DNA from: Microbacterium hominis NBRC 15708
GTDB lineage: Bacteria; Actinomycetota; Actinomycetes; Actinomycetales; Microbacteriaceae
Reading direction: 5' to 3'
Assembly: GCF_001592125.1 (NCBI RefSeq)
Contig: NZ_BCWI01000007.1
Coordinates: 62,001-126,000 of the forward strand
DNA: 64,000 bases
A model generated the notes under the pieces. It had not been told where the DNA came from. It searched no databases and saw only the letters and a list, made by a program, of their open reading frames with translations. Position numbers and translations under genes: made by a program. Shown here piece after piece: positions 1 to 64,000 of the stretch. The stretch's first letter is position 1. Every line of letters starts with the position of its first letter.

Positions 1-246
1 GGCATCGGCATGCTCGCGCCGGACGTCGCGCAGATCGGCGCGCTGAGCGCCGTGGCGGTCGCGGTCGCGACGCTCGCCGTCGTCGCGCTCGTTGCGACCG
101 CCGCCTCCACCCTCGAGGGCGCATCGCCCACGCGCGTGCGGTCGGCGCGGTCGCGGCTGCTCGCTGCGCCGCTGGCGCAGAGCGATCCGGACGCTCCGGG
201 GCATGTCCTGCGGCGCGGTCCGAGTCGGGCGGCACCGGCCGCCTAG
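1..246 (+). CDS. C-terminal part of a small membrane protein, 5' end outside the window
   Basis: The frame is open from the first base of the window, so the gene starts to the left. The 81 visible residues contain one hydrophobic segment rich in Ala and Val (about residues 13-36), followed by an Arg-rich polar tail that ends in alanines. It lies 83 bp upstream of a YidC/Oxa1 paralogue on the same strand. From memory, small proteins of the DUF6412 type sit beside such insertases in actinobacteria, but the visible part is too short to assign this one. A single-span membrane protein is the safest reading. Confidence 0.5.
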   Translation, partial: GIGMLAPDVAQIGALSAVAVAVATLAVVALVATAASTLEGASPTRVRSARSRLLAAPLAQSDPDAPGHVLRRGPSRAAPAA

Positions 247-329
247 CCACGCCGCGCGCGCCATCGCGCCTCGGCATCCCTTCGCGGTCGACCAGCCCAC
301 TCTGATCGCCTCGTTGGAACGGATGCCCC

Positions 330-1073
330 GTGGACTTCTTCGCCCTGCCGCCGGTGGCGGCCCTGCTCGACCTCGTCTCGACCGGCCTCATGGCCGTGAT
401 CGCTTTTCTCACCCCTGTCGCCGGATCGCTCGCGGCCGGCTTCTCCGTCGTGCTCATCACTCTCGGCGTGCGCACGCTCCTCATCCCGGTCGGGATCGCC
501 CAGGCCCGGGCGGACCAGGCCCGCTCGCGGCTCGCTCCCCGTCTGCAGGTGCTGCGGCAGCGGCACCGGACGGACCCCGACCGTCTCCGACGCGAGACGA
601 TGGCGCTCTACCGCGAGGAAGGGGTGTCGCCCTCCGCGGGATGCCTGCCGCTCGTGCTGCAGGCTCCCGTCGTCGGCCTCGTGTACGCCGCCTTCCTGCA
701 CGCCTCGATCGCGGGACACGGCAACCCGCTTCTCGATCAGACGCTCCTGGGCGTCCCGCTCGGACGCAGCTTCGTGGGCGCGGTCCTCGCGCAGCAGCTG
801 GATGCCGCGACGGCGATCGTGATCGGTGTGGTCGTCATCGTGATCGCCGTCGTGGGCGAGCTCACGCGGCGCCTGCTGCTGCCGTCGGCGGACGCGCGGT
901 CGGGCGCCGCTGCGGTGCATCCGGTCGTCGGTGCGCTGCAGTTCGCCACCGCCGTGGTCGCGCTGTTCGTGCCGCTCGCCGCGGCGGTCTATCTGATGAC
1001 CACCGCTGCCTGGACCCTGGGGCAGCGCCTGATCCTGCGGCGCCGGTACCCGCCGTTCAGCGCGCCGAGGTGA
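330..1073 (+). CDS. YidC/Oxa1-family membrane protein insertase paralogue
   Basis: This 247-residue protein has the Oxa1/YidC core. A hydrophobic segment at about 15-50 contains the family-typical LITLGVRTLLIPVG stretch. A basic cytoplasmic loop follows, with a PRLQVLRQRHRTDPDRL-like charged segment, then the SAGCLPLVLQAPVVGLVYAAF helix, then two more hydrophobic segments near 150-180 and 200-235. YidC proteins insert and fold membrane proteins with or without Sec. The length fits the short actinobacterial paralogues rather than the main housekeeping YidC that follows rpmH/rnpA, and no such neighbours are present here. The start is GTG. The last 17 bp overlap the convergent MFS gene. Confidence 0.8.
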   Translation: MDFFALPPVAALLDLVSTGLMAVIAFLTPVAGSLAAGFSVVLITLGVRTLLIPVGIAQARADQARSRLAPRLQVLRQRHRTDPDRLRRETMALYREEGVSPSAGCLPLVLQAPVVGLVYAAFLHASIAGHGNPLLDQTLLGVPLGRSFVGAVLAQQLDAATAIVIGVVVIVIAVVGELTRRLLLPSADARSGAAAVHPVVGALQFATAVVALFVPLAAAVYLMTTAAWTLGQRLILRRRYPPFSAPR

Positions 1074-2580
1074 GGCCGCGGTGCGCGCGGGCGATCAGGG
1101 CGGCGCCGACGACGCTGACCACCAGGGCCACGACGGCCATGCCCAGCATGAGCGCGCCGAAGCCGTCGCGGTAGGCGCCGAGGGCGGCGTCGAACACCGC
1201 GGCATCCGGACGGGTTCCGTCCTTCGCGTAGGCGCCGACGCTCGTCAGAGCGGTCTGGACGGCGGCATCCGACATGCCCGATGACGACAGCCGCGAGGTG
1301 ATGCCGGCCACCGTGAGCTGCGTGACGACGACCGTCGACAGCGCCGTTCCCAGCGAGTAGAAGAGCTGACCGAAGGTGGTGCGCGAGCTCGTGACCGGGC
1401 CGTAGAACTCGGCGGGCGCCTCGCTGAGTACGAGGGTGCCGTAGGGGAGCGCGGCGGCCGTGATCCCGAGGGCGATGAGGATGCCGGCGGGGACGAACGC
1501 CAGCGGTGAAGCGGCGTCGCGGGCGAGGAACGCCGCACCGAACCCGGCCGCCGACAGCACGCCGCCGACGAGCAGGGAGGTCTGCGGGCTCATCCCGCGG
1601 GTCATGAGCCGCCCGAGCACGATCGCGCCCAGGATCGAGGTGACCGACACCGGCAGCTGCCACACCGCCACCGTGCCGGGGGTGAGCCCCAGGACGTACT
1701 GCCAGAGGTTCGAGAGCTGGAGGAAGGCGACCGCCCCACCCGCGTTGAACACGAACCCGGCGCACAGCGCGGCGAGGAACAAGGGCCGGCGAAACAGTGC
1801 GACGGGGAAGAACGGATGCGCGACGCGCGTCTGCGACCACACGAACGCGCCGAGAAGCAGCGCACCCAGTGCGATCGCCGCCCAGGTGAGGGGGCTGCGC
1901 AGCGAGGACGCGAGCTGGGAGACGCCGAACAGCAGCACGACCATGCCGGTGATGAGGGCGATCTGTCCCCACACGTCGCGCTTCTCGGTGACGCTCGGAG
2001 CCACGGCCGGCAGCAGGGCGAGCACGGCGGGGATGCTGAGCGCGGACAGGAGCGGCACGAGCAGGAACGCCAGCCGCCAGTCGGCCCCGGCCAGCATCCC
2101 GCCCGAGAACGTGAAGACGACGCCCGCGGCACCCGAACACGCCGCGAACGTCGCGACCGCGGCGGGCAGGCGACCCGGCGCCGCGAGCACCTGGATGTAG
2201 GCGAAGGCGGCCGCGTAGACCGCTCCCAGACCGACGCCGGACACGGCCTGCCCGAGGATGTAGACCGCCGGCACCGGGGCGGCGGCGACGATCAGCTGCC
2301 CCACGAGCCCCGTGACGAGGGCGGCGACGAGCATGCGCCGACGTCCGATGCGGTCGGCGAGCAGGCCCGTCGTGATGACGGATGCCGCGATCGCGAGAGT
2401 CTGCATCGAGGCGGCGAGCGCCTGGTCTCCGCCGACCATGTCGAGGCCGCGGCTGGCGCCGACGAGTGCGGTCGCGGCGATGTTCGGCGCCGAGCCCTGC
2501 ACGGCGGCGAGGACGCCGAGCAGGGGGACGGCGAGGACGGAGGGGGAGCGCACGACGGACGTCGGCAGGGTGCTGGTCAT
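1057..2580 (-). CDS. MFS transporter, DHA2-like drug/metabolite efflux permease
   Basis: This 507-residue protein is very hydrophobic. It has many membrane segments and the MFS loop signature (LLADRIGRRRMLVAAL, about residues 72-88). Length and spacing fit a 14-helix DHA2-type drug:proton antiporter better than a 12-helix member. It is the last gene of a leftward run that begins with a two-component system and includes a carboxylesterase and an amidohydrolase, so it could import the substrate or export the product of those enzymes. That is inference from context. Its 3' end overlaps the convergent insertase gene by 17 bp. Confidence 0.82.
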   Translation of the reverse strand: MTSTLPTSVVRSPSVLAVPLLGVLAAVQGSAPNIAATALVGASRGLDMVGGDQALAASMQTLAIAASVITTGLLADRIGRRRMLVAALVTGLVGQLIVAAAPVPAVYILGQAVSGVGLGAVYAAAFAYIQVLAAPGRLPAAVATFAACSGAAGVVFTFSGGMLAGADWRLAFLLVPLLSALSIPAVLALLPAVAPSVTEKRDVWGQIALITGMVVLLFGVSQLASSLRSPLTWAAIALGALLLGAFVWSQTRVAHPFFPVALFRRPLFLAALCAGFVFNAGGAVAFLQLSNLWQYVLGLTPGTVAVWQLPVSVTSILGAIVLGRLMTRGMSPQTSLLVGGVLSAAGFGAAFLARDAASPLAFVPAGILIALGITAAALPYGTLVLSEAPAEFYGPVTSSRTTFGQLFYSLGTALSTVVVTQLTVAGITSRLSSSGMSDAAVQTALTSVGAYAKDGTRPDAAVFDAALGAYRDGFGALMLGMAVVALVVSVVGAALIARAHRGLTSAR

Positions 2581-2649
2581 GAGAGGCCTTCGGGAGAGGG
2601 GGGAGGCGAGGAAAGGGGACAGGCGGGAAGGGGGGTGGGCGGCGAGCGG

Positions 2650-4386
2650 TCAGGCGGAGAACGCCGGGACGCCGTCGATGTAGGTCGCGTGGACGGCGAT
2701 GTCGTCCCAGCCGGCGGGATCGCTCGTCCACGGATCGGCGTCCACGACCGCGAAGTCCGCGCGCATGCCCGCGCGGAGGCTCCCGCGATCGTCGGCGTGG
2801 ATCTGCCAGGCGGCATCCGCGGTGATCGCGGCGAGCGCTTGGGCGGGCGTGGCGCACTCCTCGGGCGCGAGCACCGTTCCGTCGGCTTCGAGGCGGCGCA
2901 GGACGGCAGTCTGGGCGGCGTGCAGCGGGTGCACCTCGGTGACGTTGTAGTCCGAGTGCAGGCTCGGACGCAGCCCCGCACGCACGGCGGAGGCGAGGCG
3001 GTCGAGCCGTGCCGCGCGGTCGGGTCCGAGGATCGTGTCGCGGAAGGCGGCACCCCAGTAGTAGACGTGGTCCATCAGGAAACTCGGCGAGATGCCCGCG
3101 GCCGCCATGCGCACGAGCTGATCGTCGGTCGTCACGGACGCGTGCTCGAACCGGTGGCGCAGGTCGCCCCGGCGCCCGGGGAGCAGCTCCTCGGCGGCGC
3201 GCAGCGCGAACTCCACGGCCGCATCGCCGTTCGTGTGGATCATCAGCTGCCAGCCGTCGTCGAGGCCGGCGCGCATCACCTCGCGCAGGCTCTCCGGCGT
3301 CCAGTTCGCATGGCCGCCCGAGGTCTCGCCCAGGTACGGCTGCAGGAAGTAGCCCGACCGGCCCTGGTTGGAGCCGTCGGCGACGATCTTCCAGGCGTCG
3401 GCGCGCACCATCTCGTCTCCGCTGAAGGGGGTGACCCCCGCCTCCTTCCACGCGGCGGCGGCCTCGATCGGACCCGCGCAGCCGGCGAGTGCGGAGAACT
3501 GGGCCGTCGACACCCGCACGGGCAGGCGGGTGGCGCCGTTGAGCGCGTGCAGCATCGCGATCTCGCTCACCCCGGCGAGCGTGCCGGTCATCGCCTCGCG
3601 CATCGACGTGACGCCCCGGCTCGCGAAGGCGGTGAGCACCTGCCGGATGCCGCGGGCGATGTCCTCGCTCGTCGGCCGGGGCAGCCGCGCCAGCAGCATC
3701 GTGACCGCGGGGGACTCGCCGACCACACCGGTGAGGCGACCGTCGACCTTCTCGAGCGTGCCGCCGACGGGTTGCGGCGTGGCGTCGGTGATGCCGGCGG
3801 CATCCAGTGCCGCGCTGTTGGCGTAGGCGAAGTGCATCGACGCGTTCAGCACGATCACCGGGCGGTCCGTCGCGACCCGGTCGAGGATGTCGCGCGTCAG
3901 GACGGGCTCGCCGGGGTACAGGCTCGGGTCGAAGAGCTTCGCGAGGACGTACTGCCCGGGGGGCGTCGCGGCGGCGGCCGCGGTGAGCGCGGCCACGACG
4001 TCGTCGAAGCGCGGGCAGGCGCTGTGCGACACGTCGGTCCAGTCGAGGGTGAGCAGCGACACCCAGATGTGCGCGTGGGGCTCGATCAGGCCCGGGATCA
4101 CGACACCGTCCGGTGCGAGCGTCGTCGTGGCGGGGCCGGTGAGCGCGTCGAGGTCGGCGCGGGAGCCGATGCCGACGATGCGCCCGCCGGCGACCGCCAT
4201 CGCCTCCGCCGTCGGCGCGGCCGGGTCGCCGGTGGCGATGCGGCCCACGACCAGCAGGTCGGCGGCCGCGGCGGCCGGGTGCGCGGAGGCGTGGCGTGCG
4301 GGCGTGATCGTCGCACCCGCCGTGGCGATGGCGGGGGCAAGGTGGGTGCGGCTCAGGGGTGCGGCGGCGCTGCACGTGTCGGACAT
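2650..4386 (-). CDS. Amidohydrolase, YtcJ/LAF3-like metal-dependent hydrolase
   Basis: The product is 578 residues from the ATG at 4386, chosen because a GAGGAG ribosome-binding site sits just before it; the frame is open further upstream without support. After an Ala-rich N-terminus the amidohydrolase fold begins at about residue 50 (DLLVVGRIATGD). The metal-binding HAH is in GLIEPHAHIWVS, a late TNGDAAVEFAL segment matches YtcJ-like members, and the C-terminus has the usual small beta-sandwich (RAGMRADFAVVDADPW). Such enzymes hydrolyse amides, esters or ring C-N bonds. The exact substrate cannot be read from the sequence. It lies between the esterase (49 bp upstream) and the MFS transporter (69 bp downstream). 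Confidence 0.85.
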   Translation of the reverse strand: MSDTCSAAAPLSRTHLAPAIATAGATITPARHASAHPAAAAADLLVVGRIATGDPAAPTAEAMAVAGGRIVGIGSRADLDALTGPATTTLAPDGVVIPGLIEPHAHIWVSLLTLDWTDVSHSACPRFDDVVAALTAAAAATPPGQYVLAKLFDPSLYPGEPVLTRDILDRVATDRPVIVLNASMHFAYANSAALDAAGITDATPQPVGGTLEKVDGRLTGVVGESPAVTMLLARLPRPTSEDIARGIRQVLTAFASRGVTSMREAMTGTLAGVSEIAMLHALNGATRLPVRVSTAQFSALAGCAGPIEAAAAWKEAGVTPFSGDEMVRADAWKIVADGSNQGRSGYFLQPYLGETSGGHANWTPESLREVMRAGLDDGWQLMIHTNGDAAVEFALRAAEELLPGRRGDLRHRFEHASVTTDDQLVRMAAAGISPSFLMDHVYYWGAAFRDTILGPDRAARLDRLASAVRAGLRPSLHSDYNVTEVHPLHAAQTAVLRRLEADGTVLAPEECATPAQALAAITADAAWQIHADDRGSLRAGMRADFAVVDADPWTSDPAGWDDIAVHATYIDGVPAFSA

Positions 4387-4435
4387 GATGCTCCTCGAGG
4401 GGGGTGGGGCGGGGCGAAGCCGGGGCGACGGGGGA

Positions 4436-6037
4436 TCAGTGGAAGTCGAGGACCTGGTCGCCCCAGGCCGCACGCAGCGGCGCGTCGAGGTCGTCGACGA
4501 CGCTGTCGTGCCGCTCGATCACCAGCGTGGCGCGGGCGATGTCCGCGGCGTCGGTCGATGCGGTGGCGTAGGCGGGCCAGTGGGGCGCACCGGGCACGCC
4601 CTCGGCGTCGGGGGTGCGCCCGTGGGCGAAGGCGGTCCAGCGGTCCTGCATCCGCACGGAGATCTCCTCTCCGGAGCGCTTGCCGCCGAGACGGAACGTG
4701 AGGTCCTTGGGGCCGCTGGAGAAACTGCCCCAGAGGTAGGCCAGCTCGCTGCCGTGGGTGGCGCCCAGCCCGATCAGCCGGAGGAAGGGCGTCGCGTGGT
4801 CGAAGCGGTACAGCCAGACGTCGGCGACCCGGCTGTGGCCCTCGGCGATCCACAGGGTGGGCATCCGGAAGCCGATGTCGCGGGCGACGCCCAGCCCCAC
4901 CATGTTGTGGCGCACGTTCTCGTAGGCGGTCTGCACCTGCGCGACCGACGGCAGCTCGACGGTGGGGTTGTCGGCGGCCATGTCGGTGAACATCTTCATG
5001 ATGCGCTCCTCGGTGATCGGGATGAGCGGCGACTTCATGAACTTGAACAGCGAGGCCTCGTCCTTGTTGGTGCCGATGATGAGCGGCACGGGCAGGCCGC
5101 GACCCTCGTGGAGCACGGTGGCGGGCGCCTCCGGCAGCAGCTCGCCGTCGACGATGGGCGCGAAGGCCAGCGTGCCGGGCGCCTCATCGGGCACCTGCGC
5201 GTACACGGCCATCCCCGCCGCGACGAGTCGGTCGGCGGATGCCGCGCGCAGCGCGGCTGCGGCGGCCGCGGCATCCGTGGTGTCGATGCCGAGCTCTCGG
5301 GTGAAGCGCTCGGCGACGTCGCGGGCGCGGTCCACGCCGTACATGCTGGAGGCGGGGGAGGACTGCGCGATGGCGCGGTGGAAGAGCCCGGCCGCCGACG
5401 GTGTCGCGAGCAGCGTCGTGACCAGGCCGCCCCCGGCGGACTCGCCGAACACGGTGACCCGACCCGGGTCGCCCCCGAACGCGGCGATGTTCCCCTGCAC
5501 CCAGCGCAGGGCGAGCAGCACGTCCTTCAGGGCGAGGTTGCGGTCGAAGCCGCCGTCGGGCAACAGGCCCGACAGATCCAGGAAGCCGAACGCGGCCAGC
5601 CGGTAGTTGACGGTCACGACGACGACGTCACCGCGGTCGACGATCGACGTCGCGTCGTACATCTGCTGGCTCGACGCGCCGAAGGTGTAGGCCCCGCCGT
5701 GGATCCACACCATCACGGGGCGCGCCGCGGCGGTGTCGGTGTCGGGTGCCCAGACGTTGAGGGAGAGGCAGTCCTCGTCCAGCACCGCATCGTCGCCGAG
5801 GGCGATCGCCGGGGTGCGCACCTGCGGGCAGGCGGGGCCGAACGCGGTCGCGTCGACCTCGCCGTCGGCGGTCGCCGCGGCGACCGGGTCGCGCCAGCGG
5901 CGATCGCCTGTGGGTGCCTCGGCGTAGCGGATGCCGCGCCAGGAGCGGACGCCCTCGCGGACCAGCCCGCGGAAGGTGCCCGCGGGGGCGGTCGCGACGC
6001 AGGCGACGGTGGGGGTGTTCTCGATGGTGTTCGACAT
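4436..6037 (-). CDS. Carboxylesterase type B (alpha/beta hydrolase)
   Basis: The product is 533 residues, the normal length for the family. The start at 6037 has a good AGAAGG site. Family landmarks are in order: EDCLSLNVW at about 88-96, the oxyanion HGGAY at 113-117, and the nucleophile elbow GESAGGG with Ser200. The catalytic His is probably in the THGSELAYLWG segment. It should hydrolyse carboxylic esters, possibly amides or carbamates. Linked to an amidohydrolase and an exporter-like MFS, it may supply or detoxify an ester-containing compound. The protein has no clear signal peptide and is probably cytoplasmic. Confidence 0.88.
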   Translation of the reverse strand: MSNTIENTPTVACVATAPAGTFRGLVREGVRSWRGIRYAEAPTGDRRWRDPVAAATADGEVDATAFGPACPQVRTPAIALGDDAVLDEDCLSLNVWAPDTDTAAARPVMVWIHGGAYTFGASSQQMYDATSIVDRGDVVVVTVNYRLAAFGFLDLSGLLPDGGFDRNLALKDVLLALRWVQGNIAAFGGDPGRVTVFGESAGGGLVTTLLATPSAAGLFHRAIAQSSPASSMYGVDRARDVAERFTRELGIDTTDAAAAAAALRAASADRLVAAGMAVYAQVPDEAPGTLAFAPIVDGELLPEAPATVLHEGRGLPVPLIIGTNKDEASLFKFMKSPLIPITEERIMKMFTDMAADNPTVELPSVAQVQTAYENVRHNMVGLGVARDIGFRMPTLWIAEGHSRVADVWLYRFDHATPFLRLIGLGATHGSELAYLWGSFSSGPKDLTFRLGGKRSGEEISVRMQDRWTAFAHGRTPDAEGVPGAPHWPAYATASTDAADIARATLVIERHDSVVDDLDAPLRAAWGDQVLDFH

Positions 6038-6087
6038 GACGGCCTTCTTTCGGGGATGCGCGGGAAGCGGAGAGGGGAGGACGCCGG

Positions 6088-6777
6088 TCAGGCGACCAGG
6101 CGGTGGATGACCTGTGCGGCCTCGTTCGCCGCGAGGATCGCGAACAGCACTGTCATCATGGCGGCGTTGTGGGCGATCAACTGGGATTTCAGTGCCTGCA
6201 GGCCACGGTGCACGCGTGCGGAGCCGGTCAGCTCGACCAGGGCGGGCACGATCAGCAGCAGCGAGCCGGTGATCGCGACGGCGAGGCAGAGGATCACGCC
6301 GATGAGGGGCGTCACGTGCGCCTCGCCGATGACGGCACCCGCCTTCAGAGCCAGCGGGATGTTCTTGGTGTTGGTGATCGCCATGACCAGCCCGAGGCCC
6401 ACCGCAGACAGAGGGGTGACGCCATCGATCGCCGCCAGCCATTTCGGTGCGACGGCCGGCTGGCCGTGCGAAGGGCGTCCCGCCCAGCTCGCGATCGCGA
6501 AGACCGTGAACCCGATGGTCAGCACGATGGCCAGCACGAGCGAGACGATCCGCGAGTCGGCGCCGTTCGCCGACGATGCGCGGGCGGCGCCCGCGGCGCC
6601 GAGGCCGACGACCGCGATCGAGACGAGCGTGAACGCTGCGGTGTACACCGGAGCGCAGGCTCGCCCGCGCGGGGAGAGGAGGATCGCCACCACGGCCACG
6701 ATCGGCAGGGGGGACAGGAGCATCCCCACGGCGAGGGGGAGGAGGGTGTGCAGCTCGTTCACGTCGGTTCCGTTCAT
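6088..6777 (-). CDS. GAP-family (SfLAP-like) polytopic membrane protein
   Basis: The 229 residues contain about six hydrophobic segments. The pattern matches the GAP / Sap family of mycobacteria and relatives: an N-terminal LLPLAVGMLLSPLPIVAVVAILLSP repeat-like segment, then MAITNTKNIPLAL and VALVELTGSARVHRGL-like elements. Mycobacterial relatives assist glycolipid transport or addressing; a LysE-like export role is also possible. It sits between the histidine kinase (39 bp upstream) and the carboxylesterase (50 bp downstream), probably in one transcript. No strong ribosome-binding site precedes the ATG, and a GTG five codons further in is an alternative start. Confidence 0.72.
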   Translation of the reverse strand: MNGTDVNELHTLLPLAVGMLLSPLPIVAVVAILLSPRGRACAPVYTAAFTLVSIAVVGLGAAGAARASSANGADSRIVSLVLAIVLTIGFTVFAIASWAGRPSHGQPAVAPKWLAAIDGVTPLSAVGLGLVMAITNTKNIPLALKAGAVIGEAHVTPLIGVILCLAVAITGSLLLIVPALVELTGSARVHRGLQALKSQLIAHNAAMMTVLFAILAANEAAQVIHRLVA

Positions 6778-6816
6778 CGGCGGGTCCCGACCGGATGTCG
6801 GGGCGCGATGACGACG

Positions 6817-8559
6817 TTATGACCCGGGTGTCGGCGCCTCTCCGCGATGTTCGGCTGACACGACAGGAGGGGCGGGGGCGAGCGGCAGCGCCGCCTCGAG
6901 CACCGCTCCGCCCGCCTCGGCGCGCAGCCGTGCGCCGAGATCACGCACGTGCGACGCGGGGCGCAGCTGGGCCCCCGCCGGCGCCGTGCCGAAGGAGCGC
7001 ACCTCGACGCGCAGCCGCGGCCCCGCGCCGGTCGGGGCGACATCGAGGAGAACGCGAGCGCGCTTCTGCCCGCTGTGCTTGACCGCGTTGAGGAGGCCCT
7101 CGGCGACCACGTCGTACGCATCGCGCGCCGCCCACGGATCCCGGTCGAGCGCCGTCGCCGCCGCCGGGCTGACGCGCGCGTCCAGGTCGATCACGCGCCC
7201 CCACGTGTCGGTGAGGGCGGCGAGCGCCGCGGCGTCGGCCCCGCCGTCCGCGGCGGCGTACGTCGACGGCATCCGGTGCAGGAGGTCGCCGAGCCGGTGC
7301 TGCAGCAGGGCGATCTCGTCCGGGGTCGCCGCGGGATGCACGAGCACGAACTGCACGCAGGCGCCCTGGCCCTCGCGGTGCAGCAGCTCGGCGGTGCGGC
7401 GCAGCCCCTCGCGCACCGGGCGTGCCCCTTCCCTCGTCGCGCGCTGCGCGTGCGCGACCGCGCCGGACAGTCGCCGCTGCTCGCGTCGCAGCGCGTGCAG
7501 CGCGCCGGCGCACAGTCCGCCGGCGAGGGAGAAGGCCAGGTAGTCGACGGCCGGCAGCACGGCGACGACTCCGTGGTGGCCGTCCGCGAGGGCGAGCAGC
7601 GAGAGCAGCACGCCGGCGCCGGCCGCCGTGCCGAGGTAGGTCGCCGCGGCGGCGTGCGCGCTGCGCGCCAGGGCGCGTCGGCGCGACACCCCGTCCACGA
7701 TCGCTCCCGCGAGCGCCACGGCGAGGAGTCCGACCGCCAGCTCGGACGGGGTGCTCGTGCGCAGCGCGTAGGGCAGGGTGCAGGCGATGTAGACGACGGT
7801 CACCGCGCCGCGCGGCGGCAGCCGGAACGGCGGAAGTCGCCGACGCCCGCCGCGCCCCGGGGGGCCGACGGGGGCGGGCGCCGTGACGGCGTCGCCGGGC
7901 GCGAGCGGTTCGTCCGCCAGATGCTGCAGTCGATGGCTCCAGGCGCGGAAGCTGACCGCGCCGAGTTCGCGCACCGGGTCGGTGCCGTCGTGCATGCCCA
8001 GCCGCTCGACGGCGACCGTGAGCGCGGATGCCGCGGCCTCCACCTCCCGCCGCGCGACGCGGTCGGCGTGGGCGGCGCGCGCACCCGCATCCGCCAGCTC
8101 ATGGGCCACCTCGCGCAGGAGCGCGTTGGTGCGCCGGAGGGTGCGCAGCGCGTTCTCGAGCACCGCGACGACGGCCAGCACGACCGGCCACACCACGACG
8201 TTCGTCGCGATGCGGAACGGCAGCTGCGCGGCGGCCGGCGCCGGCAGGCCCAGCGCGCTCGCCCACGCATCCTGCACGACGGGACGCAGCGCCGCGCACA
8301 CGACGATCCCCACCACGATCGACACCGCTCTGACGCGGCGACGGGGGAGGCGCCGCTCCAGCGCGGCGAGCAGGCCGAGCGCGAGCACGAATCCCGCCGT
8401 CGTGAGGGCGGTGGCCGGGGCGACCGCTCCGACGTCGACGCCCGCGCCGACCGGGGCCATGATCGTGAGCGAGAGGGGCGCCGTGAGAACGAGCGACCAC
8501 ACGCTCAGGAAGCGCCCTCCCGAGGCGGCGGCGCGCACCGCGAGCAACAGCCGCCTCAT
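6817..8559 (-). CDS. Sensor histidine kinase with polytopic membrane N-terminus
   Basis: This 580-residue protein has two blocks of hydrophobic segments (about 15-150 and 260-360) separated by a cytoplasmic stretch. The likely phosphoacceptor is the His in LLHREGQG, which resembles the LHGxVQ box of a class of actinobacterial kinases. The ATPase domain near 490-550 keeps a clear N-box (EGLLNAVKHSG). The DxGxG box is not recognisable (EVRSFGTAPAG), so ATP binding may be altered. It starts 10 bp after the response-regulator stop and is surely co-transcribed with it. The stimulus is unknown; the many membrane segments suggest sensing at or in the membrane. Confidence 0.75.
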   Translation of the reverse strand: MRRLLLAVRAAASGGRFLSVWSLVLTAPLSLTIMAPVGAGVDVGAVAPATALTTAGFVLALGLLAALERRLPRRRVRAVSIVVGIVVCAALRPVVQDAWASALGLPAPAAAQLPFRIATNVVVWPVVLAVVAVLENALRTLRRTNALLREVAHELADAGARAAHADRVARREVEAAASALTVAVERLGMHDGTDPVRELGAVSFRAWSHRLQHLADEPLAPGDAVTAPAPVGPPGRGGRRRLPPFRLPPRGAVTVVYIACTLPYALRTSTPSELAVGLLAVALAGAIVDGVSRRRALARSAHAAAATYLGTAAGAGVLLSLLALADGHHGVVAVLPAVDYLAFSLAGGLCAGALHALRREQRRLSGAVAHAQRATREGARPVREGLRRTAELLHREGQGACVQFVLVHPAATPDEIALLQHRLGDLLHRMPSTYAAADGGADAAALAALTDTWGRVIDLDARVSPAAATALDRDPWAARDAYDVVAEGLLNAVKHSGQKRARVLLDVAPTGAGPRLRVEVRSFGTAPAGAQLRPASHVRDLGARLRAEAGGAVLEAALPLAPAPPVVSAEHRGEAPTPGS

Positions 8560-8569
8560 CGGGCGGTGC

Positions 8570-9220
8570 TCATCGCACGGGGCCGAACGCCGCGAGGTAG
8601 ATCGCGGCGGCGGCGACGCGGGGACTCACCGTCGGATCGCCCGTGACGTCGAGTCTGTCGAACAGTCGACTGATCGAACGCTCCACGGCCCGCAGGGTCG
8701 ATCCCGACTCCTGCGCGATGCGCTCGTTCGACCAGCCACGCGCCACCATCGCCAGGATCTCGAGCTGGTGCCGGGTCAGTGCGTCCAAGCCGTCGCGAAA
8801 CCCTGCCGCGGGCGCGGCCGTCGCCTCGGGCTCCCGCCGTGTGGACAGTGCGCGCTCCAGCGCCGAGACGAGTGTGTCGGGGGAGTCCAGATCCTGCTTG
8901 GCGACGAAGACGGCGTGCGCGATCCCCATCGCCGTCGCGCCCGCAGCGGCCCGCGGATAGCTGCTGAGGAAGACGATCGCCAGATGCGGGGCGAGCTCGG
9001 CGAGCATCGCCGCCAGCTCGGCCCCGGAGGGGCGGCTGCCCAGGTCGATGTCGGTCAGCAGCGCGTCCGGGTCGAAGTCGGCGAACAGCCGCGTCGCGGT
9101 CGCGGCGTCGGCGGCCGACGCCGTCTCGAACCCGTGCCGCTCCAGCAGGTCGCACACGAGCATGCGCAGTGCGGCCTGGTCCTCCACCACGAGCACACGA
9201 CGCGTCCAGTCCGAGCCCAC
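8570..9220 (-). CDS. Two-component response regulator, receiver plus LuxR-type HTH
   Basis: The start is taken at GTG 9220, preceded by GGTGATC, giving 216 residues; an upstream ATG at 9274 would add 18 residues of poor quality. The receiver domain begins RRVLVVEDQAALR (acidic pocket Glu-Asp), the phosphoacceptor Asp is in ALLTDIDLG, and the conserved Thr/Ser and Lys lie in VFLSSYPRA and VFVAKQDL. The C-terminal LuxR-type HTH is in LTRHQLEILAMVARGWSNERIAQESGS and following. Its cognate kinase is immediately downstream. The four genes after the kinase are its most obvious targets, which is inference. Confidence 0.88.
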   Translation of the reverse strand: MGSDWTRRVLVVEDQAALRMLVCDLLERHGFETASAADAATATRLFADFDPDALLTDIDLGSRPSGAELAAMLAELAPHLAIVFLSSYPRAAAGATAMGIAHAVFVAKQDLDSPDTLVSALERALSTRREPEATAAPAAGFRDGLDALTRHQLEILAMVARGWSNERIAQESGSTLRAVERSISRLFDRLDVTGDPTVSPRVAAAAIYLAAFGPVR

Positions 9221-9302
9221 GTGATCACCATAATGCCCGCGCCGACCGTGTCGTCGCGGTGCGATCCCGGGCATCGGCTGCGCCGGGTGCCATCATGGCG
9301 TC

Positions 9303-9710
9303 ATGAGCGTCTCCCGCCGCATCCCGATGGTCGCCGTCGTCGTCGCCGTCCTGGTCGCCCTCACCGCATGCGCCTCGGGCGGGGGCGCGGGCACTCCCAC
9401 CCCGTCGGGCGACGGGACCGCCGTGATCGCGCCCGTGACGATGAGCGCGAACGACCTCCAGGGCGCCACCGTCGATCTCGTCGTCGGCCAGAGCCTCAAC
9501 ATCCTCACCGGCGACCTCGCGGGCGACAGCTACACCGCGACGGTGTCGGACGAGCGGGTGGCCGAGTTCGTCCCCGGTGGCACGAAGGGGGATGCCGAGT
9601 TCAATCCCGGTGTCCGCGCGCTCGCGGTCGGCGAGGCGACCGTCGTCCTCGCGAACGCGGACGGCGGCATCCAGGATGTGACCTTCACCGTCGACGTGAC
9701 CGCCGGCTGA
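9303..9710 (+). CDS. Small secreted lipoprotein of unknown function
   Basis: This 135-residue protein has a typical lipoprotein signal peptide: Arg at 5-6, a Val/Ala-rich core, and the lipobox LTAC with Cys at about 22. The mature part starts Gly/Ser/Thr-rich and then reads like a small beta-sandwich (ATVDLVVGQSLNILTGD ... FTVDVTAG), a layout seen in periplasmic or cell-wall-side Ig-like domains. I do not recognise a named family. It is divergent from the response regulator, with an 82-bp shared upstream region, and convergent with the GAF-LuxR gene, so it stands alone in transcription. Confidence 0.75.
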   Translation: MSVSRRIPMVAVVVAVLVALTACASGGGAGTPTPSGDGTAVIAPVTMSANDLQGATVDLVVGQSLNILTGDLAGDSYTATVSDERVAEFVPGGTKGDAEFNPGVRALAVGEATVVLANADGGIQDVTFTVDVTAG

Positions 9711-9747
9711 TCACCCGCGCGAGGCGGCCTCGCCGGGGCGGGCGTCG

Positions 9748-10596
9748 TCAGGGGAGCAATCCCGCGCGGCGCGCCCGGGCCACCGCGGCGTGGCGGGTGC
9801 CGGCGTCGAGCTTGGACATCGCCGCCTGCAGGTACGACTTGACGGTCCCCTCGCGCAGGCCGAGCGCGAGGGCGATCTCGGCGTTGGTCTGGCCGAGCGC
9901 GGCGCACGACAGCACGTCGATCTCGCGCGGCGACAGCCGGACGTCGAGCGTCTCGACGGCGGTCCCGTCTTCGCGGGTCAGCGCGGCCAGGCGGCGCTCC
10001 ACCTCGCCGAGTCGTCGGCGGATACCCGCATCCGCGACGTCGGCGGCGATGCCGCGCAGCTGCGCGTAGGCGTCGCGAAGCTCCTCCCGGGCGGCGACGT
10101 CGACCCCGGTCGCGGGGGAGGTCGTGAGGGCCAGGCGCCGGCCCACTTCGTCGCGCACGCGCAGCTCGGTCGCCAGATCCGTTGCGACCTGGAGCGCGGT
10201 CCGCGCCGTCGACTCGCCGAACGGCGCCGGCGACCACGAGCCGCAGTACAGCACGCCGCGCGCGCGGCCCGAGACGACGACCGGCACCGCGAACAGGGTC
10301 GAGATGCCCTCCCCGAGGATGGCGCGGTCGTAGTCGTGGGTGATGTTGCGCGACGACCGGTAGTCCAGCGCGAGACGCGGGCGTCGCTCGACGAGGGCGC
10401 GTCCGCCGAGGCCGCGTGTGGCCTGCACGACGAGACCGGACAGATGCGGCGTGCGATTGCCGACCACCGAGGTCACCTCGACCGCGTTGGCGCGTTCGAA
10501 GCCGCCGAAGGCGACCGGAAGGCCGGTGCGGGTGGCGAGCTCGCCGACCGCTTGGGCGAGCAGATCGTCGTCGGTGGCGAGCGGCGTCACAGCCAT
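9748..10596 (-). CDS. GAF-domain LuxR-family transcriptional regulator
   Basis: The N-terminal 150 residues fit a GAF-type sensor fold (LGGRALVERRPRLALDYRSS ... GISTLFAVPVVVSGRARGVLYCG), which is characteristic of this actinobacterial regulator group. A short coiled segment follows, then a LuxR-type HTH at about 222-275 (LSPREIDVLSCAALGQTNAEIALALGLREGTVKSYL). There is no receiver domain, so it is not a two-component partner. Relatives often control degradation of aromatic or aliphatic acids, but no target gene is adjacent here and the ligand cannot be inferred. Confidence 0.85.
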   Translation of the reverse strand: MAVTPLATDDDLLAQAVGELATRTGLPVAFGGFERANAVEVTSVVGNRTPHLSGLVVQATRGLGGRALVERRPRLALDYRSSRNITHDYDRAILGEGISTLFAVPVVVSGRARGVLYCGSWSPAPFGESTARTALQVATDLATELRVRDEVGRRLALTTSPATGVDVAAREELRDAYAQLRGIAADVADAGIRRRLGEVERRLAALTREDGTAVETLDVRLSPREIDVLSCAALGQTNAEIALALGLREGTVKSYLQAAMSKLDAGTRHAAVARARRAGLLP

Positions 10597-10707
10597 CTCG
10601 CCTCCCTCATTTCGGGGGTGACGGCCGCGTCACCCGTGCCGACGACGATACCACCGGCCTCCCGCGGGACGGCGAGCGGGCCCCGCCGGGAAGGCGCCGC
10701 GACCGGC

Positions 10708-11265
10708 CTACACGGTCGCGGCGCCGTCGATCGACGTGGGCGGGACCGCACCGACGCGGGCTTCGAGATCGAGCAGGAAGCGCTTGCGTTCGGGATGCCC
10801 GCCGTACTCGCCGATCGAGCCGTCGGCGCGCACGACGCGGTGCGCCGGCACGACGATCGAGATCGGCGTGCGCGCGCACGCCGACCCCGCGGCACGGTGC
10901 GCGCCGGGAGACCCCGCCCGCACCGCGACCTCGCCGTACGACGCGGTCTCCGCATAGGGGATCTCGCAGATCGCCTCGAGTGCGCGTCGGGCGAAGCCGT
11001 CGACGGTGCCGAGGTCGATCGGCAGCGCGAACGTGCGACGGTGGCCGGCGAAGTACTCGTCGAGCTGGTCGACGACGTCCGCGGCGGGGCCGTCGTCCGG
11101 TACCGGAACGGCACCGAGCCGGGCGCTGATCTCCTCCAGATGTCGTTCGAGCTGGCCGGGCGACCCCTCGATGACGTCGAGGAAGGTGAGGCCCCCATCG
11201 GCGACGACGATGAGGGCCTCGCCGATCGGTGTCGGGTGCACCGAGAATGCGGGAGTCGAGGTCAT
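10708..11265 (-). CDS. Alkyltransferase-like DNA-binding protein (Ogt fold, Cys replaced by Ala)
   Basis: The 185 residues cover both halves of an Ogt/MGMT protein: an N-terminal RNase-H-like domain (1-85) and the C-terminal DNA-binding/active-site domain (86-175). The usual active-site PCHRV reads PAHRV, with Ala141 encoded by GCG at 10843-10845. Without the acceptor Cys it cannot carry out suicidal alkyl transfer. The rest of the pocket (Arg124 region, IGEYGGHPERKRFLL) is kept. Alkyltransferase-like proteins with Trp or Ala at this position bind O6-alkylguanine and hand it to nucleotide excision repair. Most known ones are about 100 residues, so the retained N-domain is unusual. Confidence 0.85.
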   Translation of the reverse strand: MTSTPAFSVHPTPIGEALIVVADGGLTFLDVIEGSPGQLERHLEEISARLGAVPVPDDGPAADVVDQLDEYFAGHRRTFALPIDLGTVDGFARRALEAICEIPYAETASYGEVAVRAGSPGAHRAAGSACARTPISIVVPAHRVVRADGSIGEYGGHPERKRFLLDLEARVGAVPPTSIDGAATV

Positions 11266-11463
11266 GCGTCCATGATGGCGTCGGCCGCGGACGCGAGAGC
11301 CCCTTCCCCCGTCGGCGGTGGACACTCCGGAGGTCTCCGGGTGTGGGGAGGAGGCGATGGTCCGCCCGCATCCGGCATTCTCATCCGCCACATCCGCCCC
11401 AATACCGGCAAAACCCGCCGCGCCAACCGGGAACGCCGTGATCGGGACTTTAAGGTGTCGAGT

Positions 11464-14400
11464 GTGTGGAGAGCAGACGATGGCGCCGTGCGAGGCGTGG
11501 ACGACGCCGACCACGGGTACGCCGTGACCCCCGCCGACCTCGACCTGTCGGAGCCGGGCGTCGTCGTGGCGCACGTCGCGGCCGGCGAACGCGCACGGCT
11601 GCGCGAGGAGTCGGGCTGGCTGGGCGGGCGCTCGACGCTCCTGCACTACACGGATGCCGGTGATGCCGGCATCGACATCACGAAAGCGCATCCCGGGAGC
11701 CTGCCGCAGTTCATCACCGGCCGCTCCACGCTGCTGTCCAACCTCTTCCGCGACGAGGTCGCGCTGCGCACCGCACGCCTGGCCGCGGAGCGCATCGCCG
11801 CCAAGGACGTCGAGCTGCGCACGACGCGCGGACTGGACACGGTGCATCTCGCCGTCGGCGTCGCGGCCTGGCGGATCGGCGGCGTCGCCTACGCGGCGCC
11901 CGTGCTGCTGCGCCCCCTCGCCATCCGCCGACACCATGCCGACTTCGATCTCAAACTGCACGGCGCCTTCACGATCAACCCCGAGCTCGTCGTCGCGGCA
12001 CGCACGCATTTCGGCATCGTCATCGACGGTCGCGCGCTCGCGGAACTCGCCTACGACGCGGGCGTCTTCAAGCCGCAGCCGGTGATCGACCACCTGCGGG
12101 CGCTCACCGCCCACGTCGACACGTTCACGGTGCAGCCGCGTCTGGTGGTCTCGACCTTCGCCGACGTCTCCTCCCCGATGGGCCGCGACGCCGAGACCCT
12201 CGACCACCCGATCCTGAACGCCCTGGCCGGCCACGAGTCCGATCGGGAGGATCTCACGATCGTGCGGACCCCGCCGCCGAGCGTGAGCTCCGACGAGCGT
12301 CCGCCCGCCGCCGACCGCCTGCTCCTCGACGCCGACGCGGAGCAGGAGGCCGTACTGGCGCGCATCGTCGCGGGCCAGTCGCTCGCCGTCCACACCCTGC
12401 CCGGCACGGGCGGCACCCAGACCGTCATCAACGCCGTCGGCGAGCTCGTCCGCGCGGGAAAGCGCGTGCTGGTGGTCAGCGCACGGCGTTCCACGCTCGA
12501 GGGCGTGCGGCACCGCCTCGGCGGCATCGGGCTTCCCGGGCTCGCCGTCTCACCCCGCCACCTGCACCGCGACCTGATCCGCGCGATCACCCGCAACGAG
12601 AAGGCCGAACAGCCCAAGGTGGCCGACGTCGACGACGCCCTCGTGCGGCTGCGCACCGTGCTGCGCGACTATCGCGACGCGCTCACGCAGCGGCATCCGC
12701 GGGTCGAGGTCTCGCCGCTCGAGGCGCTGCGCACCCTGACCACGATCGCGGCGATGACGCCGCAGCCGTCGGCATCCACCCGTTTCGACCTCGCCACGCT
12801 GCAGTCGCTCGGCACCCGCCGCGCCGAAGCCGCGCAGGCGCTGGCGACCGCCGCCCGCCTCGGCGAGTTCCGCTTCGGCCCCGACGACTCGCCGTGGTAC
12901 GGGGTCGCGTTCGCGTCCACCCAGGAGGCCCGCGACGCCCACGCGCTCGCCGGACGCCTTCACCGCAGCGACGTCCCGGCGATGCTCGAGCGCGGCTACG
13001 AGCTCATCGCCCAGACGCGCATGCGTCCGTTCTCGACGCTCGCCGAACTGGGCAGCTACGTCCAGTTGCTGCAGGGCATCCGCGCGTCTCTCGACCGTTT
13101 CAGCATGACGGTGTTCGAACGCCCGCTCGGAGAGCTCATCCAGGCGCACGCCCCGCGTCGTGACGCGCCCGCCATGACCTCGCCGCAGCGCCGCCGGTTG
13201 AAGAACCTCTCCCGCGAGTACGTGCGACCCGGCATGCACATCACCGACATGCACGAGTCGCTCGTGCGGGTGCAGCAGCAGCGCACGCAGTGGCAGCAGC
13301 TCGTCGACCCGGGTGTCATGCCCGAGATCCCCCTGGGGCTGGACGACGTCGCGATGGCGTGGCAGCGGGTGTCGGCCGACCTCGCCGCGCTCGACCGCGC
13401 CCTCGGGCGCACCGAGCCGCTGTCGTCGCTTCCCATCCCGTACCTCCTGCGGACCCTCGCTGGTCTCGCCGCCCGCTCCGACGTCTTCGACAATCTGGTC
13501 GAGCGCGCGACGCTGCGCGGTGAGCTGGCCGAGATGGGGCTGGAAGACCTCCTCACCGAGCTGTCGGTGCGCCACGTGCCGGAAGAGCACGTCGCCGCGG
13601 AGTTCGAGTTCGCCTGGTGGCAGTCGGCGCTGGAGGCGATGCTGCGCTCGGATCGCGCACTGCTCGGCGCCAACACCTCGGTCGTCGACCGTCTGGAGCG
13701 CGACTACCGTCTCGTCGACGAGGCGCACGCCGCCTCGGCCGGACCGCTGCTGGCGGCAGAGCTGGCGACCACCTGGAAGATCGCGGTCGTCGATGAGGCC
13801 GGCGAGGCCGCGGCGCTCAAGCAGGTGCTGCGCGGCCCGGGAGCGACCGCGGCGGAGCTCGTCGCCGCGGCGCCGGCTCTCGTGCGCACGCTGGCGCCGG
13901 TCTGGCTCGCATCCCCGTACGAGGTGCCGGCGATCCCCGAGACGCCCCTGTTCGACGTGGTCGTCATCGCGGATGCCGCGGCCCTGTGCCTGGCCGAGGC
14001 GGCCCCGGCGCTGCGGCGTGCGCGTCAGGTCGTCGTGTTCGGCGACCCGGTCACCCAGCGCCCGACGCCGTTCCGGGTCGGGGCGGGCCACCCGACGCCC
14101 GACGACGAGCCCGAGGTGCCGTTCGACCACGTGAGCGTCTTCGAGCGGCTGTCCGAGCTCGTGCCGGTCGAGACCCTCACGCGCAGCTACCGCGCGGGCG
14201 GCGAAGACCTGGCAGAGCTCGTCAACGGCGCGTTCTACGGGGGCCGGCTCGTCTCGTTCCCCTGGGCGGGCTCGTACCTGGGACGCGGAAGCCTCAGCGT
14301 CGACTACGTCGAGGGCGGCACCGGCACCCCCGATCCGATCACGGGCGCCGTCGAGAGCCCCGACGCCGAAGTCGCGCGGGTCGTCACCCTCGTCGTCGAG

Positions 14401-15180
14401 CATGCGGTCAACCGGCCCACCGAGACGCTCATGGTCGTCACCGCGTCGGTGCGCCACGCCGAGCGCGTGCGCGCGGCCGTCGCCGCGGCGTTCGCGGGTC
14501 GCTCGGATGTCGCCGAGTTCGTCGGCCGTGACACGGCCGAGCCGTTCGCCGTGCTGGGCCTGGAGGAATCGGTCGCCGAGAGCCGCGACCGTGTCGTGTT
14601 CTCCCTCGGCTTCGGACTGACCAAGCACGGGCGCGTCCTCAGCGACTTCGGCGACCTCTCCGGGGCGGACGGGGAGCGTCTGCTCACCGTCGGCATGACA
14701 CGGGCGCGCCGCTCGATGGTGATCGTCTCCTCGATCCGCCCGTCGGCGTTCGACGAGGGACGGCTGGAGTCCGGCGCGGCGATGCTGATGTCGATCCTCG
14801 GCGGCATCGCGGCACGGGCGCGGGAGTCGCGTCTGGAAGACCTCGCCGACCCCCTCACGCTGACGTTGGCCGGTGAGCTTCGCGCCCTGGGCATCGCCGT
14901 CGACGTCGACTACCGCGGACTGCTGCCGCTCGTCGCGCAGCACCGCGGCAAGGCCGTCGTCGTGGAGAGCGATTCCGACAGCATCGGCGAGACCCTGCGC
15001 GAGAGCCTGCGGCTGCGGCCCCAGGTGCTGCGGCGTCTCGGCTGGCACTACGTCCGCGTGCACGCGTTCGACCTCTACAGCGATCCCGCCGGCGTGGCGG
15101 CACGGATCGCGGCGATCCTGGGTGCATCGCCCGAGACGCCGAAGGCCGAGACGGCGACCCAGCCGCTCGACCTGCGCTGA
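11464..15180 (+). CDS. Large SF1-helicase-like protein with degenerate Walker A and C-terminal nuclease-like domain
   Basis: The product is 1238 residues from GTG 11464, which follows AAGGTG at a good distance. Residues 312-320 read LPGTGGTQT where DNA2/UvrD-like proteins have GPPGTGKT, so the catalytic Lys is Gly. Later SF1 motifs remain: a DVVVIADAAAL segment at the Walker B position, GDPVTQRPTPF, LTRSYRAGG and VGMTRARRSMVIVSS. The last 100 residues resemble the Vsr/MTES_1575 type of restriction-endonuclease-like domain (VVVESDSDS ... RPQVLRRLGWHYVRVHAFDLYSDP). I infer a nucleic-acid remodelling or repair role, with ATP hydrolysis doubtful. A 63-codon gene follows after 5 bp. Confidence 0.82.
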   Translation: MWRADDGAVRGVDDADHGYAVTPADLDLSEPGVVVAHVAAGERARLREESGWLGGRSTLLHYTDAGDAGIDITKAHPGSLPQFITGRSTLLSNLFRDEVALRTARLAAERIAAKDVELRTTRGLDTVHLAVGVAAWRIGGVAYAAPVLLRPLAIRRHHADFDLKLHGAFTINPELVVAARTHFGIVIDGRALAELAYDAGVFKPQPVIDHLRALTAHVDTFTVQPRLVVSTFADVSSPMGRDAETLDHPILNALAGHESDREDLTIVRTPPPSVSSDERPPAADRLLLDADAEQEAVLARIVAGQSLAVHTLPGTGGTQTVINAVGELVRAGKRVLVVSARRSTLEGVRHRLGGIGLPGLAVSPRHLHRDLIRAITRNEKAEQPKVADVDDALVRLRTVLRDYRDALTQRHPRVEVSPLEALRTLTTIAAMTPQPSASTRFDLATLQSLGTRRAEAAQALATAARLGEFRFGPDDSPWYGVAFASTQEARDAHALAGRLHRSDVPAMLERGYELIAQTRMRPFSTLAELGSYVQLLQGIRASLDRFSMTVFERPLGELIQAHAPRRDAPAMTSPQRRRLKNLSREYVRPGMHITDMHESLVRVQQQRTQWQQLVDPGVMPEIPLGLDDVAMAWQRVSADLAALDRALGRTEPLSSLPIPYLLRTLAGLAARSDVFDNLVERATLRGELAEMGLEDLLTELSVRHVPEEHVAAEFEFAWWQSALEAMLRSDRALLGANTSVVDRLERDYRLVDEAHAASAGPLLAAELATTWKIAVVDEAGEAAALKQVLRGPGATAAELVAAAPALVRTLAPVWLASPYEVPAIPETPLFDVVVIADAAALCLAEAAPALRRARQVVVFGDPVTQRPTPFRVGAGHPTPDDEPEVPFDHVSVFERLSELVPVETLTRSYRAGGEDLAELVNGAFYGGRLVSFPWAGSYLGRGSLSVDYVEGGTGTPDPITGAVESPDAEVARVVTLVVEHAVNRPTETLMVVTASVRHAERVRAAVAAAFAGRSDVAEFVGRDTAEPFAVLGLEESVAESRDRVVFSLGFGLTKHGRVLSDFGDLSGADGERLLTVGMTRARRSMVIVSSIRPSAFDEGRLESGAAMLMSILGGIAARARESRLEDLADPLTLTLAGELRALGIAVDVDYRGLLPLVAQHRGKAVVVESDSDSIGETLRESLRLRPQVLRRLGWHYVRVHAFDLYSDPAGVAARIAAILGASPETPKAETATQPLDLR

Positions 15181-15185
15181 CGGCG

Positions 15186-15377
15186 ATGTCGGACGCCGAT
15201 CGTCAGCGCGTCGAGCGCGTTCCCGGCTCGCGGCGCGCGCGGCTCACGCCGGCACCCGGCACCGACCCATCGCCGGAGCTGCCCGCGCAAGCGCCCGACG
15301 CCCCGCAGCCGACGGGCGGCGGGGCGTCGGGGCCGAACGACGATCGGATGCGGCGGGACGTCCCGCCGCACTACTGA
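15186..15377 (+). CDS. Small hydrophilic protein of unknown function
   Basis: This is a 63-residue, Pro/Arg-rich, probably disordered polypeptide ending in GPNDDRMRRDVPPHY. It begins 5 bp after the helicase-like gene and so is likely co-transcribed. I recall short actinobacterial proteins with a similar DDR-x-DxPPHY/W ending, which favours a real gene, but no function is known to me. Its stop codon overlaps the beginning of the intergenic repeat region. Confidence 0.6.
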   Translation: MSDADRQRVERVPGSRRARLTPAPGTDPSPELPAQAPDAPQPTGGGASGPNDDRMRRDVPPHY

Positions 15378-15396
15378 GGGCGTTTCGACTCGCTCC

Positions 15397-15455
15397 GCTC
15401 GCTCAACGACCGGGGGTGCGACGGGTGCTCGCTCAACGACCGGGGGTGCGACGGG
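15397..15455. repeat. 29-bp direct repeat, two copies
   Basis: Copies at 15397-15425 and 15427-15455 are identical and separated by one base (30-bp period). They belong to an intergenic motif that reads CGTTTCGACTCGCTCCGCTC just upstream and then CGCTCAACGACCGGGGG. I recall motifs of this kind scattered between genes in Microbacteriaceae. The repeat lies between convergent genes and abuts the mscL stop codon. Confidence 0.8.
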
Positions 15456-15459
15456 CGCG

Positions 15460-15873
15460 TCAGCGCTGTGCGGCGTTCTTCTCCAGGAGGTCGCGGATCT
15501 GGATCAGGAGCTCCTGCTCGGTGGGCAGCTTCGACTCCGGCTCCTCCGCGACGCCGGCCTTGGCGGCCTGCCGCTCCTTGAAGTGGTTCATCGGCAACAC
15601 GAAGGCGAAGTAGACGACGACGGCGACGGCGAGGAAGCTGATGACCGCCGAGATGAGGGTGCCGATCGGGAAGATCACCTCGCCGTAGAGCCCGTTGACG
15701 GGGATGCCGATGTTGCCGTTGGCATCCGCCTTCCAGAAGAGCGCGATCAGGGGGTTGATGATGGCTTCCACCACCGCATTGACGAGCGCGGTGAAGGCCG
15801 CGCCGATGACGACAGCGACGGCGAGGTCGATGACGTTGCCGCGCATGATGAAGTCTTTGAAGCCCTTGATCAC
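15460..15873 (-). CDS. mscL: Large-conductance mechanosensitive channel MscL
   Basis: The product is 137 residues from GTG 15873, preceded by GGAGG; longer starts add unrelated sequence. The N-terminus VIKGFKDFIMRGNVIDLAVAVVIGAAF is the MscL amphipathic helix and TM1 with the pore-lining GxxxxDLAVAVVIGAAF motif. A periplasmic loop, TM2 (LISAVISFLAVAVVVYFAFV) and a charged C-terminal helix ending in QELLIQIRDLLEKN follow. The protein forms a homopentameric channel that opens under membrane tension to release solutes on osmotic downshock. The FmdB-like gene lies 29 bp upstream. Confidence 0.95.
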   Translation of the reverse strand: MIKGFKDFIMRGNVIDLAVAVVIGAAFTALVNAVVEAIINPLIALFWKADANGNIGIPVNGLYGEVIFPIGTLISAVISFLAVAVVVYFAFVLPMNHFKERQAAKAGVAEEPESKLPTEQELLIQIRDLLEKNAAQR

Positions 15874-15902
15874 GGTTCCTCCGATTCTCCGGCTCCCGCC
15901 GG

Positions 15903-16172
15903 TCACGACCCCGACGGTGCGGGCGAGGACTTCGCCTCGGACTTCGATGATGTCGAAGTCGATCCGCCGGCGCCAGGTGCCGCGCCGGAGGTGGACGCAC
16001 GCGAGTCGGTGCGGTAGAAGCCCGACCCGTTGAAGGTCACGCCGACCGAGCCGTACTGCTTGCGCAGCGCACCGCCGCATTCCGGGCAGACCGTGAGCGC
16101 CGCGTCGGCGAAGGACTGGACGGCATCGAAACGGTGGCCGCACTGGGTGCAGGCATAGGCGTAGGTGGGCAT
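15903..16172 (-). CDS. FmdB-family zinc ribbon protein
   Basis: This 89-residue protein begins MPTYAYACTQCGHRFDAVQSF, the standard FmdB opening. A second CxxC (CPECGG) completes a rubredoxin-like zinc ribbon. The tail from about residue 50 is Ser/Ala-rich and low-complexity. FmdB-type proteins are small regulatory or scaffold proteins of uncertain function. In actinobacteria this gene commonly sits between mscL and the 5-formyl-THF cyclo-ligase gene, exactly as here, which supports a conserved operon. Confidence 0.88.
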   Translation of the reverse strand: MPTYAYACTQCGHRFDAVQSFADAALTVCPECGGALRKQYGSVGVTFNGSGFYRTDSRASTSGAAPGAGGSTSTSSKSEAKSSPAPSGS

Positions 16173-16191
16173 GTGTCCTCCGGGGAACGGC

Positions 16192-16788
16192 TCAGCGTCG
16201 CGGTGCCGCGAGCGCGACGGTGCGGGTGGGGGTGACGACGCCGGTGACCGGCTGATCGTGGAGATCGCGCGGCACCTCGTCGAGGATCTCGGCGTCGAAG
16301 ACGACCGCGTAGACGGGAGGGCAGTGCTCCATCGACCCGAGGGTCTTGTCGAAGTAGCCGCGTCCCCACCCGAGTCGCATCCCCGTGCGATCGACCGCGG
16401 CGGCGGGGATGATCAGCAGGTCGACGTCGTTGACGGCGAGGGGGCTGAGCACCTCGCCGACGGGCTCGGGCATGCCGAACAGACCTTCCGCGATGTCGGC
16501 GCCCGGCTCGGCCACGACCCAGTCGAGGAGCCCGTCGGCGCGCGTGACGGGCAGCAGCACGCGGATGCCGCGCGCCACGGCATCCGCGACGAACTCGTGC
16601 GTGCCGGGCTCGGTGGGAGCGGAGAGGAAGCACGAGATCGAGCGGGCGCCGAGGCGGTCGACGAGGGCGTCCAGCTGCTGCTTGACCCCGGACGCATCGG
16701 CGGTCCGCATCGCCTCCGACCGCTGCTGACGACGCTCGCGCAGGTCGGCGCGCAGTGCGCGCTTGGCGTCGTCGATCCCGTCGGTCAT
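16192..16788 (-). CDS. 5-formyltetrahydrofolate cyclo-ligase
   Basis: The product is 198 residues, the expected length. The enzyme converts 5-formyl-THF and ATP to 5,10-methenyl-THF, salvaging folinic acid in one-carbon metabolism. The diagnostic ATP/folate-binding loop is present as GMRLGWGRGYFDKTL near residues 140-154, preceded by the DLLIIPAAAVDRTG segment. The N-terminal basic helix (KRALRADLRERRQQRS) is also typical. It is divergent from galU, with about 80 bp between the starts, and is followed by the FmdB-like gene and mscL. Confidence 0.93.
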   Translation of the reverse strand: MTDGIDDAKRALRADLRERRQQRSEAMRTADASGVKQQLDALVDRLGARSISCFLSAPTEPGTHEFVADAVARGIRVLLPVTRADGLLDWVVAEPGADIAEGLFGMPEPVGEVLSPLAVNDVDLLIIPAAAVDRTGMRLGWGRGYFDKTLGSMEHCPPVYAVVFDAEILDEVPRDLHDQPVTGVVTPTRTVALAAPRR

Positions 16789-16869
16789 GGTCCGATTGTA
16801 GGCGGCGCGGCGAGCGGGGCGCCCCGCAGACGGCACGGAAGCGTCAGCGGGCCCCGATAGGGTGTCGCC

Positions 16870-17748
<879 letters not shown>

Positions 17749-17784
17749 CGCTGCTCCCGACGCGGCGCACACGAGGGGGAGCCG

Positions 17785-18414
17785 GTGGAGTTGACGGCAC
17801 CGCGCGAGCACGGTCCGATCTCGATCCGACTCATCAAGCAGCGCGATGCCCGCGTCCTGCAGTCGGAACTGCTCGGCAACCGCGCCTGGCTGCGGCCGTG
17901 GGAGGCCACGAGCCCCGACGGCCCCGTCTCGTTCGACATGCGTCTGGGCATCCGGCGACTGCTGCAGCAGTACCGCGACGGCGGCGGCGTGCCCTTCGTC
18001 ATGGAGTACGACGGTGAGATCGCCGGTCAGCTGAATGTGTGGGGGATCGCCCGCGGCTCGCTCTCGTCGGCGACGATCGGCTACTGGGTGAGCGAGCGGT
18101 TCGCCGGGCGCGGCATCACGCCGACCGCTGTCGCGCTGGCGACGGACGTCTGCTTCCGCGAGCTCGGTCTGCATCGCATGGAGATCTGCATCCGTCCGGA
18201 GAACCGGGCGAGCCTGCGGGTCGTCGAGAAGCTCGGTTTCCGCTACGAGGGGCTGCGGCGGCGCTTCATCCACATCGCCGGCGACTGGCGCGATCACTAC
18301 GCGTTCGCCCTCGTGCGCGAAGAGGTTCCCGACGGGGTGCTCCAGCGCTGGCTGCAGGGGCGCGCGCCCCACGATGCCGCCACGATCCCTGCGCCGGATC
18401 GTCCGACGGGCTGA
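17785..18414 (+). CDS. GNAT-family N-acetyltransferase, RimJ/RimL-like
   Basis: The product is 209 residues from GTG 17785, which follows GAGGGGGA. The fold follows RimJ/RimL-type GNATs: an N-terminal SIRLIKQRDA strand, a central strand GQLNVWGI, a YWVSERFAGRGITPTAVALA acetyl-CoA loop, and RPENRASLRVVEKLGFRYEGLRR, which marks alanine/serine N-terminal acetyltransferases of ribosomal proteins or related substrates. The substrate here is unknown. It sits between galU and a membrane protein, all on the plus strand. Confidence 0.88.
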   Translation: MELTAPREHGPISIRLIKQRDARVLQSELLGNRAWLRPWEATSPDGPVSFDMRLGIRRLLQQYRDGGGVPFVMEYDGEIAGQLNVWGIARGSLSSATIGYWVSERFAGRGITPTAVALATDVCFRELGLHRMEICIRPENRASLRVVEKLGFRYEGLRRRFIHIAGDWRDHYAFALVREEVPDGVLQRWLQGRAPHDAATIPAPDRPTG

Positions 18415-18519
18415 ATCGACCTCTCGCCGCGGCGTCGAAAACCCTCAGGTTCCACATGAAGGTCAGACACGCGGTCGGATGTCGCGGCACCGGTGCCCGT
18501 CGCCCTTACCGTGGTCACC

Positions 18520-19440
18520 ATGGGTGGTCAGGTTCTCGGCGGTGGGGTGGTCGTCCTCGTCGCCGTCGCGCTGTGGATGATCTACCTGCTGCCGTCGTGG
18601 CACGGCCGTCATCAGTTCAACGCCGCGGAGCGCAACGCCGTGCGCCTCAACCAGGCCCTGCGCATCCTCGCCGAGACGAGCGAGACGCCCGAAGAGGTCC
18701 GCCTCGAACTGAACGCGCGCACGGCGATGGCCCAGCAGCGGTTGGCGCGTCAGGCGCAGGCCGAACGCGAGCAGGCCGAGCTGGCCCGCGTGCGCGCCGA
18801 GCTCGAGGTCACCAAGCTCCAGGCCCGCGCCGAGGCCGCCGCGGCCCGTGAGGCCGCCGCGCTCGCCGCCGCCCGTGAGCGGGCACGGCCCGAGATCCGT
18901 CGCGCGCAGGCCCGTCGACGGGCCCGCCTGGTCATCAGTGTCACCGCGATCGTCGCGCTGGCCCTGGGCGCATGGGGCGGTGTCCGGCTCCCCACGACGG
19001 GCTCCCCGCTGATCCTGTGGGCCGCCGGCGCTCTCCTGGTCACCTGTCTCGTGCTGCTGCAGCGGATGTCGCGGGTGCGGCGTCGGGCCGTCGTGCGCGA
19101 GACCGTCGTCCCGGTCGCGCGTGTCGCACGCGAGGTGCAGGATCTGGCCGTCGGCTCCGAGCGGGCGTCCTGGGTGCCCCGCGAACTGCCCCGTCCGCTC
19201 ACGGCCTCCGCCGGCTCGCGCGCCGCCGCGGTGCTCGACGAGGTCGACGCCCGCGAGGCGCTGCGTCGCGGCGCGCTCGAAGAGGCGATGCGTCAGCGTG
19301 CCGAGAGCCGGCGCCCGGTCGCGCTGCCGCAGCGGCAGGCCGCGCGCGAGGAGGAGCTGGTGGGCGGAGCCGCCGCCGGCGACGCCGCGATCGAAGCCCA
19401 CGTGCGCCGTCTGCTGGAACGCCGCGCTTCCGGTCAGTGA
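18520..19440 (+). CDS. Coiled-coil membrane protein of unknown function
   Basis: The start is taken at ATG 18520 (306 residues), directly before a membrane helix (about 5-25: VLGGGVVVLVAVALWMIYLLPSW); a GTG nine codons earlier is possible. A long Ala/Arg/Glu-rich coiled coil spans about 50-130. Two further hydrophobic segments at about 138-185 follow, then a charged tail. I do not recognise a named domain. In related genomes a protein of this layout often follows galU and the acetyltransferase, which suggests a cell-envelope role, but that is only context. Confidence 0.72.
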   Translation: MGGQVLGGGVVVLVAVALWMIYLLPSWHGRHQFNAAERNAVRLNQALRILAETSETPEEVRLELNARTAMAQQRLARQAQAEREQAELARVRAELEVTKLQARAEAAAAREAAALAAARERARPEIRRAQARRRARLVISVTAIVALALGAWGGVRLPTTGSPLILWAAGALLVTCLVLLQRMSRVRRRAVVRETVVPVARVAREVQDLAVGSERASWVPRELPRPLTASAGSRAAAVLDEVDAREALRRGALEEAMRQRAESRRPVALPQRQAAREEELVGGAAAGDAAIEAHVRRLLERRASGQ

Positions 19441-19442
19441 CC

Positions 19443-19462
19443 CGTCACCGGTACCGGTGACG
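19443..19462. terminator. Perfect 20-bp palindrome between convergent genes
   Basis: CGTCACCGGT followed by its exact reverse complement. It starts 3 bp after the stop of the plus-strand membrane protein gene and ends 8 bp before the stop of the minus-strand amidohydrolase gene. Position and symmetry suggest a bidirectional transcription terminator; there is no T-run, as is common in high-GC actinobacteria. Confidence 0.55.
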
Positions 19463-19469
19463 GCGGCGA

Positions 19470-20657
19470 TCAGCCGACCAGCAGCCGCCCGTTGCCGATG
19501 ACCGCCTCGCGGCGCGGAGTGCGCACGAGGGCGTCCATGCAGTTCTCGGCATCCACGAGGACGATGTCGGCGCGATCCCCGACCTCGAGACGGTTCACAG
19601 GCAACCCCACGAAGGGTGCAGAGCCGCCCGTCGCGATCTCCACGACGCGCCGGAGATTGTCGTCGCGGACGACGCTCGACGCCCGCGCGTACTGCCAGGC
19701 GATGCCGAGCAGGTCGCCCGTGCCGTAGGGGCTCCACAGGTCGCGGATGCCGTCGGTGCCGAAACCGAACGCGACCCCGGCGGCGTCGAGCTCGTGAAGC
19801 GGAAGCTGGGGGAGCCGCAGCGGCGCGACCGTCGTCATCGTCACGCCGAGCGCCCCCATGCGGGCGAGCAGGTCGCGCCGACGGCTCGGATCGAGCTGCG
19901 CGACCGCGAACCCGTGGGCGATGTTGACGCGCTGCTGGAGCCCGTATCGCTCCACGCCGTCGAGGATCAGCTCGATCTGGAACGCGCCGAGCTCGGCGGG
20001 GTCGTGCAGGTGGATGTCGAGTGCCACCCCGTGCTCCGCCGACAGTGCGAGCAGGGCGTCGACCTGCCCGACGGGGTCGCGGTCGATCGTCGCGGGGTCG
20101 AGGCCGCCGATGTGCTCGACGCCGTCGCGGGCCGCCCGATCGAGCAGCGCCAGCACGCCCGGGCGGCGGAGCACGCCGTCCTGCGGGAAGGCGACGATCT
20201 GCACGGTGAGCGCGTCGCCGTAGGCGGCCACGGCTTCACGGACGGCGTCGATCCCGCGCAGATCCAGTCCCAGGTCGACGTCGACATGTGTGCGGATCGC
20301 GGTGGTGCCGTGCGCGACGAGCTGCTCGAGCACGTTGCCCGTGATGCGGGCCGACGGCATCCCGATCTCGTCACGGTGCGCGCGTTCGTGACGGATCCGT
20401 CCCTCGGTCGTCCCCTCGCCGCCGTACGACTGCCAGGGCAGTCCCCACCAGGACTTGTCGATGTGCGCGTGCGCGTTGACGAGCCCCGGCAGCGCCAGCA
20501 GGCCGCGCCCGTCGTAGCCGTCCGTCGCATCCGCCCGCGCCGGCGTGACCGCGGAGATGACGCCCTTCTCGATCGAGATGTCGACGGCCTCCGACGAGGC
20601 GGATGTCGAGAGCCGGACGTTGCGGACGATCGCGGGGGAGTCGGGGGCGGAGCTCAT
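19470..20657 (-). CDS. Cytosine-deaminase-like amidohydrolase
   Basis: The product is 395 residues from ATG 20657, preceded by AGGATGGAG; an ATG 7 codons upstream is an alternative. The metal site is typical of the CodA/atrazine-chlorohydrolase group: LVNAHAHIDKSWWG supplies two His, later His residues are in RTHVDVD, LDIHLHD and NIAHGFAV, and the Asp is in FGFGTDGIRD. Such enzymes deaminate or dechlorinate N-heterocycles. The HIDK motif favours a cytosine/creatinine-deaminase-like reaction, but the substrate is not proven. It lies next to the tRNA-Ala gene that serves as an integration site. Confidence 0.85.
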   Translation of the reverse strand: MSSAPDSPAIVRNVRLSTSASSEAVDISIEKGVISAVTPARADATDGYDGRGLLALPGLVNAHAHIDKSWWGLPWQSYGGEGTTEGRIRHERAHRDEIGMPSARITGNVLEQLVAHGTTAIRTHVDVDLGLDLRGIDAVREAVAAYGDALTVQIVAFPQDGVLRRPGVLALLDRAARDGVEHIGGLDPATIDRDPVGQVDALLALSAEHGVALDIHLHDPAELGAFQIELILDGVERYGLQQRVNIAHGFAVAQLDPSRRRDLLARMGALGVTMTTVAPLRLPQLPLHELDAAGVAFGFGTDGIRDLWSPYGTGDLLGIAWQYARASSVVRDDNLRRVVEIATGGSAPFVGLPVNRLEVGDRADIVLVDAENCMDALVRTPRREAVIGNGRLLVG

Positions 20658-20717
20658 CACTCCATCCTGCCCGTGCATCGAGCACCCGAGACGCGTGATA
20701 ACCTAGATCCTGTTCAT

Positions 20718-20793
20718 GGGCCTATGGCGCAGTTGGTAGCGCGCCTCGTTCGCATCGAGGAGGTCAGGAGTTCGAATCTCCTTAGGTCCACCA
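20718..20793 (+). tRNA. tRNA-Ala (anticodon CGC)
   Basis: This is a complete 76-nt cloverleaf. Acceptor 20718-20724 pairs with 20783-20789 (one G-U pair). The D-stem GCGC is at 20727-20730/20739-20742. The anticodon stem CCTCG/CGAGG encloses loop TTCGCAT with anticodon CGC at 20751-20753. The T-arm AGGAG-TTCGAAT-CTCCT is at 20766-20782, the discriminator is A, and CCA is encoded at 20791-20793. It reads GCG alanine codons. Its 3' end is part of the left attachment repeat of the adjacent integrated element. Confidence 0.97.
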
Positions 20794-20831
20794 CATCGGT
20801 CGCTTTGGAACAAGTGAAGTTGTAAGAGCCA
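20788..20831. repeat. Left attachment-site repeat (attL-like)
   Basis: This 44-bp sequence starts in the last bases of the tRNA-Ala gene. It matches 34262-34305 at 40 of 44 positions, and the first 22 bp are identical. The two copies are direct repeats 13.47 kb apart and bound the recombinase pseudogene and the defence-type cargo. The sequence also encodes the end of the recombinase reading frame on the minus strand (...SKATDVV). Confidence 0.8.
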
Positions 20832-20834
20832 TCC

Positions 20835-20872
20835 GCAAACGGCGCTTCTCCTTCCGGAGAGGCGCCGTTTGC
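20835..20872. other. Hairpin next to the left attachment repeat
   Basis: The outer arms GCAAACGGCGC (20835-20845) and GCGCCGTTTGC (20862-20872) are perfectly complementary. Inner TCTCC/GGAGA pairs extend the stem around a short loop. It lies within the open frame of the recombinase C-terminus, so it is either a coding-embedded terminator or part of the recombination site. A similar hairpin stands beside the right repeat (34313-34342). Confidence 0.6.
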
Positions 20873-22449
20873 CGTTTCGGACACGGTGACGATGCTCGCG
20901 AACGGTTCGGCCAGAACCCACTCGGCGGTCTCGTCGCGGGTGATGAGGATTCTCTTGAAGAAGGCCTGACTGTATGTGCGGCGAAGCGCGTCCGGCGCGC
21001 GCCGGTAGGCCTCGTAACAGTTCACGGCGAGAGCGATCGCGTCGTTCAGGGTCTGCTCAAGCACTTCGAACTCGGTCTTGAGGGCGTTGAGCCGGTCGCT
21101 GACGACGGTCATCTCACGGTTCACTCGTTCTTGTTCCTCCCGGTACAGCTGGCCCGGAATCGTGCCATGGAGGTGGCCATCGAGCAGCTTTCTACTTCGC
21201 CCCATGAGGTTGGTCTGCTGGGTCAGGAGCACCTGTTGCGTGCGTTTCGTCTCGGCCGCACCAGCCTCCACGGCGGCCTTCAAACGAGACCTTGTTATGG
21301 CTGCACCCTCGGGCGTGAGCGCGACCAGCTGGTACAGGTTCTCGACCTGCCGCTCGACGCCGTGGATGTTGATGGCGGACATGGTGCAGTTCGTGCGCTT
21401 CTGGTGGCGCCCGATGCAGACGAAGTATGGGTACACCACGCCGGCAGCGTTCTTGGAGTAGTGGATGATGAGTCGGCTCTCGCAGAGGCCGCAGAACAGC
21501 GAGCTTTAGAGGTAGTGGTTGTGCACTCGTGCCTTCTCACCGGTCAGGCGCGACGCGAACACTTCCTGGCACTTCTGCCATGTGCTCTGGTCAACGAGAG
21601 GCGTGTGTCGTCCGGGATAGCTCGTGTTCTGAAACGTAACGATGCCCAGGTAATACGGGTTGTTCAGGATCTTGTAGAGCTGGCTCGCTGTCAGCGGCCG
21701 CGCGGCTCGTTTGGGCGTCGGCGGAGTGGTGAGTCCGCGCGCGGTTAGCTCGTCGAGGAGCCGGTTGATGGTGTATTTGCCGGTTGCAAACGCCTCGAAT
21801 GCCCAGCCGATCTGTGGGGCGCGAGCGTCGTCGAGCACGACGGTCCGAACCTCACGACCCTCGTCGTTTACAGCAGCGCGGTTGCGATAGCCGATCGGTG
21901 TTCGTCCGGGCGTGCCTCCGGTCTTGGCTTTTTGGCTCATGCCCTTCACGACCTCGTTGGCAAGATTGCGCGAGTAGAACTCTGCGATCGAACTCATGAT
22001 GCCGTGAAGCAGCATCCCCGACCGGGGTGAGCGATTGCGCGAGCGAACGTTCATACCGCCCGTCAAGCCGCGCGGGTTACGAGCGATGGCTGAACTTGTC
22101 CATGGCCTTGCTCCGGCGTCGGGCCTTGCTGAGGACAACCAGTGGTCGCTCCGGTTCACGGAGCGAGTCCTCGAGCGGCATGCTCGAGCAGACGAGTTGC
22201 CCCTGAGAAAACTGCCCGTGCGCCACGGGCGCGGGAATGTCACCAGTATCAACGCGGCGAGGCGAGAGCGGGGGAGCCGTCGGTCAGTCTGAGAGGCGGC
22301 TGGCTGCGGGCCTGCTCTCGGTACGACGGGCATCGCTAGCCGCGGACCGCAGGTCAACTCGTGCGGTCCACTGGAACGTGCTTGGGCCTTGGAACTCGCG
22401 CCGCGCGGAAGTCCGAGTCTACGGCGCGGGGCTTGGGTAGCGTGGGGGT

Positions 22450-25400
22450 GTGACCTCGATACCTGCCCGCGAAGTGTTGATCGGCCAGCTCATCAAACGC
22501 GATCCGGTTCGCACGGAAGCGGACATCCAGGCTGACATCTATGGGCTGCTGACTGTCGGCGACCTGAACATTGGTGTTGATCAAGCGCACATGGAGGCTC
22601 CCTCCGCGGACGGCACTCGGCGTCGTATTGATGTCGAGGTCGGGCAAGTAGCGATCGAGGTCAAGAAGGATCTGCGCAACCAGACGGTGCGGGCTGATGG
22701 TGAGTCTCAGCTGGAGGGGTATATCTCGACACGAACCGAACAGACAGGCGCGCACTATTCCGGTGTCCTCACCGACGGCGTTCTCTGGCTGCTGTTCAAT
22801 GTCGGATCCGAGGGGCGTCGACTCGTGGCCGAACTGGACATGACGGGAAAGGAACCGTCTGTCCTCGTGGGATGGCTCGAATCTGTCCTGTCGACGCAGA
22901 CGCAGGTGAAGCCGACCCCAAGCGAGATCGTGCGGCGACTTGGAGCTAACTCCCCCGCTCACATGGTCGATGTCGCCGCATTCCGAGACCTGTATCAAGC
23001 GAATGCAGGTAACACGGAGGTCGCGCTCAAGCGTGAACTGTGGGCCAAGCTCCTTCGCACCGCTTTCGGGTCCGCGTTCGAAGACGACGAGACCCTCTTC
23101 ATCAATCACACTCTGCTCGTTCTCACTGCAGAGATCATCGCTCACGCCGCCCTGGGGTTCGATGTGAGCGCTACGGGCGGGATCAGCGCCAAGCAGCTCA
23201 GCCTTGGCACTGAGTTCTCGAACGCACAAATCGTCGGTGTCGTTCAAGCGGACTTCTTTGACTGGCTCCTCGACGTTGACGGCGGCGAGGAGCTCATCGC
23301 GAATGTCGCCCGACGGATAGCTCAGTTCAACTGGGCTCATGTCGAGCACGACGTGCTGAAGCTCCTCTACGAATCGGTGATCGACACACGTGACCGAAAG
23401 GCGCTGGGCGAGTACTACACGCCCGACTGGCTGGCTCAAGCCATCGTTGACGCGAACGTAGATGAGCCTCTGACTCAACGCGTTGCGGACGTGGCGTGCG
23501 GCTCGGGCACCTTCCTGTTCCACGCCATTCGCCGGTATCTCGCCGCAGCGGAGCAAGCCGGCATGTCGAACGGCGACGCGATCAGCGGGGTGACGTCGCA
23601 TGTGACCGGTATGGACGTCCATCCAGTGGCGGTCACCATCGCCCGCGTAACATACCTGCTCGCCATCGGCGTGGAACGGCTCACCGCCGACGACCGTGGG
23701 CCGCTCGTTGTACCTGTCTACCTTGGCGACTCCCTGCAATGGGAGCAGCAGACGGACATCTTCGCGTCAGAAGAGCAGCTCACCATAGCAACATCAGGTG
23801 CCGACCTTGTGGAGGCTGGTGCGGCGCTCTTCCACGACGATCTCGTCTTCCCGAAGTCGGTCCTGCAGGACGCGGCGAACTTCGATCGGCTCGTCAACGC
23901 GATGTCAGACAAGGCGTCGGACACAAGCAATCGGACCAGCAAGACGGTGATCTCGCCGACACTACGGCAGTTCGGCATCCCCGAGCGGGACATGGATGTC
24001 CTCGTCGCCACCTACGACACCATGCGCAGACTGCATGCCGATGGACGCGACAGCATCTGGGGCTACTACGTCCGAAATCTCGCTCGTCCCACGTGGCTGT
24101 CCGCGGACGACAATAAGGTCGACGTCCTCGTCGGCAATCCGCCCTGGCTTCGGTACGGGGCGATGACCGGCCCGATGCAGACGCGCTTCACCGCCATGCT
24201 TAAAGCTCGCGGCCTTATCACCGGCAGAGCCGGCGCGACGGGCAGGGACCTCGCTCCGTTGTTCGTTGTGCGGGCTACGGAGCTATACCTTCGGGCAGGC
24301 GGCAGGTTCGCCATGATCGTTCCCCACGGCATTCTCACCCGCCAACCCCACGCTGAGTTCCGGTCGGGGCGCTGGGGGAGCACGATTCTCGACCTGCGCG
24401 TGCAGTTTGAGCGCGCGTGGGATCTTCAGCATGCTGCCACCGGGTTCCCCAACCACGCAGCCGTCGTCGTCGGCAACCGCGGAACGACCTCCAAGGCGAT
24501 GACCGCAGAGGTGGAATCATGGTCGACGAAGGGCGCAAAGTCCAACGTCACCTGGGATGAGATGCTCCCGCGTTTAACACGAGATGTGACCACGGTCGGG
24601 GTGACAAGCGAAGAAGACGCAGCAGTCACTTTTTCGATCTATCGGAAGAGATTCCGTCAGGGGGCGGTGCTCGCTCCTCGAATGCTGACGTTCGTCGAGG
24701 AGGGAAAGTCGAGCCCGCTAGGAGCTGGCGCTGGGCGTGTTCACGTCGTCTCCCGGAAGACGAACCAGGACAAGCCGCCGTGGAAGTCCCTGCCGGCGAT
24801 CTCAGACGTAGTCGAGAAGACGTTTGTCCGCCCTGTCCATCTCGGTGAGACCACACTTCCGTTCCGGACGACGGCGCCACTCAAGGCAGTGCTGCCGATC
24901 TCACCGAAGACCGGGAAGCTTCTCACATCCGGCGAGATCGCGGAGCATGAAGGCCTCTCGCGTTGGTGGTCTGCCGCCGAAGAGATATGGGCTGAGAACA
25001 AATCGGCGAACGACCCGGGCGCTTTCCTCGATCGAATCGACTACATCGGGCAGCTTAGCGCCCAGCTTCCTGCTGCGAGCCAACGCGTGGTGTATACAAA
25101 GGCGGGAAACTCGATCGCCGCCGCACGAGTTGCGGACCCCGACGCGGTCATTGACCACATGTTGTACTGGGCGGCCACAAGCTCGGTGGACGAAGCGCGG
25201 TACCTGGTTGGCATACTCAACTCGGCGGCCGTGCTTGAGAGAGTCAAACCGTTCATGGCCGTCGGCCTTTTCGGCCCGCGACACTTCGATAAGAATGTCT
25301 TCCGGGCGCTCATAATGCCCTACGATCCGACGGACACCTCGCACCTCGCGCTGGCAAAAGCAGTCGGTAGCGCTGAGGGCGTAGCAAGTGCGGTCGATGT

Positions 25401-25539
25401 CTCCAGTGCTAAGACGTTTCAGGCGGCCCGAAAACTGGTACGGTCCGAACTTGAGCGTCAGGAGATACTTCGTGAAATTGAGGATCTCGTTCTGAAAGTA
25501 GTTCCCGAGGCCCGTGCCAACTCATCATCGCTTGTGTAG
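22450..25539 (+). CDS. N6-adenine DNA methyltransferase with N-terminal nuclease-like domain (type IIG/Eco57I-like)
   Basis: The product is 1029 residues. The first 110 residues contain a PD-(D/E)XK-like core (RRIDVEVGQVAIEVKKDL: Asp61, Glu70, Lys72), as in HsdR-type N-domains. A methyltransferase follows, with GEYYTPDWLA at 320-329, SAM motif I VADVACGSGTFLF (345-357), and catalytic NPPW at 563-566, typical of gamma-class N6-adenine enzymes. The C-terminal 350 residues probably hold the target-recognition part. It would methylate, and perhaps also cut, a specific DNA site. It faces a PLD-fold nuclease gene 54 bp away. Codons use A/T at third positions more than the flanking core genes. Confidence 0.85.
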   Translation: MTSIPAREVLIGQLIKRDPVRTEADIQADIYGLLTVGDLNIGVDQAHMEAPSADGTRRRIDVEVGQVAIEVKKDLRNQTVRADGESQLEGYISTRTEQTGAHYSGVLTDGVLWLLFNVGSEGRRLVAELDMTGKEPSVLVGWLESVLSTQTQVKPTPSEIVRRLGANSPAHMVDVAAFRDLYQANAGNTEVALKRELWAKLLRTAFGSAFEDDETLFINHTLLVLTAEIIAHAALGFDVSATGGISAKQLSLGTEFSNAQIVGVVQADFFDWLLDVDGGEELIANVARRIAQFNWAHVEHDVLKLLYESVIDTRDRKALGEYYTPDWLAQAIVDANVDEPLTQRVADVACGSGTFLFHAIRRYLAAAEQAGMSNGDAISGVTSHVTGMDVHPVAVTIARVTYLLAIGVERLTADDRGPLVVPVYLGDSLQWEQQTDIFASEEQLTIATSGADLVEAGAALFHDDLVFPKSVLQDAANFDRLVNAMSDKASDTSNRTSKTVISPTLRQFGIPERDMDVLVATYDTMRRLHADGRDSIWGYYVRNLARPTWLSADDNKVDVLVGNPPWLRYGAMTGPMQTRFTAMLKARGLITGRAGATGRDLAPLFVVRATELYLRAGGRFAMIVPHGILTRQPHAEFRSGRWGSTILDLRVQFERAWDLQHAATGFPNHAAVVVGNRGTTSKAMTAEVESWSTKGAKSNVTWDEMLPRLTRDVTTVGVTSEEDAAVTFSIYRKRFRQGAVLAPRMLTFVEEGKSSPLGAGAGRVHVVSRKTNQDKPPWKSLPAISDVVEKTFVRPVHLGETTLPFRTTAPLKAVLPISPKTGKLLTSGEIAEHEGLSRWWSAAEEIWAENKSANDPGAFLDRIDYIGQLSAQLPAASQRVVYTKAGNSIAAARVADPDAVIDHMLYWAATSSVDEARYLVGILNSAAVLERVKPFMAVGLFGPRHFDKNVFRALIMPYDPTDTSHLALAKAVGSAEGVASAVDVSSAKTFQAARKLVRSELERQEILREIEDLVLKVVPEARANSSSLV

Positions 25540-25593
25540 TTGGGACCTAACCAGCAATTATTCGCACGTGATCTGCCGGTGCTCGGTTGCGGG

Positions 25594-26739
25594 CTAGAAA
25601 ATTAGTCCGTACCTTCTCCCGGAGGCTATCGTCAGGTCGATTGAGTTGACGGCGGCGCTTTTTAAATCGCGAATTGCTCTTTCGTCTGTCGCATCTAGCT
25701 CGAACCTATCTGCGGCCTCGTAATCCGATGCCAGGCGAGTGAAGAGCAGATACGAGTGATCGTACGAGTCAAGACCGTTCTGCTCTGGGATTGGAAGGTT
25801 GATCTTATCCATCTCGTTATTGCCGAAGCGCACTGATCGTTCCACGAATTGTGTGCCGGGTCGTCGCACTCGCATCTGGACCTTCCCGAAATTGTGGTTC
25901 TTGGGCACACGCGTGGATTCGAACCCGAAAAAGACGCGAGTACCTCTTGGGGTGTCTAGCTGGTTCCCCGGCTTTTTCGGCCCGCGGTTCTTCGGTATGG
26001 CGCCGGCATCAATCCAGAGGTGTCTCGCGTTAGCAAGCTGAATCGTCAGCGAGCTCGACACGTCCGGACCCGCCGTAGGCTTGAGGTACTGTCTTACGGC
26101 GGGGGTACGTTCCTCTGGCGGTTTCCGGGGCCGCGGCTTCCCGCGGTAGGCGTCACGGTACGCATCGCGGATATCGCACCAAGGTACAGAAGTCGCCCAC
26201 GCGTCATCGAACCAGGCAATGGTGTCCCTCAATGTCTGGAGCTGGCGCCGCTCTGATCGTGAGGGACGGCTCGACCAAGACTGTCCAACGACAATCTCTG
26301 ATCCGGTCGCGAGCGCACTGGCGGTGAGGTTGGCTGAGCCCATCACTGACGCGCAAGACTCGCTCCACGACGCGCCTCGGAAGATGAATGCTTTGGCATG
26401 GAAGGTCGCCCGGGGTAACAGACTCGGAGACGCTAGAACCTGAGACGCATTGGGTATCCGGACTTCGGAGTTGGACAGCTGCGCGATCCGGTCCAATGCC
26501 TGGGGCTGAGTGATCCCGAAGTCGATGCTGACCAAGAATCTTTTCGAGGCGCGGTCCCATCGTGGGTTGGTGAGCCTGTCTTCCAGCAGTCGAACTCCGG
26601 CCGTGCTCGCGTAGGCGACCGCGACATCGACCAATGTGTAATCGTCCGCAGCTGAGGCGGCACGCGTCAGCGCTCTCAGTACAGCCTCAACTCGCCCGCT
26701 CGAGACATCTTGCGCGTGTATTGCGGCGTGGTATCCCAC
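25594..26739 (-). CDS. Phospholipase-D-fold nuclease, NgoFVII/BfiI-like restriction endonuclease
   Basis: The product is 381 residues. The PLD catalytic motif is seen once: His114-x-Lys116 in FHAKAFIF and GSAN at 134-137 followed by Glu148, the pattern of metal-independent PLD-family nucleases that dimerise to form one active site. The C-terminal half (about 220-360) lacks PLD motifs and may be the DNA-recognition domain, as in BfiI- and NgoFVII-type enzymes. It is convergent with the adenine methyltransferase gene, so the two plausibly form one restriction-modification pair. An effector nuclease of another system is the alternative. Confidence 0.72.
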   Translation of the reverse strand: MGYHAAIHAQDVSSGRVEAVLRALTRAASAADDYTLVDVAVAYASTAGVRLLEDRLTNPRWDRASKRFLVSIDFGITQPQALDRIAQLSNSEVRIPNASQVLASPSLLPRATFHAKAFIFRGASWSESCASVMGSANLTASALATGSEIVVGQSWSSRPSRSERRQLQTLRDTIAWFDDAWATSVPWCDIRDAYRDAYRGKPRPRKPPEERTPAVRQYLKPTAGPDVSSSLTIQLANARHLWIDAGAIPKNRGPKKPGNQLDTPRGTRVFFGFESTRVPKNHNFGKVQMRVRRPGTQFVERSVRFGNNEMDKINLPIPEQNGLDSYDHSYLLFTRLASDYEAADRFELDATDERAIRDLKSAAVNSIDLTIASGRRYGLIF

Positions 26740-27001
26740 CCGACCCCCGCTCTCTGGCTTGACGTGATGCTTGAACGCACCCGGTGCTCGGGCCTAGCTT
26801 TTCAGCCCCGGGCTCCGTGCGCCTACGAGTGATGCCCGGCGTGTCGCGCTTATCTCACGTCGCGCCTACAGTTCATCAGACATGCCCTGCTCAAGAAGGG
26901 GTGTCGGTCCAATTCCGGAGCATCCAAGCGGATGAGTCAGGCGGTTCTGTGTCCCGCTTGCGAGGGGGATCCCGGCCACCGGTTCACAGTAGATTGTCGG
27001 A

Positions 27002-27940
27002 GTGAGCGTTGCGAAGTATCACCACATCAACCCGCAGTTCGTACTTCGCGGCTTCGCGGACGAAGACGAGCGAATCAGGACCATCCGTCTACCGCAACGG
27101 AAGGGCCGCACCTCGCTGGTTGAGAAGACAGGCGGCGAGAACCACCTGAACTCGATACCTGGCCATCCGAGTGGCTCCGATGTGTTTGAGAAGCGACTGG
27201 GCGAGGGCATCGAGTCCGAGACCGCGCTCCTGTTCGAACGCGTTGACGGGGGTGAGTGGCCGCTGCCTGAGCCCGACCGCGACACTCTCGCGGAGTTCAT
27301 CGCACTGCAGATGCTGCGCGGACCTGAGCGGCGCCGGCAGATGGAGTCGCTCGCGGGAGAGCTGTTCTCCAGAGCGGCAGGTCAATTGGGGCGAGCGAAG
27401 TTCGGGGAGATGGTGTCGGATGTTGCCGGGCGCGCGCTCAGTGAGGCAGACGTCGAAGCGCTTTGGTCTACCGTCACTGAACCCGGCGGCTTCCGGTTGC
27501 CGCAGACCGCTCGTGAGCACATCGAATTGATGAGCGAGGCCACCGGCGACATCGCTGGGTTCCTTGCGTATCGGCCGTGGACATTGGTGCGGTTCACGGA
27601 CCGCGCGCTCATCACCAGCGATGCTCCAGTATCGTTGGTCCCTCACGAGCAGCCCGGTGCGTGGATGGGTGTTGGGGTGAGGGATGCTCGGCTTGTGCTG
27701 TATCCCATGACTCGGAGAATCGGTCTTGTCATGCGGAACCCGTTCGACGGCCGCTATCCAACCAATGACCTTGGCGCGCTCACTGATAACACGCGCTCGG
27801 GTCTTCTTGACGATCGCTCATTCGGAACTGCGGAGATCGAGAAGAAGATTAACGCGTGCACCGCTGCCTACGCAGTGAGTAACATTTATCATCACCTCGA
27901 GGACTCGCAGTTTGTCCCGTCCAATTTTCGGGAGAAGTAG
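27002..27940 (+). CDS. DUF4238 domain protein
   Basis: The 312-residue protein opens KYHHINPQFVLRGFADED, the His-rich HxxPQFxLRxFA signature of DUF4238. It has the family's later LITSDAPVSLVPH-type segment, as TDRALITSDAPVSLVP. Function is not established for the family; its genes are common in mobile and defence-rich regions. The start is GTG 27002. It is isolated on the plus strand between two minus-strand units, with 262 bp upstream free of genes. It could be an independent defence or toxin gene; no catalytic motif can be claimed. Confidence 0.78.
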   Translation: MSVAKYHHINPQFVLRGFADEDERIRTIRLPQRKGRTSLVEKTGGENHLNSIPGHPSGSDVFEKRLGEGIESETALLFERVDGGEWPLPEPDRDTLAEFIALQMLRGPERRRQMESLAGELFSRAAGQLGRAKFGEMVSDVAGRALSEADVEALWSTVTEPGGFRLPQTAREHIELMSEATGDIAGFLAYRPWTLVRFTDRALITSDAPVSLVPHEQPGAWMGVGVRDARLVLYPMTRRIGLVMRNPFDGRYPTNDLGALTDNTRSGLLDDRSFGTAEIEKKINACTAAYAVSNIYHHLEDSQFVPSNFREK

Positions 27941-28131
27941 GACGGTCTCGCGCCTGCGGTTGCGCAAGAGCTTCACCGGCGACCGAGTCCCTTGGCCCGC
28001 TGCCACCGGACGCCACGGAGCCGGCAAAAAATCCCCCAGCGAGCCCGCTCACATCCATTTGCGTCTCGAGCACGTGACGCCGCGTGAGTTTACCCGATGA
28101 GTTTGCTAGCGCAGCCGGACCGGGGATCCGC

Positions 28132-29817
28132 CTAGTCGCTAGGACGGGTTGCAACGATTCGCCACACCAGCCACCACACATAAAAGGGGTACGGAGAGCG
28201 CTCTTCTTCGTCGGGAATCTGGCCATGAGCTACGCGATGGCGAAGATTGGGACCGCCCACACCGCCGAAGAGAGCGCGAAGCTCGAAAGCCAACGAGGCC
28301 CCGAATGCTTGTCCGAGCTTCTCGGATTTGAGAAGCGAAGGCAGGCTGGTCTCGTCTTCCACTCCGTCGGCGTAGCGGCTGGTTCGATCTTCGATGGCCT
28401 TCAGCTGTTCGCGGACGAGGTGCTCGGTTTGCGGGATCAGGAGCTGGAAGGCGGTGAAGAAGTCGCCGGTGAACCCGTAGAACAGTGCTGTTCCGACCGA
28501 TATCGTCCTGTCTTTGGGAGTCCTGTCGCTCTGGGAGGCGATGTCGACGAAGTCCGAGTGGGACCAGTGCTGTGTTTCGTGGAGGTGTCGCCAGACCGGG
28601 TGCAGAAGCTGGGGGACGATGGTGTGGACGCGAAATTCGTGGCTGCGCATCATCAGATGCCATACAGGGGAGGGGACCCCGAAGACCTGTTTCTTCGTGT
28701 CGCCGGTGGCTGCGCTCACCCGGCCGTCCTTTTCGATGGTCCGGCGGGGCGTGTCGGTGAGAAGGGCGAAGTTCTTGCGGGTGTTCTCCGCGACTGCGAG
28801 CTCTGCTGCGTATTCCGGGAGGTCTATGAGGCGAAGGAAAATCGCGCGGGCGTTTTCGTCTTTAGCGTTGGTGATCTGAGAGAGCGCATGTTCCCGCGCG
28901 GTGCTGAGGTCGGGGAGCGGCGTGCTTCTACGAGTGCTGCGGGACACGATGCTCTTCCCGGCGCCGCGGATGTCGGCGGTGAGTTCATTGCCGAGGTCTT
29001 CGAGACCCCGGGCGGTGCGGGCTTGGATTGAGGTCCGTAGGTAGTTTCTGTGTGCACGGTCGAGAAGTTCCGACGCGTAGAAAGCGCTGTCGACACGATA
29101 ATCGGCGATGTGCCCTCGTGCATCCTCCTGGAGCGTCAATGCAAGATCGAGCAGCAGGTCGTCCGATCGAACGCGATCACCTGCGATGGCGGCCCATTCT
29201 GCTGCCTCCTCAAGCTCGAGGGCTGACCGGCTGTTTTGTGCGGTGAATGAGAACTGGCCGGCTAGCCGTTTGGCATGGCGGTGGGTGCGTTTGTCCTCAC
29301 GTAAGCGTCGACTGAATGAGATGTAGTGCAGATCCGGTAAGGGAGCGAATATGAGCTCTACCACCCGGTCCTCAATCCGCTCCACGACGGCGCGATGCGC
29401 CGGACCAAAGCCACCCAGCTCCAGGGCGCGGCTCAGAAGGTCCATGTCGCACGGGTTGAAGTCCGAGCCCGCTATAGCTTCTCGCAGGCTCTCGAGCATG
29501 GTCAGCGTTGCGTCGGCTCGTGCGCGATCGGAGCTCCGCAGCGCGATCAGATCCAAGCAGCGGACCTGGAGTCGCCAACTGTCGGTCATGTCGGCGAGGT
29601 TGACGACGATCCGCATATCGTCTTCGCTGAGATCTGCCGGGCCGATATCGCCGGGGAACCACGGCTTGTATGGCACCGAACGATCAGCGGCGTCGAAGAG
29701 GTAGTCGCCCACCGAGGCGGCAATCTCTTTCGCGCGCTGGGCATCGGTGTCATGAGGGCTCACGTCCGACGCCAGTGCTCGCTTGACGGCGCCGCGCCAC
29801 TGCGCATCATTGGTCAT
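28132..29817 (-). CDS. DUF4209-like protein with C-terminal RX4H (HEPN-type) motif
   Basis: This 561-residue protein is mostly alpha-helical in character (many Leu/Ala/Glu heptad-like stretches). The C-terminal 90 residues contain LIPQTEHLVREQLKAIEDR and NLRHRVAHGQIPDEE with Arg526-x4-His531, followed by an aromatic YPFYVWWLVWRI. This layout matches DUF4209, and the RX4H motif is the catalytic signature of HEPN ribonucleases. I infer an RNA-cleaving or abortive-infection effector with a long helical sensor part. It lies 267 bp downstream of the GHKL-nuclease gene on the same strand, so it may belong to that operon or have its own promoter. Confidence 0.65.
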   Translation of the reverse strand: MTNDAQWRGAVKRALASDVSPHDTDAQRAKEIAASVGDYLFDAADRSVPYKPWFPGDIGPADLSEDDMRIVVNLADMTDSWRLQVRCLDLIALRSSDRARADATLTMLESLREAIAGSDFNPCDMDLLSRALELGGFGPAHRAVVERIEDRVVELIFAPLPDLHYISFSRRLREDKRTHRHAKRLAGQFSFTAQNSRSALELEEAAEWAAIAGDRVRSDDLLLDLALTLQEDARGHIADYRVDSAFYASELLDRAHRNYLRTSIQARTARGLEDLGNELTADIRGAGKSIVSRSTRRSTPLPDLSTAREHALSQITNAKDENARAIFLRLIDLPEYAAELAVAENTRKNFALLTDTPRRTIEKDGRVSAATGDTKKQVFGVPSPVWHLMMRSHEFRVHTIVPQLLHPVWRHLHETQHWSHSDFVDIASQSDRTPKDRTISVGTALFYGFTGDFFTAFQLLIPQTEHLVREQLKAIEDRTSRYADGVEDETSLPSLLKSEKLGQAFGASLAFELRALFGGVGGPNLRHRVAHGQIPDEEERSPYPFYVWWLVWRIVATRPSD

Positions 29818-30084
29818 GCGGTGAGAGTAGCGCCAAGATCACAAGGCACGCGGACACGGGCATCCGCATGGCCTTGCTGCCAGAGTCGATCGCGTCGCGG
29901 TCCATCCTGTTCCGCAGACAGGACTCGCAGACGTTCCCTGAGATGAAGGGCCGGACGGTTCGGAGAGATTGTTTGCCGGTCGAGGAGACCGCAGTGCTTG
30001 CTGCCCGTCGCGATAACGAGTTACGAAGTGCGCGGTCGAGTCCTGGCCATCGTTTTCAAGAAGGCGGGTCAAGCTCGGTCGACG

Positions 30085-32109
30085 TCAAATCTTCCCATCG
30101 CGCTCGCGCTCATCAAATAGCACGTCCGTCGCGGTGGGGAGGTCGACAGACGGGAAGAGCTCGCTGTGGCGCTTACGAAGCGTGTCCAGGCTCGTCTCGG
30201 TCGTCGGATCATAGGCGAGTTTGTCGCGCACGAACTTTAGGCGGTGACGGGCGTTCTGGATGATTTGTGCCCACGTCACCGCATGAATCGTGACGTGGTG
30301 CTGGAGCTCTTCGTAATCCTCGACAACGTCAGGAGGCAGATTTCCTTGTCCTAGCTTGTGGCGGATCTTGTCGCTGATCTCGTCGCCGACGATCCAGAAC
30401 TCCCACTTGGTGTTCACTGATGCAAACCGAGCGTCGTTGGCGACCGCGAGAGCGTAGGCCTCGATTTGATCGAGCTGTTCTTTCCCGATCGAGACGCTGG
30501 GGCGCTTCAGTTCGATGACGAGGTGCTCGCGATGGTCGCGCTGCTGTTCGATTGCCCCGCTCAACATGAGGTCAATGATCACGACTCGACCCTCGGCGTC
30601 GACGACTGGCTCCTCCAGGTCCTCCGGGGTGAGACCTTCGCGCCCAAGCAACTCGACGTGTGACTTCAGTGCGGTCTTGAGCGCGTTGTCGTTGGCAGTG
30701 AGTGCGTACTCTTCACGGAAGATCCAGGTGTTGCGAGCGACGAGCTTGTGAAGCTGAGATCGCTCCTTGGTGTGCTTCTTCAGCTCCGGATCGTTGACGA
30801 TTTCCTCGAGTGCGGTGAGGAACTCCAGCCGCCCGACGATCTCTTCGCTAGCTTTAACGAGGGACTCGAGGGAGGTCTTCTTCAGCAGCTCGCTGAACGA
30901 CTCGACTTGCTCGGCCGGAAGCTTCAGCACCTCTTCGAGGATGTGCCGAACGTGGGATGGGCTCGTCTCAACAGCGTTCTTGAGAAGTTCAAGCGATAGC
31001 CGCCGGGCCGCCTGATCGGTCTTCGCGATGACCGGCCCTGCCGCGGCAGCTGCGATGTCGAATATTCCGCGCACCGCGACGTCCTTCTGACTCCGGGGCG
31101 CTTCCTTGAACGGGTAACTACCCTCGTCCTGCCATGCCTTGAGATACTTGCCTGAGCGCTCCTGGTCGGCCTCCGCGAAATGTTCGCGCAGTTGCTGCTG
31201 GGCCGCCGCGATGATCGAACGAATTGGCTCCGGCGCCTGATCCTCGAGTGAGAGCATGTCTGCCTCGGCGACGAACCCTTGCCATTTCACGTAGGCCGTG
31301 AACGCGTGACCGGGAGCCTGGATGCCGGCCTTCATCTGATGCACCATAATGCCGCTGCCGTCGCACAGGTTGAGGTGGCGGGGGAGTTCGCGCTTCCACT
31401 CGACGATCGTCAGGGTTATGGACTCGTCGACACCATCCACGACGAGCGGGTAGTCCTGTTGCGCTTGCTTCAGCACCTCGACGTCGAGCCGCTGGTCACC
31501 CCAGAACAGGTCGATCCCATACTGCTCGATCTGCAATGCGAACGTGCTCAGGAGGTCATCGATGACGGCGTCGGACTGGAGGTACTTGCCGCCGTGAGCT
31601 GTGACGTTGAACACGTCGACTGTGCAACCAGTGGCTTCGCCGTCAGCGTGTGCGGGATCCGACACCCGGAAATCCTCGAGCGCAGTCTTGTTCGCGGTGA
31701 TGCTGAATCGCACTCGACCGTCAGCAACGCTGTCCGCCGTCGACGTCCAGCGCACGTCTTGTCCGATACCCAGTGCAGCCCATCGACCGCGGCCGTTCTC
31801 GCCGTGGATTGCGCGGCCAGCTTCCGACACCTTGTTCATACGCTTTGACGAGAGGCCGAGGGTGCCGAACGTCTGCTTCAAGTTGTCGGGTGCGATACCC
31901 GTGCCGTCATCGACAACCGTGAGGCGGTCGACGCTTCCCAGGGCGTTTACGTCGACTCGGCATCGGATCGTCTTTGCGTCCGCATCGACGGAGTTCCAGA
32001 TGATCTCTGCCAGCGCAGTTTTCGGGGAGGCGGCGAGCGATGCGAGGTGCGCCTTGTCGAGCACGACGTGGAGGTTCTCCATAGCGAGCAAGTTTGGCAT
32101 GAGGGCCAT
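30085..32109 (-). CDS. GHKL (Hsp90/MutL-type) ATPase fused to a Shedu-like PD-(D/E)XK nuclease
   Basis: The product is 674 residues. The N-terminal Bergerat ATP-binding fold is clear: N-box AEIIWNSVDADA (Glu35, Asn39), G1 box VVDDGTGIAPDN (67-76), G2 loop GENGRGRWAALGIG (103-116). A linker rich in helices follows. Residues 450-600 resemble the Shedu (DUF4263) nuclease: NTWIFREEYAL, then Asp513, Glu533-x-Lys535 in HLVIELKRP and QLDQIEAYA, i.e. a PD-(D/E)XK core. It probably binds ATP and cuts nucleic acid on a trigger. It follows the zinc-ribbon gene by 128 bp and precedes the DUF4209-like gene. Confidence 0.8.
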   Translation of the reverse strand: MALMPNLLAMENLHVVLDKAHLASLAASPKTALAEIIWNSVDADAKTIRCRVDVNALGSVDRLTVVDDGTGIAPDNLKQTFGTLGLSSKRMNKVSEAGRAIHGENGRGRWAALGIGQDVRWTSTADSVADGRVRFSITANKTALEDFRVSDPAHADGEATGCTVDVFNVTAHGGKYLQSDAVIDDLLSTFALQIEQYGIDLFWGDQRLDVEVLKQAQQDYPLVVDGVDESITLTIVEWKRELPRHLNLCDGSGIMVHQMKAGIQAPGHAFTAYVKWQGFVAEADMLSLEDQAPEPIRSIIAAAQQQLREHFAEADQERSGKYLKAWQDEGSYPFKEAPRSQKDVAVRGIFDIAAAAAGPVIAKTDQAARRLSLELLKNAVETSPSHVRHILEEVLKLPAEQVESFSELLKKTSLESLVKASEEIVGRLEFLTALEEIVNDPELKKHTKERSQLHKLVARNTWIFREEYALTANDNALKTALKSHVELLGREGLTPEDLEEPVVDAEGRVVIIDLMLSGAIEQQRDHREHLVIELKRPSVSIGKEQLDQIEAYALAVANDARFASVNTKWEFWIVGDEISDKIRHKLGQGNLPPDVVEDYEELQHHVTIHAVTWAQIIQNARHRLKFVRDKLAYDPTTETSLDTLRKRHSELFPSVDLPTATDVLFDERERDGKI

Positions 32110-32237
32110 TCTCGAGTTCAGACTTGTTGGGCAGCAGCGTTTAGAACTCCGGTCCTGCCACCGACTCCTGCACCGCGAACGTACGCGATGCCGCCGACAT
32201 CACCGCTCAGACCTACGACTGCCCCTCAGCATGACGG

Positions 32238-33149
32238 TCAGTCGTTACCGTAGTCATAGTCATCCGGCTCGTACTCGCGCTCGACTGTGAAGGTCGTGGG
32301 CACATCCGCCTGCTCGAGGAACTCCACTCGGTCCAGAGCTAGATGGCAGTTCGGGCAGCCGAAGTAGATTGCATACACGCTGAGATTCTCGGTCGGAGAG
32401 GCAAATCCGTCTTCAGGATCTGGGTAGTCGATGACGACATCGCCGTAGTCTTCCCCTTCGAGTGAACCCTCGTCGCCGCAGACTGGGCACGCTGTCGTCG
32501 AGATGTACGTGAGTCCCGCGGATGGGTCGAAGGGCTTGGTGAGCTCGTCTCGGAGCGCTGCAGGCGTTCCCGGGTTGTCCCGCTGGTCGAGCCTCTGCCG
32601 GGCACGCTCTAGGAGCGCTGCGACGTGCTCCTGAACGTGATCCTTGTGCTGAGCCAAGTAGTCCTCGACTCGCGTGAGGAGGGAGCCGCCGACGAGGCTG
32701 TGCAGGTCTTTGTCGGTCGCCACGACAAGAATGCTCGCCTGGTTCCAGAGCTTCCCCCACCACACATCCTCGGGGTGCAGAGACCGTCCGCTGCCGCCAC
32801 CATGCAAGTACTCGTTCCGGGACGAGCTGAACTGAGCCGCCTCCTTCCCGGAAAACGGACGAAACGTCTTCTCCGCACGAGCCCACAGGGCCTTCGCCTG
32901 AATCGTCTGAATGTCAGCGCCGTCGTGCGCGATCACCCCGAGCGTGGCGAGGATGTGCTTTCCGTCCGCATCAGGCGGGATGATTAGCAGCGGCGAGATG
33001 TGCGCGAGCGCAGCCTTCGCCAGGAACTCCAAAGCGGTCGTCGCCCAAAGCGAACGCTCGTCGAAGTCGCGGATCGTTTCATCACTCAACGAGCGGCGGG
33101 CGAAGATCTGTGCCTTCGCCCACAGGTCATCGAACGTAGGAATTGCCAC
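32238..33149 (-). CDS. HEPN-like protein with zinc ribbon
   Basis: The 303-residue protein begins helical (1-200) and contains FSSSRNEYLHGGG with Arg111-x4-His116, the RX4H signature of HEPN domains. A zinc-ribbon-like pair of CxxC motifs follows (CPVCG at 221-225, CPNCH at 265-269), and then an acidic tail. I do not know a named family with this layout. A nuclease toxin or RNA-binding sensor is the inference. The GTG start overlaps the stop of the dioxygenase gene by one base (TAGTG), so the two are translationally coupled. Confidence 0.65.
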   Translation of the reverse strand: MAIPTFDDLWAKAQIFARRSLSDETIRDFDERSLWATTALEFLAKAALAHISPLLIIPPDADGKHILATLGVIAHDGADIQTIQAKALWARAEKTFRPFSGKEAAQFSSSRNEYLHGGGSGRSLHPEDVWWGKLWNQASILVVATDKDLHSLVGGSLLTRVEDYLAQHKDHVQEHVAALLERARQRLDQRDNPGTPAALRDELTKPFDPSAGLTYISTTACPVCGDEGSLEGEDYGDVVIDYPDPEDGFASPTENLSVYAIYFGCPNCHLALDRVEFLEQADVPTTFTVEREYEPDDYDYGND

Positions 33150-33781
33150 TAGCTGTCCAATCCGGTGATCAAGGCGACACGGTGAACCCGCCGAGTTGGA
33201 GCATCCGCGGCTGAGGCTCGCGCATGTAGAACCCGGCGATTGGCGATCACTAGGACGGTACCGGGCTCCGTCCAGTGGTGCGGGTGAGCGGAGTCCCTCA
33301 ACGCGGTGAACTCCGAGGCCGCCTGTCGGGAATCGTCATCCATCGGCGTCATGCAGCCCGGGTCGTAACGCCAGCGCCCGCTCCCGTCGACAGCAGGTGC
33401 GTAGAACCCAGAACGGCCGTCACCCACCTTGAACACGCCGACCCGTTGCGCGTCTGTGGGTTCGCCAGGATCGCAGATCAGTGTCGGCGTTGACGACGGC
33501 TCGGCGGCAGTAAGCAGGACAATATCCGGCATCGCTCGATGATGTGCACCGTCCGTGTGTAACGGCTGCGGGCCGGCGCCGAACTTTGCGCTGAGCGATT
33601 GCGGGTGCGCGTTGCCAGAATCGAGGACCTGCAAGGTGCTGAGAGCGGGCTCCCCGCGACGTATCGGAACCGGGCGCCATCCCAACTGTTGGGCTTGCTG
33701 CAGAAACTCTCGAATGTCAGCCTGGCGCGTGGCCCATCCGTTTCGAATCGCCTCGCCAGCGGCTCGCTGCAGGGTTGTCAT
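33149..33781 (-). CDS. Fe(II)/2-oxoglutarate-dependent dioxygenase, TauD/clavaminate-synthase-like
   Basis: The product is 210 residues, shorter than the roughly 300 of metabolic TauD enzymes. The iron triad is visible: His75-x-Asp77 in PLHTDGAHH and His186 in ANRRVLHAR. A following RRVHR supplies the Arg that would bind 2-oxoglutarate. Members hydroxylate small molecules, proteins or nucleic acids; the substrate here is unknown. As the first gene of a defence-like operon, coupled to a HEPN-like gene, it could modify a nucleotide, protein or phage molecule, which is inference. A peptide or amino-acid hydroxylase is the main alternative. Confidence 0.75.
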   Translation of the reverse strand: MTTLQRAAGEAIRNGWATRQADIREFLQQAQQLGWRPVPIRRGEPALSTLQVLDSGNAHPQSLSAKFGAGPQPLHTDGAHHRAMPDIVLLTAAEPSSTPTLICDPGEPTDAQRVGVFKVGDGRSGFYAPAVDGSGRWRYDPGCMTPMDDDSRQAASEFTALRDSAHPHHWTEPGTVLVIANRRVLHARASAADAPTRRVHRVALITGLDS

Positions 33782-33821
33782 CGCCCCGAGTCTTGCACAC
33801 GGAGTGCCCTTGACAGAGCGC

Positions 33822-34424
33822 TCATGGAGTGCGGGCGGCGGACGGGTTAGGGGAAGGCTCAGCGGGACGATTTCGAATCATCCTCTTGATCGTCGCTGGG
33901 TCCCGTCTCAGCTGCCGTGCGATCTCCGCATACGTTGCACCGGCCAAGTACATCTCATGCGCCCTTGCTCGCTCGGCCTCCGTGATGGTCCGTCGCATCA
34001 CGACGCCGGCAGCGGTCAGGTGTTGGGCGACGGTGTAGCGGTGCAGCCCATGCTTGCGGCCGACCTCGTAGATGCCGAGCCCTGATTGGTAGTCCGCCAC
34101 GAGCTGCTCGCGGACAGCTGGAGTAACCTGCTTCATCTGTCGCGCCCCCGCTGGGACCTGGCGGATGAGTCCACGCAAAACCTGGGCAATCTCACCCTTG
34201 TGAAGCGCGGCTCGTAGCGCCAACAACGGCCGCGAGTTAATCGAAAGGGCTTCCGCTGGGGCCACCACATCGGTCGCTTTGGACCAAGTGACCTCGTAAG
34301 AGCCACTTGATAGCGGCGTGTCTCCCCGAGGAGATGCGCCGCTCTTGGTTTTCGCAGTGGTTCCAATGAGTGCGACGGCATCGTCGAGGTTCTGCTCACA
34401 GCAGCCGTGGCTCGGTTCACTCAT
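33822..34424 (-). CDS. HTH DNA-binding protein fused in frame to a recombinase C-terminal tail
   Basis: The open frame is 200 codons. Codons 1-54 (to 34263) resemble the end of a serine recombinase (SGASPRGDTPLSSGSYEVTWSKATDVV), parallel to the tail of the recombinase at the left edge. Codons 55-200 are a separate protein: RPLLALRAALHKGEI, then two HTH units (PAVREQLVADYQSGLGIYEVGRKHGLHRYTVAQHL and RARAHEMYLAGATYAEIARQLRRDPATIKRMIRN), as in proteins that accompany recombinases in actinobacteria. The join coincides with the right attachment repeat, so this gene was created or altered by integration. The real start of the HTH part is uncertain (first internal ATG at MKQVTP). Confidence 0.6.
   Translation of the reverse strand: MSEPSHGCCEQNLDDAVALIGTTAKTKSGASPRGDTPLSSGSYEVTWSKATDVVAPAEALSINSRPLLALRAALHKGEIAQVLRGLIRQVPAGARQMKQVTPAVREQLVADYQSGLGIYEVGRKHGLHRYTVAQHLTAAGVVMRRTITEAERARAHEMYLAGATYAEIARQLRRDPATIKRMIRNRPAEPSPNPSAARTP
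34262..34305. repeat. Right attachment-site repeat (attR-like)
   Basis: This is a direct repeat of 20788-20831 (40/44 identical; 22 identical bases first). It marks the right edge of the integrated element. Unlike the left copy it is not preceded by a tRNA. It sits inside an open frame joining a recombinase tail to an HTH gene. Confidence 0.78.
34313..34342. other. Hairpin next to the right attachment repeat
   Basis: Arms GCGGCG and CGCCGC (34313-34318, 34337-34342), with an inner TCTCC/GGAGA pair. The layout is the same as the hairpin at 20835-20872 although the bases differ, which suggests the hairpin is a conserved part of this att-adjacent region. Confidence 0.5.
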
Positions 34425-34505
34425 CCCCGAGAACCTCTACGGACGGCTCAGCCTCAGCGCCGCCATGGGGCACCGTCGGTGGCGGTGTCAGTGCTGCACT
34501 GACGG

Positions 34506-34742
34506 GTGGAGTTCGGCTCCCTGCACCCTCAGAAGGAAGGCCGGTATTGCCATGACGGCGACGAAGAATGGTCCTCGATTTCCAGCTCTGACGGTCGAGT
34601 TTCGTGGCGTTTCGATTCTCGTCGGGACTATCCCCGTCGTGGCGCTCACGGGCAGGGCGAAGTCATCGCGCTCACTCCGCAGGCGCTTCTCCTCTTGGAC
34701 GAGACAGGGAGAGCGCTAATGCGGCGACGGCTGCCGTCGTGA
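34506..34742 (+). CDS. Hypothetical small protein, possibly a gene remnant
   Basis: The 78 codons include a plausible globular C-terminus (GQGEVIALTPQALLLLDETGRALMRRRLPS) but an odd N-terminus. A second, overlapping frame (from ATG 34552) also reads reasonably at its beginning, so a frameshifted remnant is possible. It ends inside a strong hairpin, which supports real transcription to this point. It is the only candidate gene in the 436 bp between the element and the SDR gene. I do not recognise it. Confidence 0.3.
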   Translation: MEFGSLHPQKEGRYCHDGDEEWSSISSSDGRVSWRFDSRRDYPRRGAHGQGEVIALTPQALLLLDETGRALMRRRLPS

Positions 34743-34756
34743 CCGACGGCAGCCGT
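34727..34756. terminator. Strong 12-bp hairpin
   Basis: ACGGCTGCCGTC (34727-34738), a 6-nt loop, and its perfect complement (34745-34756). It overlaps the end of the small plus-strand frame. It is probably a transcription terminator and also insulates the minus-strand SDR operon end about 100 bp away. Confidence 0.55.
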
Positions 34757-34860
34757 GCAGCGCGCGGCACGGGTGGTGGTTCGGCGCGAGCCATTTCCGG
34801 TCGCTCGTCCCAGCCCCGGCGCGATCGCCTCAGAGCTCTCGGCTCCGAGTATGGGCATCG

Positions 34861-35568
34861 CTACTTCGCGAGCTGCGGGTACAGCGCCTCGAAGGGTCCG
34901 GACAGCGCCGCCTTCAGCTGCACCGAGGTCTCATCGGCCAGCACCTCGTACTCGCCCGCCTCGGTGGCATCGAACACCTTCGCGACGAGCACGGCAGGGT
35001 CGAGTTTCGGATCGGTCGATCCTGCGGCCATCGCCGTGTCGACCCAGCCCACATGCACACCCAAGACCTGCACGCCGGCGGGGTGCAGCTCGAGGCGCAT
35101 CGAGTTCGTCGCCGACCAGAGGGCGGCCTTCGTTGCCGAGTAGATGCCGCCGACGGCGAACCAGGCCATCGCGGAGTGGATGTCGATGATCGCGGTCTCT
35201 CCGGCCTGGGCCGACAACAGCGGGGCATAGGCGCGTGCGAGCATGAGTGGTCCGACGAAGTTCGTCTCGATGTTGCGACGGATTTCGTCGTCGGTGTGGT
35301 TCAGGATGCCGAAGCTCGAGGGCGATGCGCCGGCGTTGTTGATCAGGATTGTGACGTCGGGCGCGGCGGCGACGGCGGCCTCGATCGATGCGGCATCCGT
35401 CACGTCGAGCTGCAGGGGGACGATGCGCTCGTCGTCCCAGGTGCGGGGTGTGCGGGCGGTGGCGTAGACCTTCGCCGCGCCGCGGACGAGCGCCTCGCGC
35501 ACGAAGTGGGTGCCGATGCCTCCGTTCGCGCCGGTGACGAGGACGGTGGCTCCGTTGAGTGAGGTCAT
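34861..35568 (-). CDS. Short-chain dehydrogenase/reductase (SDR)
   Basis: The product is 235 residues from ATG 35568, preceded by GGAAGAGAA. It is a classical Rossmann SDR: TGANGGIGTHF cofactor motif at about 11-21, NNAGAS at about 76-81, catalytic Ser in IDIHSAMAWF, and YxxxK as YSATKAALW. The absence of an acidic residue after the second strand and the ATARTPR sequence suggest NADP(H). The substrate is unknown. It is the last gene of a two-gene unit with the Old Yellow Enzyme 25 bp upstream, suggesting sequential reduction of an unsaturated carbonyl compound. Confidence 0.9.
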   Translation of the reverse strand: MTSLNGATVLVTGANGGIGTHFVREALVRGAAKVYATARTPRTWDDERIVPLQLDVTDAASIEAAVAAAPDVTILINNAGASPSSFGILNHTDDEIRRNIETNFVGPLMLARAYAPLLSAQAGETAIIDIHSAMAWFAVGGIYSATKAALWSATNSMRLELHPAGVQVLGVHVGWVDTAMAAGSTDPKLDPAVLVAKVFDATEAGEYEVLADETSVQLKAALSGPFEALYPQLAK

Positions 35569-35593
35569 GGGTGCGTTCTCTTCCTGTTTCGGG

Positions 35594-36670
35594 TCAGACG
35601 AGGGTGAGGGTGGGGTAGTCGACGTACCCGCGGGCGCCACCGGTGTACAGCGTGCCGGGGTCGACCTCGGTGAGCGGGGCATCGGCCTTCAGCCGCTCCA
35701 CAACGTCGGGATTCGCCAGCGCGAACCGTCCGAGCGGGGTGATGTCGGCCAGGCCCGCCTCGATGTCGTCCGCGATCTGCTCGCGCGTGCGGCCGTAGCG
35801 GACGACCAGCACGGCCGTCGGCCAGGCTTCGCGCAGCGCGGCGAGCAACTCGTCGTCGCCCAGGTGGTGCACGTGGAGGTAAGCGAGGTTCAGGGGCGCG
35901 AGGCGCGCGACGAGGTCGAGGTACTGGGCGTGCACGTCCGCGCGCGCCCCCTCGTCGATGCCGCCGAGGGGGAAGGCGGGGGAGATGCGGATGCCGGTAC
36001 GGTCGGCGCCGATCTCATCAGCGACGGCCGCGGCGACCTCGACGACGAAACGCGACCGGTTCTCGACCGACCCGCCGTACTGATCGGTGCGCTCGTTGGC
36101 GTTGGGGGAGAGGAACTGGTGCAGGAGATAGCCGTTGGCCGCGTGGATCTCGATGCCGTCCGCTCCCGCGGCGATGGCGGATGCCGCTGCGTGACGGAAC
36201 TCCGCGATGACGCCCGGGATCTCGTCGGTGGCGAGGGCGCGCGGAACGGGCAGGGGCTGCGGGCCGGACGCCGTGAACATGTCCTGACCCGCGGCGATAG
36301 CCGACGGCGCCACGGGCTGGCGGTGGTGGGGGGTGTTGTCGGGGTGGGAGACGCGGCCCACGTGCATGAGCTGGATGAACAGGTGACCGCCCCCGTCGTG
36401 CACGGTGTCGGCGACCTTCTGCCAGCCGACGATGTGCGCGTCTGTGTAGATTCCGGGAGTGTTCACGTATCCCTGGCCGTCCGCGGAGGGCTGGGTTCCC
36501 TCGGTGATGAGCAGCCCGAGCGATGCGCGCTGGCCGTAGTACTGGGCGACCAAGTCGCCGGGGGTGCCGTCGGCATCTGCTCGGTTGCGCGTCATCGGTG
36601 CGAGCGCCAGGCGGTGGGGGAGTTCGAGGCGACCGAGCGCGAAAGGCTGCCAGAGAGCGTCGAGAGTCAT
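35594..36670 (-). CDS. Old Yellow Enzyme family FMN-dependent alkene reductase
   Basis: The product is 358 residues, the family's normal length. Landmarks include LALAPMTRNRA (flavin-binding), ITEGTQPSADGQGY, the HVGR substrate/FMN segment, HAANGYLLHQFLSPNANERTDQYGGSVENRSRF (complete family signature with the His pair) and VRYGRT. The enzyme reduces activated C=C bonds (enones, nitro-olefins, quinones) with NADPH. The gene is transcribed away from a TetR regulator, with 149 bp between starts that contain a perfect tandem repeat, and is probably repressed by that regulator. Confidence 0.94.
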   Translation of the reverse strand: MTLDALWQPFALGRLELPHRLALAPMTRNRADADGTPGDLVAQYYGQRASLGLLITEGTQPSADGQGYVNTPGIYTDAHIVGWQKVADTVHDGGGHLFIQLMHVGRVSHPDNTPHHRQPVAPSAIAAGQDMFTASGPQPLPVPRALATDEIPGVIAEFRHAAASAIAAGADGIEIHAANGYLLHQFLSPNANERTDQYGGSVENRSRFVVEVAAAVADEIGADRTGIRISPAFPLGGIDEGARADVHAQYLDLVARLAPLNLAYLHVHHLGDDELLAALREAWPTAVLVVRYGRTREQIADDIEAGLADITPLGRFALANPDVVERLKADAPLTEVDPGTLYTGGARGYVDYPTLTLV

Positions 36671-36687
36671 CGTGAGTGTCGTTCCTT

Positions 36688-36720
36688 GTGTTGTGGGACA
36701 GGTGGTGTTGTGGGACAGGT
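36688..36720. promoter_or_regulatory. Tandem 16-bp direct repeat upstream of the alkene reductase gene
   Basis: GTGTTGTGGGACAGGT occurs at 36688-36703 and again, perfectly, at 36705-36720. Each copy contains TGTGGGACA, a TGT-N3-ACA half-palindrome. The pair begins 18 bp upstream of the ATG, between the two divergent genes, where an operator or activator site is expected. The 17-bp period is close to one and a half DNA turns. Confidence 0.5.
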
Positions 36721-36819
36721 CGTCACCGGGTCGAGGATGGGAGAATCGAAGGGGCCCATGACGTTAGTGACTACGCTCATAACCGGGGCCACTCAGTATT
36801 CATTCCCGGAGGAGCGAAG

Positions 36820-37452
36820 ATGTCACCGACCTCACCGCCCGTGGGGCGTCGCGAGCGCAACAAGCAGGAGAAACTCGAGCGCATCATGGTTGCGGCCGGC
36901 GCGCTCTTCGCCGAGCGCGGCGTCGATGACGTCACGACGCAGGAGATCGCCGACGCCGCAGACATCGGCACCGGTACCCTCTTCCTCTACGCCAAGACCA
37001 AGGGGGAGTTGCTCCTCCTCGTGCAGAACGCCCACTACTCTCGAGCCCTCGAAGAAGGTCGCAGCGCCGCGGCTGCCACATCCGGAGCGATCGACGGTGT
37101 CCTCGCGCTGCTGGCGCCGGTCGTCGCGTGCAACCGGACGCAGGTCGACAACGGCCGCACATACCTGCGGGAGATGATCTTCGGTGACGCGGCGGAGCCG
37201 CACCACGCGGAGGCGCTCCGGGTCGTCAGCGAGAGCGAGCAGACCCTCATTGACCTGATCGTCACGCGCGCCGGTCGCAGCGAGGCCGATGCGGCTGTGT
37301 TGGCGCGGGTGATCTCTTCCGGGCTGGTGGTCGCGATGGCCTCGGCTCCGACGGCGGACACGAGCGTCGACGAGATCCTCGCGATCGTCCGCGCTCAGGT
37401 CACGGCGATCCTCTCCGGCGTCGAGGGCGAGACGTGGGTGCCGACCACGTAG
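36820..37452 (+). CDS. TetR-family transcriptional regulator
   Basis: The product is 210 residues from ATG 36820, which follows GGAGGA; longer starts add unrelated sequence. The N-terminal TetR HTH is complete (KLERIMVAAGALFAERGVDDVTTQEIADAADIGTGTLFLYAKTKGELLL, about 15-63). The C-terminal ligand domain is diverse, as usual. It is divergent from the Old Yellow Enzyme gene and near two alpha/beta hydrolases, so it probably represses this cluster in response to a reactive or aromatic compound, which is inference. A perfect TetR-style palindrome is found 3 kb away at 40516-40531. Confidence 0.92.
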   Translation: MSPTSPPVGRRERNKQEKLERIMVAAGALFAERGVDDVTTQEIADAADIGTGTLFLYAKTKGELLLLVQNAHYSRALEEGRSAAAATSGAIDGVLALLAPVVACNRTQVDNGRTYLREMIFGDAAEPHHAEALRVVSESEQTLIDLIVTRAGRSEADAAVLARVISSGLVVAMASAPTADTSVDEILAIVRAQVTAILSGVEGETWVPTT

Positions 37453-37479
37453 CCTGCACCCGCCTCGTGATCGCGCCGC

Positions 37480-37639
37480 TCTCGCTGCGTCCGCCTGACG
37501 GGGCCCACGGCCCGGCTCGCACCTGCCGGGTGGCCTCGTCTGCGAGCACTTCGAAGCGATCGGCCTCGAGCCCGTCGCCGCCGGGGTGCGCGGCCATCGG
37601 TGTGTCGAAGACGTTGACCCCGAAGATGGTGTCATGCCC
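37480..37639 (-). pseudogene. Remnant of a short-chain dehydrogenase C-terminus
   Basis: Minus-strand translation gives FGVNVFDTPMAAHPGGDGLEADRFEVLADEATRQV and little else. This lines up with the end of the intact SDR at 34861-35568 (LGVHVGWVDTAMAAGST ... EYEVLADETSVQLKAAL). No catalytic part or start is present. It lies between the TetR and hydrolase genes, which suggests an SDR was once here and was lost by deletion or rearrangement. Confidence 0.6.
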
Positions 37640-38492
37640 GAACGTCGGTGAGGAATTTCGCGGCGACCGGCGCGAACTCCTCCCAGTACTGGAAGATGCC
37701 ACCGTGTCCGGAGTTCGGGTAGATGATGAGCTCGGAGCCGGTGATGCGGCGGTGCAGGTCCTCCGAGAGGATGCTGGGGACCATGCGGTCGTTGTCGCCG
37801 TTGGCGATGAGCGTGGGCGATGAGATCACCGAGAGGTCGGACGGTGCGGAGCGGCCGAACTTCACGATGGCCTTCAGCTGTGTGCGAAACGCCTTGGTGG
37901 AGATCGCCTTGTCGCGGTCGATGGTGCGCTCCTGGAGCCGCCCGATGAACGCCTTTCCGGCCCTCTTGCCCTGGGCGTCGCGGTTGAAGAAGAGGAACTC
38001 CTTAGGGTCCGAGCGCGTGAGGACCGACCGGAGGATGTCCCGGTAGGTCGTGCCGACGACTTTGTCCATGTCTTTGCCGCCGCGCGGACCCGTGCCGGTG
38101 AGGATGAGGCCGCGAACGAGGTCGGGGTGCTTCACCACGAGGTCTTGAGCGATCATCCCGCCCATCGAGAACGAGAACACATCGATCTTCTTCAGGCCGA
38201 GACCCCTCGTGATGAACCGGTAGGCGTCATCGGCGGCCTCATCGAGGGTGTCGGGCACGCGGCCGCTGGACGCACCGACGCCGAGCTGATCGAACGTGAT
38301 CACGTGACGGATCTTCGCGATCGCGTCGATGATGCGAGGGTCCCAGTTGTCGAGGGTTGCGGCGAGGTGGACGAAGAAGACGACGGGGATTTCCTCCTTC
38401 GGGCCGAGCTCGCGGTAGGCGAAGGTGTCCGGGCCGACCGCGACGGTCTTCGCGGGGGCGTGGGCGTACGAGGTGATGATTGTTTCGTTCAT
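37632..38492 (-). CDS. Alpha/beta hydrolase
   Basis: The product is 286 residues from ATG 38492 (AAGGA upstream). It has the alpha/beta-hydrolase fold: VVFFVHLAATLDNWDPRIID (HG-like oxyanion strand, here HLA), the nucleophile elbow FSFSMGGMIAQ, the catalytic Asp in SPTLIANGDNDRMV and the His in YPNSGHGGIFQYWEEF. The HLAATLDNWDP pattern is shared with the second hydrolase at 39591-40454, so the two are paralogues. Substrates may be esters, lactones or, if the Ser were not used, halides or peroxides. It is transcribed leftward behind the oxidoreductase gene (61 bp). Confidence 0.87.
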   Translation of the reverse strand: MNETIITSYAHAPAKTVAVGPDTFAYRELGPKEEIPVVFFVHLAATLDNWDPRIIDAIAKIRHVITFDQLGVGASSGRVPDTLDEAADDAYRFITRGLGLKKIDVFSFSMGGMIAQDLVVKHPDLVRGLILTGTGPRGGKDMDKVVGTTYRDILRSVLTRSDPKEFLFFNRDAQGKRAGKAFIGRLQERTIDRDKAISTKAFRTQLKAIVKFGRSAPSDLSVISSPTLIANGDNDRMVPSILSEDLHRRITGSELIIYPNSGHGGIFQYWEEFAPVAAKFLTDVRA

Positions 38493-38553
38493 GGGAGACG
38501 TCCTTGGGTTCGGTGGTGAGTGTGAGGGGCGCGGGTGGGCGGTGGGAAGGGAA

Positions 38554-39549
38554 TCACGCGCCGAGGAGGACGGACTTTCCGCGGATGCCACCGCGGTGCA
38601 GCGACGCGAGAGCCTTCGGTGCATCCTCGAAGGGGGACGTGGCGCCCACGATCGGGCGGATCGCACCGGCGTCCACGAGTTCGGCGATGGCCCGCAGCTG
38701 CTCGCCGTCGGCGCGCATGAAGAGGAACTCGTAGGTGGCGCCGAGTCTCTTCGCTTGCCCGCGCACCCTCCTGCTCAGCGCGCCGGTCACGAGGCGCAGG
38801 GCCGGGCTCAGGTCGATCTGCCGGGCGAACGCGGGTGTCGGCGGGCCGGCGATGCCGACGGCCGTGCCCCCGGGGCGCAGGACGCGCAGCGACCTCGTCA
38901 GGTTCTCGCCGCCGAGGCTGTCCAGCACGAAGTCGTACCCCGACAGCTCCGCCGAGAAGTCCCGGCTGGCGTAGTCGATCACGATGTCGGCGCCGAGGGA
39001 CCGCACGAACTCCGCGTTCTTCGCCGAGGCGGTCGTCGCCACCTCCGCACCGAGATGCTTCGCCAGTTGGATGGCGATCGTTCCGACACCGCCGGCCCCT
39101 CCGTGGATGAGGACCTTCTGACCGGCCTTCACGCCGCCCTTCTCGACGAGAGCTTGCCACGCGGTCAGGGCGACGAGGGGAAGGGATGCCGCTTCGACGA
39201 GATCGACCGACGAGGGAACGCGGGCGACATCCGCCTGATCGACCGCGATGCGCTCCGCGAAGGTTCCGATCCGATGGTCGCGCGCCCGGGAGAACACCTC
39301 GTCGCCGGGCGAGAAGGAGCGGACCTGCGCGCCCACCCGGATCACCGTCCCGGCCACATCGTGGCCGAGCGTGAACGGCGGTCGGTACGGGAGGAACGCC
39401 TTGAAGGCCCCGACGCGGATCCGCTCGTCCAGGCTGTTGAGTCCGGCCGCACCCACCGCGATGAGGACGTCGTTCGGACCGACGGTCGGCTCGGGGACGT
39501 CTGCCTCGTGGAGGGGCTTCTTGTAGCCGTCGATGACGAATGCACGCAT
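38554..39549 (-). CDS. NADP-dependent quinone-oxidoreductase-like enzyme (MDR superfamily)
   Basis: The product is 331 residues from ATG 39549. It has an N-terminal GroES-like domain (GPNDVLIAVGAAGLNSLDERIRVG, FTLGHDVAGTVIRVG, FSPGDEVFSR) and then a Rossmann domain with HGGAGGVGTIAIQLAKHLGAEV. There are no zinc-binding cysteines, so it belongs to the zinc-independent quinone oxidoreductase/enone reductase branch. It likely reduces quinones or alkenals with NADPH. It lies between two paralogous alpha/beta hydrolase genes in one leftward unit. Confidence 0.9.
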   Translation of the reverse strand: MRAFVIDGYKKPLHEADVPEPTVGPNDVLIAVGAAGLNSLDERIRVGAFKAFLPYRPPFTLGHDVAGTVIRVGAQVRSFSPGDEVFSRARDHRIGTFAERIAVDQADVARVPSSVDLVEAASLPLVALTAWQALVEKGGVKAGQKVLIHGGAGGVGTIAIQLAKHLGAEVATTASAKNAEFVRSLGADIVIDYASRDFSAELSGYDFVLDSLGGENLTRSLRVLRPGGTAVGIAGPPTPAFARQIDLSPALRLVTGALSRRVRGQAKRLGATYEFLFMRADGEQLRAIAELVDAGAIRPIVGATSPFEDAPKALASLHRGGIRGKSVLLGA

Positions 39550-39590
39550 GTCGAGATTTCCTGTTCTGGGAGAGAGGTTCGGGCACTGCG

Positions 39591-40454
39591 TCAGGCGCGC
39601 AGGAAGGACTGGATCCGACCGGTCACGATGTCGCGGTGCTGCGAGACCACGCCGTGCCCGGCATGCCGAATGGTCACCACATCGAGTGCGGAGAACGCCG
39701 TACGCAGCTGGTTCGCGTTGGCCACCGGGACGAGGATGTCGTCCTCGCCGTGGAAGGTGAGCGTCGGCGTGCTCATCCGCTCGTGGGCTGGGCCGGGCTG
39801 GGCTCCCCACCGCGCGACGGCGCGGAGCTGTGCGCGCATGACGCCCGGGGTGACGGCCGCATCGCGGTCGGTGCGGCGGCGCTTCAGCCGGCGTTGATAC
39901 GCGGCCGCGGCACGCGTCCCGCTCTCTGTGCGGGGGAAGAAGAGGACGGAGGTCGCGGGGCGCGCGGTCATGACGCTGCGCGCGATGCCGCGGAGCATGA
40001 CGCCCGTCATCCGGGTGAGGCCGGCGCCGCCCCGCGGGCCGGTTCCGGACATCACGAGGTGGTCCACCAGGGTCGCCTCCTCCTCGACGATCGTTTGGGC
40101 GACCATGCCTCCCATCGAGAGGCCGAAGAGGTCGATGCGGTTGAGGCCCAGCGCGAGCACGGCGGCGATGGTGTCGCGGGCCATGTCGTCGAAGGTGTCC
40201 CGCACCCGGCCGGTCGATCGACCCACGCCGCGGTAGCCGAGCACGATGACCCGGCGATCCTGCGCGAGCGCATCGATCACCTCGGGGTCCCACGCATCCA
40301 GATTTCCGCCGAGATGCGTCAAAGCCACGAGAGGCGGCCGGTCGCCCGATCCGATCTCGCGGTAAGCGATGTCGGCCCCGTCGACGTGCACCATCCGCGT
40401 GTTGGCGTCGATGATGGACGCTCTGCGGCGGTCGCCGCGCGAGCCCGTGGCCAT
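39591..40454 (-). CDS. Alpha/beta hydrolase, paralogue of the gene at 37632-38492
   Basis: The product is 287 residues from ATG 40454, preceded by GGGAGC; an ATG at 40508 is possible but lies nearly at the operator. It has VALTHLGGNLDAWDPEVID at the oxyanion position, the nucleophile elbow FGLSMGGMVAQ, Asp in GEDDILVPV and His in IRHAGHGVVSQH. It shares SGTGPRGG and the overall layout with the downstream paralogue. The basic N-terminus (GSRGDRRRASI) is not a signal peptide. It is the first gene of the hydrolase-oxidoreductase-hydrolase unit, with a perfect palindromic operator 62 bp upstream. Confidence 0.87.
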   Translation of the reverse strand: MATGSRGDRRRASIIDANTRMVHVDGADIAYREIGSGDRPPLVALTHLGGNLDAWDPEVIDALAQDRRVIVLGYRGVGRSTGRVRDTFDDMARDTIAAVLALGLNRIDLFGLSMGGMVAQTIVEEEATLVDHLVMSGTGPRGGAGLTRMTGVMLRGIARSVMTARPATSVLFFPRTESGTRAAAAYQRRLKRRRTDRDAAVTPGVMRAQLRAVARWGAQPGPAHERMSTPTLTFHGEDDILVPVANANQLRTAFSALDVVTIRHAGHGVVSQHRDIVTGRIQSFLRA

Positions 40455-40515
40455 ATGTGCTCCCGGGGTCCGATGAGGATTGTGCAGCCCTCGCTTTTGC
40501 GAGCACACTCATTAT

Positions 40516-40531
40516 TGACTGAACTCAGTCA
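40516..40531. promoter_or_regulatory. Perfect palindromic operator, TetR type
   Basis: TGACTGA-AC-TCAGTCA is a perfect 7-bp inverted repeat with a 2-bp spacer, the typical form of TetR-family operators. It lies 62 bp upstream of the hydrolase ATG on the same transcription unit. The TetR regulator at 36820-37452 is the nearest candidate binder. A loosely similar sequence (GTGACTACGCTCA) lies upstream of that tetR gene. Confidence 0.6.
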
Positions 40532-40754
40532 GAGGTCAACGAGGCGATGTGATGCGGCGGTCCGGTTCGGTCGGGCGTCGGGGGAAAGCGAGACCGGCGG
40601 TGGATACCGCGCTCCTCTGTAGTGGGGCACGCACTGAGCCCTGACCGGTCGTCCGAGAAGCGCCGGCGTCAACTGCCGATGTGAACGCGTCCCGGAGACC
40701 TGCGCACGGACCGAACCGTGCAAAAGGCGCCGAATCTCGCCTCTTCGCTTTCGG
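40532..40754. other. Intergenic region without a gene
   Basis: Together with the operator and leader this makes 300 bp between the hydrolase start and the 3' end of the MFS gene. Short frames occur on both strands but have biased composition and no ribosome-binding site. I see no convincing gene or RNA. Confidence 0.5.
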
Positions 40755-41957
40755 TCATCGTGACGATCGCGGCGCGTCCTCGCGCGAGACGCGCCGTTGC
40801 CCCGTCGCGGCGGGGATGACCAGCATCACGGTCAGCGCGCCCGCGATCGCGTACGCCGCGGGGATCGGGAGCCATGCAGCGAGCAGTGCTCCAGCGCCGA
40901 GGCCTGCGAGGCCGGTCGCTTCGACGAGGAAACTGGCCGACGACATCGTGCGTGCGACGTCGTGGCTTCCCGCTCCCGATTGCAGCTCGCCGTAGAGGGT
41001 GGCCATCCCGACCGTTCCGCCGAAGGCGGTCGAGAACTCGATCGCCACCAGTGCGACGTATGTCCACGGACTGTTCGCAGGAGCGAGGGCCACACCGATG
41101 GTGGCGAGTCCCATCGTCAGGAGTCCGATCACGACGACCGTCGCCGTGCTCCAGCGGGCGTAGAGCCGACCGAGCGCGACGCCCCCTGTGATGCCGCCCA
41201 GTGCGCCCGTCGCCACGACAAGACCGAGCAGCGGAGGGTCTACGCCCAGCGTGTTCACGAAGTAGTAGACGCCCAAGGGGGCGGTGAGCGAGGAGAACAG
41301 GCCGGCCGCGGCGGCGATCCACAGCGTCGGGTTGCGCGACAACTGCCGGGCGATGAGCCTCAGAGAGGGCCGCGGCTCCTCCGCCGGATCCGCGTCGACA
41401 TCGGGGATCCTCGTCCACGACAATGCTGCGATCCACGAGGCCACGGTGTCGATCAACAGCGCAAGGGGTGCCGGCATGAGGGCGATGAGAAGGGGTGCTC
41501 CCGACTGGCCGACGATTTCGCCGGTACTGGTCGCCGAGCTCAACAGGCCGACTTGTCGCACGCGGTCTTCGGGTTCGGTCAGGTGGTTCAAGACACCGTG
41601 ACCCAGAACCGACAGTGCAGTGAGAAGCAGGACGTTCACCGCGAGCCAGGCGATCAGGGTGATGGGGGACAGTGCTCCGACCGACCACATGATCGGCACC
41701 ACCGTCGACCACAGTCCTGACAGTGTCGCGGTCAGGATCATCAGCCTCACGTGTCTGCGGCTGCGGTCGGCCCAGACCGCGAGCGGAATCCGTAGAAGCA
41801 TGCTCGTCGCGAGCATCACGGCCAACAGAGCCGCGACGTGGGCAGGCGTCCCGCCGAGTGTCGACACGAGGATGAGAGGCGCGAGGACCTCGGTCGCGGC
41901 CCCACCAGCGGAGGTGAAGACCCGCCCCGCGCGAAATCGTGTGACGTCGGAAATCAC
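40755..41957 (-). CDS. MFS transporter, 12-helix type
   Basis: The product is 400 residues from GTG 41957, preceded by GGAGGAGCCC. The sequence has about twelve hydrophobic segments, and the loop after helix 2 carries VWADRSRRHVRLMIL, a form of the MFS DRxxRR signature. A long basic cytoplasmic loop (residues about 195-225, with DVDADPAEEPRPSLRLIARQ) separates the halves. Sequence style suggests an efflux permease of the Tet/macrolide-type group, but the substrate cannot be stated. It stands alone, with 300 bp on one side and 430 bp before lsr2 on the other. Confidence 0.85.
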   Translation of the reverse strand: MISDVTRFRAGRVFTSAGGAATEVLAPLILVSTLGGTPAHVAALLAVMLATSMLLRIPLAVWADRSRRHVRLMILTATLSGLWSTVVPIMWSVGALSPITLIAWLAVNVLLLTALSVLGHGVLNHLTEPEDRVRQVGLLSSATSTGEIVGQSGAPLLIALMPAPLALLIDTVASWIAALSWTRIPDVDADPAEEPRPSLRLIARQLSRNPTLWIAAAAGLFSSLTAPLGVYYFVNTLGVDPPLLGLVVATGALGGITGGVALGRLYARWSTATVVVIGLLTMGLATIGVALAPANSPWTYVALVAIEFSTAFGGTVGMATLYGELQSGAGSHDVARTMSSASFLVEATGLAGLGAGALLAAWLPIPAAYAIAGALTVMLVIPAATGQRRVSREDAPRSSR

Positions 41958-42327
41958 GGGCTCCTCCGACCCGAGTGCCTGACATTTGTGGCGATTGCCG
42001 TCAATTCTCGAGTTCCTCGCCCGTGTCGCCGGTGTGCCGTGGGAGGCAGGCTATTGCCGCCCGAATACGGCGTCAACGTCCCCGCCGAAATCCCACACTC
42101 TGGTCGAGCATTTCGAGCACGTCGTCCTCTCCGGTGAGAGGACGACGTCATGATGCTGAAGGGCTGCGCAACGCCGGCCGGGTGATGACCCGTCGCCCGG
42201 GGTCACGCGATGCCTCTGTCCTAGAGCGATGCCGGCGAATGGAATGCGCGGGCGAGGAAAGCCACGACGAGCCACACGAGTGCCGCGACAAGCAGCAGAA
42301 CGCCGGGCCGTTCGGCGAGGAACGACT
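41958..42327. other. Intergenic region without a supported gene
   Basis: Short overlapping frames exist. One minus-strand frame ending at 42221 contains a hydrophobic stretch (LLLVAALVWLVVAFLA) that might be a tiny membrane peptide, but its upstream part is unconvincing and no ribosome-binding site is clear. Nothing else is supported. Confidence 0.4.
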
Positions 42328-42367
42328 GTGGGCACCGATGAGAACGATCGTTCCCAGCGGTGCCCAC
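42328..42367. terminator. Inverted repeat downstream of lsr2
   Basis: Perfect 10-bp arms GTGGGCACCG (42328-42337) and CGGTGCCCAC (42358-42367) enclose a second palindrome, AACGATCGTT (42343-42352), exactly at the centre. It is 22 bp after the lsr2 stop codon, so it probably terminates that transcript. The nested symmetry could also be a protein-binding site. Confidence 0.55.
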
Positions 42368-42389
42368 GGTGTCGTGCGCGTGAATCCGA

Positions 42390-42743
42390 TCAGTGCGCCG
42401 CGGTGTACGCCTCGAGCACGGCGGCGGGAACGCGTCCGCGCTCGCTGACGGTGTGACCATTGGCACGCGCCCATTCACGAACGACGCCGAGGTCCTTGCC
42501 GGAGGCCTTTCGCGATGAGCGGGCGCCGGTTCGCCGTGCGCCGCCGTTCGTCGCGGGCGAGGACGTACGTGCAGCGCTGATGAAAGGCGCGAGTGCGTCC
42601 TCGAGCTTCGCGAGATTCTCGTCGGAAAGGTCGATCTCGTAGGACTTCTTACCGAGCGCGAAGCTCACGCTGCCGCCCTTACCGTGTGCGATCGGGGTGC
42701 CATCGAGGTCGTCGACGAGCTCGACGATGACTTTCTGTGCCAT
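42390..42743 (-). CDS. lsr2: Lsr2-family nucleoid-associated protein
   Basis: The product is 117 residues. The N-terminal dimerisation domain reads MAQKVIVELVDDLDGTPIAHGKGGSVSFALGKKSYEIDLSDENLAKLEDAL. A Ser/Arg-rich linker follows, then the DNA-binding domain with VREWARANGHTVSERGRVPAAVLEAYTAAH, whose RGR is the AT-hook-like motif that inserts in the minor groove. Lsr2 bridges and silences AT-rich, often foreign, DNA in actinobacteria. Whether it silences the lower-GC element in this window cannot be read from sequence. A 16-bp palindrome lies 73 bp upstream of its start. Confidence 0.95.
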   Translation of the reverse strand: MAQKVIVELVDDLDGTPIAHGKGGSVSFALGKKSYEIDLSDENLAKLEDALAPFISAARTSSPATNGGARRTGARSSRKASGKDLGVVREWARANGHTVSERGRVPAAVLEAYTAAH

Positions 42744-42815
42744 GAGTGGGGCTTCTCTCAGGTTGTATGGGGCGCTGGGCAGTCGGGTTATCGACCCGTC
42801 TGCGGAAAAGCCTAC

Positions 42816-42831
42816 TCACTCATTTGAGTGA
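42816..42831. promoter_or_regulatory. Perfect 16-bp palindrome upstream of lsr2
   Basis: TCACTCA-TT-TGAGTGA has perfect 7-bp arms. It lies 73-88 bp upstream of the lsr2 ATG and about 212 bp upstream of the AraC-type gene on the other strand. Size and symmetry fit a TetR/GntR-style dimer operator; the regulator is unknown. Confidence 0.45.
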
Positions 42832-43042
42832 AAGCGGTTCATTCCCCTGCCCCTTGACAACTTTTTCCCGGCGCCGCGGCGAGCGTTCCCGATTCGGTGC
42901 GCGGTGACATCGCGGTCGGGTGAATGCCACGTGCAGACACCGCGGGGCGAGCCCCATTCCGTCGCGGGCCGTTTGGCGGCGAAGGGCAGCCCTGGTTAGC
43001 CTTCGTGAGGACGGGAACGACGCGGAGAAGAGGCTGGTCCCG

Positions 43043-43885
43043 ATGAGCTCCTACCGTCAGGCGGACTGGGACGCGAGCCCGACGCATCCCAGCTCGCTGC
43101 GGGCGCCCTACCTCATGAGCACGGGCGTCATCACCGCCGACGACGGCTCGTCGCGACCGATCTCGCCTCCGCACGCCCACCCCGACGCCCTGCTCGCGTG
43201 GTGCTACCGCGGCACGGTGTGGGTGTACCTGCGTGACGCCATGTGGCGTCTGGCCCCCGGCCAGGGCATGTGGATCCCCGCGGGCACGCCGCATACGGCA
43301 CGCCATGAGCGCGACTCGACCGGCTGCTACACCTACATCCCCGACGCCTCGCTCGTCACCCCGGTGGTCGAGGTCACGCGAGTGCTCGTTCCTCGCGCGG
43401 TGCAGGAGATGCTGCTCCACCTCGGGACCGACGACATGCCCGACCGCCTGCGGGTGCGCATCCAAGCGGTGCTGCTGGAGATGCTGCAGCAGCCCGTGCG
43501 CGAGTCGTCGGACGAGTGGAGCGAGGTGCCGATGCCCGCCGACGAGCGTGTGCGCGCCCTCGTGCAGGCCGTGCTCTCCGATCCGGGCGACGTGCGGACC
43601 GCCCGTGAGCTCGTCGCCGCCCACGGCCTGCACGAACGCACGGTGTTGCGCGTGTTCACCCACGACATCGGGATGAGCTTCGGCCAGTGGAGGACGTGGG
43701 TGCGCATGGTGCTGGCGGCGCGATTGATCGTCGACGGAACGCCGATCGGGATGGCGGCCCGCCGATGCGGCTACGCGACGACGAGCGCATTCTCGGCCGC
43801 GTTCAAAGACAGGTTCGGGGTGACTCCGCGCCAGCACGTCGCGCGCGTGCGCGCGGATCCGGCGCACCGCCTCTACGGCCGCTGA
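43043..43885 (+). CDS. AraC-family regulator with cupin sensor domain
   Basis: The product is 280 residues from ATG 43043 (GAAGAGG upstream). The N-terminal half is a cupin-like beta barrel (SPPHAHPDALLAWCYRGTVWVYLRDAMWRLAPGQGMWIPAGTPHTARH). The C-terminal half has two HTH units of the AraC type (ARELVAAHGLHERTVLRVFTHDIGMSFGQWRTWVRMVLAARLIVDGTPIGMAARRCGYATTSAFSAAFKDRFGVTPRQH; written as adjoining segments). It stands immediately upstream of the siderophore locus on the same strand, so it may activate it, perhaps with ferric siderophore as ligand; this is inference. Confidence 0.88.
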   Translation: MSSYRQADWDASPTHPSSLRAPYLMSTGVITADDGSSRPISPPHAHPDALLAWCYRGTVWVYLRDAMWRLAPGQGMWIPAGTPHTARHERDSTGCYTYIPDASLVTPVVEVTRVLVPRAVQEMLLHLGTDDMPDRLRVRIQAVLLEMLQQPVRESSDEWSEVPMPADERVRALVQAVLSDPGDVRTARELVAAHGLHERTVLRVFTHDIGMSFGQWRTWVRMVLAARLIVDGTPIGMAARRCGYATTSAFSAAFKDRFGVTPRQHVARVRADPAHRLYGR

Positions 43886-43998
43886 CTCCGAACGGCGGTT
43901 CGGCGGGAGAGGATGCGCGCCACGAGGTGTCGCTTCTGCGACACAACTCGTCCGTCCTGCGACACTGTCGGGCCGCAAGCGGCCCTAGCATCGTGTTT

Positions 43999-44017
43999 TT
44001 AGGTGAGCGTTACCTAA
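43999..44017 (+). promoter_or_regulatory. DtxR/IdeR-type iron box
   Basis: TTAGGTGAGCGTTACCTAA is a 19-bp inverted repeat that matches the DtxR/IdeR/DmdR consensus (TTAGG...CCTAA) at nearly every position. It ends 54 bp before the start of the siderophore-binding lipoprotein gene. It predicts repression of the downstream seven-gene operon when iron is sufficient. Confidence 0.9.
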
Positions 44018-44071
44018 CTTCCGGCCGCGTCGTCGCGGCATCCCTCCCACCCTCAGCTCGCAAGGAGAACA

Positions 44072-45130
44072 ATGCCGCACGCTCTTGCGCGCCCGAAAGC
44101 GCGACGCGTATCCGCACTCGCCGCCGCCCTCGCCGTGGTGGTCGCCCTCACCGGGTGCGCTGCCGCCGATGAGACGGCCGCCTCCTCGACGGCCGCCTCG
44201 AGCGGGGTCGTCATCACGCACGCCCACGGATCGACCACGATCGCCGAGAAGCCGAAGCGCATCGTGGCCTTGGGATGGATGTCCGGTGACATCGTCGCCG
44301 CTCTGGGCGAGAACCCCGTCGGCATGGAGAAGGTCTGGGGCGCCGACGACAGCGGTTTCCAGCCCTGGTTCACGGACTACGCCACCGAGCACTACGGCGA
44401 GTTGCCCACCCTGATCTCCCCGCTCGACGAGGGTCCGAACTACGAGGCCATCAAGGCGCTCGAGCCCGACCTCATCCTGGGCCTCTACACCGGCATCAGC
44501 GACGTCGAGTACCAGCGGTTGAGCGGGATCGCGCCGACCGTGCCGTACATCGAAGGCCCGTGGAACCCCGGCACGTGGGAGGAGATGACCCGCACGATCG
44601 GTGCCGCGATGTGGGAGAGCGACAGAGCGGAGGAGGTCATCGCGGACACCGAGCAGCAGATCGCCACGCTCGCGGCCGCCCACCCCGAGTTCGAGGGGAA
44701 GACCTTCGTGTGGGGGCTGACTCTCAACGAGGGCGGCACCGACCTCGGGGTCTACCTGAAGTACGACCCCCGCGTGCGCATCACGGAAGCGCTCGGATTC
44801 ACCTCGACCTCGGCGATGGACAGCTTCCTCGCCTCGGCAGAAGGCGACAACTGGTACACGGGAGTGAGTCTCGAAAAGCTCTACGACGTGCAGGCCGACC
44901 TCTTCGCCGCCTGGGGGAGCTCCGCCGCCGAGGGCACGTACACGGTCGAGAACAAGGTCGTGTCGCGGTGGCAGCCGATCGCCGCGAACGCGTACGTGAT
45001 CTACGCCGATCAGGCCCAGGCGGCCGCGATCAGCGCACCGACCGTCCTCTCGCTGGCCTCTGTGCTGCCGACCTACGTCGACGACCTCGCCGCAGCCCTG
45101 CGAGGTACGCCGACCATCACGGGCGAGTGA
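44072..45130 (+). CDS. Iron-siderophore ABC transporter substrate-binding lipoprotein
   Basis: The product is 352 residues. The lipoprotein signal peptide has an Arg-rich start, a VVALTGC lipobox (Cys at about 29) and a Ser/Ala-rich tether. The mature part is a class III (BtuF/FhuD-like) binding protein: TIAEKPKRIVALGWMSGDIVAALGENPVGM, EAIKALEPDLILGLYTGISDVEYQRLS and YVIYADQAQAA. It should capture ferric siderophore outside the membrane and deliver it to the FecCD permeases. The iron box lies just upstream, and its stop codon overlaps the GTG of the first permease gene. Confidence 0.93.
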   Translation: MPHALARPKARRVSALAAALAVVVALTGCAAADETAASSTAASSGVVITHAHGSTTIAEKPKRIVALGWMSGDIVAALGENPVGMEKVWGADDSGFQPWFTDYATEHYGELPTLISPLDEGPNYEAIKALEPDLILGLYTGISDVEYQRLSGIAPTVPYIEGPWNPGTWEEMTRTIGAAMWESDRAEEVIADTEQQIATLAAAHPEFEGKTFVWGLTLNEGGTDLGVYLKYDPRVRITEALGFTSTSAMDSFLASAEGDNWYTGVSLEKLYDVQADLFAAWGSSAAEGTYTVENKVVSRWQPIAANAYVIYADQAQAAAISAPTVLSLASVLPTYVDDLAAALRGTPTITGE

Positions 45131-46242
45131 GCACCGGGGTGTCCGCGCCGCTGTCGTCGCCGGAACGACCGGCGACGCCGGCGGGTGCCGACGCCCCGAC
45201 CCACCACGCGGGGAGGCGGCGCGATCGGGCCGGCTCCCCGCGCCGCACCGCCAGGCGCGTTGCGGGGGTCGTCGTCGCCGGAGGGATCCTCGCGCTGACG
45301 GTGGTTGCGTCGCTCGCGATCGGCAACCGGCCGATCGACCCCGCGACGGTGCTGGCCGCGCTCACCGCCTATGACGACGACGACCCGATGCACCTGCTCG
45401 TGCAGCAGCTCCGCGTGCCGCGCACCCTCCTGGGCATCGCCGTCGGCGCCGCCCTCGCGGTGTGCGGTGCGCTCATCCAGGCGTTCACCCGCAATCCGCT
45501 CGCCGACCCCGGCATCCTCGGGGTCAACGCGGGAGCCTCGTTCGCCGTGACCTTCGCCGTCGCAGTGCTGGGGATCACCGCGCCCGGCGGCTTCGTGCCG
45601 TTCGCGCTGCTGGGCGCGCTCGTGCTCACCGTGCTCGTCTCCCTGCTCGGCTCGTTCGGCCCGTCGGGCGCGACGCCCATGAAGCTCACGCTCGCCGGCG
45701 TCGCCCTCGGGGCGGCGTTCACGGGATTCACGACCGCGATCGTCCTGCAGAACCGCACCTCTTTCGACGTCATGCGCTTCTGGGGCGTCGGCGCGATCGG
45801 CGGACACGCGATCGAGGAGCTCGTCTGGGCGGCACCCCTGATCGCGGCCGGACTGGCCATCGCCGTCCTCTGCGCCCGGTCGCTCAACGCGATGGCGCTC
45901 GGCGACGACCTCGCCCAGTCGCTCGGCGCGCGCGTGCGCACCACCCGCATCCTGGTGATCGTCGCCGTCACCCTGCTGGCGGGCACGAGCGTCGCGGCGG
46001 CGGGACCCATCGCGTTCGTCGGCATCATGATCCCGCACGTCGTGCGCTGGTTCACCGGTCCCGACCAGCGCTGGGTGCTGGCGTACTCGGTGCTCGTCGG
46101 GCCCACGTTCCTGCTGCTCGCCGACATCCTCGGGCGCCTCGTGCTGCCCAACGGCGAGGTCCGCGTCGGCATCGTCACGGGACTGCTGGGCGCGCCGGTG
46201 CTGGTGGCCCTCGTGCGGCGGCGGCGGGTGAGCGGGCTGTGA
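45127..46242 (+). CDS. FecCD-family iron-siderophore ABC permease, subunit 1
   Basis: The product is 371 residues from GTG 45127, overlapping the preceding stop by four bases (GTGA). After a polar N-terminus of about 45 residues, FecCD/BtuC features follow: LRVPRTLLGIAVGAALAVCGALIQAFTRNPLADPGILGVNAGASFAV, then ten hydrophobic segments, and VAAAGPIAFVGIMIPHVVRWF near the end. It forms the heterodimeric membrane channel with the next gene product. Confidence 0.94.
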   Translation: MSTGVSAPLSSPERPATPAGADAPTHHAGRRRDRAGSPRRTARRVAGVVVAGGILALTVVASLAIGNRPIDPATVLAALTAYDDDDPMHLLVQQLRVPRTLLGIAVGAALAVCGALIQAFTRNPLADPGILGVNAGASFAVTFAVAVLGITAPGGFVPFALLGALVLTVLVSLLGSFGPSGATPMKLTLAGVALGAAFTGFTTAIVLQNRTSFDVMRFWGVGAIGGHAIEELVWAAPLIAAGLAIAVLCARSLNAMALGDDLAQSLGARVRTTRILVIVAVTLLAGTSVAAAGPIAFVGIMIPHVVRWFTGPDQRWVLAYSVLVGPTFLLLADILGRLVLPNGEVRVGIVTGLLGAPVLVALVRRRRVSGL

Positions 46243-47357
46243 GCGTCGACGTGCGAACCGACCCTGACCGTCCGCTCGAGCCGTCCCGGCCGTCGCGGCT
46301 TCCCGCCACCCCGCAGGCGATCGACTTCGGCCGGCGTCACCTCCGGATCGACACGCGACGCGTCGCGGCTCTCCTCCCCGTGCGCACCGTCGTCGTCTGC
46401 GCGGCCCTGCTCGTGCTGATCGTGGTCGCGGGGCTGTACTCCATGACCCTCGGCGCGTACGACATCGACGTCGCCGGCGTCGTGCGCGGCGTGCTCGATC
46501 CCTCGTCCGACCCCGATGTGCGCCAAGTCGTCTGGGAATGGCGGATGCCGCGCATCCTGTTCGCCGTGCTCTGCGGCGCCGCTCTCGCGCTGTCGGGCGG
46601 GATCTTCCAGTCGCTGACCCGCAACCCGCTCGGCTCGCCCGACATCATCGGTTTCGGCGTCGGCGCGCAGTTCGGCGTCACGGTGACGATGGTGGTGCTC
46701 GAGCTGAACACGTACCTGTTCAAGGCCGCCGGTGCGCTCGTGGGCGGCATCCTCACGGCCGTCCTCGTCTACGCGCTCGCCGCCAAGAACACGATGTCCT
46801 CGTTCCGGCTCATCATCGTCGGGATCGGTGTCTCCGCGGGGCTCGGGTCGCTGACCTCGTGGATCCTCCTGTCGGTGAGCGTGGAGAAGGCGATGATGGC
46901 GGCGACGTGGGGCGCCGGCTCCATCGCCTCGCTCGGGTTCGACCAGCTCGCCCCGGCGGCCGTCGTGTTCGTCCTCGTCCTCGCGGCATCCATACCGCTG
47001 CAGCGCACACTGCCCGTGCTCGAGATGGGCGACGACGCCGCCTCGGCGCTCGGGGTCGCCCCGGCGCGCACGCGACTGGCGGCGATGGTGTGCGGTGTGG
47101 CCCTGATCGCCCTCGTCACCGCGGCCGCCGGACCGATCTCGTTCATCGCCCTGGCCGCGCCGCAGATCGCGCAGCGGCTCACCCGCGCGAACACGCCGAT
47201 GGACATCGTGCCGGTCATGCTCACCGGTGCCGCCCTCGTCGTCGTCTCCGACGCGGTCGCGCAGCTCGCGACGGTGCCCGTCGGGGTGGTGACCGTCTCG
47301 GTGGGCGGCCTCTACCTCGCGTGGCTGCTCGCGACACAGTATGCGCGACGCGCCTGA
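46239..47357 (+). CDS. FecCD-family iron-siderophore ABC permease, subunit 2
   Basis: The product is 372 residues from GTG 46239, again a GTGA overlap with the gene before. It has WRMPRILFAVLCGAALALSGGIFQSLTRNPLGSPDIIGFGVGAQFGV, multiple hydrophobic segments, and TAAAGPISFIALAAPQIAQRLTRA, all hallmarks of the family. It has a polar N-terminal extension (about 55 residues) like its partner. It is the second half of the siderophore channel. Confidence 0.94.
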   Translation: MSVDVRTDPDRPLEPSRPSRLPATPQAIDFGRRHLRIDTRRVAALLPVRTVVVCAALLVLIVVAGLYSMTLGAYDIDVAGVVRGVLDPSSDPDVRQVVWEWRMPRILFAVLCGAALALSGGIFQSLTRNPLGSPDIIGFGVGAQFGVTVTMVVLELNTYLFKAAGALVGGILTAVLVYALAAKNTMSSFRLIIVGIGVSAGLGSLTSWILLSVSVEKAMMAATWGAGSIASLGFDQLAPAAVVFVLVLAASIPLQRTLPVLEMGDDAASALGVAPARTRLAAMVCGVALIALVTAAAGPISFIALAAPQIAQRLTRANTPMDIVPVMLTGAALVVVSDAVAQLATVPVGVVTVSVGGLYLAWLLATQYARRA

Positions 47358-47381
47358 CCCGCCCCCGTCCGGAGGAACCCC

Positions 47382-48170
47382 ATGACCGTCTCCCTGCTCG
47401 CCCGCGACATCACCCTCGGCTACGGCGACGCCCCGATCGTCTCCGACCTGTCGCTGGAGGTGCCCGACCAGTCGTTCACGATCATCATCGGGCCCAACGC
47501 CTGCGGCAAGTCGACGCTGCTGCGCGGGTTCGCGCGTCTGCTGCGCCCCACCACCGGCGCCGTGCTGCTCGACGGTGCGGAGCTGCGCAGTTTCTCCGCG
47601 AAGGAGCTGGCCCGTCGGCTCGGGCTGCTGCCGCAGTCGTCCATCGCCCCCGACGGCATCACGGTCGCCGAGCTCGTCGGGCGTGGCCGCTTCCCGCACC
47701 AGAGCGCGCTGCGCACCTGGAGTCGCGCCGACGAGCGCGCCGTGACGGAGGCGCTGGCCGCCACCGCGACGACCGCGCTGTCGAGCCGCCTCGTCGACGA
47801 GCTCTCCGGCGGTCAGCGCCAGCGCGTCTGGGTGGCCATGGCCCTCGCCCAGCAGACCGGCCATCTGCTGCTGGACGAGCCGACGACCTTCCTCGACATC
47901 GCCCATCAGATCGACCTCCTCGAGCTGTTCGCCGACCTGCACCGCGCGGGGACGACGCTCGTCGCCGTCCTCCACGACCTCAACCATGCGGCGCGCTACG
48001 CGACCCATCTCGTCGCGATGCGCGACGGCGCGGTCGTCGCGCAGGGAGACCCGCGCGAGATCATCACGGCCGAGCTCGTCGAGGCGGTGTACGACCTGCC
48101 GTGCAGGGTGATCACCGACCCCGTCGCGGGGACGCCGCTGGTGCTGCCCCTCGGACGGCGAACGCCGTGA
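47382..48170 (+). CDS. Iron-siderophore ABC transporter ATP-binding protein (FecE/FhuC-like)
   Basis: The product is 262 residues. All ATPase motifs are intact: Walker A GPNACGKST, Q-loop in LGLLPQSS, signature LSGGQRQRVWVAMALAQQ, Walker B HLLLDEPTTFLD, H-loop VLHDLNHAARYATH. It powers import through the two FecCD subunits. Its stop overlaps the GTG of the following exporter-fold gene, which shows tight coupling of the two ABC modules. Confidence 0.95.
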   Translation: MTVSLLARDITLGYGDAPIVSDLSLEVPDQSFTIIIGPNACGKSTLLRGFARLLRPTTGAVLLDGAELRSFSAKELARRLGLLPQSSIAPDGITVAELVGRGRFPHQSALRTWSRADERAVTEALAATATTALSSRLVDELSGGQRQRVWVAMALAQQTGHLLLDEPTTFLDIAHQIDLLELFADLHRAGTTLVAVLHDLNHAARYATHLVAMRDGAVVAQGDPREIITAELVEAVYDLPCRVITDPVAGTPLVLPLGRRTP

Positions 48171-49816
48171 CGAGCACGGCAGGGCGCCTGTTCCGCATCG
48201 CGCTCACCGCACAGGGCCGCGGTCTCGCGCTGGCCGCGGCGACGGCGCTGCTCATGGTGCACGCGCTCGCCGAGGCGGCGATCCCCGTGATCATCGGTGC
48301 GACGATCGACCGCGCCGTCCTCCCCGCCGCCCCGGCCGCCCTGGCCCTGTGGCTCGGCGTGCTCGTCGCAGTGTTCGCGGTCCTCACCAGCAGCTACCAG
48401 TCGGCATCCCGCCTGATGGTGTCGGTGTACGGCCACGGGGAGCAGCACCTGCGTCACCTCGCCCTCTCGCGGATGCTGCGGCCGCGTCTGTCGTCACGGA
48501 TGCTGAGCTCGGGGGAGGCGCTGACCTTCGTCACGTCGGACACCTACCGGGTCGCCGGCGTCGCCTGGTCGGTGGCGCAGCAGTCGGCGACGGTCGCGGC
48601 GATCGCGGGCGCGGCGATCGCCATGCTCGTGATCTCGCCGATCGCCGCGATCGTCGTGTTCGCCGCGACGATCGCGATGATGGCGGTGATGCAGGCCGTC
48701 TCCCGTCCCCTCGAGCGGCGCGGCCATGCGGAGCAGAGCGCGGCCACGGAGGCCGGCGCCGTGGCCGCCGACGTCATGAGCGGTTTCCGGGTCCTGGTCG
48801 GCATGGGCGCCCGCCAGGAGGCGGTGCGTCGCTATGTCGCGGCGAGCGACCTGTCGCGCCGGGCGGCGACGTCGGCGGCCCGCGCGCTCGCCGACTACGA
48901 CGCCGTCAGCGCGGCGCTGGCCGCCGTCGTGGCCACCGCGCTCGCCGGCATGTCGGCCTGGCTGGCCGCCGACGGGCGGATCAGCATCGGCGAGCTCGTC
49001 ACGGTGCTCGGACTCGCGCAGTTCGTCAGCGGGTCGCTCGCCCACGTGGGATCGTTCCCCTCCAACTGGATCTACAAGGTGGCGTCCGCACGACGACTCG
49101 CCGATCTCATCGACGCCGCCGACCTGATCGACGCGCCCGACGACGCGGAGGCCCGGCACCGGGGGGAGAGAGGAAGCTCCGCAGGCGCGGTGCTCGCCGT
49201 CCGTACGGGGGCCAGAGACGCCGAACGCATCGAGGTCCACGAGGGAGAGCTGCTCGGCATCCGGCCGTCCTCCAGCGAGGCGGCGCGCCGGCTCTCGCGG
49301 GTGCTCGGCCTGCGCACGCGCGTCGCTCGCGGCGCCGTGTCGGTGCGCATCGGCTCCGACCGCTGCGACCTGCGCGACCTCGACCCCGTCGCGTACCGGC
49401 GCCACGTGCTGTCGATGCCGCACCGCCATGCGATCGCCACCGGCTCGCTGCGCGACGCGGTGTGCGGACGCTCGGGTGCGCACCCCCGACCGGAGCTCCT
49501 GCGCATCGCGGCGCTGGATGACGTCATCCACCAGCTCGGGGGCTGGGAGGCGCCGGTGGGCGAGTCCGGTCGGCGCCTGTCGGGCGGACAGCGTCAGCGC
49601 GTCGGACTCGCCCGCGCGCTGCACGCCGCGCCGAGCGTGCTGGTGCTGGACGAGCCGACATCCGCCGTCGACGCCGTGACCGAGTCGCACATCGCCCGGT
49701 CGCTGGCCCAGCGTGAAGGGACGACGGTGGTCATCACGACCTCTCCGCTGCTGCTGGCCGCCTGCGACCGCGTGGTCGACCTGCCCGACGACGCGCGGAT
49801 CGACGCGGATGCCTAG
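48167..49816 (+). CDS. Exporter-fold ABC half-transporter with degenerate Walker A (subunit A)
   Basis: The product is 549 residues from GTG 48167. The membrane domain (about 1-310) has six hydrophobic segments. In the ATPase domain the Walker A region reads GIRPSSSEAARRL (49255-49293) without Gly-Lys-Ser/Thr, and the H-loop position reads VITTSPLLL without His. The signature LSGGQRQR (49577-49600) and Walker B VLVLDEPTSAVDA are intact. It must pair with the next gene product. The pair resembles IrtA/IrtB and YbtP/YbtQ siderophore importers in fold and context, although export of a siderophore is the alternative. Confidence 0.9.
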   Translation: MTSTAGRLFRIALTAQGRGLALAAATALLMVHALAEAAIPVIIGATIDRAVLPAAPAALALWLGVLVAVFAVLTSSYQSASRLMVSVYGHGEQHLRHLALSRMLRPRLSSRMLSSGEALTFVTSDTYRVAGVAWSVAQQSATVAAIAGAAIAMLVISPIAAIVVFAATIAMMAVMQAVSRPLERRGHAEQSAATEAGAVAADVMSGFRVLVGMGARQEAVRRYVAASDLSRRAATSAARALADYDAVSAALAAVVATALAGMSAWLAADGRISIGELVTVLGLAQFVSGSLAHVGSFPSNWIYKVASARRLADLIDAADLIDAPDDAEARHRGERGSSAGAVLAVRTGARDAERIEVHEGELLGIRPSSSEAARRLSRVLGLRTRVARGAVSVRIGSDRCDLRDLDPVAYRRHVLSMPHRHAIATGSLRDAVCGRSGAHPRPELLRIAALDDVIHQLGGWEAPVGESGRRLSGGQRQRVGLARALHAAPSVLVLDEPTSAVDAVTESHIARSLAQREGTTVVITTSPLLLAACDRVVDLPDDARIDADA

Positions 49817-51629
49817 GCCCGTGGTCGCCGCACCGACGCCCGCCCTCCTTCCGATCGCCGCGGCGAGGTCGGTGCGCGCCGTGCTGCGCGCGCTGCTGCG
49901 GCACCATCGCGGCCGCCTGGCCGGGGTCGTCGCGCTGCTGATCGTCGCCGCGGGGCTGGGCCTCGTGACACCGGCCTGCCTCGGACGGATCGTGGATGCC
50001 GTGATCTCCGGTGCCGGTCCGGCGGCCGTCGCGGCCTGGGTGCTCGCAGCGGGCGTCGGCGCGCTCGCGGCCGTCGGCTGCTCGCTCTGGGGCATGCGGC
50101 AGTTGGCCGCGCTCGTGCAGGACGTGCTCGCGCGGCTGCGCGAAGACGTGTTCGCGTCGGCGATGCGCCTGCCCGTGGCGATCATCGACGACGGCGAGAG
50201 CGCCGATCTGATCTCGCGCGTGACGGGGGATGTCGACGCGGTCGCCGAGGCCGGCGGCAACGTCGTGCCGACCCTGCTGTCCGCCGTGTTCGCGATCGCC
50301 GTCTCGCTCGTCGCCCTCGCCGCGCTCGATCCGTGGCTCGCACTGGCGGGGCTGGCCTGCGTGCCGTGTTACGTCGTCGGCACCCGCCGGTTCCTGCGGC
50401 GCTCGCGAGTGGTCTTCCGCGAGGTGCGTGCGCGGGAAGCCGCCCGCAGCCAGGCGGTGCTGGAAGCGGTGGAGGGCGGCGAGACGCTCGCAGCCCTCAA
50501 CGAGCAGGACGAGGCCCTCGCTCTCGTGCAGGAGCGTGCTGAGTCGTCGATCGCGGCGCAGATCGACGGCGTGCGGCTGCGCAACCGGCTGTTCCGATGG
50601 ATCAACGGGGGAGAGGCGATCGGTCTCGTGTGCATCCTCGCGACGGGGTTCGCTCTCCACGCGGACGGAGCCCTCACCGTGGGCACGGTGACGACCGCCG
50701 CGCTCGTGTTCCATCGCCTGTTCGACCCGATCGGCCAGCTCATCCTCGGACTCGATGAGATCCAGCGGGCCACGGTCGGACTCGCCCGGCTCGTCGGCGT
50801 GATCGAGCTCGCCCGGGAGACCCGCGAGACCCGCGAGGCCCGCGAGGCCCAGGAGACGGCATCCGCCGTCTCGACGGCGCGACCCGCGCGGGCTCCGCGG
50901 GCGCACGTCGGGGTGAGCGTGGAGGCGGTCTCGTTCCACTACGCGACGACACGGCGCGGTCTGCGTGACGTGACCCTCCGCGTGGAGCCGGGCACCACGA
51001 CCGCGCTGGTGGGTGCATCGGGCTCGGGCAAGAGCACGCTCGCGCGGCTCATCGCCGGGCACTACCCGCCGTCGGCGGGGCGCGTGCGCCTGGACGATCC
51101 GACGGTGCAGCCGTACTACATCTCGCAGGAGCTGCATCACTTCCGTGGCGGCATCGCCGACAACCTGCGGTGGGCCGCGCCGGAGGCGACCCGGCACGAG
51201 ATGGATGCCGCGCTGCGGGCCGTCGGCGCCGCGTGGGCGCTGGTGCCCGGCGACGGGGTCGACGACGACCGCGCGGGCGGTGGTCCCCGCCTGGACGAGG
51301 GGCGCATCCAGCAGCTCGCCATCGCGCGGGCTCTGCTCGCCGACCCGGCCGTCGTGATCCTCGACGAGGCGACGGCCGATGTCGGGCTGCAGCACCGGCC
51401 CGCCGTCGAGGCGGCGATCGAGCGGCTGCGCGTCGATCGCACCATCATCCTCATCGCCCACCGCCTGCACCAGGCGGCCACCGCCGATCGGATCGTCGTC
51501 TTCGCGTCGGGCGAGGTGCAGCAGTGCGGCACCCACGACGAGCTGAACGCGGTGGACGGGCCGTACCGCCGACTGTGGCGCGCCCAGGTCGGGCGCGACG
51601 CCGACCCCGAAAGGACCGAGATCCGATGA
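49809..51629 (+). CDS. Exporter-fold ABC half-transporter with degenerate signature motif (subunit B)
   Basis: The product is 606 residues from ATG 49809, overlapping the previous gene by 8 bp. Six membrane segments are followed by an ATPase domain with a good Walker A (GASGSGKSTLARL), Walker B (AVVILDEATADVG) and H-loop (IAHRLHQ). The signature is replaced by GGPRLDEGRIQQLAIARAL. Thus its Walker A would pair with the intact signature of subunit A to make one working ATP site. A short Arg/Glu-repeat linker (RETRETREAREAQE) lies between the two domains. The stop overlaps the next ATG (ATGA). Confidence 0.92.
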   Translation: MPRPVVAAPTPALLPIAAARSVRAVLRALLRHHRGRLAGVVALLIVAAGLGLVTPACLGRIVDAVISGAGPAAVAAWVLAAGVGALAAVGCSLWGMRQLAALVQDVLARLREDVFASAMRLPVAIIDDGESADLISRVTGDVDAVAEAGGNVVPTLLSAVFAIAVSLVALAALDPWLALAGLACVPCYVVGTRRFLRRSRVVFREVRAREAARSQAVLEAVEGGETLAALNEQDEALALVQERAESSIAAQIDGVRLRNRLFRWINGGEAIGLVCILATGFALHADGALTVGTVTTAALVFHRLFDPIGQLILGLDEIQRATVGLARLVGVIELARETRETREAREAQETASAVSTARPARAPRAHVGVSVEAVSFHYATTRRGLRDVTLRVEPGTTTALVGASGSGKSTLARLIAGHYPPSAGRVRLDDPTVQPYYISQELHHFRGGIADNLRWAAPEATRHEMDAALRAVGAAWALVPGDGVDDDRAGGGPRLDEGRIQQLAIARALLADPAVVILDEATADVGLQHRPAVEAAIERLRVDRTIILIAHRLHQAATADRIVVFASGEVQQCGTHDELNAVDGPYRRLWRAQVGRDADPERTEIR

Positions 51630-52510
51630 AGATCCACCGCGGCACCGTTCGCCGTGTCCACCCGCTGTCACCCCACATGGTGCGCGTCACGCTGGGCGGC
51701 GACGGCATCGCCGACTTCGTGAGCACGGGCGTCGGCGACGAGTACGTCCGGCTGTTCTTCCCGCACGGGGAGGACCCCACCGACGTGTCGCTGCCCGTCG
51801 TCGACGGCGACGGGTGGTCGACGCCCGAGGGGGAGCCCGAGGCGCCGATGCGCACCTACACGATCCGTGCCGTCCGCCCCGACGAGGCCGAGGTCGACAT
51901 CGACTTCGTGGTGCATCGCGACGGCGTCGCGGGGCCGTGGGCGGCCCGGGCACGCTCCGGTCACGTGCTGGGGCTCAACAGCCCGACCGGCCTCTACGCG
52001 CCTCCGGACGACACCTCCTGGCAGCTCCTCGCCGGCGATCTCACAGGGCTGCCCGCCGTGGCGCGCCTGATCCCCGGCATCCCGGCGCACGTGCGCACCC
52101 GCGTGGTGATCGAGGTTCCCGACGACGCGGATCGCATCGAGATGGATGCCGCCGACCACGTCGAGATCACGTGGATCGTCGGCGGCAACGGTCGGGGTCC
52201 GAGCCGGCTCGGCGCCATCGTGCGCAGCATCATCGGCTCCGGGCGGTCGCTGGAGGACGGCTACATCTGGGTCGCGGGGGAGACGGTCGCCCTGCGCGAC
52301 GTGCGGAAGTTCCTGCGCCGCGAGCTCGGCCTGCCCGCCACGCGGTTCAAGGTCGTCGGCTACTGGACGCCGATCGCCGATTGGGAGGCGAAGTACGCGG
52401 CGCTGCCGGAGGGGGTGCAGCGCGAGCTCGAGGCGATCTGGGACGAGGTCTCCAACGTCGAAGACGCCCAAGTAAGCGTCGAGGCGCGGCTGGACGCCCT
52501 CGGTCTGTGA
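51626..52510 (+). CDS. Siderophore-interacting flavoprotein (SIP, ferric-siderophore reductase)
   Basis: The product is 294 residues. It has the SIP/ViuB layout: FAD-binding beta-barrel with VRVTLGGDGIADF and MRTYTIRAVRP (the RxYT flavin motif), HRDGVAGPWAARARSGHVLGLNSPTG, then an NAD(P)H domain and the late YIWVAGETVALRDVRKFLRRELG segment that marks the family. It reduces Fe(III)-siderophore in the cytoplasm to release Fe(II). It is the last gene of the iron-box-controlled operon. In IrtA a SIP domain is fused to the transporter; here it is a separate protein. Confidence 0.94.
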   Translation: MKIHRGTVRRVHPLSPHMVRVTLGGDGIADFVSTGVGDEYVRLFFPHGEDPTDVSLPVVDGDGWSTPEGEPEAPMRTYTIRAVRPDEAEVDIDFVVHRDGVAGPWAARARSGHVLGLNSPTGLYAPPDDTSWQLLAGDLTGLPAVARLIPGIPAHVRTRVVIEVPDDADRIEMDAADHVEITWIVGGNGRGPSRLGAIVRSIIGSGRSLEDGYIWVAGETVALRDVRKFLRRELGLPATRFKVVGYWTPIADWEAKYAALPEGVQRELEAIWDEVSNVEDAQVSVEARLDALGL

Positions 52511-52811
52511 GGCGCGGGCGGCGCTCGCCGTGACACGTCGCCGCCGCGCGGCCGGGCGCCGCACTAGGTGGAAGCGCGTAAATCCGGCCCCGAATCGGCT
52601 GTGCGCCTCGCATCCCGACCGTCGGTCTGTTTTGCTCGAAGACTGCGGCGGTGGTTGAGCCTGCCTGCCGCAGCCTGGGTGCCGACGAATCCTGGGGGAT
52701 GCGTCGCCCGAACCGTCGCCGGGCACAGCCCCGTGCGTCGCACTCGGGGTGGGCGCCGCTCGCGGACCCACCACCCAGGCCTCATCTTCCCTGGGGGCGC
52801 TGTCCCGCCGC
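52511..52811. other. Intergenic region without a gene
   Basis: About 300 bp between the end of the siderophore operon and the end of a convergent P-loop gene. Open frames here have no ribosome-binding site and no recognisable protein character. I see no tRNA or clear terminator. Confidence 0.5.
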
Positions 52812-53357
52812 TCAGCGGATGGCGGCGGCGGACTCCAGGGCCGCGAGGCGCGCGGCGGGCGTGCCGGACAGCTCGGTGATGCGAAGGCGGTCGCCCACGA
52901 GGTCGGGATCGTCGATGAGCTCCATCAGGATGTCGTCCGTGACCTGGCGCAGCTCGAGGTGCTCGTCGGGCCCGACGTGGATCGGAGCGCTCGCGGCCAG
53001 CGGGATCACGGCGAGCAGGTCGAGGGTCTCGAGCGCCTCCGAGGTGAGCTGCGTCGCCCTCTCGAGGGTCCCGCGGTCGATCCGCGCCTCACCGATCTCG
53101 GCGAGGGCCAGCAGGTAGGCGAGGAAGTCGAGCGGTCCGCGCTCGGCGATGAGCGGTCCCCGGTGCGGCCGGTCCGTCAGCCGATCGGCCGCGACACGCA
53201 GTTGTGCGGCGAAGGAGGCGGCCGAGGGCGTGTCGCTCATCTCGTCGATCAGCTCGAACGGATCGGGGAGGACCGTGAACTCCGGATGCCGCCGCGCGAA
53301 ATCCGAGATCACCGTGCTCTTGCCGCTGGCATGGGTCCCGGAGACGACGATTCGCAC
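52812..53357 (-). CDS. AAA-type P-loop nucleoside kinase/ATPase-like protein
   Basis: The product is 181 residues from GTG 53357. It starts RIVVSGTHASGKSTVISDF, a Walker A with the spacing of nucleoside kinases and the AAA_28-type ATP-binding family. A later IAERGPLDFLAYL resembles the DRx/ERG catalytic loop of deoxynucleoside-kinase-like proteins. I cannot name a substrate. No obvious ribosome-binding site precedes the start. It is followed upstream (on the minus strand) by an XRE regulator gene 40 bp away, so the two are probably co-transcribed. Confidence 0.75.
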   Translation of the reverse strand: MRIVVSGTHASGKSTVISDFARRHPEFTVLPDPFELIDEMSDTPSAASFAAQLRVAADRLTDRPHRGPLIAERGPLDFLAYLLALAEIGEARIDRGTLERATQLTSEALETLDLLAVIPLAASAPIHVGPDEHLELRQVTDDILMELIDDPDLVGDRLRITELSGTPAARLAALESAAAIR

Positions 53358-53397
53358 GGGGGCAGAGTACCGCGTCGCCGCAGCCCCGGGGCGGGCG

Positions 53398-53679
53398 CTA
53401 GCGAGTGGGCTGCGCGGGCAGCGGCGGGAGCAGTTCCTGCATGTCGACCTCGAGCGCATGGCAGAGAGCCACGATCGTCGCCAGTCGAGGATTCGTCGCA
53501 GGCCCGCCCTTCGTCGTGCTCCCGCGCTCGTACTGCTGGTAGGCGTAGAGGGAGATCTCGGCGCGTTCGGCCATCTGGTCCTGCGTAAGTCCACGGAGGG
53601 CGCGGAGGCGACGCAACTGCATTCCCAGGTCTCGCGCGAACGTCGCCCACTCGGGGGACGAGGCGAGGCCGGAACTCAT
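53398..53679 (-). CDS. XRE-family HTH transcriptional regulator
   Basis: The product is 93 residues. The Cro/C1-type HTH covers about 22-85 (QLRRLRALRGLTQDQMAERAEISLYAYQQYERGSTTKGGPATNPRLATIVALCHALEVDMQELL). It is a minimal DNA-binding protein without a ligand domain. A perfect 16-bp palindrome lies 34 bp upstream of its start and is a likely autoregulatory site. It precedes the P-loop gene. Confidence 0.88.
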   Translation of the reverse strand: MSSGLASSPEWATFARDLGMQLRRLRALRGLTQDQMAERAEISLYAYQQYERGSTTKGGPATNPRLATIVALCHALEVDMQELLPPLPAQPTR

Positions 53680-53713
53680 TCCTCAAGCGTGGAAGGGATA
53701 AGAGTTGGTGTGA

Positions 53714-53729
53714 ACCGATTTAAATCGGT
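53714..53729. promoter_or_regulatory. Perfect 16-bp palindromic operator
   Basis: ACCGATTTAAATCGGT is a perfect palindrome and AT-rich at its centre, which is unusual in this GC-rich DNA. It sits 35 bp upstream of the XRE gene start and 35 bp past the DUF6907 gene stop. It is probably bound by the XRE protein. Confidence 0.6.
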
Positions 53730-53763
53730 GAAATTCTGGGATACCCTAGGGCGCCTTCCGTCG

Positions 53764-54096
53764 TCAGGGCGCCAGTCGCGCCAAGAGGGCGCCGAGCTCC
53801 GCGTGAAGCCGTGCAGCGCTCTCCGGGGTGAGCTCGATCTGGCGCGTCTCGGTGGCGATAGCGACCCAGGTCTCGCGGTCTGCCAGGTAGCGCACCGCGA
53901 GGACGCAGGCCTCCTCGGAGATCGCATCCCGCCGCAGCTCGCCTCCGGGGAGGAAGCGGCGCCGGAGGCTCGTCACCGGCATCCACTGCGGCTCCGACTG
54001 GTGTCGACGGTCGTCGGGCAGGCCGTGGAGGGCGTGGTCTTCCACGCACCACGGCGGGCAGGCCTCCGCGGTCGGCTCCGGTCGCTCGGTCGTCAT
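53764..54096 (-). CDS. DUF6907-like small protein
   Basis: The product is 110 residues. The N-terminus CPPWCVEDHAL with two Cys and a nearby His/Trp, then a beta-rich middle and IELTPESAARLHAELGALLARL at the end, match an actinobacterial family I recall as DUF6907. Its function is unknown. The Cys/His pattern could bind a metal. It is divergent from the FMN reductase gene, with about 170 bp between starts. Confidence 0.7.
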   Translation of the reverse strand: MTTERPEPTAEACPPWCVEDHALHGLPDDRRHQSEPQWMPVTSLRRRFLPGGELRRDAISEEACVLAVRYLADRETWVAIATETRQIELTPESAARLHAELGALLARLAP

Positions 54097-54222
54097 GGCG
54101 CCCCTTTCGGTTCCGGCAGGGCACAGGCCGTCGGGGTCCATTGAACGACATGCCTCCGACATGCGGGGTCGCGCTCGTCCCGACGGCACCGCCGTGGCGT
54201 CCGCATGCGGCAAGAGTCGATA

Positions 54223-54242
54223 GGATTCATTCAGTTGAATCC
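54223..54242. promoter_or_regulatory. Inverted repeats upstream of the FMN reductase gene
   Basis: GGATTCA (54223-54229) and TGAATCC (54236-54242) are perfect arms, and a second, overlapping palindrome ATTCA-GT-TGAAT lies at 54229-54240. The pair ends 22 bp before the reductase start, where a MarR/HxlR-type repressor would block transcription. Confidence 0.55.
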
Positions 54243-54264
54243 AATCCGGAAGGGCACTCTCGCC

Positions 54265-54831
54265 ATGACCACCTACAACGTCGGCATCATCATCGGCAGC
54301 ATCTCGTCGACCTCGATCAACCGCCGCCTCGCGAACGCGCTCGTGCGCCTCGCCCCCCAGGCCGGCCTGTCGCTCACGGAGCTTCCCATCGCGGGCCTGC
54401 CGTTCTACTCGGCGGACAACGACGCGGCCATCCCCGCCGCGGCCGCGGAGTTCAAGACGTCGATCGAGGGTTCGGACGCCGTCATCATCGTGACGCCCGA
54501 GTACAACCGCTCGGTGCCCGGTGTCCTGAAGAACGCGCTCGACACGGCCAGCCGCCCGTGGGGCCAGAACAGCTTCGCCGGCAAGCCGTCCGCCGTCATC
54601 GGCGCCTCGATCGGGGCGATCGGCACCGCCGTCGCGCAGCAGCACCTGCGCTCGATCCTCTCGTTCCTCGCCTCGCCCGAGCTGTCGCAGCCCGAGGCGT
54701 ACATCCACCTGCGCGACGGCCTGATCACCGACGAGGGCGAGGTCACCGACGAGTCGACCGCCGAGTTCCTCGTGTCGTGGCTGAAGGCCGTGCACACGCA
54801 CATCGCGAAGTCGCTCAGCCCCGTCGAGTGA
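54265..54831 (+). CDS. NADPH-dependent FMN reductase
   Basis: The product is 188 residues from ATG 54265 (GGAAGGG upstream). It is flavodoxin-like: GIIIGSISSTSINRRLANAL (phosphate loop of FMN binding), TPEYNRSVPGVLKNALDTASRP (the canonical YNxSxPxxLKNAxD motif), and KPSAVIGASIGAIGTAVAQQHLR. Such enzymes reduce FMN, quinones or azo/chromate compounds at the expense of NADPH. A regulatory inverted repeat is directly upstream and a strong hairpin follows the gene, so it is a single-gene unit. Confidence 0.93.
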   Translation: MTTYNVGIIIGSISSTSINRRLANALVRLAPQAGLSLTELPIAGLPFYSADNDAAIPAAAAEFKTSIEGSDAVIIVTPEYNRSVPGVLKNALDTASRPWGQNSFAGKPSAVIGASIGAIGTAVAQQHLRSILSFLASPELSQPEAYIHLRDGLITDEGEVTDESTAEFLVSWLKAVHTHIAKSLSPVE

Positions 54832-54861
54832 TCTGACGGTCGCGCCCACCGCGCGTCGTGA

Positions 54862-54896
54862 CGAACGGCGCCCGCCCACCCGGCGGGCGCCGTTCG
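54862..54896 (+). terminator. Hairpin terminator after the FMN reductase gene
   Basis: Perfect 15-bp arms (CGAACGGCGCCCGCC and its complement) around a 5-nt loop, beginning 30 bp after the stop codon. It lacks a T-run, as is common in high-GC actinobacteria. Confidence 0.75.
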
Positions 54897-55013
54897 CCGT
54901 CTCGCGCCGTCGACACGCGCCGTCGACACGCGCGGCCGCGCAGTGGCGGATCGACGACAGATGTCGATGCCGTGGGCGCCGCCGCCGGAGTAGATTGCCC
55001 CCGGGAGGTCACC

Positions 55014-55607
55014 ATGGCAGAGTTCAGCAGAGGCTTCGGGGCACGCCGTCGCGCATCGGAGCCGCAGCTTCCACCCGGGCAGTACCTGACCGACGATTTC
55101 CCCGTGCTCTCGGCGGGCCCGACGCCGCGGGTGAGCACCCAGGAGTGGGAGTTCAGCATCGTGACCGAGTCCGGGGAGCGGACGTCGTGGTCGTGGCAGG
55201 AGTTGATGGCGCTGCCGGTGGAGGACATCCGCACCGACATCCACTGCGTCACCCGCTGGTCCAAGCTCGGCACCCACTGGCGCGGCGTCTCGCTCGACAC
55301 CCTCCTCTCCGGCATCGAGACGACAGCACCCTCGGCGATGGCCCACTCCTACGGCGGCTACACCACGAACGTGCCGCTCGACGAGCTTCGCGGAGGAAAG
55401 GCGTGGGTCGCCGTCGAGTTCGAGGGCGAGCAGCTCGCCCCCGAGCACGGCGGGCCGGCCCGGCTGCTCGTGCCCCACCTCTACTTCTGGAAGAGCGCGA
55501 AATGGGTGCGCGGACTCGTCCTCCAGGAGCACGACGATCCCGGGTTCTGGGAGCAGAACGGCTACAACCTCCACGGCGACCCCTGGCGGGAGGAACGGTA
55601 CTGGTGA
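55014..55607 (+). CDS. Molybdopterin-dependent oxidoreductase, sulfite-oxidase-like
   Basis: The product is 197 residues from ATG 55014, right after GGGAGGTCACC. It has the compact oxidoreductase-molybdopterin fold: LMALPVEDIRTDIHCVTRWSKLGTHWRGVSL, in which Cys78 would bind molybdenum, then GGYTTNVPLDELRGGKAWVA and HGGPARLLVPHLYFWKSAKWVRGL. It has no Tat signal and is therefore cytoplasmic, unlike MsrP/YedY. It is co-translated with a flavin reductase (GTGA overlap) that probably supplies electrons, and with a zinc-finger-like DUF6510 protein. The substrate is unknown. Confidence 0.9.
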   Translation: MAEFSRGFGARRRASEPQLPPGQYLTDDFPVLSAGPTPRVSTQEWEFSIVTESGERTSWSWQELMALPVEDIRTDIHCVTRWSKLGTHWRGVSLDTLLSGIETTAPSAMAHSYGGYTTNVPLDELRGGKAWVAVEFEGEQLAPEHGGPARLLVPHLYFWKSAKWVRGLVLQEHDDPGFWEQNGYNLHGDPWREERYW

Positions 55608-56329
55608 GCGCCCCCGGCTGGCTCGCCGCACACGTCGCCGCGGTCGCCCCGCTCACCGCGCATTCGCGTTCGCTCCTGCTCGACGTGCCCGGGTGGCCCG
55701 GGAACCTCGCCGGCCAGCACCTGGACGTGCGGCTGACCGCCGAAGACGGGTACCAGGCGGAGCGCTCCTACTCCGTGGCGAGCGTCGGGACCGGCACCAC
55801 GGTGGAGCTCGCGGTCGACGAGATCGTCGACGGCGAGGTCTCGCCGTACCTGGTCCGCGACATCCGCCCCGGAGACTTCCTGGAGGTCAAGGGACCGCTC
55901 GGCGCCTATTTCGTCTGGCGCGGCGACGAGCCCGCACCCGTGCAGCTCATCGCGGGAGGATCCGGCATCGTCCCCCTTCTGGCGATGGTGCGCGCGCACG
56001 CGGCATCCGCGAACGAGGCGCCGTTCCGACTGCTCTACTCGACGAGGAGCCCGGCCGACGCGATGTACGCCGACGATCTCCTGCGGCTGAGCGGCCCTCT
56101 CCTCGCGATCGACTGGGTCTACACCCGCGCGACGCCCGACGGGTGGCCCCGGCCCGCCGGAAGGGTCCGCCTCGACGAGCTCGCGCAGCGGTGCGTGCCG
56201 CCGGAGCAGCGCCCGCTGGTCTACGTCTGCGGCCCGACCGCCTTCGTCGAGACGGTCGCAGACGCCCTCGTGCAGATCGGGCACGCTCCGCAACGCGTGC
56301 GGACCGAGCGATTCGGAGGCGCAGCATGA
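55604..56329 (+). CDS. Ferredoxin-NADP-reductase-type FAD/NAD-binding oxidoreductase
   Basis: The product is 241 residues from GTG 55604. It has the FAD domain with AERSYSVAS (RxYS motif) and GDFLEVKGPLGAYFVW, and the NAD(P) domain with LIAGGSGIVPLLAMVR and VYVCGPTAFVETVADAL. No iron-sulfur cysteines follow. It likely passes electrons from NAD(P)H to the molybdenum enzyme encoded just before it. Both neighbours overlap by four bases, so this is a strict operon. Confidence 0.92.
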   Translation: MSAPGWLAAHVAAVAPLTAHSRSLLLDVPGWPGNLAGQHLDVRLTAEDGYQAERSYSVASVGTGTTVELAVDEIVDGEVSPYLVRDIRPGDFLEVKGPLGAYFVWRGDEPAPVQLIAGGSGIVPLLAMVRAHAASANEAPFRLLYSTRSPADAMYADDLLRLSGPLLAIDWVYTRATPDGWPRPAGRVRLDELAQRCVPPEQRPLVYVCGPTAFVETVADALVQIGHAPQRVRTERFGGAA

Positions 56330-56634
56330 CCACGCACGACCACGACGACACGTCGACGGACGCCCACCGGACCGCCACGATGGTCGACGGCAACGCGCTC
56401 GCGGGCATGCTCTCGGCCGTCTTCGCCGACGACGCCACGGTGCTCACCCTCGAGTGCGGACACTGCGCAGACGCGCGTCCGTTGGCGCAGGCCCGGGTGG
56501 AGCGCGACGCGCAGGTCGCGATCGTGCGCTGCCGCGGCTGCACGCACACCCTGATGTCGGTCTCGACGGCCGGCGGCGCCGTCGAGATCCGGATCGCGGC
56601 GCTCGCCGCGATCCGGACGGCACCGTCGGCGTAG
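56326..56634 (+). CDS. DUF6510-like small zinc-ribbon protein
   Basis: The product is 102 residues. It contains DGNALAGMLSAVFADDATVLTLECGHC and later VRCRGCTH, i.e. two CxxC pairs that can form a zinc ribbon. I recall this as DUF6510, found in actinobacteria after a molybdopterin oxidoreductase and a flavin reductase, exactly as here. It may be an assembly factor or third subunit; the function is unknown. The ATG overlaps the preceding stop (ATGA). Confidence 0.8.
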   Translation: MTTHDHDDTSTDAHRTATMVDGNALAGMLSAVFADDATVLTLECGHCADARPLAQARVERDAQVAIVRCRGCTHTLMSVSTAGGAVEIRIAALAAIRTAPSA

Positions 56635-56672
56635 CCGCGCCGTCACGGGCGCGGCGCGGCATCCGGTGCGGC

Positions 56673-58283
56673 TCAGGCCCCCCGCTCGCGCGAGCGCAGA
56701 TCTTTGCGCAGGATCTTGCCCGACGTCGACTTCGGGATCGCCTCCACGAACTCCACGCGGCGGACCTTCTTGTGCGGTGCGACGTTCTCCGCGACGAAGG
56801 CCATGACCTCCTCCGCCGTCAGCCCGGAGTCGGGCGCCGAGACGATGAACGCCTTCGGGATCTCCTGCTTGTCGTCGTCGAGCACTCCGATGACCGCGGC
56901 ATCCATGATCTTCGGGTGCCCCAGCAGCAGCGCCTCCAGCTCGGCGGGGGCGATCTGATAGCCCTTGTACTTGATCAGCTCCTTCACCCGGTCGACGATC
57001 GAGAAGTAGCCGCCCTCGTGGTAGACCGCGACATCGCCCGTGTGCAGGAAGCCCTCGGCGTCGAGCGTCTCCGCCGTGGCCTGCGGCTGGTTGAGGTAGC
57101 CGAGCATCACATTGGGCCCCTTCACCCACAGCTCGCCCGGACGCGTGCGCCCGTCCTCCTCGATCGCCGTGATCTCCTCGCCGGTCTCGGTGTCGACCAG
57201 CTTGCACACGATGTTGGGCAGGATCGTGCCCACCGAGCTCACCGGGATGTCGTCGCGCGTGTACGGCATCGCGTGTGAGACCGGGCTCAGCTCGCTCATG
57301 CCGTAGCCCTGCATCATGCGCGCGTGGAGGCGGCGCCCCGCGATCTCGGCCGTCTCCCCGTCGAGCGGCGCCGCGCCGGAGAACACCGTGTGCACCGTCG
57401 AGATGTCGAACTCGTCGACGATCGGGTGCTTGGCCAGCGCGACCGCGATCGGCGGGGCGATGTAGAGGTAGGTGCAACCGTAGGTCTGGATGTTGGTGAG
57501 GAACTGCACGAGGTCGAACCGCGGCATGGTGACCAGCGTCGCGCGCTGCTTCAGCGCGAGGTTCAACAGCACCGTCATGCCGTAGATGTGGAAGAACGGC
57601 AGCACCGCGAGCACGCGGTCGGTGTTCTTCAGATCGATGTTGATGCGGCATTGCGCGACGTTCGCGACGAGGTTGCGGTGGCTGAGCATCACCCCTTTGG
57701 GGATGCCGGTGGTTCCCGACGAGTAGGGGAGGACCGCCACGTGCGTCGCCGGGTCGATCTCGATCTGCGGCGCCGGACGTCCTTCGCCCAGCAGCTGGCG
57801 AAGGTCGGGGTGGCCCTCGGCGCCGTCCAGCACCACGACGCGCTCGACGGGGATGCCGGTGGCCTCCGCGGCCTGCTGCGCCGCGGGCAGCAGCGGCGAG
57901 ACCGTGAACAGCCACGTCGCGCCCGCGTCGCGCAGCTGTTTCTCGATCTCGCCGGCCGTGTACAGCGAGTTGATCGTCGTCACGGTCGCGCCGGCGCGGA
58001 GAGCGCCGTGGAAGACCGTCGCGAACGCCGGGACGTTCGGGCAGAGCAGCCCCACGACCGTGGAGGCGTCCACGCCGCGCGCCGCCAGAGCGCCGGCGAA
58101 GGCGTCCACCTGCGCCTTGAGGGCGCCGTACGTCGTCTCGGCCCCGCCGGCGGGATCGATCAGCGCGATGCGCGCGGCATCCTCGTCGGTGAGCCCGGCG
58201 AACAGGTCGTCGTAGATGCTGACGTCCGGGATCTCGACATCGGGGAAGGGGCTGGTGAACACGGCGGTCTCCTTCGACGGCAC
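56673..58283 (-). CDS. AMP-binding acyl-CoA synthetase, 4-coumarate:CoA-ligase-like
   Basis: The product is 536 residues. The AMP-forming superfamily motifs are complete: P-loop YSSGTTGIPKGVMLSHRNL, the VLPFFHIYGMTVL His motif, GYGMSELSPVSH (A5), GFLHTGDVAVYHEGGYFSIVDRVKELIKYKGYQI (hinge) and the C-terminal catalytic Lys in KSTSGKILRKDLRS. It activates an aryl- or fatty-acid type acid as acyl-adenylate and CoA thioester. The overall sequence is closest in style to 4-coumarate-CoA ligases and medium-chain relatives. It is monocistronic by position. Confidence 0.93.
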   Translation of the reverse strand: MPSKETAVFTSPFPDVEIPDVSIYDDLFAGLTDEDAARIALIDPAGGAETTYGALKAQVDAFAGALAARGVDASTVVGLLCPNVPAFATVFHGALRAGATVTTINSLYTAGEIEKQLRDAGATWLFTVSPLLPAAQQAAEATGIPVERVVVLDGAEGHPDLRQLLGEGRPAPQIEIDPATHVAVLPYSSGTTGIPKGVMLSHRNLVANVAQCRINIDLKNTDRVLAVLPFFHIYGMTVLLNLALKQRATLVTMPRFDLVQFLTNIQTYGCTYLYIAPPIAVALAKHPIVDEFDISTVHTVFSGAAPLDGETAEIAGRRLHARMMQGYGMSELSPVSHAMPYTRDDIPVSSVGTILPNIVCKLVDTETGEEITAIEEDGRTRPGELWVKGPNVMLGYLNQPQATAETLDAEGFLHTGDVAVYHEGGYFSIVDRVKELIKYKGYQIAPAELEALLLGHPKIMDAAVIGVLDDDKQEIPKAFIVSAPDSGLTAEEVMAFVAENVAPHKKVRRVEFVEAIPKSTSGKILRKDLRSRERGA

Positions 58284-58343
58284 GGCGATCCCCGGCCACG
58301 CTGCCGGGTGCGTCCATCATGCCACTGGAGGGGGCGGATCCGA

Positions 58344-58374
58344 CACGCGGTCTCTCGGAGGAAGAGACCGCGTG
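58344..58374 (-). terminator. Hairpin between the acyl-CoA synthetase and dehydrogenase genes
   Basis: CACGCGGTCTCT (58344-58355), a 7-nt loop and its perfect complement (58363-58374). It is 86 bp downstream of the dehydrogenase stop and upstream of the synthetase start, so it probably ends the dehydrogenase transcript. Confidence 0.65.
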
Positions 58375-58388
58375 CCAGTCGTGTCCGC

Positions 58389-58422
58389 GTGGCAGGGGTG
58401 CCCGGGTGGCAGGGGTGCCCGG
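58389..58422. repeat. Perfect 17-bp tandem repeat
   Basis: GTGGCAGGGGTGCCCGG occurs twice without a gap (58389-58405 and 58406-58422), followed by a partial third copy. It lies in the 176-bp intergenic region between the dehydrogenase and synthetase genes. Each unit contains GGCAnGGGTGCC-like symmetry and could bind a protein; no function is known. Confidence 0.7.
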
Positions 58423-58459
58423 GTGCCCCTCGTGCGGAGCGGCGCCCGGACGGCGGCCG

Positions 58460-59542
58460 TCAGGCGAAGACGTCCGCGTGCTGGGCGCTGCGGCCGGCGG
58501 CGAGACGCTCCGCGGCCCGCTCCTCCGCGGCATCCAGCGGCGTGATGCCGCGCGCCGCGGCATCCGCGAAGATCGCCCGCACGGTGTCGCCGATGGCGCT
58601 CACCCGGTCCATGATCTCGGCGCGGGAGCCGAGCCGCTTGGCCTCCAGGTCGAGATAGACGACGCCGCCCGCGTTGACGACGAAGTCGGGAGCGTAGAGG
58701 ATGCCGCGAGCGGCCAGTCGATCCGCCCCGGAGCGATCCGCGAGGGGGTTGTTCGCCGGGCCGCAGACGGCGCGGGCCGACAGTCGGTCGATGACCTCGT
58801 CGTCGAGGAGGCCGCCGATGCCGGCGGGGACGAAGACGTCGGCCTCGATGAGGTGCTCCGTGCCGGGCTCGACCCAGCGGGCGCCCAGCTCGGTCGCCAG
58901 GTCGCGCTTGGCGGGGTTGACGTCGGTCACCGTGAGCTGCGCGCCCTCGGCGCTCAGGCGCACGGCCAGACGGCTGCCGACCTGTCCGAGCCCGGAGACG
59001 GTGATGCGGCGTCCGGCGACATCGGGGGAGCCCGCGACCTGTTCGAGGGTGGCGCGCAGCGACTCGTAGACGCCCAGGCTCGTCGGACCGGCCGGCTCGC
59101 CGGAGCCGCCCACCGCGTCGGGCAATCCGACGACGTGGGAGGTGCGTTCGCTGACGACCAGCATGTCGTCGGTCGTCGAACCGACATCCTCCGCGGTGCG
59201 GTAGCGGCCGTCGAAGCGCTCGACGGCGTCGCCGAGGTCGAGGTAGGCGGCGCGGCGGCGACCCGCATCGAGCACCGTGCCGGGCGGCACGCAGATCACG
59301 GACTTCCCGCCCCCGGCATCCAAGCCCGCCGCAGCGTTCTTGAGCGTCATCGCGGCGGAGAGGCGGAGGGCGTCGCCGACGGCGTCGCTCCAGTGGGGGT
59401 AGGTCCACATCCGGGCCCCGCCGAGGGCGGAACCGAGGACCGAGGAGTGCAGCGCGACGGTGATGACCAGACCGCTGCGCGGGCCCATCGTCACCTCCAC
59501 GCGCTCGTGGGAGAAGTCGGGCAGGGGCAGGGTGTGCGTCAT
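58460..59542 (-). CDS. Leu/Val/Glu/Phe-type amino acid dehydrogenase
   Basis: The product is 360 residues from ATG 59542 (GAGGATGCG upstream). It has the family signature GGARMWTYPHWSDAVGDALRLSAAMTLKNAAAGLDAGGGKSVI, with substrate and catalytic lysines, AEDVGSTTDDML, and the Rossmann motif VSGLGQVGSRLAVRL. Length and sequence fit leucine/valine dehydrogenase rather than the longer glutamate enzymes. It catalyses NAD-linked oxidative deamination of a branched-chain amino acid to the 2-keto acid. Confidence 0.92.
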   Translation of the reverse strand: MTHTLPLPDFSHERVEVTMGPRSGLVITVALHSSVLGSALGGARMWTYPHWSDAVGDALRLSAAMTLKNAAAGLDAGGGKSVICVPPGTVLDAGRRRAAYLDLGDAVERFDGRYRTAEDVGSTTDDMLVVSERTSHVVGLPDAVGGSGEPAGPTSLGVYESLRATLEQVAGSPDVAGRRITVSGLGQVGSRLAVRLSAEGAQLTVTDVNPAKRDLATELGARWVEPGTEHLIEADVFVPAGIGGLLDDEVIDRLSARAVCGPANNPLADRSGADRLAARGILYAPDFVVNAGGVVYLDLEAKRLGSRAEIMDRVSAIGDTVRAIFADAAARGITPLDAAEERAAERLAAGRSAQHADVFA

Positions 59543-59687
59543 CGCATCCTCTTTCGGCTGGCCTTGTGGGCTGTGCTCTGCGGATGCCGCGGCGTTACGG
59601 CATCCGTCACCCATTGTGCCCCGAGCCGCGCCGTTCCGTGCGGTCGCGGGCCGACGCGGCCGCGTGCCGGAGGGCGCGGCCCGCGCC

Positions 59688-59772
59688 GTGACGTACGTCG
59701 GATCCGCGCGGCGACGGGCCGCGCCAGGGCGTGGCAGCCGGGCTCGCGGTCCGAAAATCCGGCGTTCGTCAC
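59688..59772. repeat. 85-bp palindromic repeat, copy 1
   Basis: It begins GTGACGTACGTCGGAT and ends ATCCGGCGTTCGTCAC, which are inverted copies at 14 of 16 positions, around a GC-rich interior that can fold further. A second member of the same length and ends is at 60784-60869. The two bracket the AbiEi/DUF559-like gene. Confidence 0.7.
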
Positions 59773-59900
59773 GGGCGGACGGGCGGACGATCCGACCCGC
59801 GACGGCGAGGGCTCCTCCCCAGAGCGGCCCTGAGTCGGGCTCTCCACGGGCTTTCCCGCCCGCGGTCCACCCCACGACGGCGAGCCGCCACGATCGGCGG

Positions 59901-60752
59901 ATGGAAGAAGAGGCGAACGCGGGCGCGGGTCCGGTGTCGTGGCCCGTGGTGTCGCGGGCCGAGCTGTACGCGGAGGGGTGGACGTGGCGCCGGATCGAGC
60001 GGGCCGTCGCCGCGGGGTCGCTCTGCCGCGCCCGGAGGGACGCGTACCTGCCCGGGGAGGTCGACGCGCAGACGCGTGCCGCCGCCGAGGTCGGCGGTCA
60101 GCTGACCTGCCTGTCCGAGCTCGCCCGCCGCGGGGTCTTCGTGCTCGCCACCGGCGGGCTGCACGTCCGCGTGCATCCGCGGCGGGGACGGCGTCGGCCG
60201 GTGCACCCGGATGCGCGCGTGCACTGGTCGGGCGACGGTCTGCGGCGCACGGCGAATGCGCCTCTCGTGGAGGCCCTGGCGGCGGCAGCGCGGTGCCAGG
60301 GACCGATGGAGACGATCGCCTCGCTGGATTCGGCGCTTCATCGCCGTCTCATCGACGAGGACGACCTGGCCGAGATCTTCCGGATGCTGCCCCGTCGCTA
60401 CCGCGCGCTCCGGGCGTTTCTCGACCGATCGGCGGAGGCGGGCAGCGAGAGCATCGTGCGCATCCTGCTGCGCAAGATGGGATGCCGCGTCGAATGCCAG
60501 GTTCAGATCGCCGGCGTCGGGCGGGTCGATCTGCTCGTCGACGGCTGGCTGATCGTCGAGTGCGACAGCGAGGCGCACCACGCGAGCTGGGCGCAGCAGA
60601 AGGAGGACCGCCGCCGGGATCAGGCCGCCGCGGCCCTCGGGTACGTCACCTACCGGCCGATCGCCGAGGACATCTTCTGGCACCGCGACCGCGTGCTGGC
60701 GGCGGTGCGGGGGCTCCGCGGCTCGACGCGCGCCGCGCGCCGGCACGGATGA
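59901..60752 (+). CDS. AbiEi/DUF559-like protein: wHTH plus Vsr-type nuclease-like domain
   Basis: The product is 283 residues from ATG 59901. The N-terminus resembles the AbiEi-type winged helix (SRAELYAEGWTWRRIERAVAAGSLCRARRDAYLPG). The C-terminal 110 residues match DUF559/Vsr-like endonuclease folds: GRVDLLVDGWLIVECDSEAHHASWAQQKEDRRRDQAAAALGYVTYRPIAEDI, with Asp and Glu at the PD-(D/E)XK positions. Such proteins are abundant in Microbacteriaceae; some related domains act as antitoxins of type IV systems. No toxin gene is adjacent. It is flanked on both sides by the 85-86 bp palindromic repeats. Confidence 0.8.
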   Translation: MEEEANAGAGPVSWPVVSRAELYAEGWTWRRIERAVAAGSLCRARRDAYLPGEVDAQTRAAAEVGGQLTCLSELARRGVFVLATGGLHVRVHPRRGRRRPVHPDARVHWSGDGLRRTANAPLVEALAAAARCQGPMETIASLDSALHRRLIDEDDLAEIFRMLPRRYRALRAFLDRSAEAGSESIVRILLRKMGCRVECQVQIAGVGRVDLLVDGWLIVECDSEAHHASWAQQKEDRRRDQAAAALGYVTYRPIAEDIFWHRDRVLAAVRGLRGSTRAARRHG

Positions 60753-60783
60753 GGCGGGCGACGGTGCGCGGGTGATCGCGGCG

Positions 60784-60869
60784 GTGACGAACGTCGGAGA
60801 AGCCGGGCGAGCGGCGGCCCGTCGCTCGTCGTCGCGCGACCGGCCGCGCAGAACTCCGACGCTCGTCAC
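60784..60869. repeat. 86-bp palindromic repeat, copy 2
   Basis: It begins GTGACGAACGTCGGAG and ends CTCCGACGCTCGTCAC (inverted at 15 of 16 positions). The length is almost the same as copy 1 and the arms match it, with a divergent GC-rich interior. It starts 31 bp after the DUF559-like gene and ends 56 bp before the YbaK-domain gene. Confidence 0.7.
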
Positions 60870-60925
60870 GCCCGGCGGGCGGCGGGCGGCGGCGACCGCC
60901 GGCCCGCCGCCGCTACGCTCGTGCC

Positions 60926-61402
60926 ATGACGGAGAACCTCTCACCGCGCAGCCGCATCGTCCACGACGCCCTCCGCGCCGCCGGCGTCTCGGGCGAGATC
61001 ATCACGCTCCCGGATGCCGCGTCCACCGCCGCGCTCGCCGCCGCCGCCCTCGGCATCGAGGTCGGGGCCATCGCCAACAGCCTGGTGTTCTGGTCCGACG
61101 GTGAGCCGCTCCTGGTGATGACCAGCGGCGCCCACCGCGTCGACACCCCGGCGCTCGCGGCGCGCCTCGGGCGCCGGAGCATCGTGCGAGCCACGCCGGA
61201 GCAGGTGCGCGCGGCCACGGGGCAGGCCATCGGCGGCGTCGCGCCGACCGGCCACCCCGCGCCGCTGCCCACCGTCGTCGACGAGGCGCTCGCCGCCTTC
61301 GACGAGATCTGGGCCGCGGGCGGAACGCCCCACACCGTCTTCCCCCTGACCTTCGACGAGCTCGTCCACCTCACCGGTGGCACGGTCAGCGCCGTCGACT
61401 GA
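60926..61402 (+). CDS. YbaK/EbsC-type aminoacyl-tRNA deacylase-like protein
   Basis: The product is 158 residues. It has the YbaK/ProX fold: DAASTAALAAAALGIEVGAIANSLVFWSDGEPLLVMTSGAHRVD, ATPEQVRAATGQAIGGVAPTGH and a conserved GGTPHTVFPLTFDELVHLTGG. Family members clear mischarged tRNA (for example Ala- or Cys-tRNA-Pro) in trans. The typical conserved Lys in the IxKxL segment is not seen (IANSLVF), so activity or specificity may differ. It is convergent with the glycosidase gene, 6 bp apart. Confidence 0.88.
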   Translation: MTENLSPRSRIVHDALRAAGVSGEIITLPDAASTAALAAAALGIEVGAIANSLVFWSDGEPLLVMTSGAHRVDTPALAARLGRRSIVRATPEQVRAATGQAIGGVAPTGHPAPLPTVVDEALAAFDEIWAAGGTPHTVFPLTFDELVHLTGGTVSAVD

Positions 61403-61408
61403 GCGCGC

Positions 61409-63304
61409 TCAGTCCGCGCGGAGCACCTCCCACGCCGTGACGGCCGCCGCCGCCGTCCATGCCTGCGGGCGGCACGCGGCGGGGTACGGTGCGGGCGCCG
61501 ACACCTCGTCCGCCCCGTCGCCTGCATACAGCTCGGGCACGCGGTAGGAGAACGCCTCCGCGCCGGCGAGCATCTCGGCCACGACTCGGCGCGCGTGGCC
61601 GTGCAGACCCGCGCGCGCCATGCCGCGCGCGACGATCGCCGTGTCGTGGATCCACACGCTTCCGCCGTGATAGCTGAGCGGCCAGTAGCCGCCGGCATCG
61701 GTCGACAGCGTGCGGATGCCGAAACCGGACGACATCCGCGGGTCGACGAGCAGGTCGGCGACGGCCTTCTCCTCGTCGGGGTCGAGGATGCCGGTGCCGA
61801 GGAGGTGGCCGATGTTCGAGGTCAGTGTGTCGACCGGTCGGCCGTCGCGGTCGAGGGCGATCGCGGGGAAGCGTCCGGACGGCGTCGTCACCCAGAAGCG
61901 CGCGGCGAAGCGGCGCTTGAGCCCCGCGGCCCAGTCCCGCAGCTCCCCGCCGCCCGGACGCCCGAACCGGTCGAGGAGTGCGGCCCCGCCGAGCGCCGCC
62001 TCGTAGGCGTAGCCCTGCACCTCGCACAGCGCGATCGGGCCGTTCGCGAGCGTGCCGTCCTGCCACTGGATGGAGTCGCCGGAATCCTTCCAGCCCTGGT
62101 TCGACAGTCCGTGGCCCGTCTCGTCGACGTATTCGAGGAAGCCCGATCGCTCCGCGGACGCGACGATCCAGCCGAGCGCGCTCTCCAGGGCGGGCAGCAG
62201 GCTCTCGACCTCGGCGGCCGGCAGCTGCGCGGCCGCATCGGCCAGGAGGGTGACCCAGAGCGCCGTCGCGTCGACGGTGCCGTAGTACAGCGGCGGCAGC
62301 ACGATGCCCTCCCCGGGCATCGACAGCGTGGACGCGCGCAGCTCGTGCATGATCTTCCCGGGCTGCTGCGCGGTGGCGGGGTCGTCCCGCGTGCCCTGCA
62401 GTCGCGCCAGGACGCGCAGCGTGGAGGCCGCGACGGTCGCATCCACGGGCAGCATGAGGCGCGCCGCCCACAGCGAGTCCCGGCCGAACAGGGTGAAGAA
62501 CCAGGGTGCGCCGGCCGCGAAGAACTCGTCGTCGGGGGCGTCGGGGAGCGCGAGGCGGAGGGCACGGAGATCGTCGAGAGCGCGGTCGAGCCAGCGCTGG
62601 AGCCGGGGGTCGGCTCCCGCGGGGGCGATCGGACGCGGCCACGGCGCGGGAGTCCGGGCGCCGCGGACCACGAGCGAGCGGTCGTCGAGGCGCGCGGTCC
62701 ACGACACGCTCGCCGCGTCGCGTCCCTCGCCGTCGAGGTCCCAGACCAGCGTGATCTCTCCGCCGTCGGCGAGGTCGATCGCCGCCTCCGGAGCGTCGAT
62801 CTCGAGCGTCGCTCCGCCCCGCCGGGCGGTGACACCGGCCTCGGTGACGGTGGGGTCGCCGGGATCGCCCGTCGGCGTGCCCGCCTTGACCTCCTGCAGC
62901 GCGCCGATGTCGATGCCGATGCGCACGCGCAGGCGGACGCGCACGGGCTTCTCGAGGTGGGTGCGCACGGTCAGCGTCTCGGACATCGTGCCGTCGGCCA
63001 CCCGGCGCTCGCGCACGAGGCGCACCTTCGGGTCGGGGCTGGGGTCGTCGACGCCGCGGAGGAGCGCGTCGATGCGGACGTGCCCGGCGCCGACGATGTC
63101 GGTCGCGACGTGCTCCGGGGCGAGATAGGTCCCGTCCGCGGCGGCGTAGTCGACGCGGAGCGTCCGGACGAAACGCGTGTCGCCGTGGTAGATCCCGTCG
63201 ATGACGGCGGATCCCATGTCGCCGTCACGGCCCGACCAGGCCTGCGTGGGCGCCGTCAGCGCCACGATCCGGTCGGAGAGGAATGGCTGCAAGCCGGCCG
63301 TCAT
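61409..63304 (-). CDS. Glycogen-debranching-type amylo-alpha-1,6-glucosidase family protein
   Basis: The product is 631 residues from ATG 63304, overlapping the permease stop (ATGA). The N-terminal beta-domain matches the GDE_N-type glycogen debranching region (SDRIVALTAPTQAWSGRDGDMGSAVIDGIYHGDTRFVRTLRV). The C-terminal (alpha/alpha)6 barrel has FGRDSLWAARLMLP, LPPLYYGTVDATALWV, QGWKDSGDSIQW and YHGGSVWIHDTAIVARG, typical of GH63/GH133-like glucosidases. It probably hydrolyses oligosaccharides imported by the linked ABC transporter. Confidence 0.87.
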   Translation of the reverse strand: MTAGLQPFLSDRIVALTAPTQAWSGRDGDMGSAVIDGIYHGDTRFVRTLRVDYAAADGTYLAPEHVATDIVGAGHVRIDALLRGVDDPSPDPKVRLVRERRVADGTMSETLTVRTHLEKPVRVRLRVRIGIDIGALQEVKAGTPTGDPGDPTVTEAGVTARRGGATLEIDAPEAAIDLADGGEITLVWDLDGEGRDAASVSWTARLDDRSLVVRGARTPAPWPRPIAPAGADPRLQRWLDRALDDLRALRLALPDAPDDEFFAAGAPWFFTLFGRDSLWAARLMLPVDATVAASTLRVLARLQGTRDDPATAQQPGKIMHELRASTLSMPGEGIVLPPLYYGTVDATALWVTLLADAAAQLPAAEVESLLPALESALGWIVASAERSGFLEYVDETGHGLSNQGWKDSGDSIQWQDGTLANGPIALCEVQGYAYEAALGGAALLDRFGRPGGGELRDWAAGLKRRFAARFWVTTPSGRFPAIALDRDGRPVDTLTSNIGHLLGTGILDPDEEKAVADLLVDPRMSSGFGIRTLSTDAGGYWPLSYHGGSVWIHDTAIVARGMARAGLHGHARRVVAEMLAGAEAFSYRVPELYAGDGADEVSAPAPYPAACRPQAWTAAAAVTAWEVLRAD

Positions 63305-64000
63305 CCCTTCACTGCTCCTTCGCTGGTGTTCATGATCTTCTTCTGGAAGAGGAAGAAGATCACGGCGACGGGGATCGTCATGATCGCCGCGGCCGCGAGT
63401 TTGAGGGGGTACTGCGTGCCCTGACTGAGCTGGCCCGACGCGAGCGAGGCGACGCCCTTGGTCAGCGTGGTCAGCTCGGGCGACTGGGTCGACACGATGA
63501 AGTGGCTCAGCTCGTTCCACGATCCCTGGAACGACAGGATCACGATCGTGATCAGGGCGGGTCGTGCCATCGGAAGCACGATCGACCAGAACACGCGGAA
63601 GGTGCCGGCGCCGTCGATGCGCGCCTGCTCCTCGACCGAGTCGGGGATCGACTCGAAGAAGTTCTTCATGATGAACACGCCTGCCGCGTCGACGAGCAGC
63701 GGCAGGATCATGCCCGCGTACGAGTCGTAGAGGCCGAGCTGGTTGAGCACGAGGAACTTGGGGATGAGGAGCACGACCGTCGGCACCGCCATCACGGCCA
63801 CGACGAGCGCGAACACGACCCCGCGTCCCCGGAAGCGCAGGCGGGCCAGTGCGTAGCCCGCCAGCGAGACGAAGAACACGCGCCCGACCGTCACGCAGAC
63901 GGTGACCACGGCCGAGTTCGCGAACCAGAGCGGGAAGTCGCTGTGCAGGAACAGCCGCTCGTACGCCGCCGTCGAGAAGGTGGCGGGGATGAGCGAGATC
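63301..64000 (-). CDS. Carbohydrate ABC transporter permease (MalG-like), N-terminus outside the window
   Basis: The frame is open to the right edge of the window, so the gene starts further right. The visible part has several membrane segments and the binding-protein-dependent permease EAA loop (ESIPDSVEEQARIDGAGTFRVFWSIVLPMARPALITI), in which EQARIDGAG is the coupling-helix signature. The end reads QKKIMNTSEGAVKG, typical of CUT1-family MalG-like subunits. It forms the inner-membrane channel of a sugar importer, and its stop overlaps the start of the debranching-type glucosidase gene. Confidence 0.93.
   Translation of the reverse strand, partial: ISLIPATFSTAAYERLFLHSDFPLWFANSAVVTVCVTVGRVFFVSLAGYALARLRFRGRGVVFALVVAVMAVPTVVLLIPKFLVLNQLGLYDSYAGMILPLLVDAAGVFIMKNFFESIPDSVEEQARIDGAGTFRVFWSIVLPMARPALITIVILSFQGSWNELSHFIVSTQSPELTTLTKGVASLASGQLSQGTQYPLKLAAAAIMTIPVAVIFFLFQKKIMNTSEGAVKG

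Follow-up and report, generated by a model that had tools for sequence, protein, structure and literature searches.

The minus-strand open reading frame at 30085-32109 of the window, the whole stretch of 64,000 nucleotides of Microbacterium hominis DNA analysed here, encodes a candidate GHKL ATPase/PD-(D/E)XK nuclease, designated P0001. The preferred reading, to which a probability of about 0.8 is assigned, is that P0001 is a stand-alone ATP-gated DNA endonuclease of the paraMORC3 type, which is directed against phages (or mobile elements) and probably works like VcSduA of Vibrio cholerae. P0001 is ordinary in kind; its architecture has already been described. The novelty implied by an earlier note on this DNA did not hold, since the same architecture is present in paraMORC3 (PMC2292703), in the BbrUII/HgiDII enzymes covered by the NCBIfam model NF050001 and in VcSduA (PMC12137116). 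The terms "clade" and "sister" for the relatives of P0001 are based on profile and identity comparisons.

The open reading frame comprises 674 codons and is a real gene, as seen from the frame, its translation and its intact homologues; it lies where the earlier note had placed it, and its strand is the minus strand. Translation may begin not at 32109 but nine codons later, at codon 10 (32082), because the closest homologues (L002, L003, L065 and L085) have an ATG at this position. A clear ribosome-binding site was identified for neither of the two starts.

The GHKL (Bergerat) ATPase domain was assigned to residues 10-200 (31510-32082; this and all other features of the gene are on the minus strand), based on the Pfam model HATPase_c_3, which matches residues 28-128 at 5.9e-19, and on fold matches to MORC3, TRAP1 and Hsp90. 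The N-box, G1 and G2 motifs were identified where the earlier note had located them. The N-box spans residues 35-45 (31975-32007) with E35, N39 and D42, the G1 box residues 67-71 (31897-31911) with D67, G69 and G71, and the G2 box residues 102-109 (31783-31806) with the pattern H102-G103xxG106xG108-R109. E35, N39, D42, D67, G69, G71, G103, G106, G108 and R109 are each present in 95 of the 95 rows of the family alignment, which includes near-duplicates, and G161 is present in 94 of them.

An AlphaFold2 model of P0001 built with 77 sequences (mean pLDDT 88.2, pTM 0.63) consists of GHKL and S5 domains, a helical linker and a nuclease domain. For the N-terminal part, the best fold match is MORC3 (Z 19.5, 279 residues aligned, rmsd 3.7), followed by TRAP1, MORC4, Hsp90 and MORC2. 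Because these top matches align to residues 16-318, the N-terminal half of P0001 is, as modelled, a GHKL+S5 module. The matched MORC3 chain presumably contains the S5 domain. In P0001, the S5/transducer-like domain is predicted at residues ~201-290 (31240-31509) from the strands of the model and from the way residues 16-318 align to the ATPase cassette of MORC3. The GHKL+S5 module is thus like the one of the MORC, MutL and Hsp90 ATPases, whereas the C-terminal parts differ. P0001 reached 28.0 bits against a cut-off of 180 and 28.8 bits against a cut-off of 750 with the NCBIfam MutL models.

The predicted helical linker at residues 296-447 (30769-31224), taken from the secondary structure of the model, is followed by the predicted PD-(D/E)XK nuclease domain at residues 449-631 (30217-30765). 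In Pfam, the C-terminus has only a sub-threshold match to HSDR_N_2 (0.025, residues 523-556), a model which also touches 18 of 19 members of the P0001 family. The nuclease quartet is formed by E449 (30763-30765), which is the first acidic residue of the putative active site and was missed by the earlier note, D513 (30571-30573), and E533 and K535 of the E533-L-K535 motif (30505-30513). All four residues are invariant in the 95 rows. The last three had been named in the earlier note, as had the WIFREEY segment at residues 462-468 (30706-30726), in which W462 is present in 95 and F464 in 94 of the 95 rows; Q548 is present in 94 rows. The WIFREEY segment aligns to a PWIL/PWII-like segment of Shedu and BbrUII-type proteins.

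When residues 440-660 were modelled alone, a pLDDT of 84.5 and a pTM of 0.82 were obtained. Residues 449-631 are predicted to adopt a restriction-endonuclease fold, and residues 500-600, for which the earlier note had made this fold the decisive check, lie within it. With VIA-align, the C-terminal model matched EndoMS/NucS best (Z 9.4, 112 residues aligned), followed by AF1548 (9.2) and a Pyrococcus repair endonuclease (9.1), and further down by Upx (8.0), R.BspD6I (7.8) and FokI (7.7). Many of the matched structures are known PD-(D/E)XK nucleases. E. coli SduA was matched with a Z of 7.7 over 140 residues and Bacillus cereus Shedu with 7.4, where a Z below 8 is weak when standing alone. The nuclease domain of P0001 resembles the solved SduA folds, but the score is not above those of other nuclease folds, and EndoMS/NucS scores higher. 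Foldseek gave no match of the C-terminal model at E up to 0.001, the best being MspJI at 3.7e-3, and when the C-terminal profile was run against the sequences of solved structures, a designed repeat protein at 0.024 was the only match. The clear fold matches of the C-terminus come from VIA-align alone, and absence of a family from the VIA-align or Foldseek lists was not counted against it. Together, HATPase_c_3, the predicted folds and the invariant residues bear out the claim of the earlier note that a Bergerat-fold ATPase and a PD-(D/E)XK nuclease are joined in one chain.

The same note had called the nuclease Shedu-like, and here the outcome is divided. The Pfam model SduA_C (DUF4263) matched none of 19 P0001-family members at E up to 1 with the HMMER filters on, and the PADLOC SduA model matched one of the 19, at 0.02. 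The HMM search proposed in the note was thus positive for the HATPase model and negative for DUF4263, and because of the latter result P0001 was not classed as Shedu. In the phylum, SduA_C matches were identified in 7 of 198 genomes, one of them being a GHKL fusion (L151). At the profile level the likeness stood: in hhalign, which was run here on small alignments and gives pairwise E-values only, the C-terminal domain of the P0001 family reached 93.2% with a score of 54.0 over 133 columns against five Shedu proteins that lack GHKL; the highest score among ten column shuffles was 21.1 (at most 1.4%), and the reversed profile scored 14.8. These five proteins are frames of 403-439 amino acids, judged from their length and the search rows to be without the GHKL part that P0001 contains.

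The same domain gave 97.6% and a score of 86.9 against the C-termini of eight BbrUII/HgiDII-type GHKL-nuclease proteins, and 23.8% and a score of 29.0 against twelve NucS proteins (reversed profile 15.1; five shuffles at most 1.1%), a set which is less varied and cut shorter, so that its score may be lowered. Among the families tried, the order of the profile scores is BbrUII-type, Shedu and NucS. By profile, BbrUII and Shedu are nearer to the P0001 nuclease than NucS is, whereas the fold comparison ranks NucS first; this order is regarded as support, not proof. For the Pfam model NucS_C, P0001 was not among the matches, and one of the 19 members matched at E 0.26.

The NucS likeness bears on a possible role of P0001 in the host, as a one-chain MutL-EndoMS analogue which would nick mismatched or distorted DNA. 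The MutL/MORC-like N-terminal half, the best fold match of the nuclease and the NucS profile result above its controls are consistent with such a repair enzyme, and the sister BbrUII-type nuclease domain reaches 81.7% with NucS by hhalign. A repair role was also raised for members outside restriction systems by Iyer et al. in 2008, who noted that the endonuclease module of MutL has a different fold (PMC2292703). However, the host has its own NucS, the profile likeness to Shedu is the stronger one, and P0001 is located on an island and is intact in only 7 of 299 genomes of the family, which makes a repair enzyme very improbable.

The preferred reading places P0001 with paraMORC3, which was defined in 2008 by Iyer, Abhiman and Aravind as proteins with GHKL and S5 domains and a C-terminal restriction-endonuclease fold with an E-D-ExK signature; the genes are described as partly stand-alone and laterally mobile, and MORCs and paraMORCs were proposed to loop DNA between recognition and cleavage sites (PMC2292703). 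P0001 has each of these published features, namely the GHKL domain with its ATP motifs, S5 and the C-terminal E-D-ExK fold. It differs in its origin, since paraMORC3 is described in the same text as prevalent in Proteobacteria and Bacteroidetes and the copy studied here is actinobacterial.

For VcSduA of V. cholerae, described in 2025, it is reported that this single gene, coding for a GHKL and a PD-(D/E)XK domain, protects against phages, and that the exchanges E27A in the ATPase and K557A in the nuclease each abolish protection (PMC12137116). The dimer was modelled as entwined, with a clamp-like middle domain, and VcSduA was related by its authors to paraMORC3 and, citing Gu et al. 2025, to Shedu type I-D (PMC12137116). 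The spacing between the ATPase Glu and the nuclease Lys is 530 residues in VcSduA and 500 in P0001; in the 95 rows of the P0001 family a motif search gave 497-528, with one of 455, and the spacing of VcSduA fits both the P0001 and the BbrUII-type clade. VcSduA is reported to carry DUF4263 (PMC12137116), whereas the P0001 family is without a Pfam SduA_C match. In the literature searched, including the portions used of PMC8011034 and PMC9519451, nothing specific to the P0001 clade was found; the study of Gu et al. 2025 on Shedu diversity lies outside this coverage.

Abortive infection is a common mode of action of nuclease effectors that are encoded by a single gene and carry a sensor domain. 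P0001 could be such an effector, in which a phage product would trigger ATP-driven closure followed by indiscriminate cutting of DNA that kills the cell. With VcSduA, however, cultures were protected at every multiplicity of infection tested, which its authors read as direct restriction preserving host viability (PMC12137116), and abortive infection is accordingly given very little credence for P0001.

The P0001 gene is part of a probable genomic island of ~14 kb at 20718-34860, located at a tRNA-Ala and carrying several defence candidates. The left edge is formed by the tRNA-Ala(cgc) gene at 20718-20793 on the plus strand (ARAGORN), followed at 21506-22357 on the minus strand by a gene for a serine recombinase (Pfam Recombinase, 2.5e-12), which is apparently N-terminally incomplete; its Resolvase match covers only profile positions 106-144 of 145. 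The GC content is 60-63% at 22-34 kb, compared with 70-75% to the left and 67-69% over the next 10 kb to the right. The edges were searched in the DNA of 39 genomes of the genus, including the own genome, with few candidates scored per genome. Among the matches listed, those of the left flank mostly end at ~20795-20800 (one at 20893), those of the right flank restart at ~34480 and are strongest from 34860, and inside the island only the recombinase region at ~21390-22030 was matched outside the own genome. No convincing direct repeats bounding the island were identified.

Between the recombinase and P0001, the island encodes a type IIG-like restriction-modification protein at 22450-25539 on the plus strand (PADLOC 7.2e-68; Pfam N6_Mtase and Eco57I), a protein at 25594-26739 on the minus strand with a weak Pfam match to PLD and weak type IV restriction-like PADLOC matches, a DUF4238 protein at 27002-27940 on the plus strand (PADLOC DUF4238-Pers, 1.1e-8), and the phage-defence candidate PDC-S39 at 28132-29817 on the minus strand (PADLOC 3.7e-89; C-terminal Pfam DUF4209). 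Directly upstream of the P0001 gene and on the same minus strand, 32238-33149 codes for a 303-amino-acid protein whose C-terminal third contains paired Cys motifs, for which no Pfam match at 0.01 was obtained and which had no match in 80 homologue loci. P0001 itself is matched weakly by a PADLOC type II enzyme model (0.00025, residues 29-153 only), and the PADLOC 2023 and NCBIfam models reach no further than its ATPase region.

In the family of M. hominis, the P0001 homologues are patchy and decaying. An intact full-length copy is present in 7 of 299 genomes, the own one included and counting one (G264) for which the search flags a stop although none interrupts the frame within the aligned part; in four genomes the copies are broken or fragmentary. 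Identity to P0001 is 28-60% for the other six intact copies, and relatives of ~60% identity were identified in Agromyces and Cryobacterium. A contig scan with the single P0001 sequence gave no matches, whereas the alignment-based scan gave 451 relatives among 465 candidate stretches, which may include proteins sharing the ATPase domain only. The best 80 of the 451, as species-level loci, were used further; 76 of them have no in-frame stop in the match, and by record title they belong to Actinomycetota, Pseudomonadota, Acidobacteriota, Planctomycetota, Chloroflexota, a cyanobacterium and others. By tblastn, homologues were also identified in 50 plasmid records, in 33 of them with a coverage of 80% or more at a single place, and in the records of two Pasteurella phages, Pmp14 and Pmp3. 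The homologue of Pmp14 (L062, 5968-7926) is located amid the tail genes of the phage.

A partner gene constant across the homologue loci examined was not found. When nine neighbouring genes of the window were searched by tblastn in the 80 loci, the single match was an oxidoreductase in L110, corresponding to the gene on the right side of the island. When the neighbours in 76 loci were clustered, the largest recurrent sets were type I restriction-like genes, seen in 8-10 loci, and a small gene, seen in 6; five or six of the loci in each set are from Streptomyces. The label "type I restriction-like" was read from the sequences. In L083, L084, L086, L089, L094 and L115, such genes and the small gene, which we take to resemble a YgjP-type metallopeptidase, are located upstream of the homologue.

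For a scan with Pfam and PADLOC, 145 near and 141 far genes (of 144 in the far set) were taken from naive open reading frame calls in 37 of the 76 loci, leaving out loci with short flanks, near-duplicates, most of Streptomyces and proteins of more than 1200 amino acids. Among the families listed, the commonest Pfam family accounts for four of the 145 near genes. Gabija- and MmeI-like genes were identified near the homologues and type I methyltransferases among the far neighbours, and near and far sets showed no sharp contrast in defence content. Ten annotated homologue records also differ in their neighbours, with conjugation genes, a type ISP enzyme, an LlaMI-type system with Drt2, or prophage tail genes. 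Their methyltransferases are of different types or none is listed, the gene tables of the plasmids being incomplete.

The closest relatives among the profiles tried, the BbrUII/HgiDII enzymes, are related to P0001 along the chain and differ by an adjoining cytosine-5 methyltransferase. L151 and seven plasmid proteins match NF050001 along their length, five of the eight above the cut-off, and the gene for the C5 methyltransferase adjoins the BbrUII-type gene in six of seven annotated records. SduA_C was matched by two of these eight proteins, both below the Pfam cut-off when scanned singly. In a whole-protein profile comparison, the P0001 family and the eight BbrUII-type proteins were aligned over 541 columns at 99.9%; both families have the GHKL, S5, linker and nuclease parts in common. 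A BbrUII-type GHKL protein with a C5 methyltransferase was also identified on haloarchaeal plasmids (L155, and H50 by its listing).

This relationship, together with the matches of 16 of 19 P0001-family members to NF050001 at E up to 0.1 (best 1.4e-21), raises a further reading, in which P0001 would cut fixed sites like a type II enzyme in the manner of BbrUII/HgiDII, with the host protected by a methyltransferase. The latter could be an unlinked one or perhaps the type IIG-like enzyme of the same island, 4.5 kb away, which is however encoded on the opposite strand. P0001 itself obtained only 43.3 bits with NF050001, over residues 31-134, against a cut-off of 550, and the six neighbouring genes scanned with Pfam contained N6_Mtase/Eco57I and no C5 methyltransferase. 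With the methyltransferases of the ten annotated loci being as inconsistent as described, fixed-site restriction is considered unlikely, although less so than repair or abortive infection.

For the preferred anti-phage endonuclease, the following course of events is proposed. Binding of ATP would bring the N-terminal GHKL/S5 halves of a P0001 dimer together as a closed clamp that surrounds or adjoins DNA. Through the helical linker, the closure would be relayed to the PD-(D/E)XK domains paired at the C-terminus, which would then cut the captured DNA with E449, D513, E533 and K535 in a metal-dependent manner. We infer dimerisation, clamp closure, coupling and the use of a metal, as well as the DNA feature recognised. 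ATP-gated dimerisation as the trigger, as suggested by the earlier note, may thus apply to P0001; control of the nuclease by the GHKL domain, which is close to this suggestion, was already hypothesised for VcSduA (PMC12137116). Because of the lack of a constant methyltransferase, recognition of DNA ends, of a structure or of a foreign modification seems more likely than that of a protected fixed site.

To go one step further, the P0001 clade might represent a separate branch of one-chain GHKL-nucleases, neither paired with a methyltransferase like BbrUII nor a recognised Shedu, which would tell foreign from own DNA without a modification partner, for instance through a MORC-like closing clamp that senses the ends or the topology of DNA. 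This is a tentative view, and it is held to be possible rather than probable. To our knowledge, no activity is known for the P0001 clade.

P0001 connects three names which have been used for one architecture, namely paraMORC3, the BbrUII/HgiDII restriction enzymes and the GHKL-type Shedu proteins, and it adds a widespread clade that the PADLOC 2023 models miss at full length. If active, P0001 would be a simple single-gene system for how the ATP-driven closure of a GHKL module licenses the cutting of DNA, a question which also bears on the MutL and MORC proteins.
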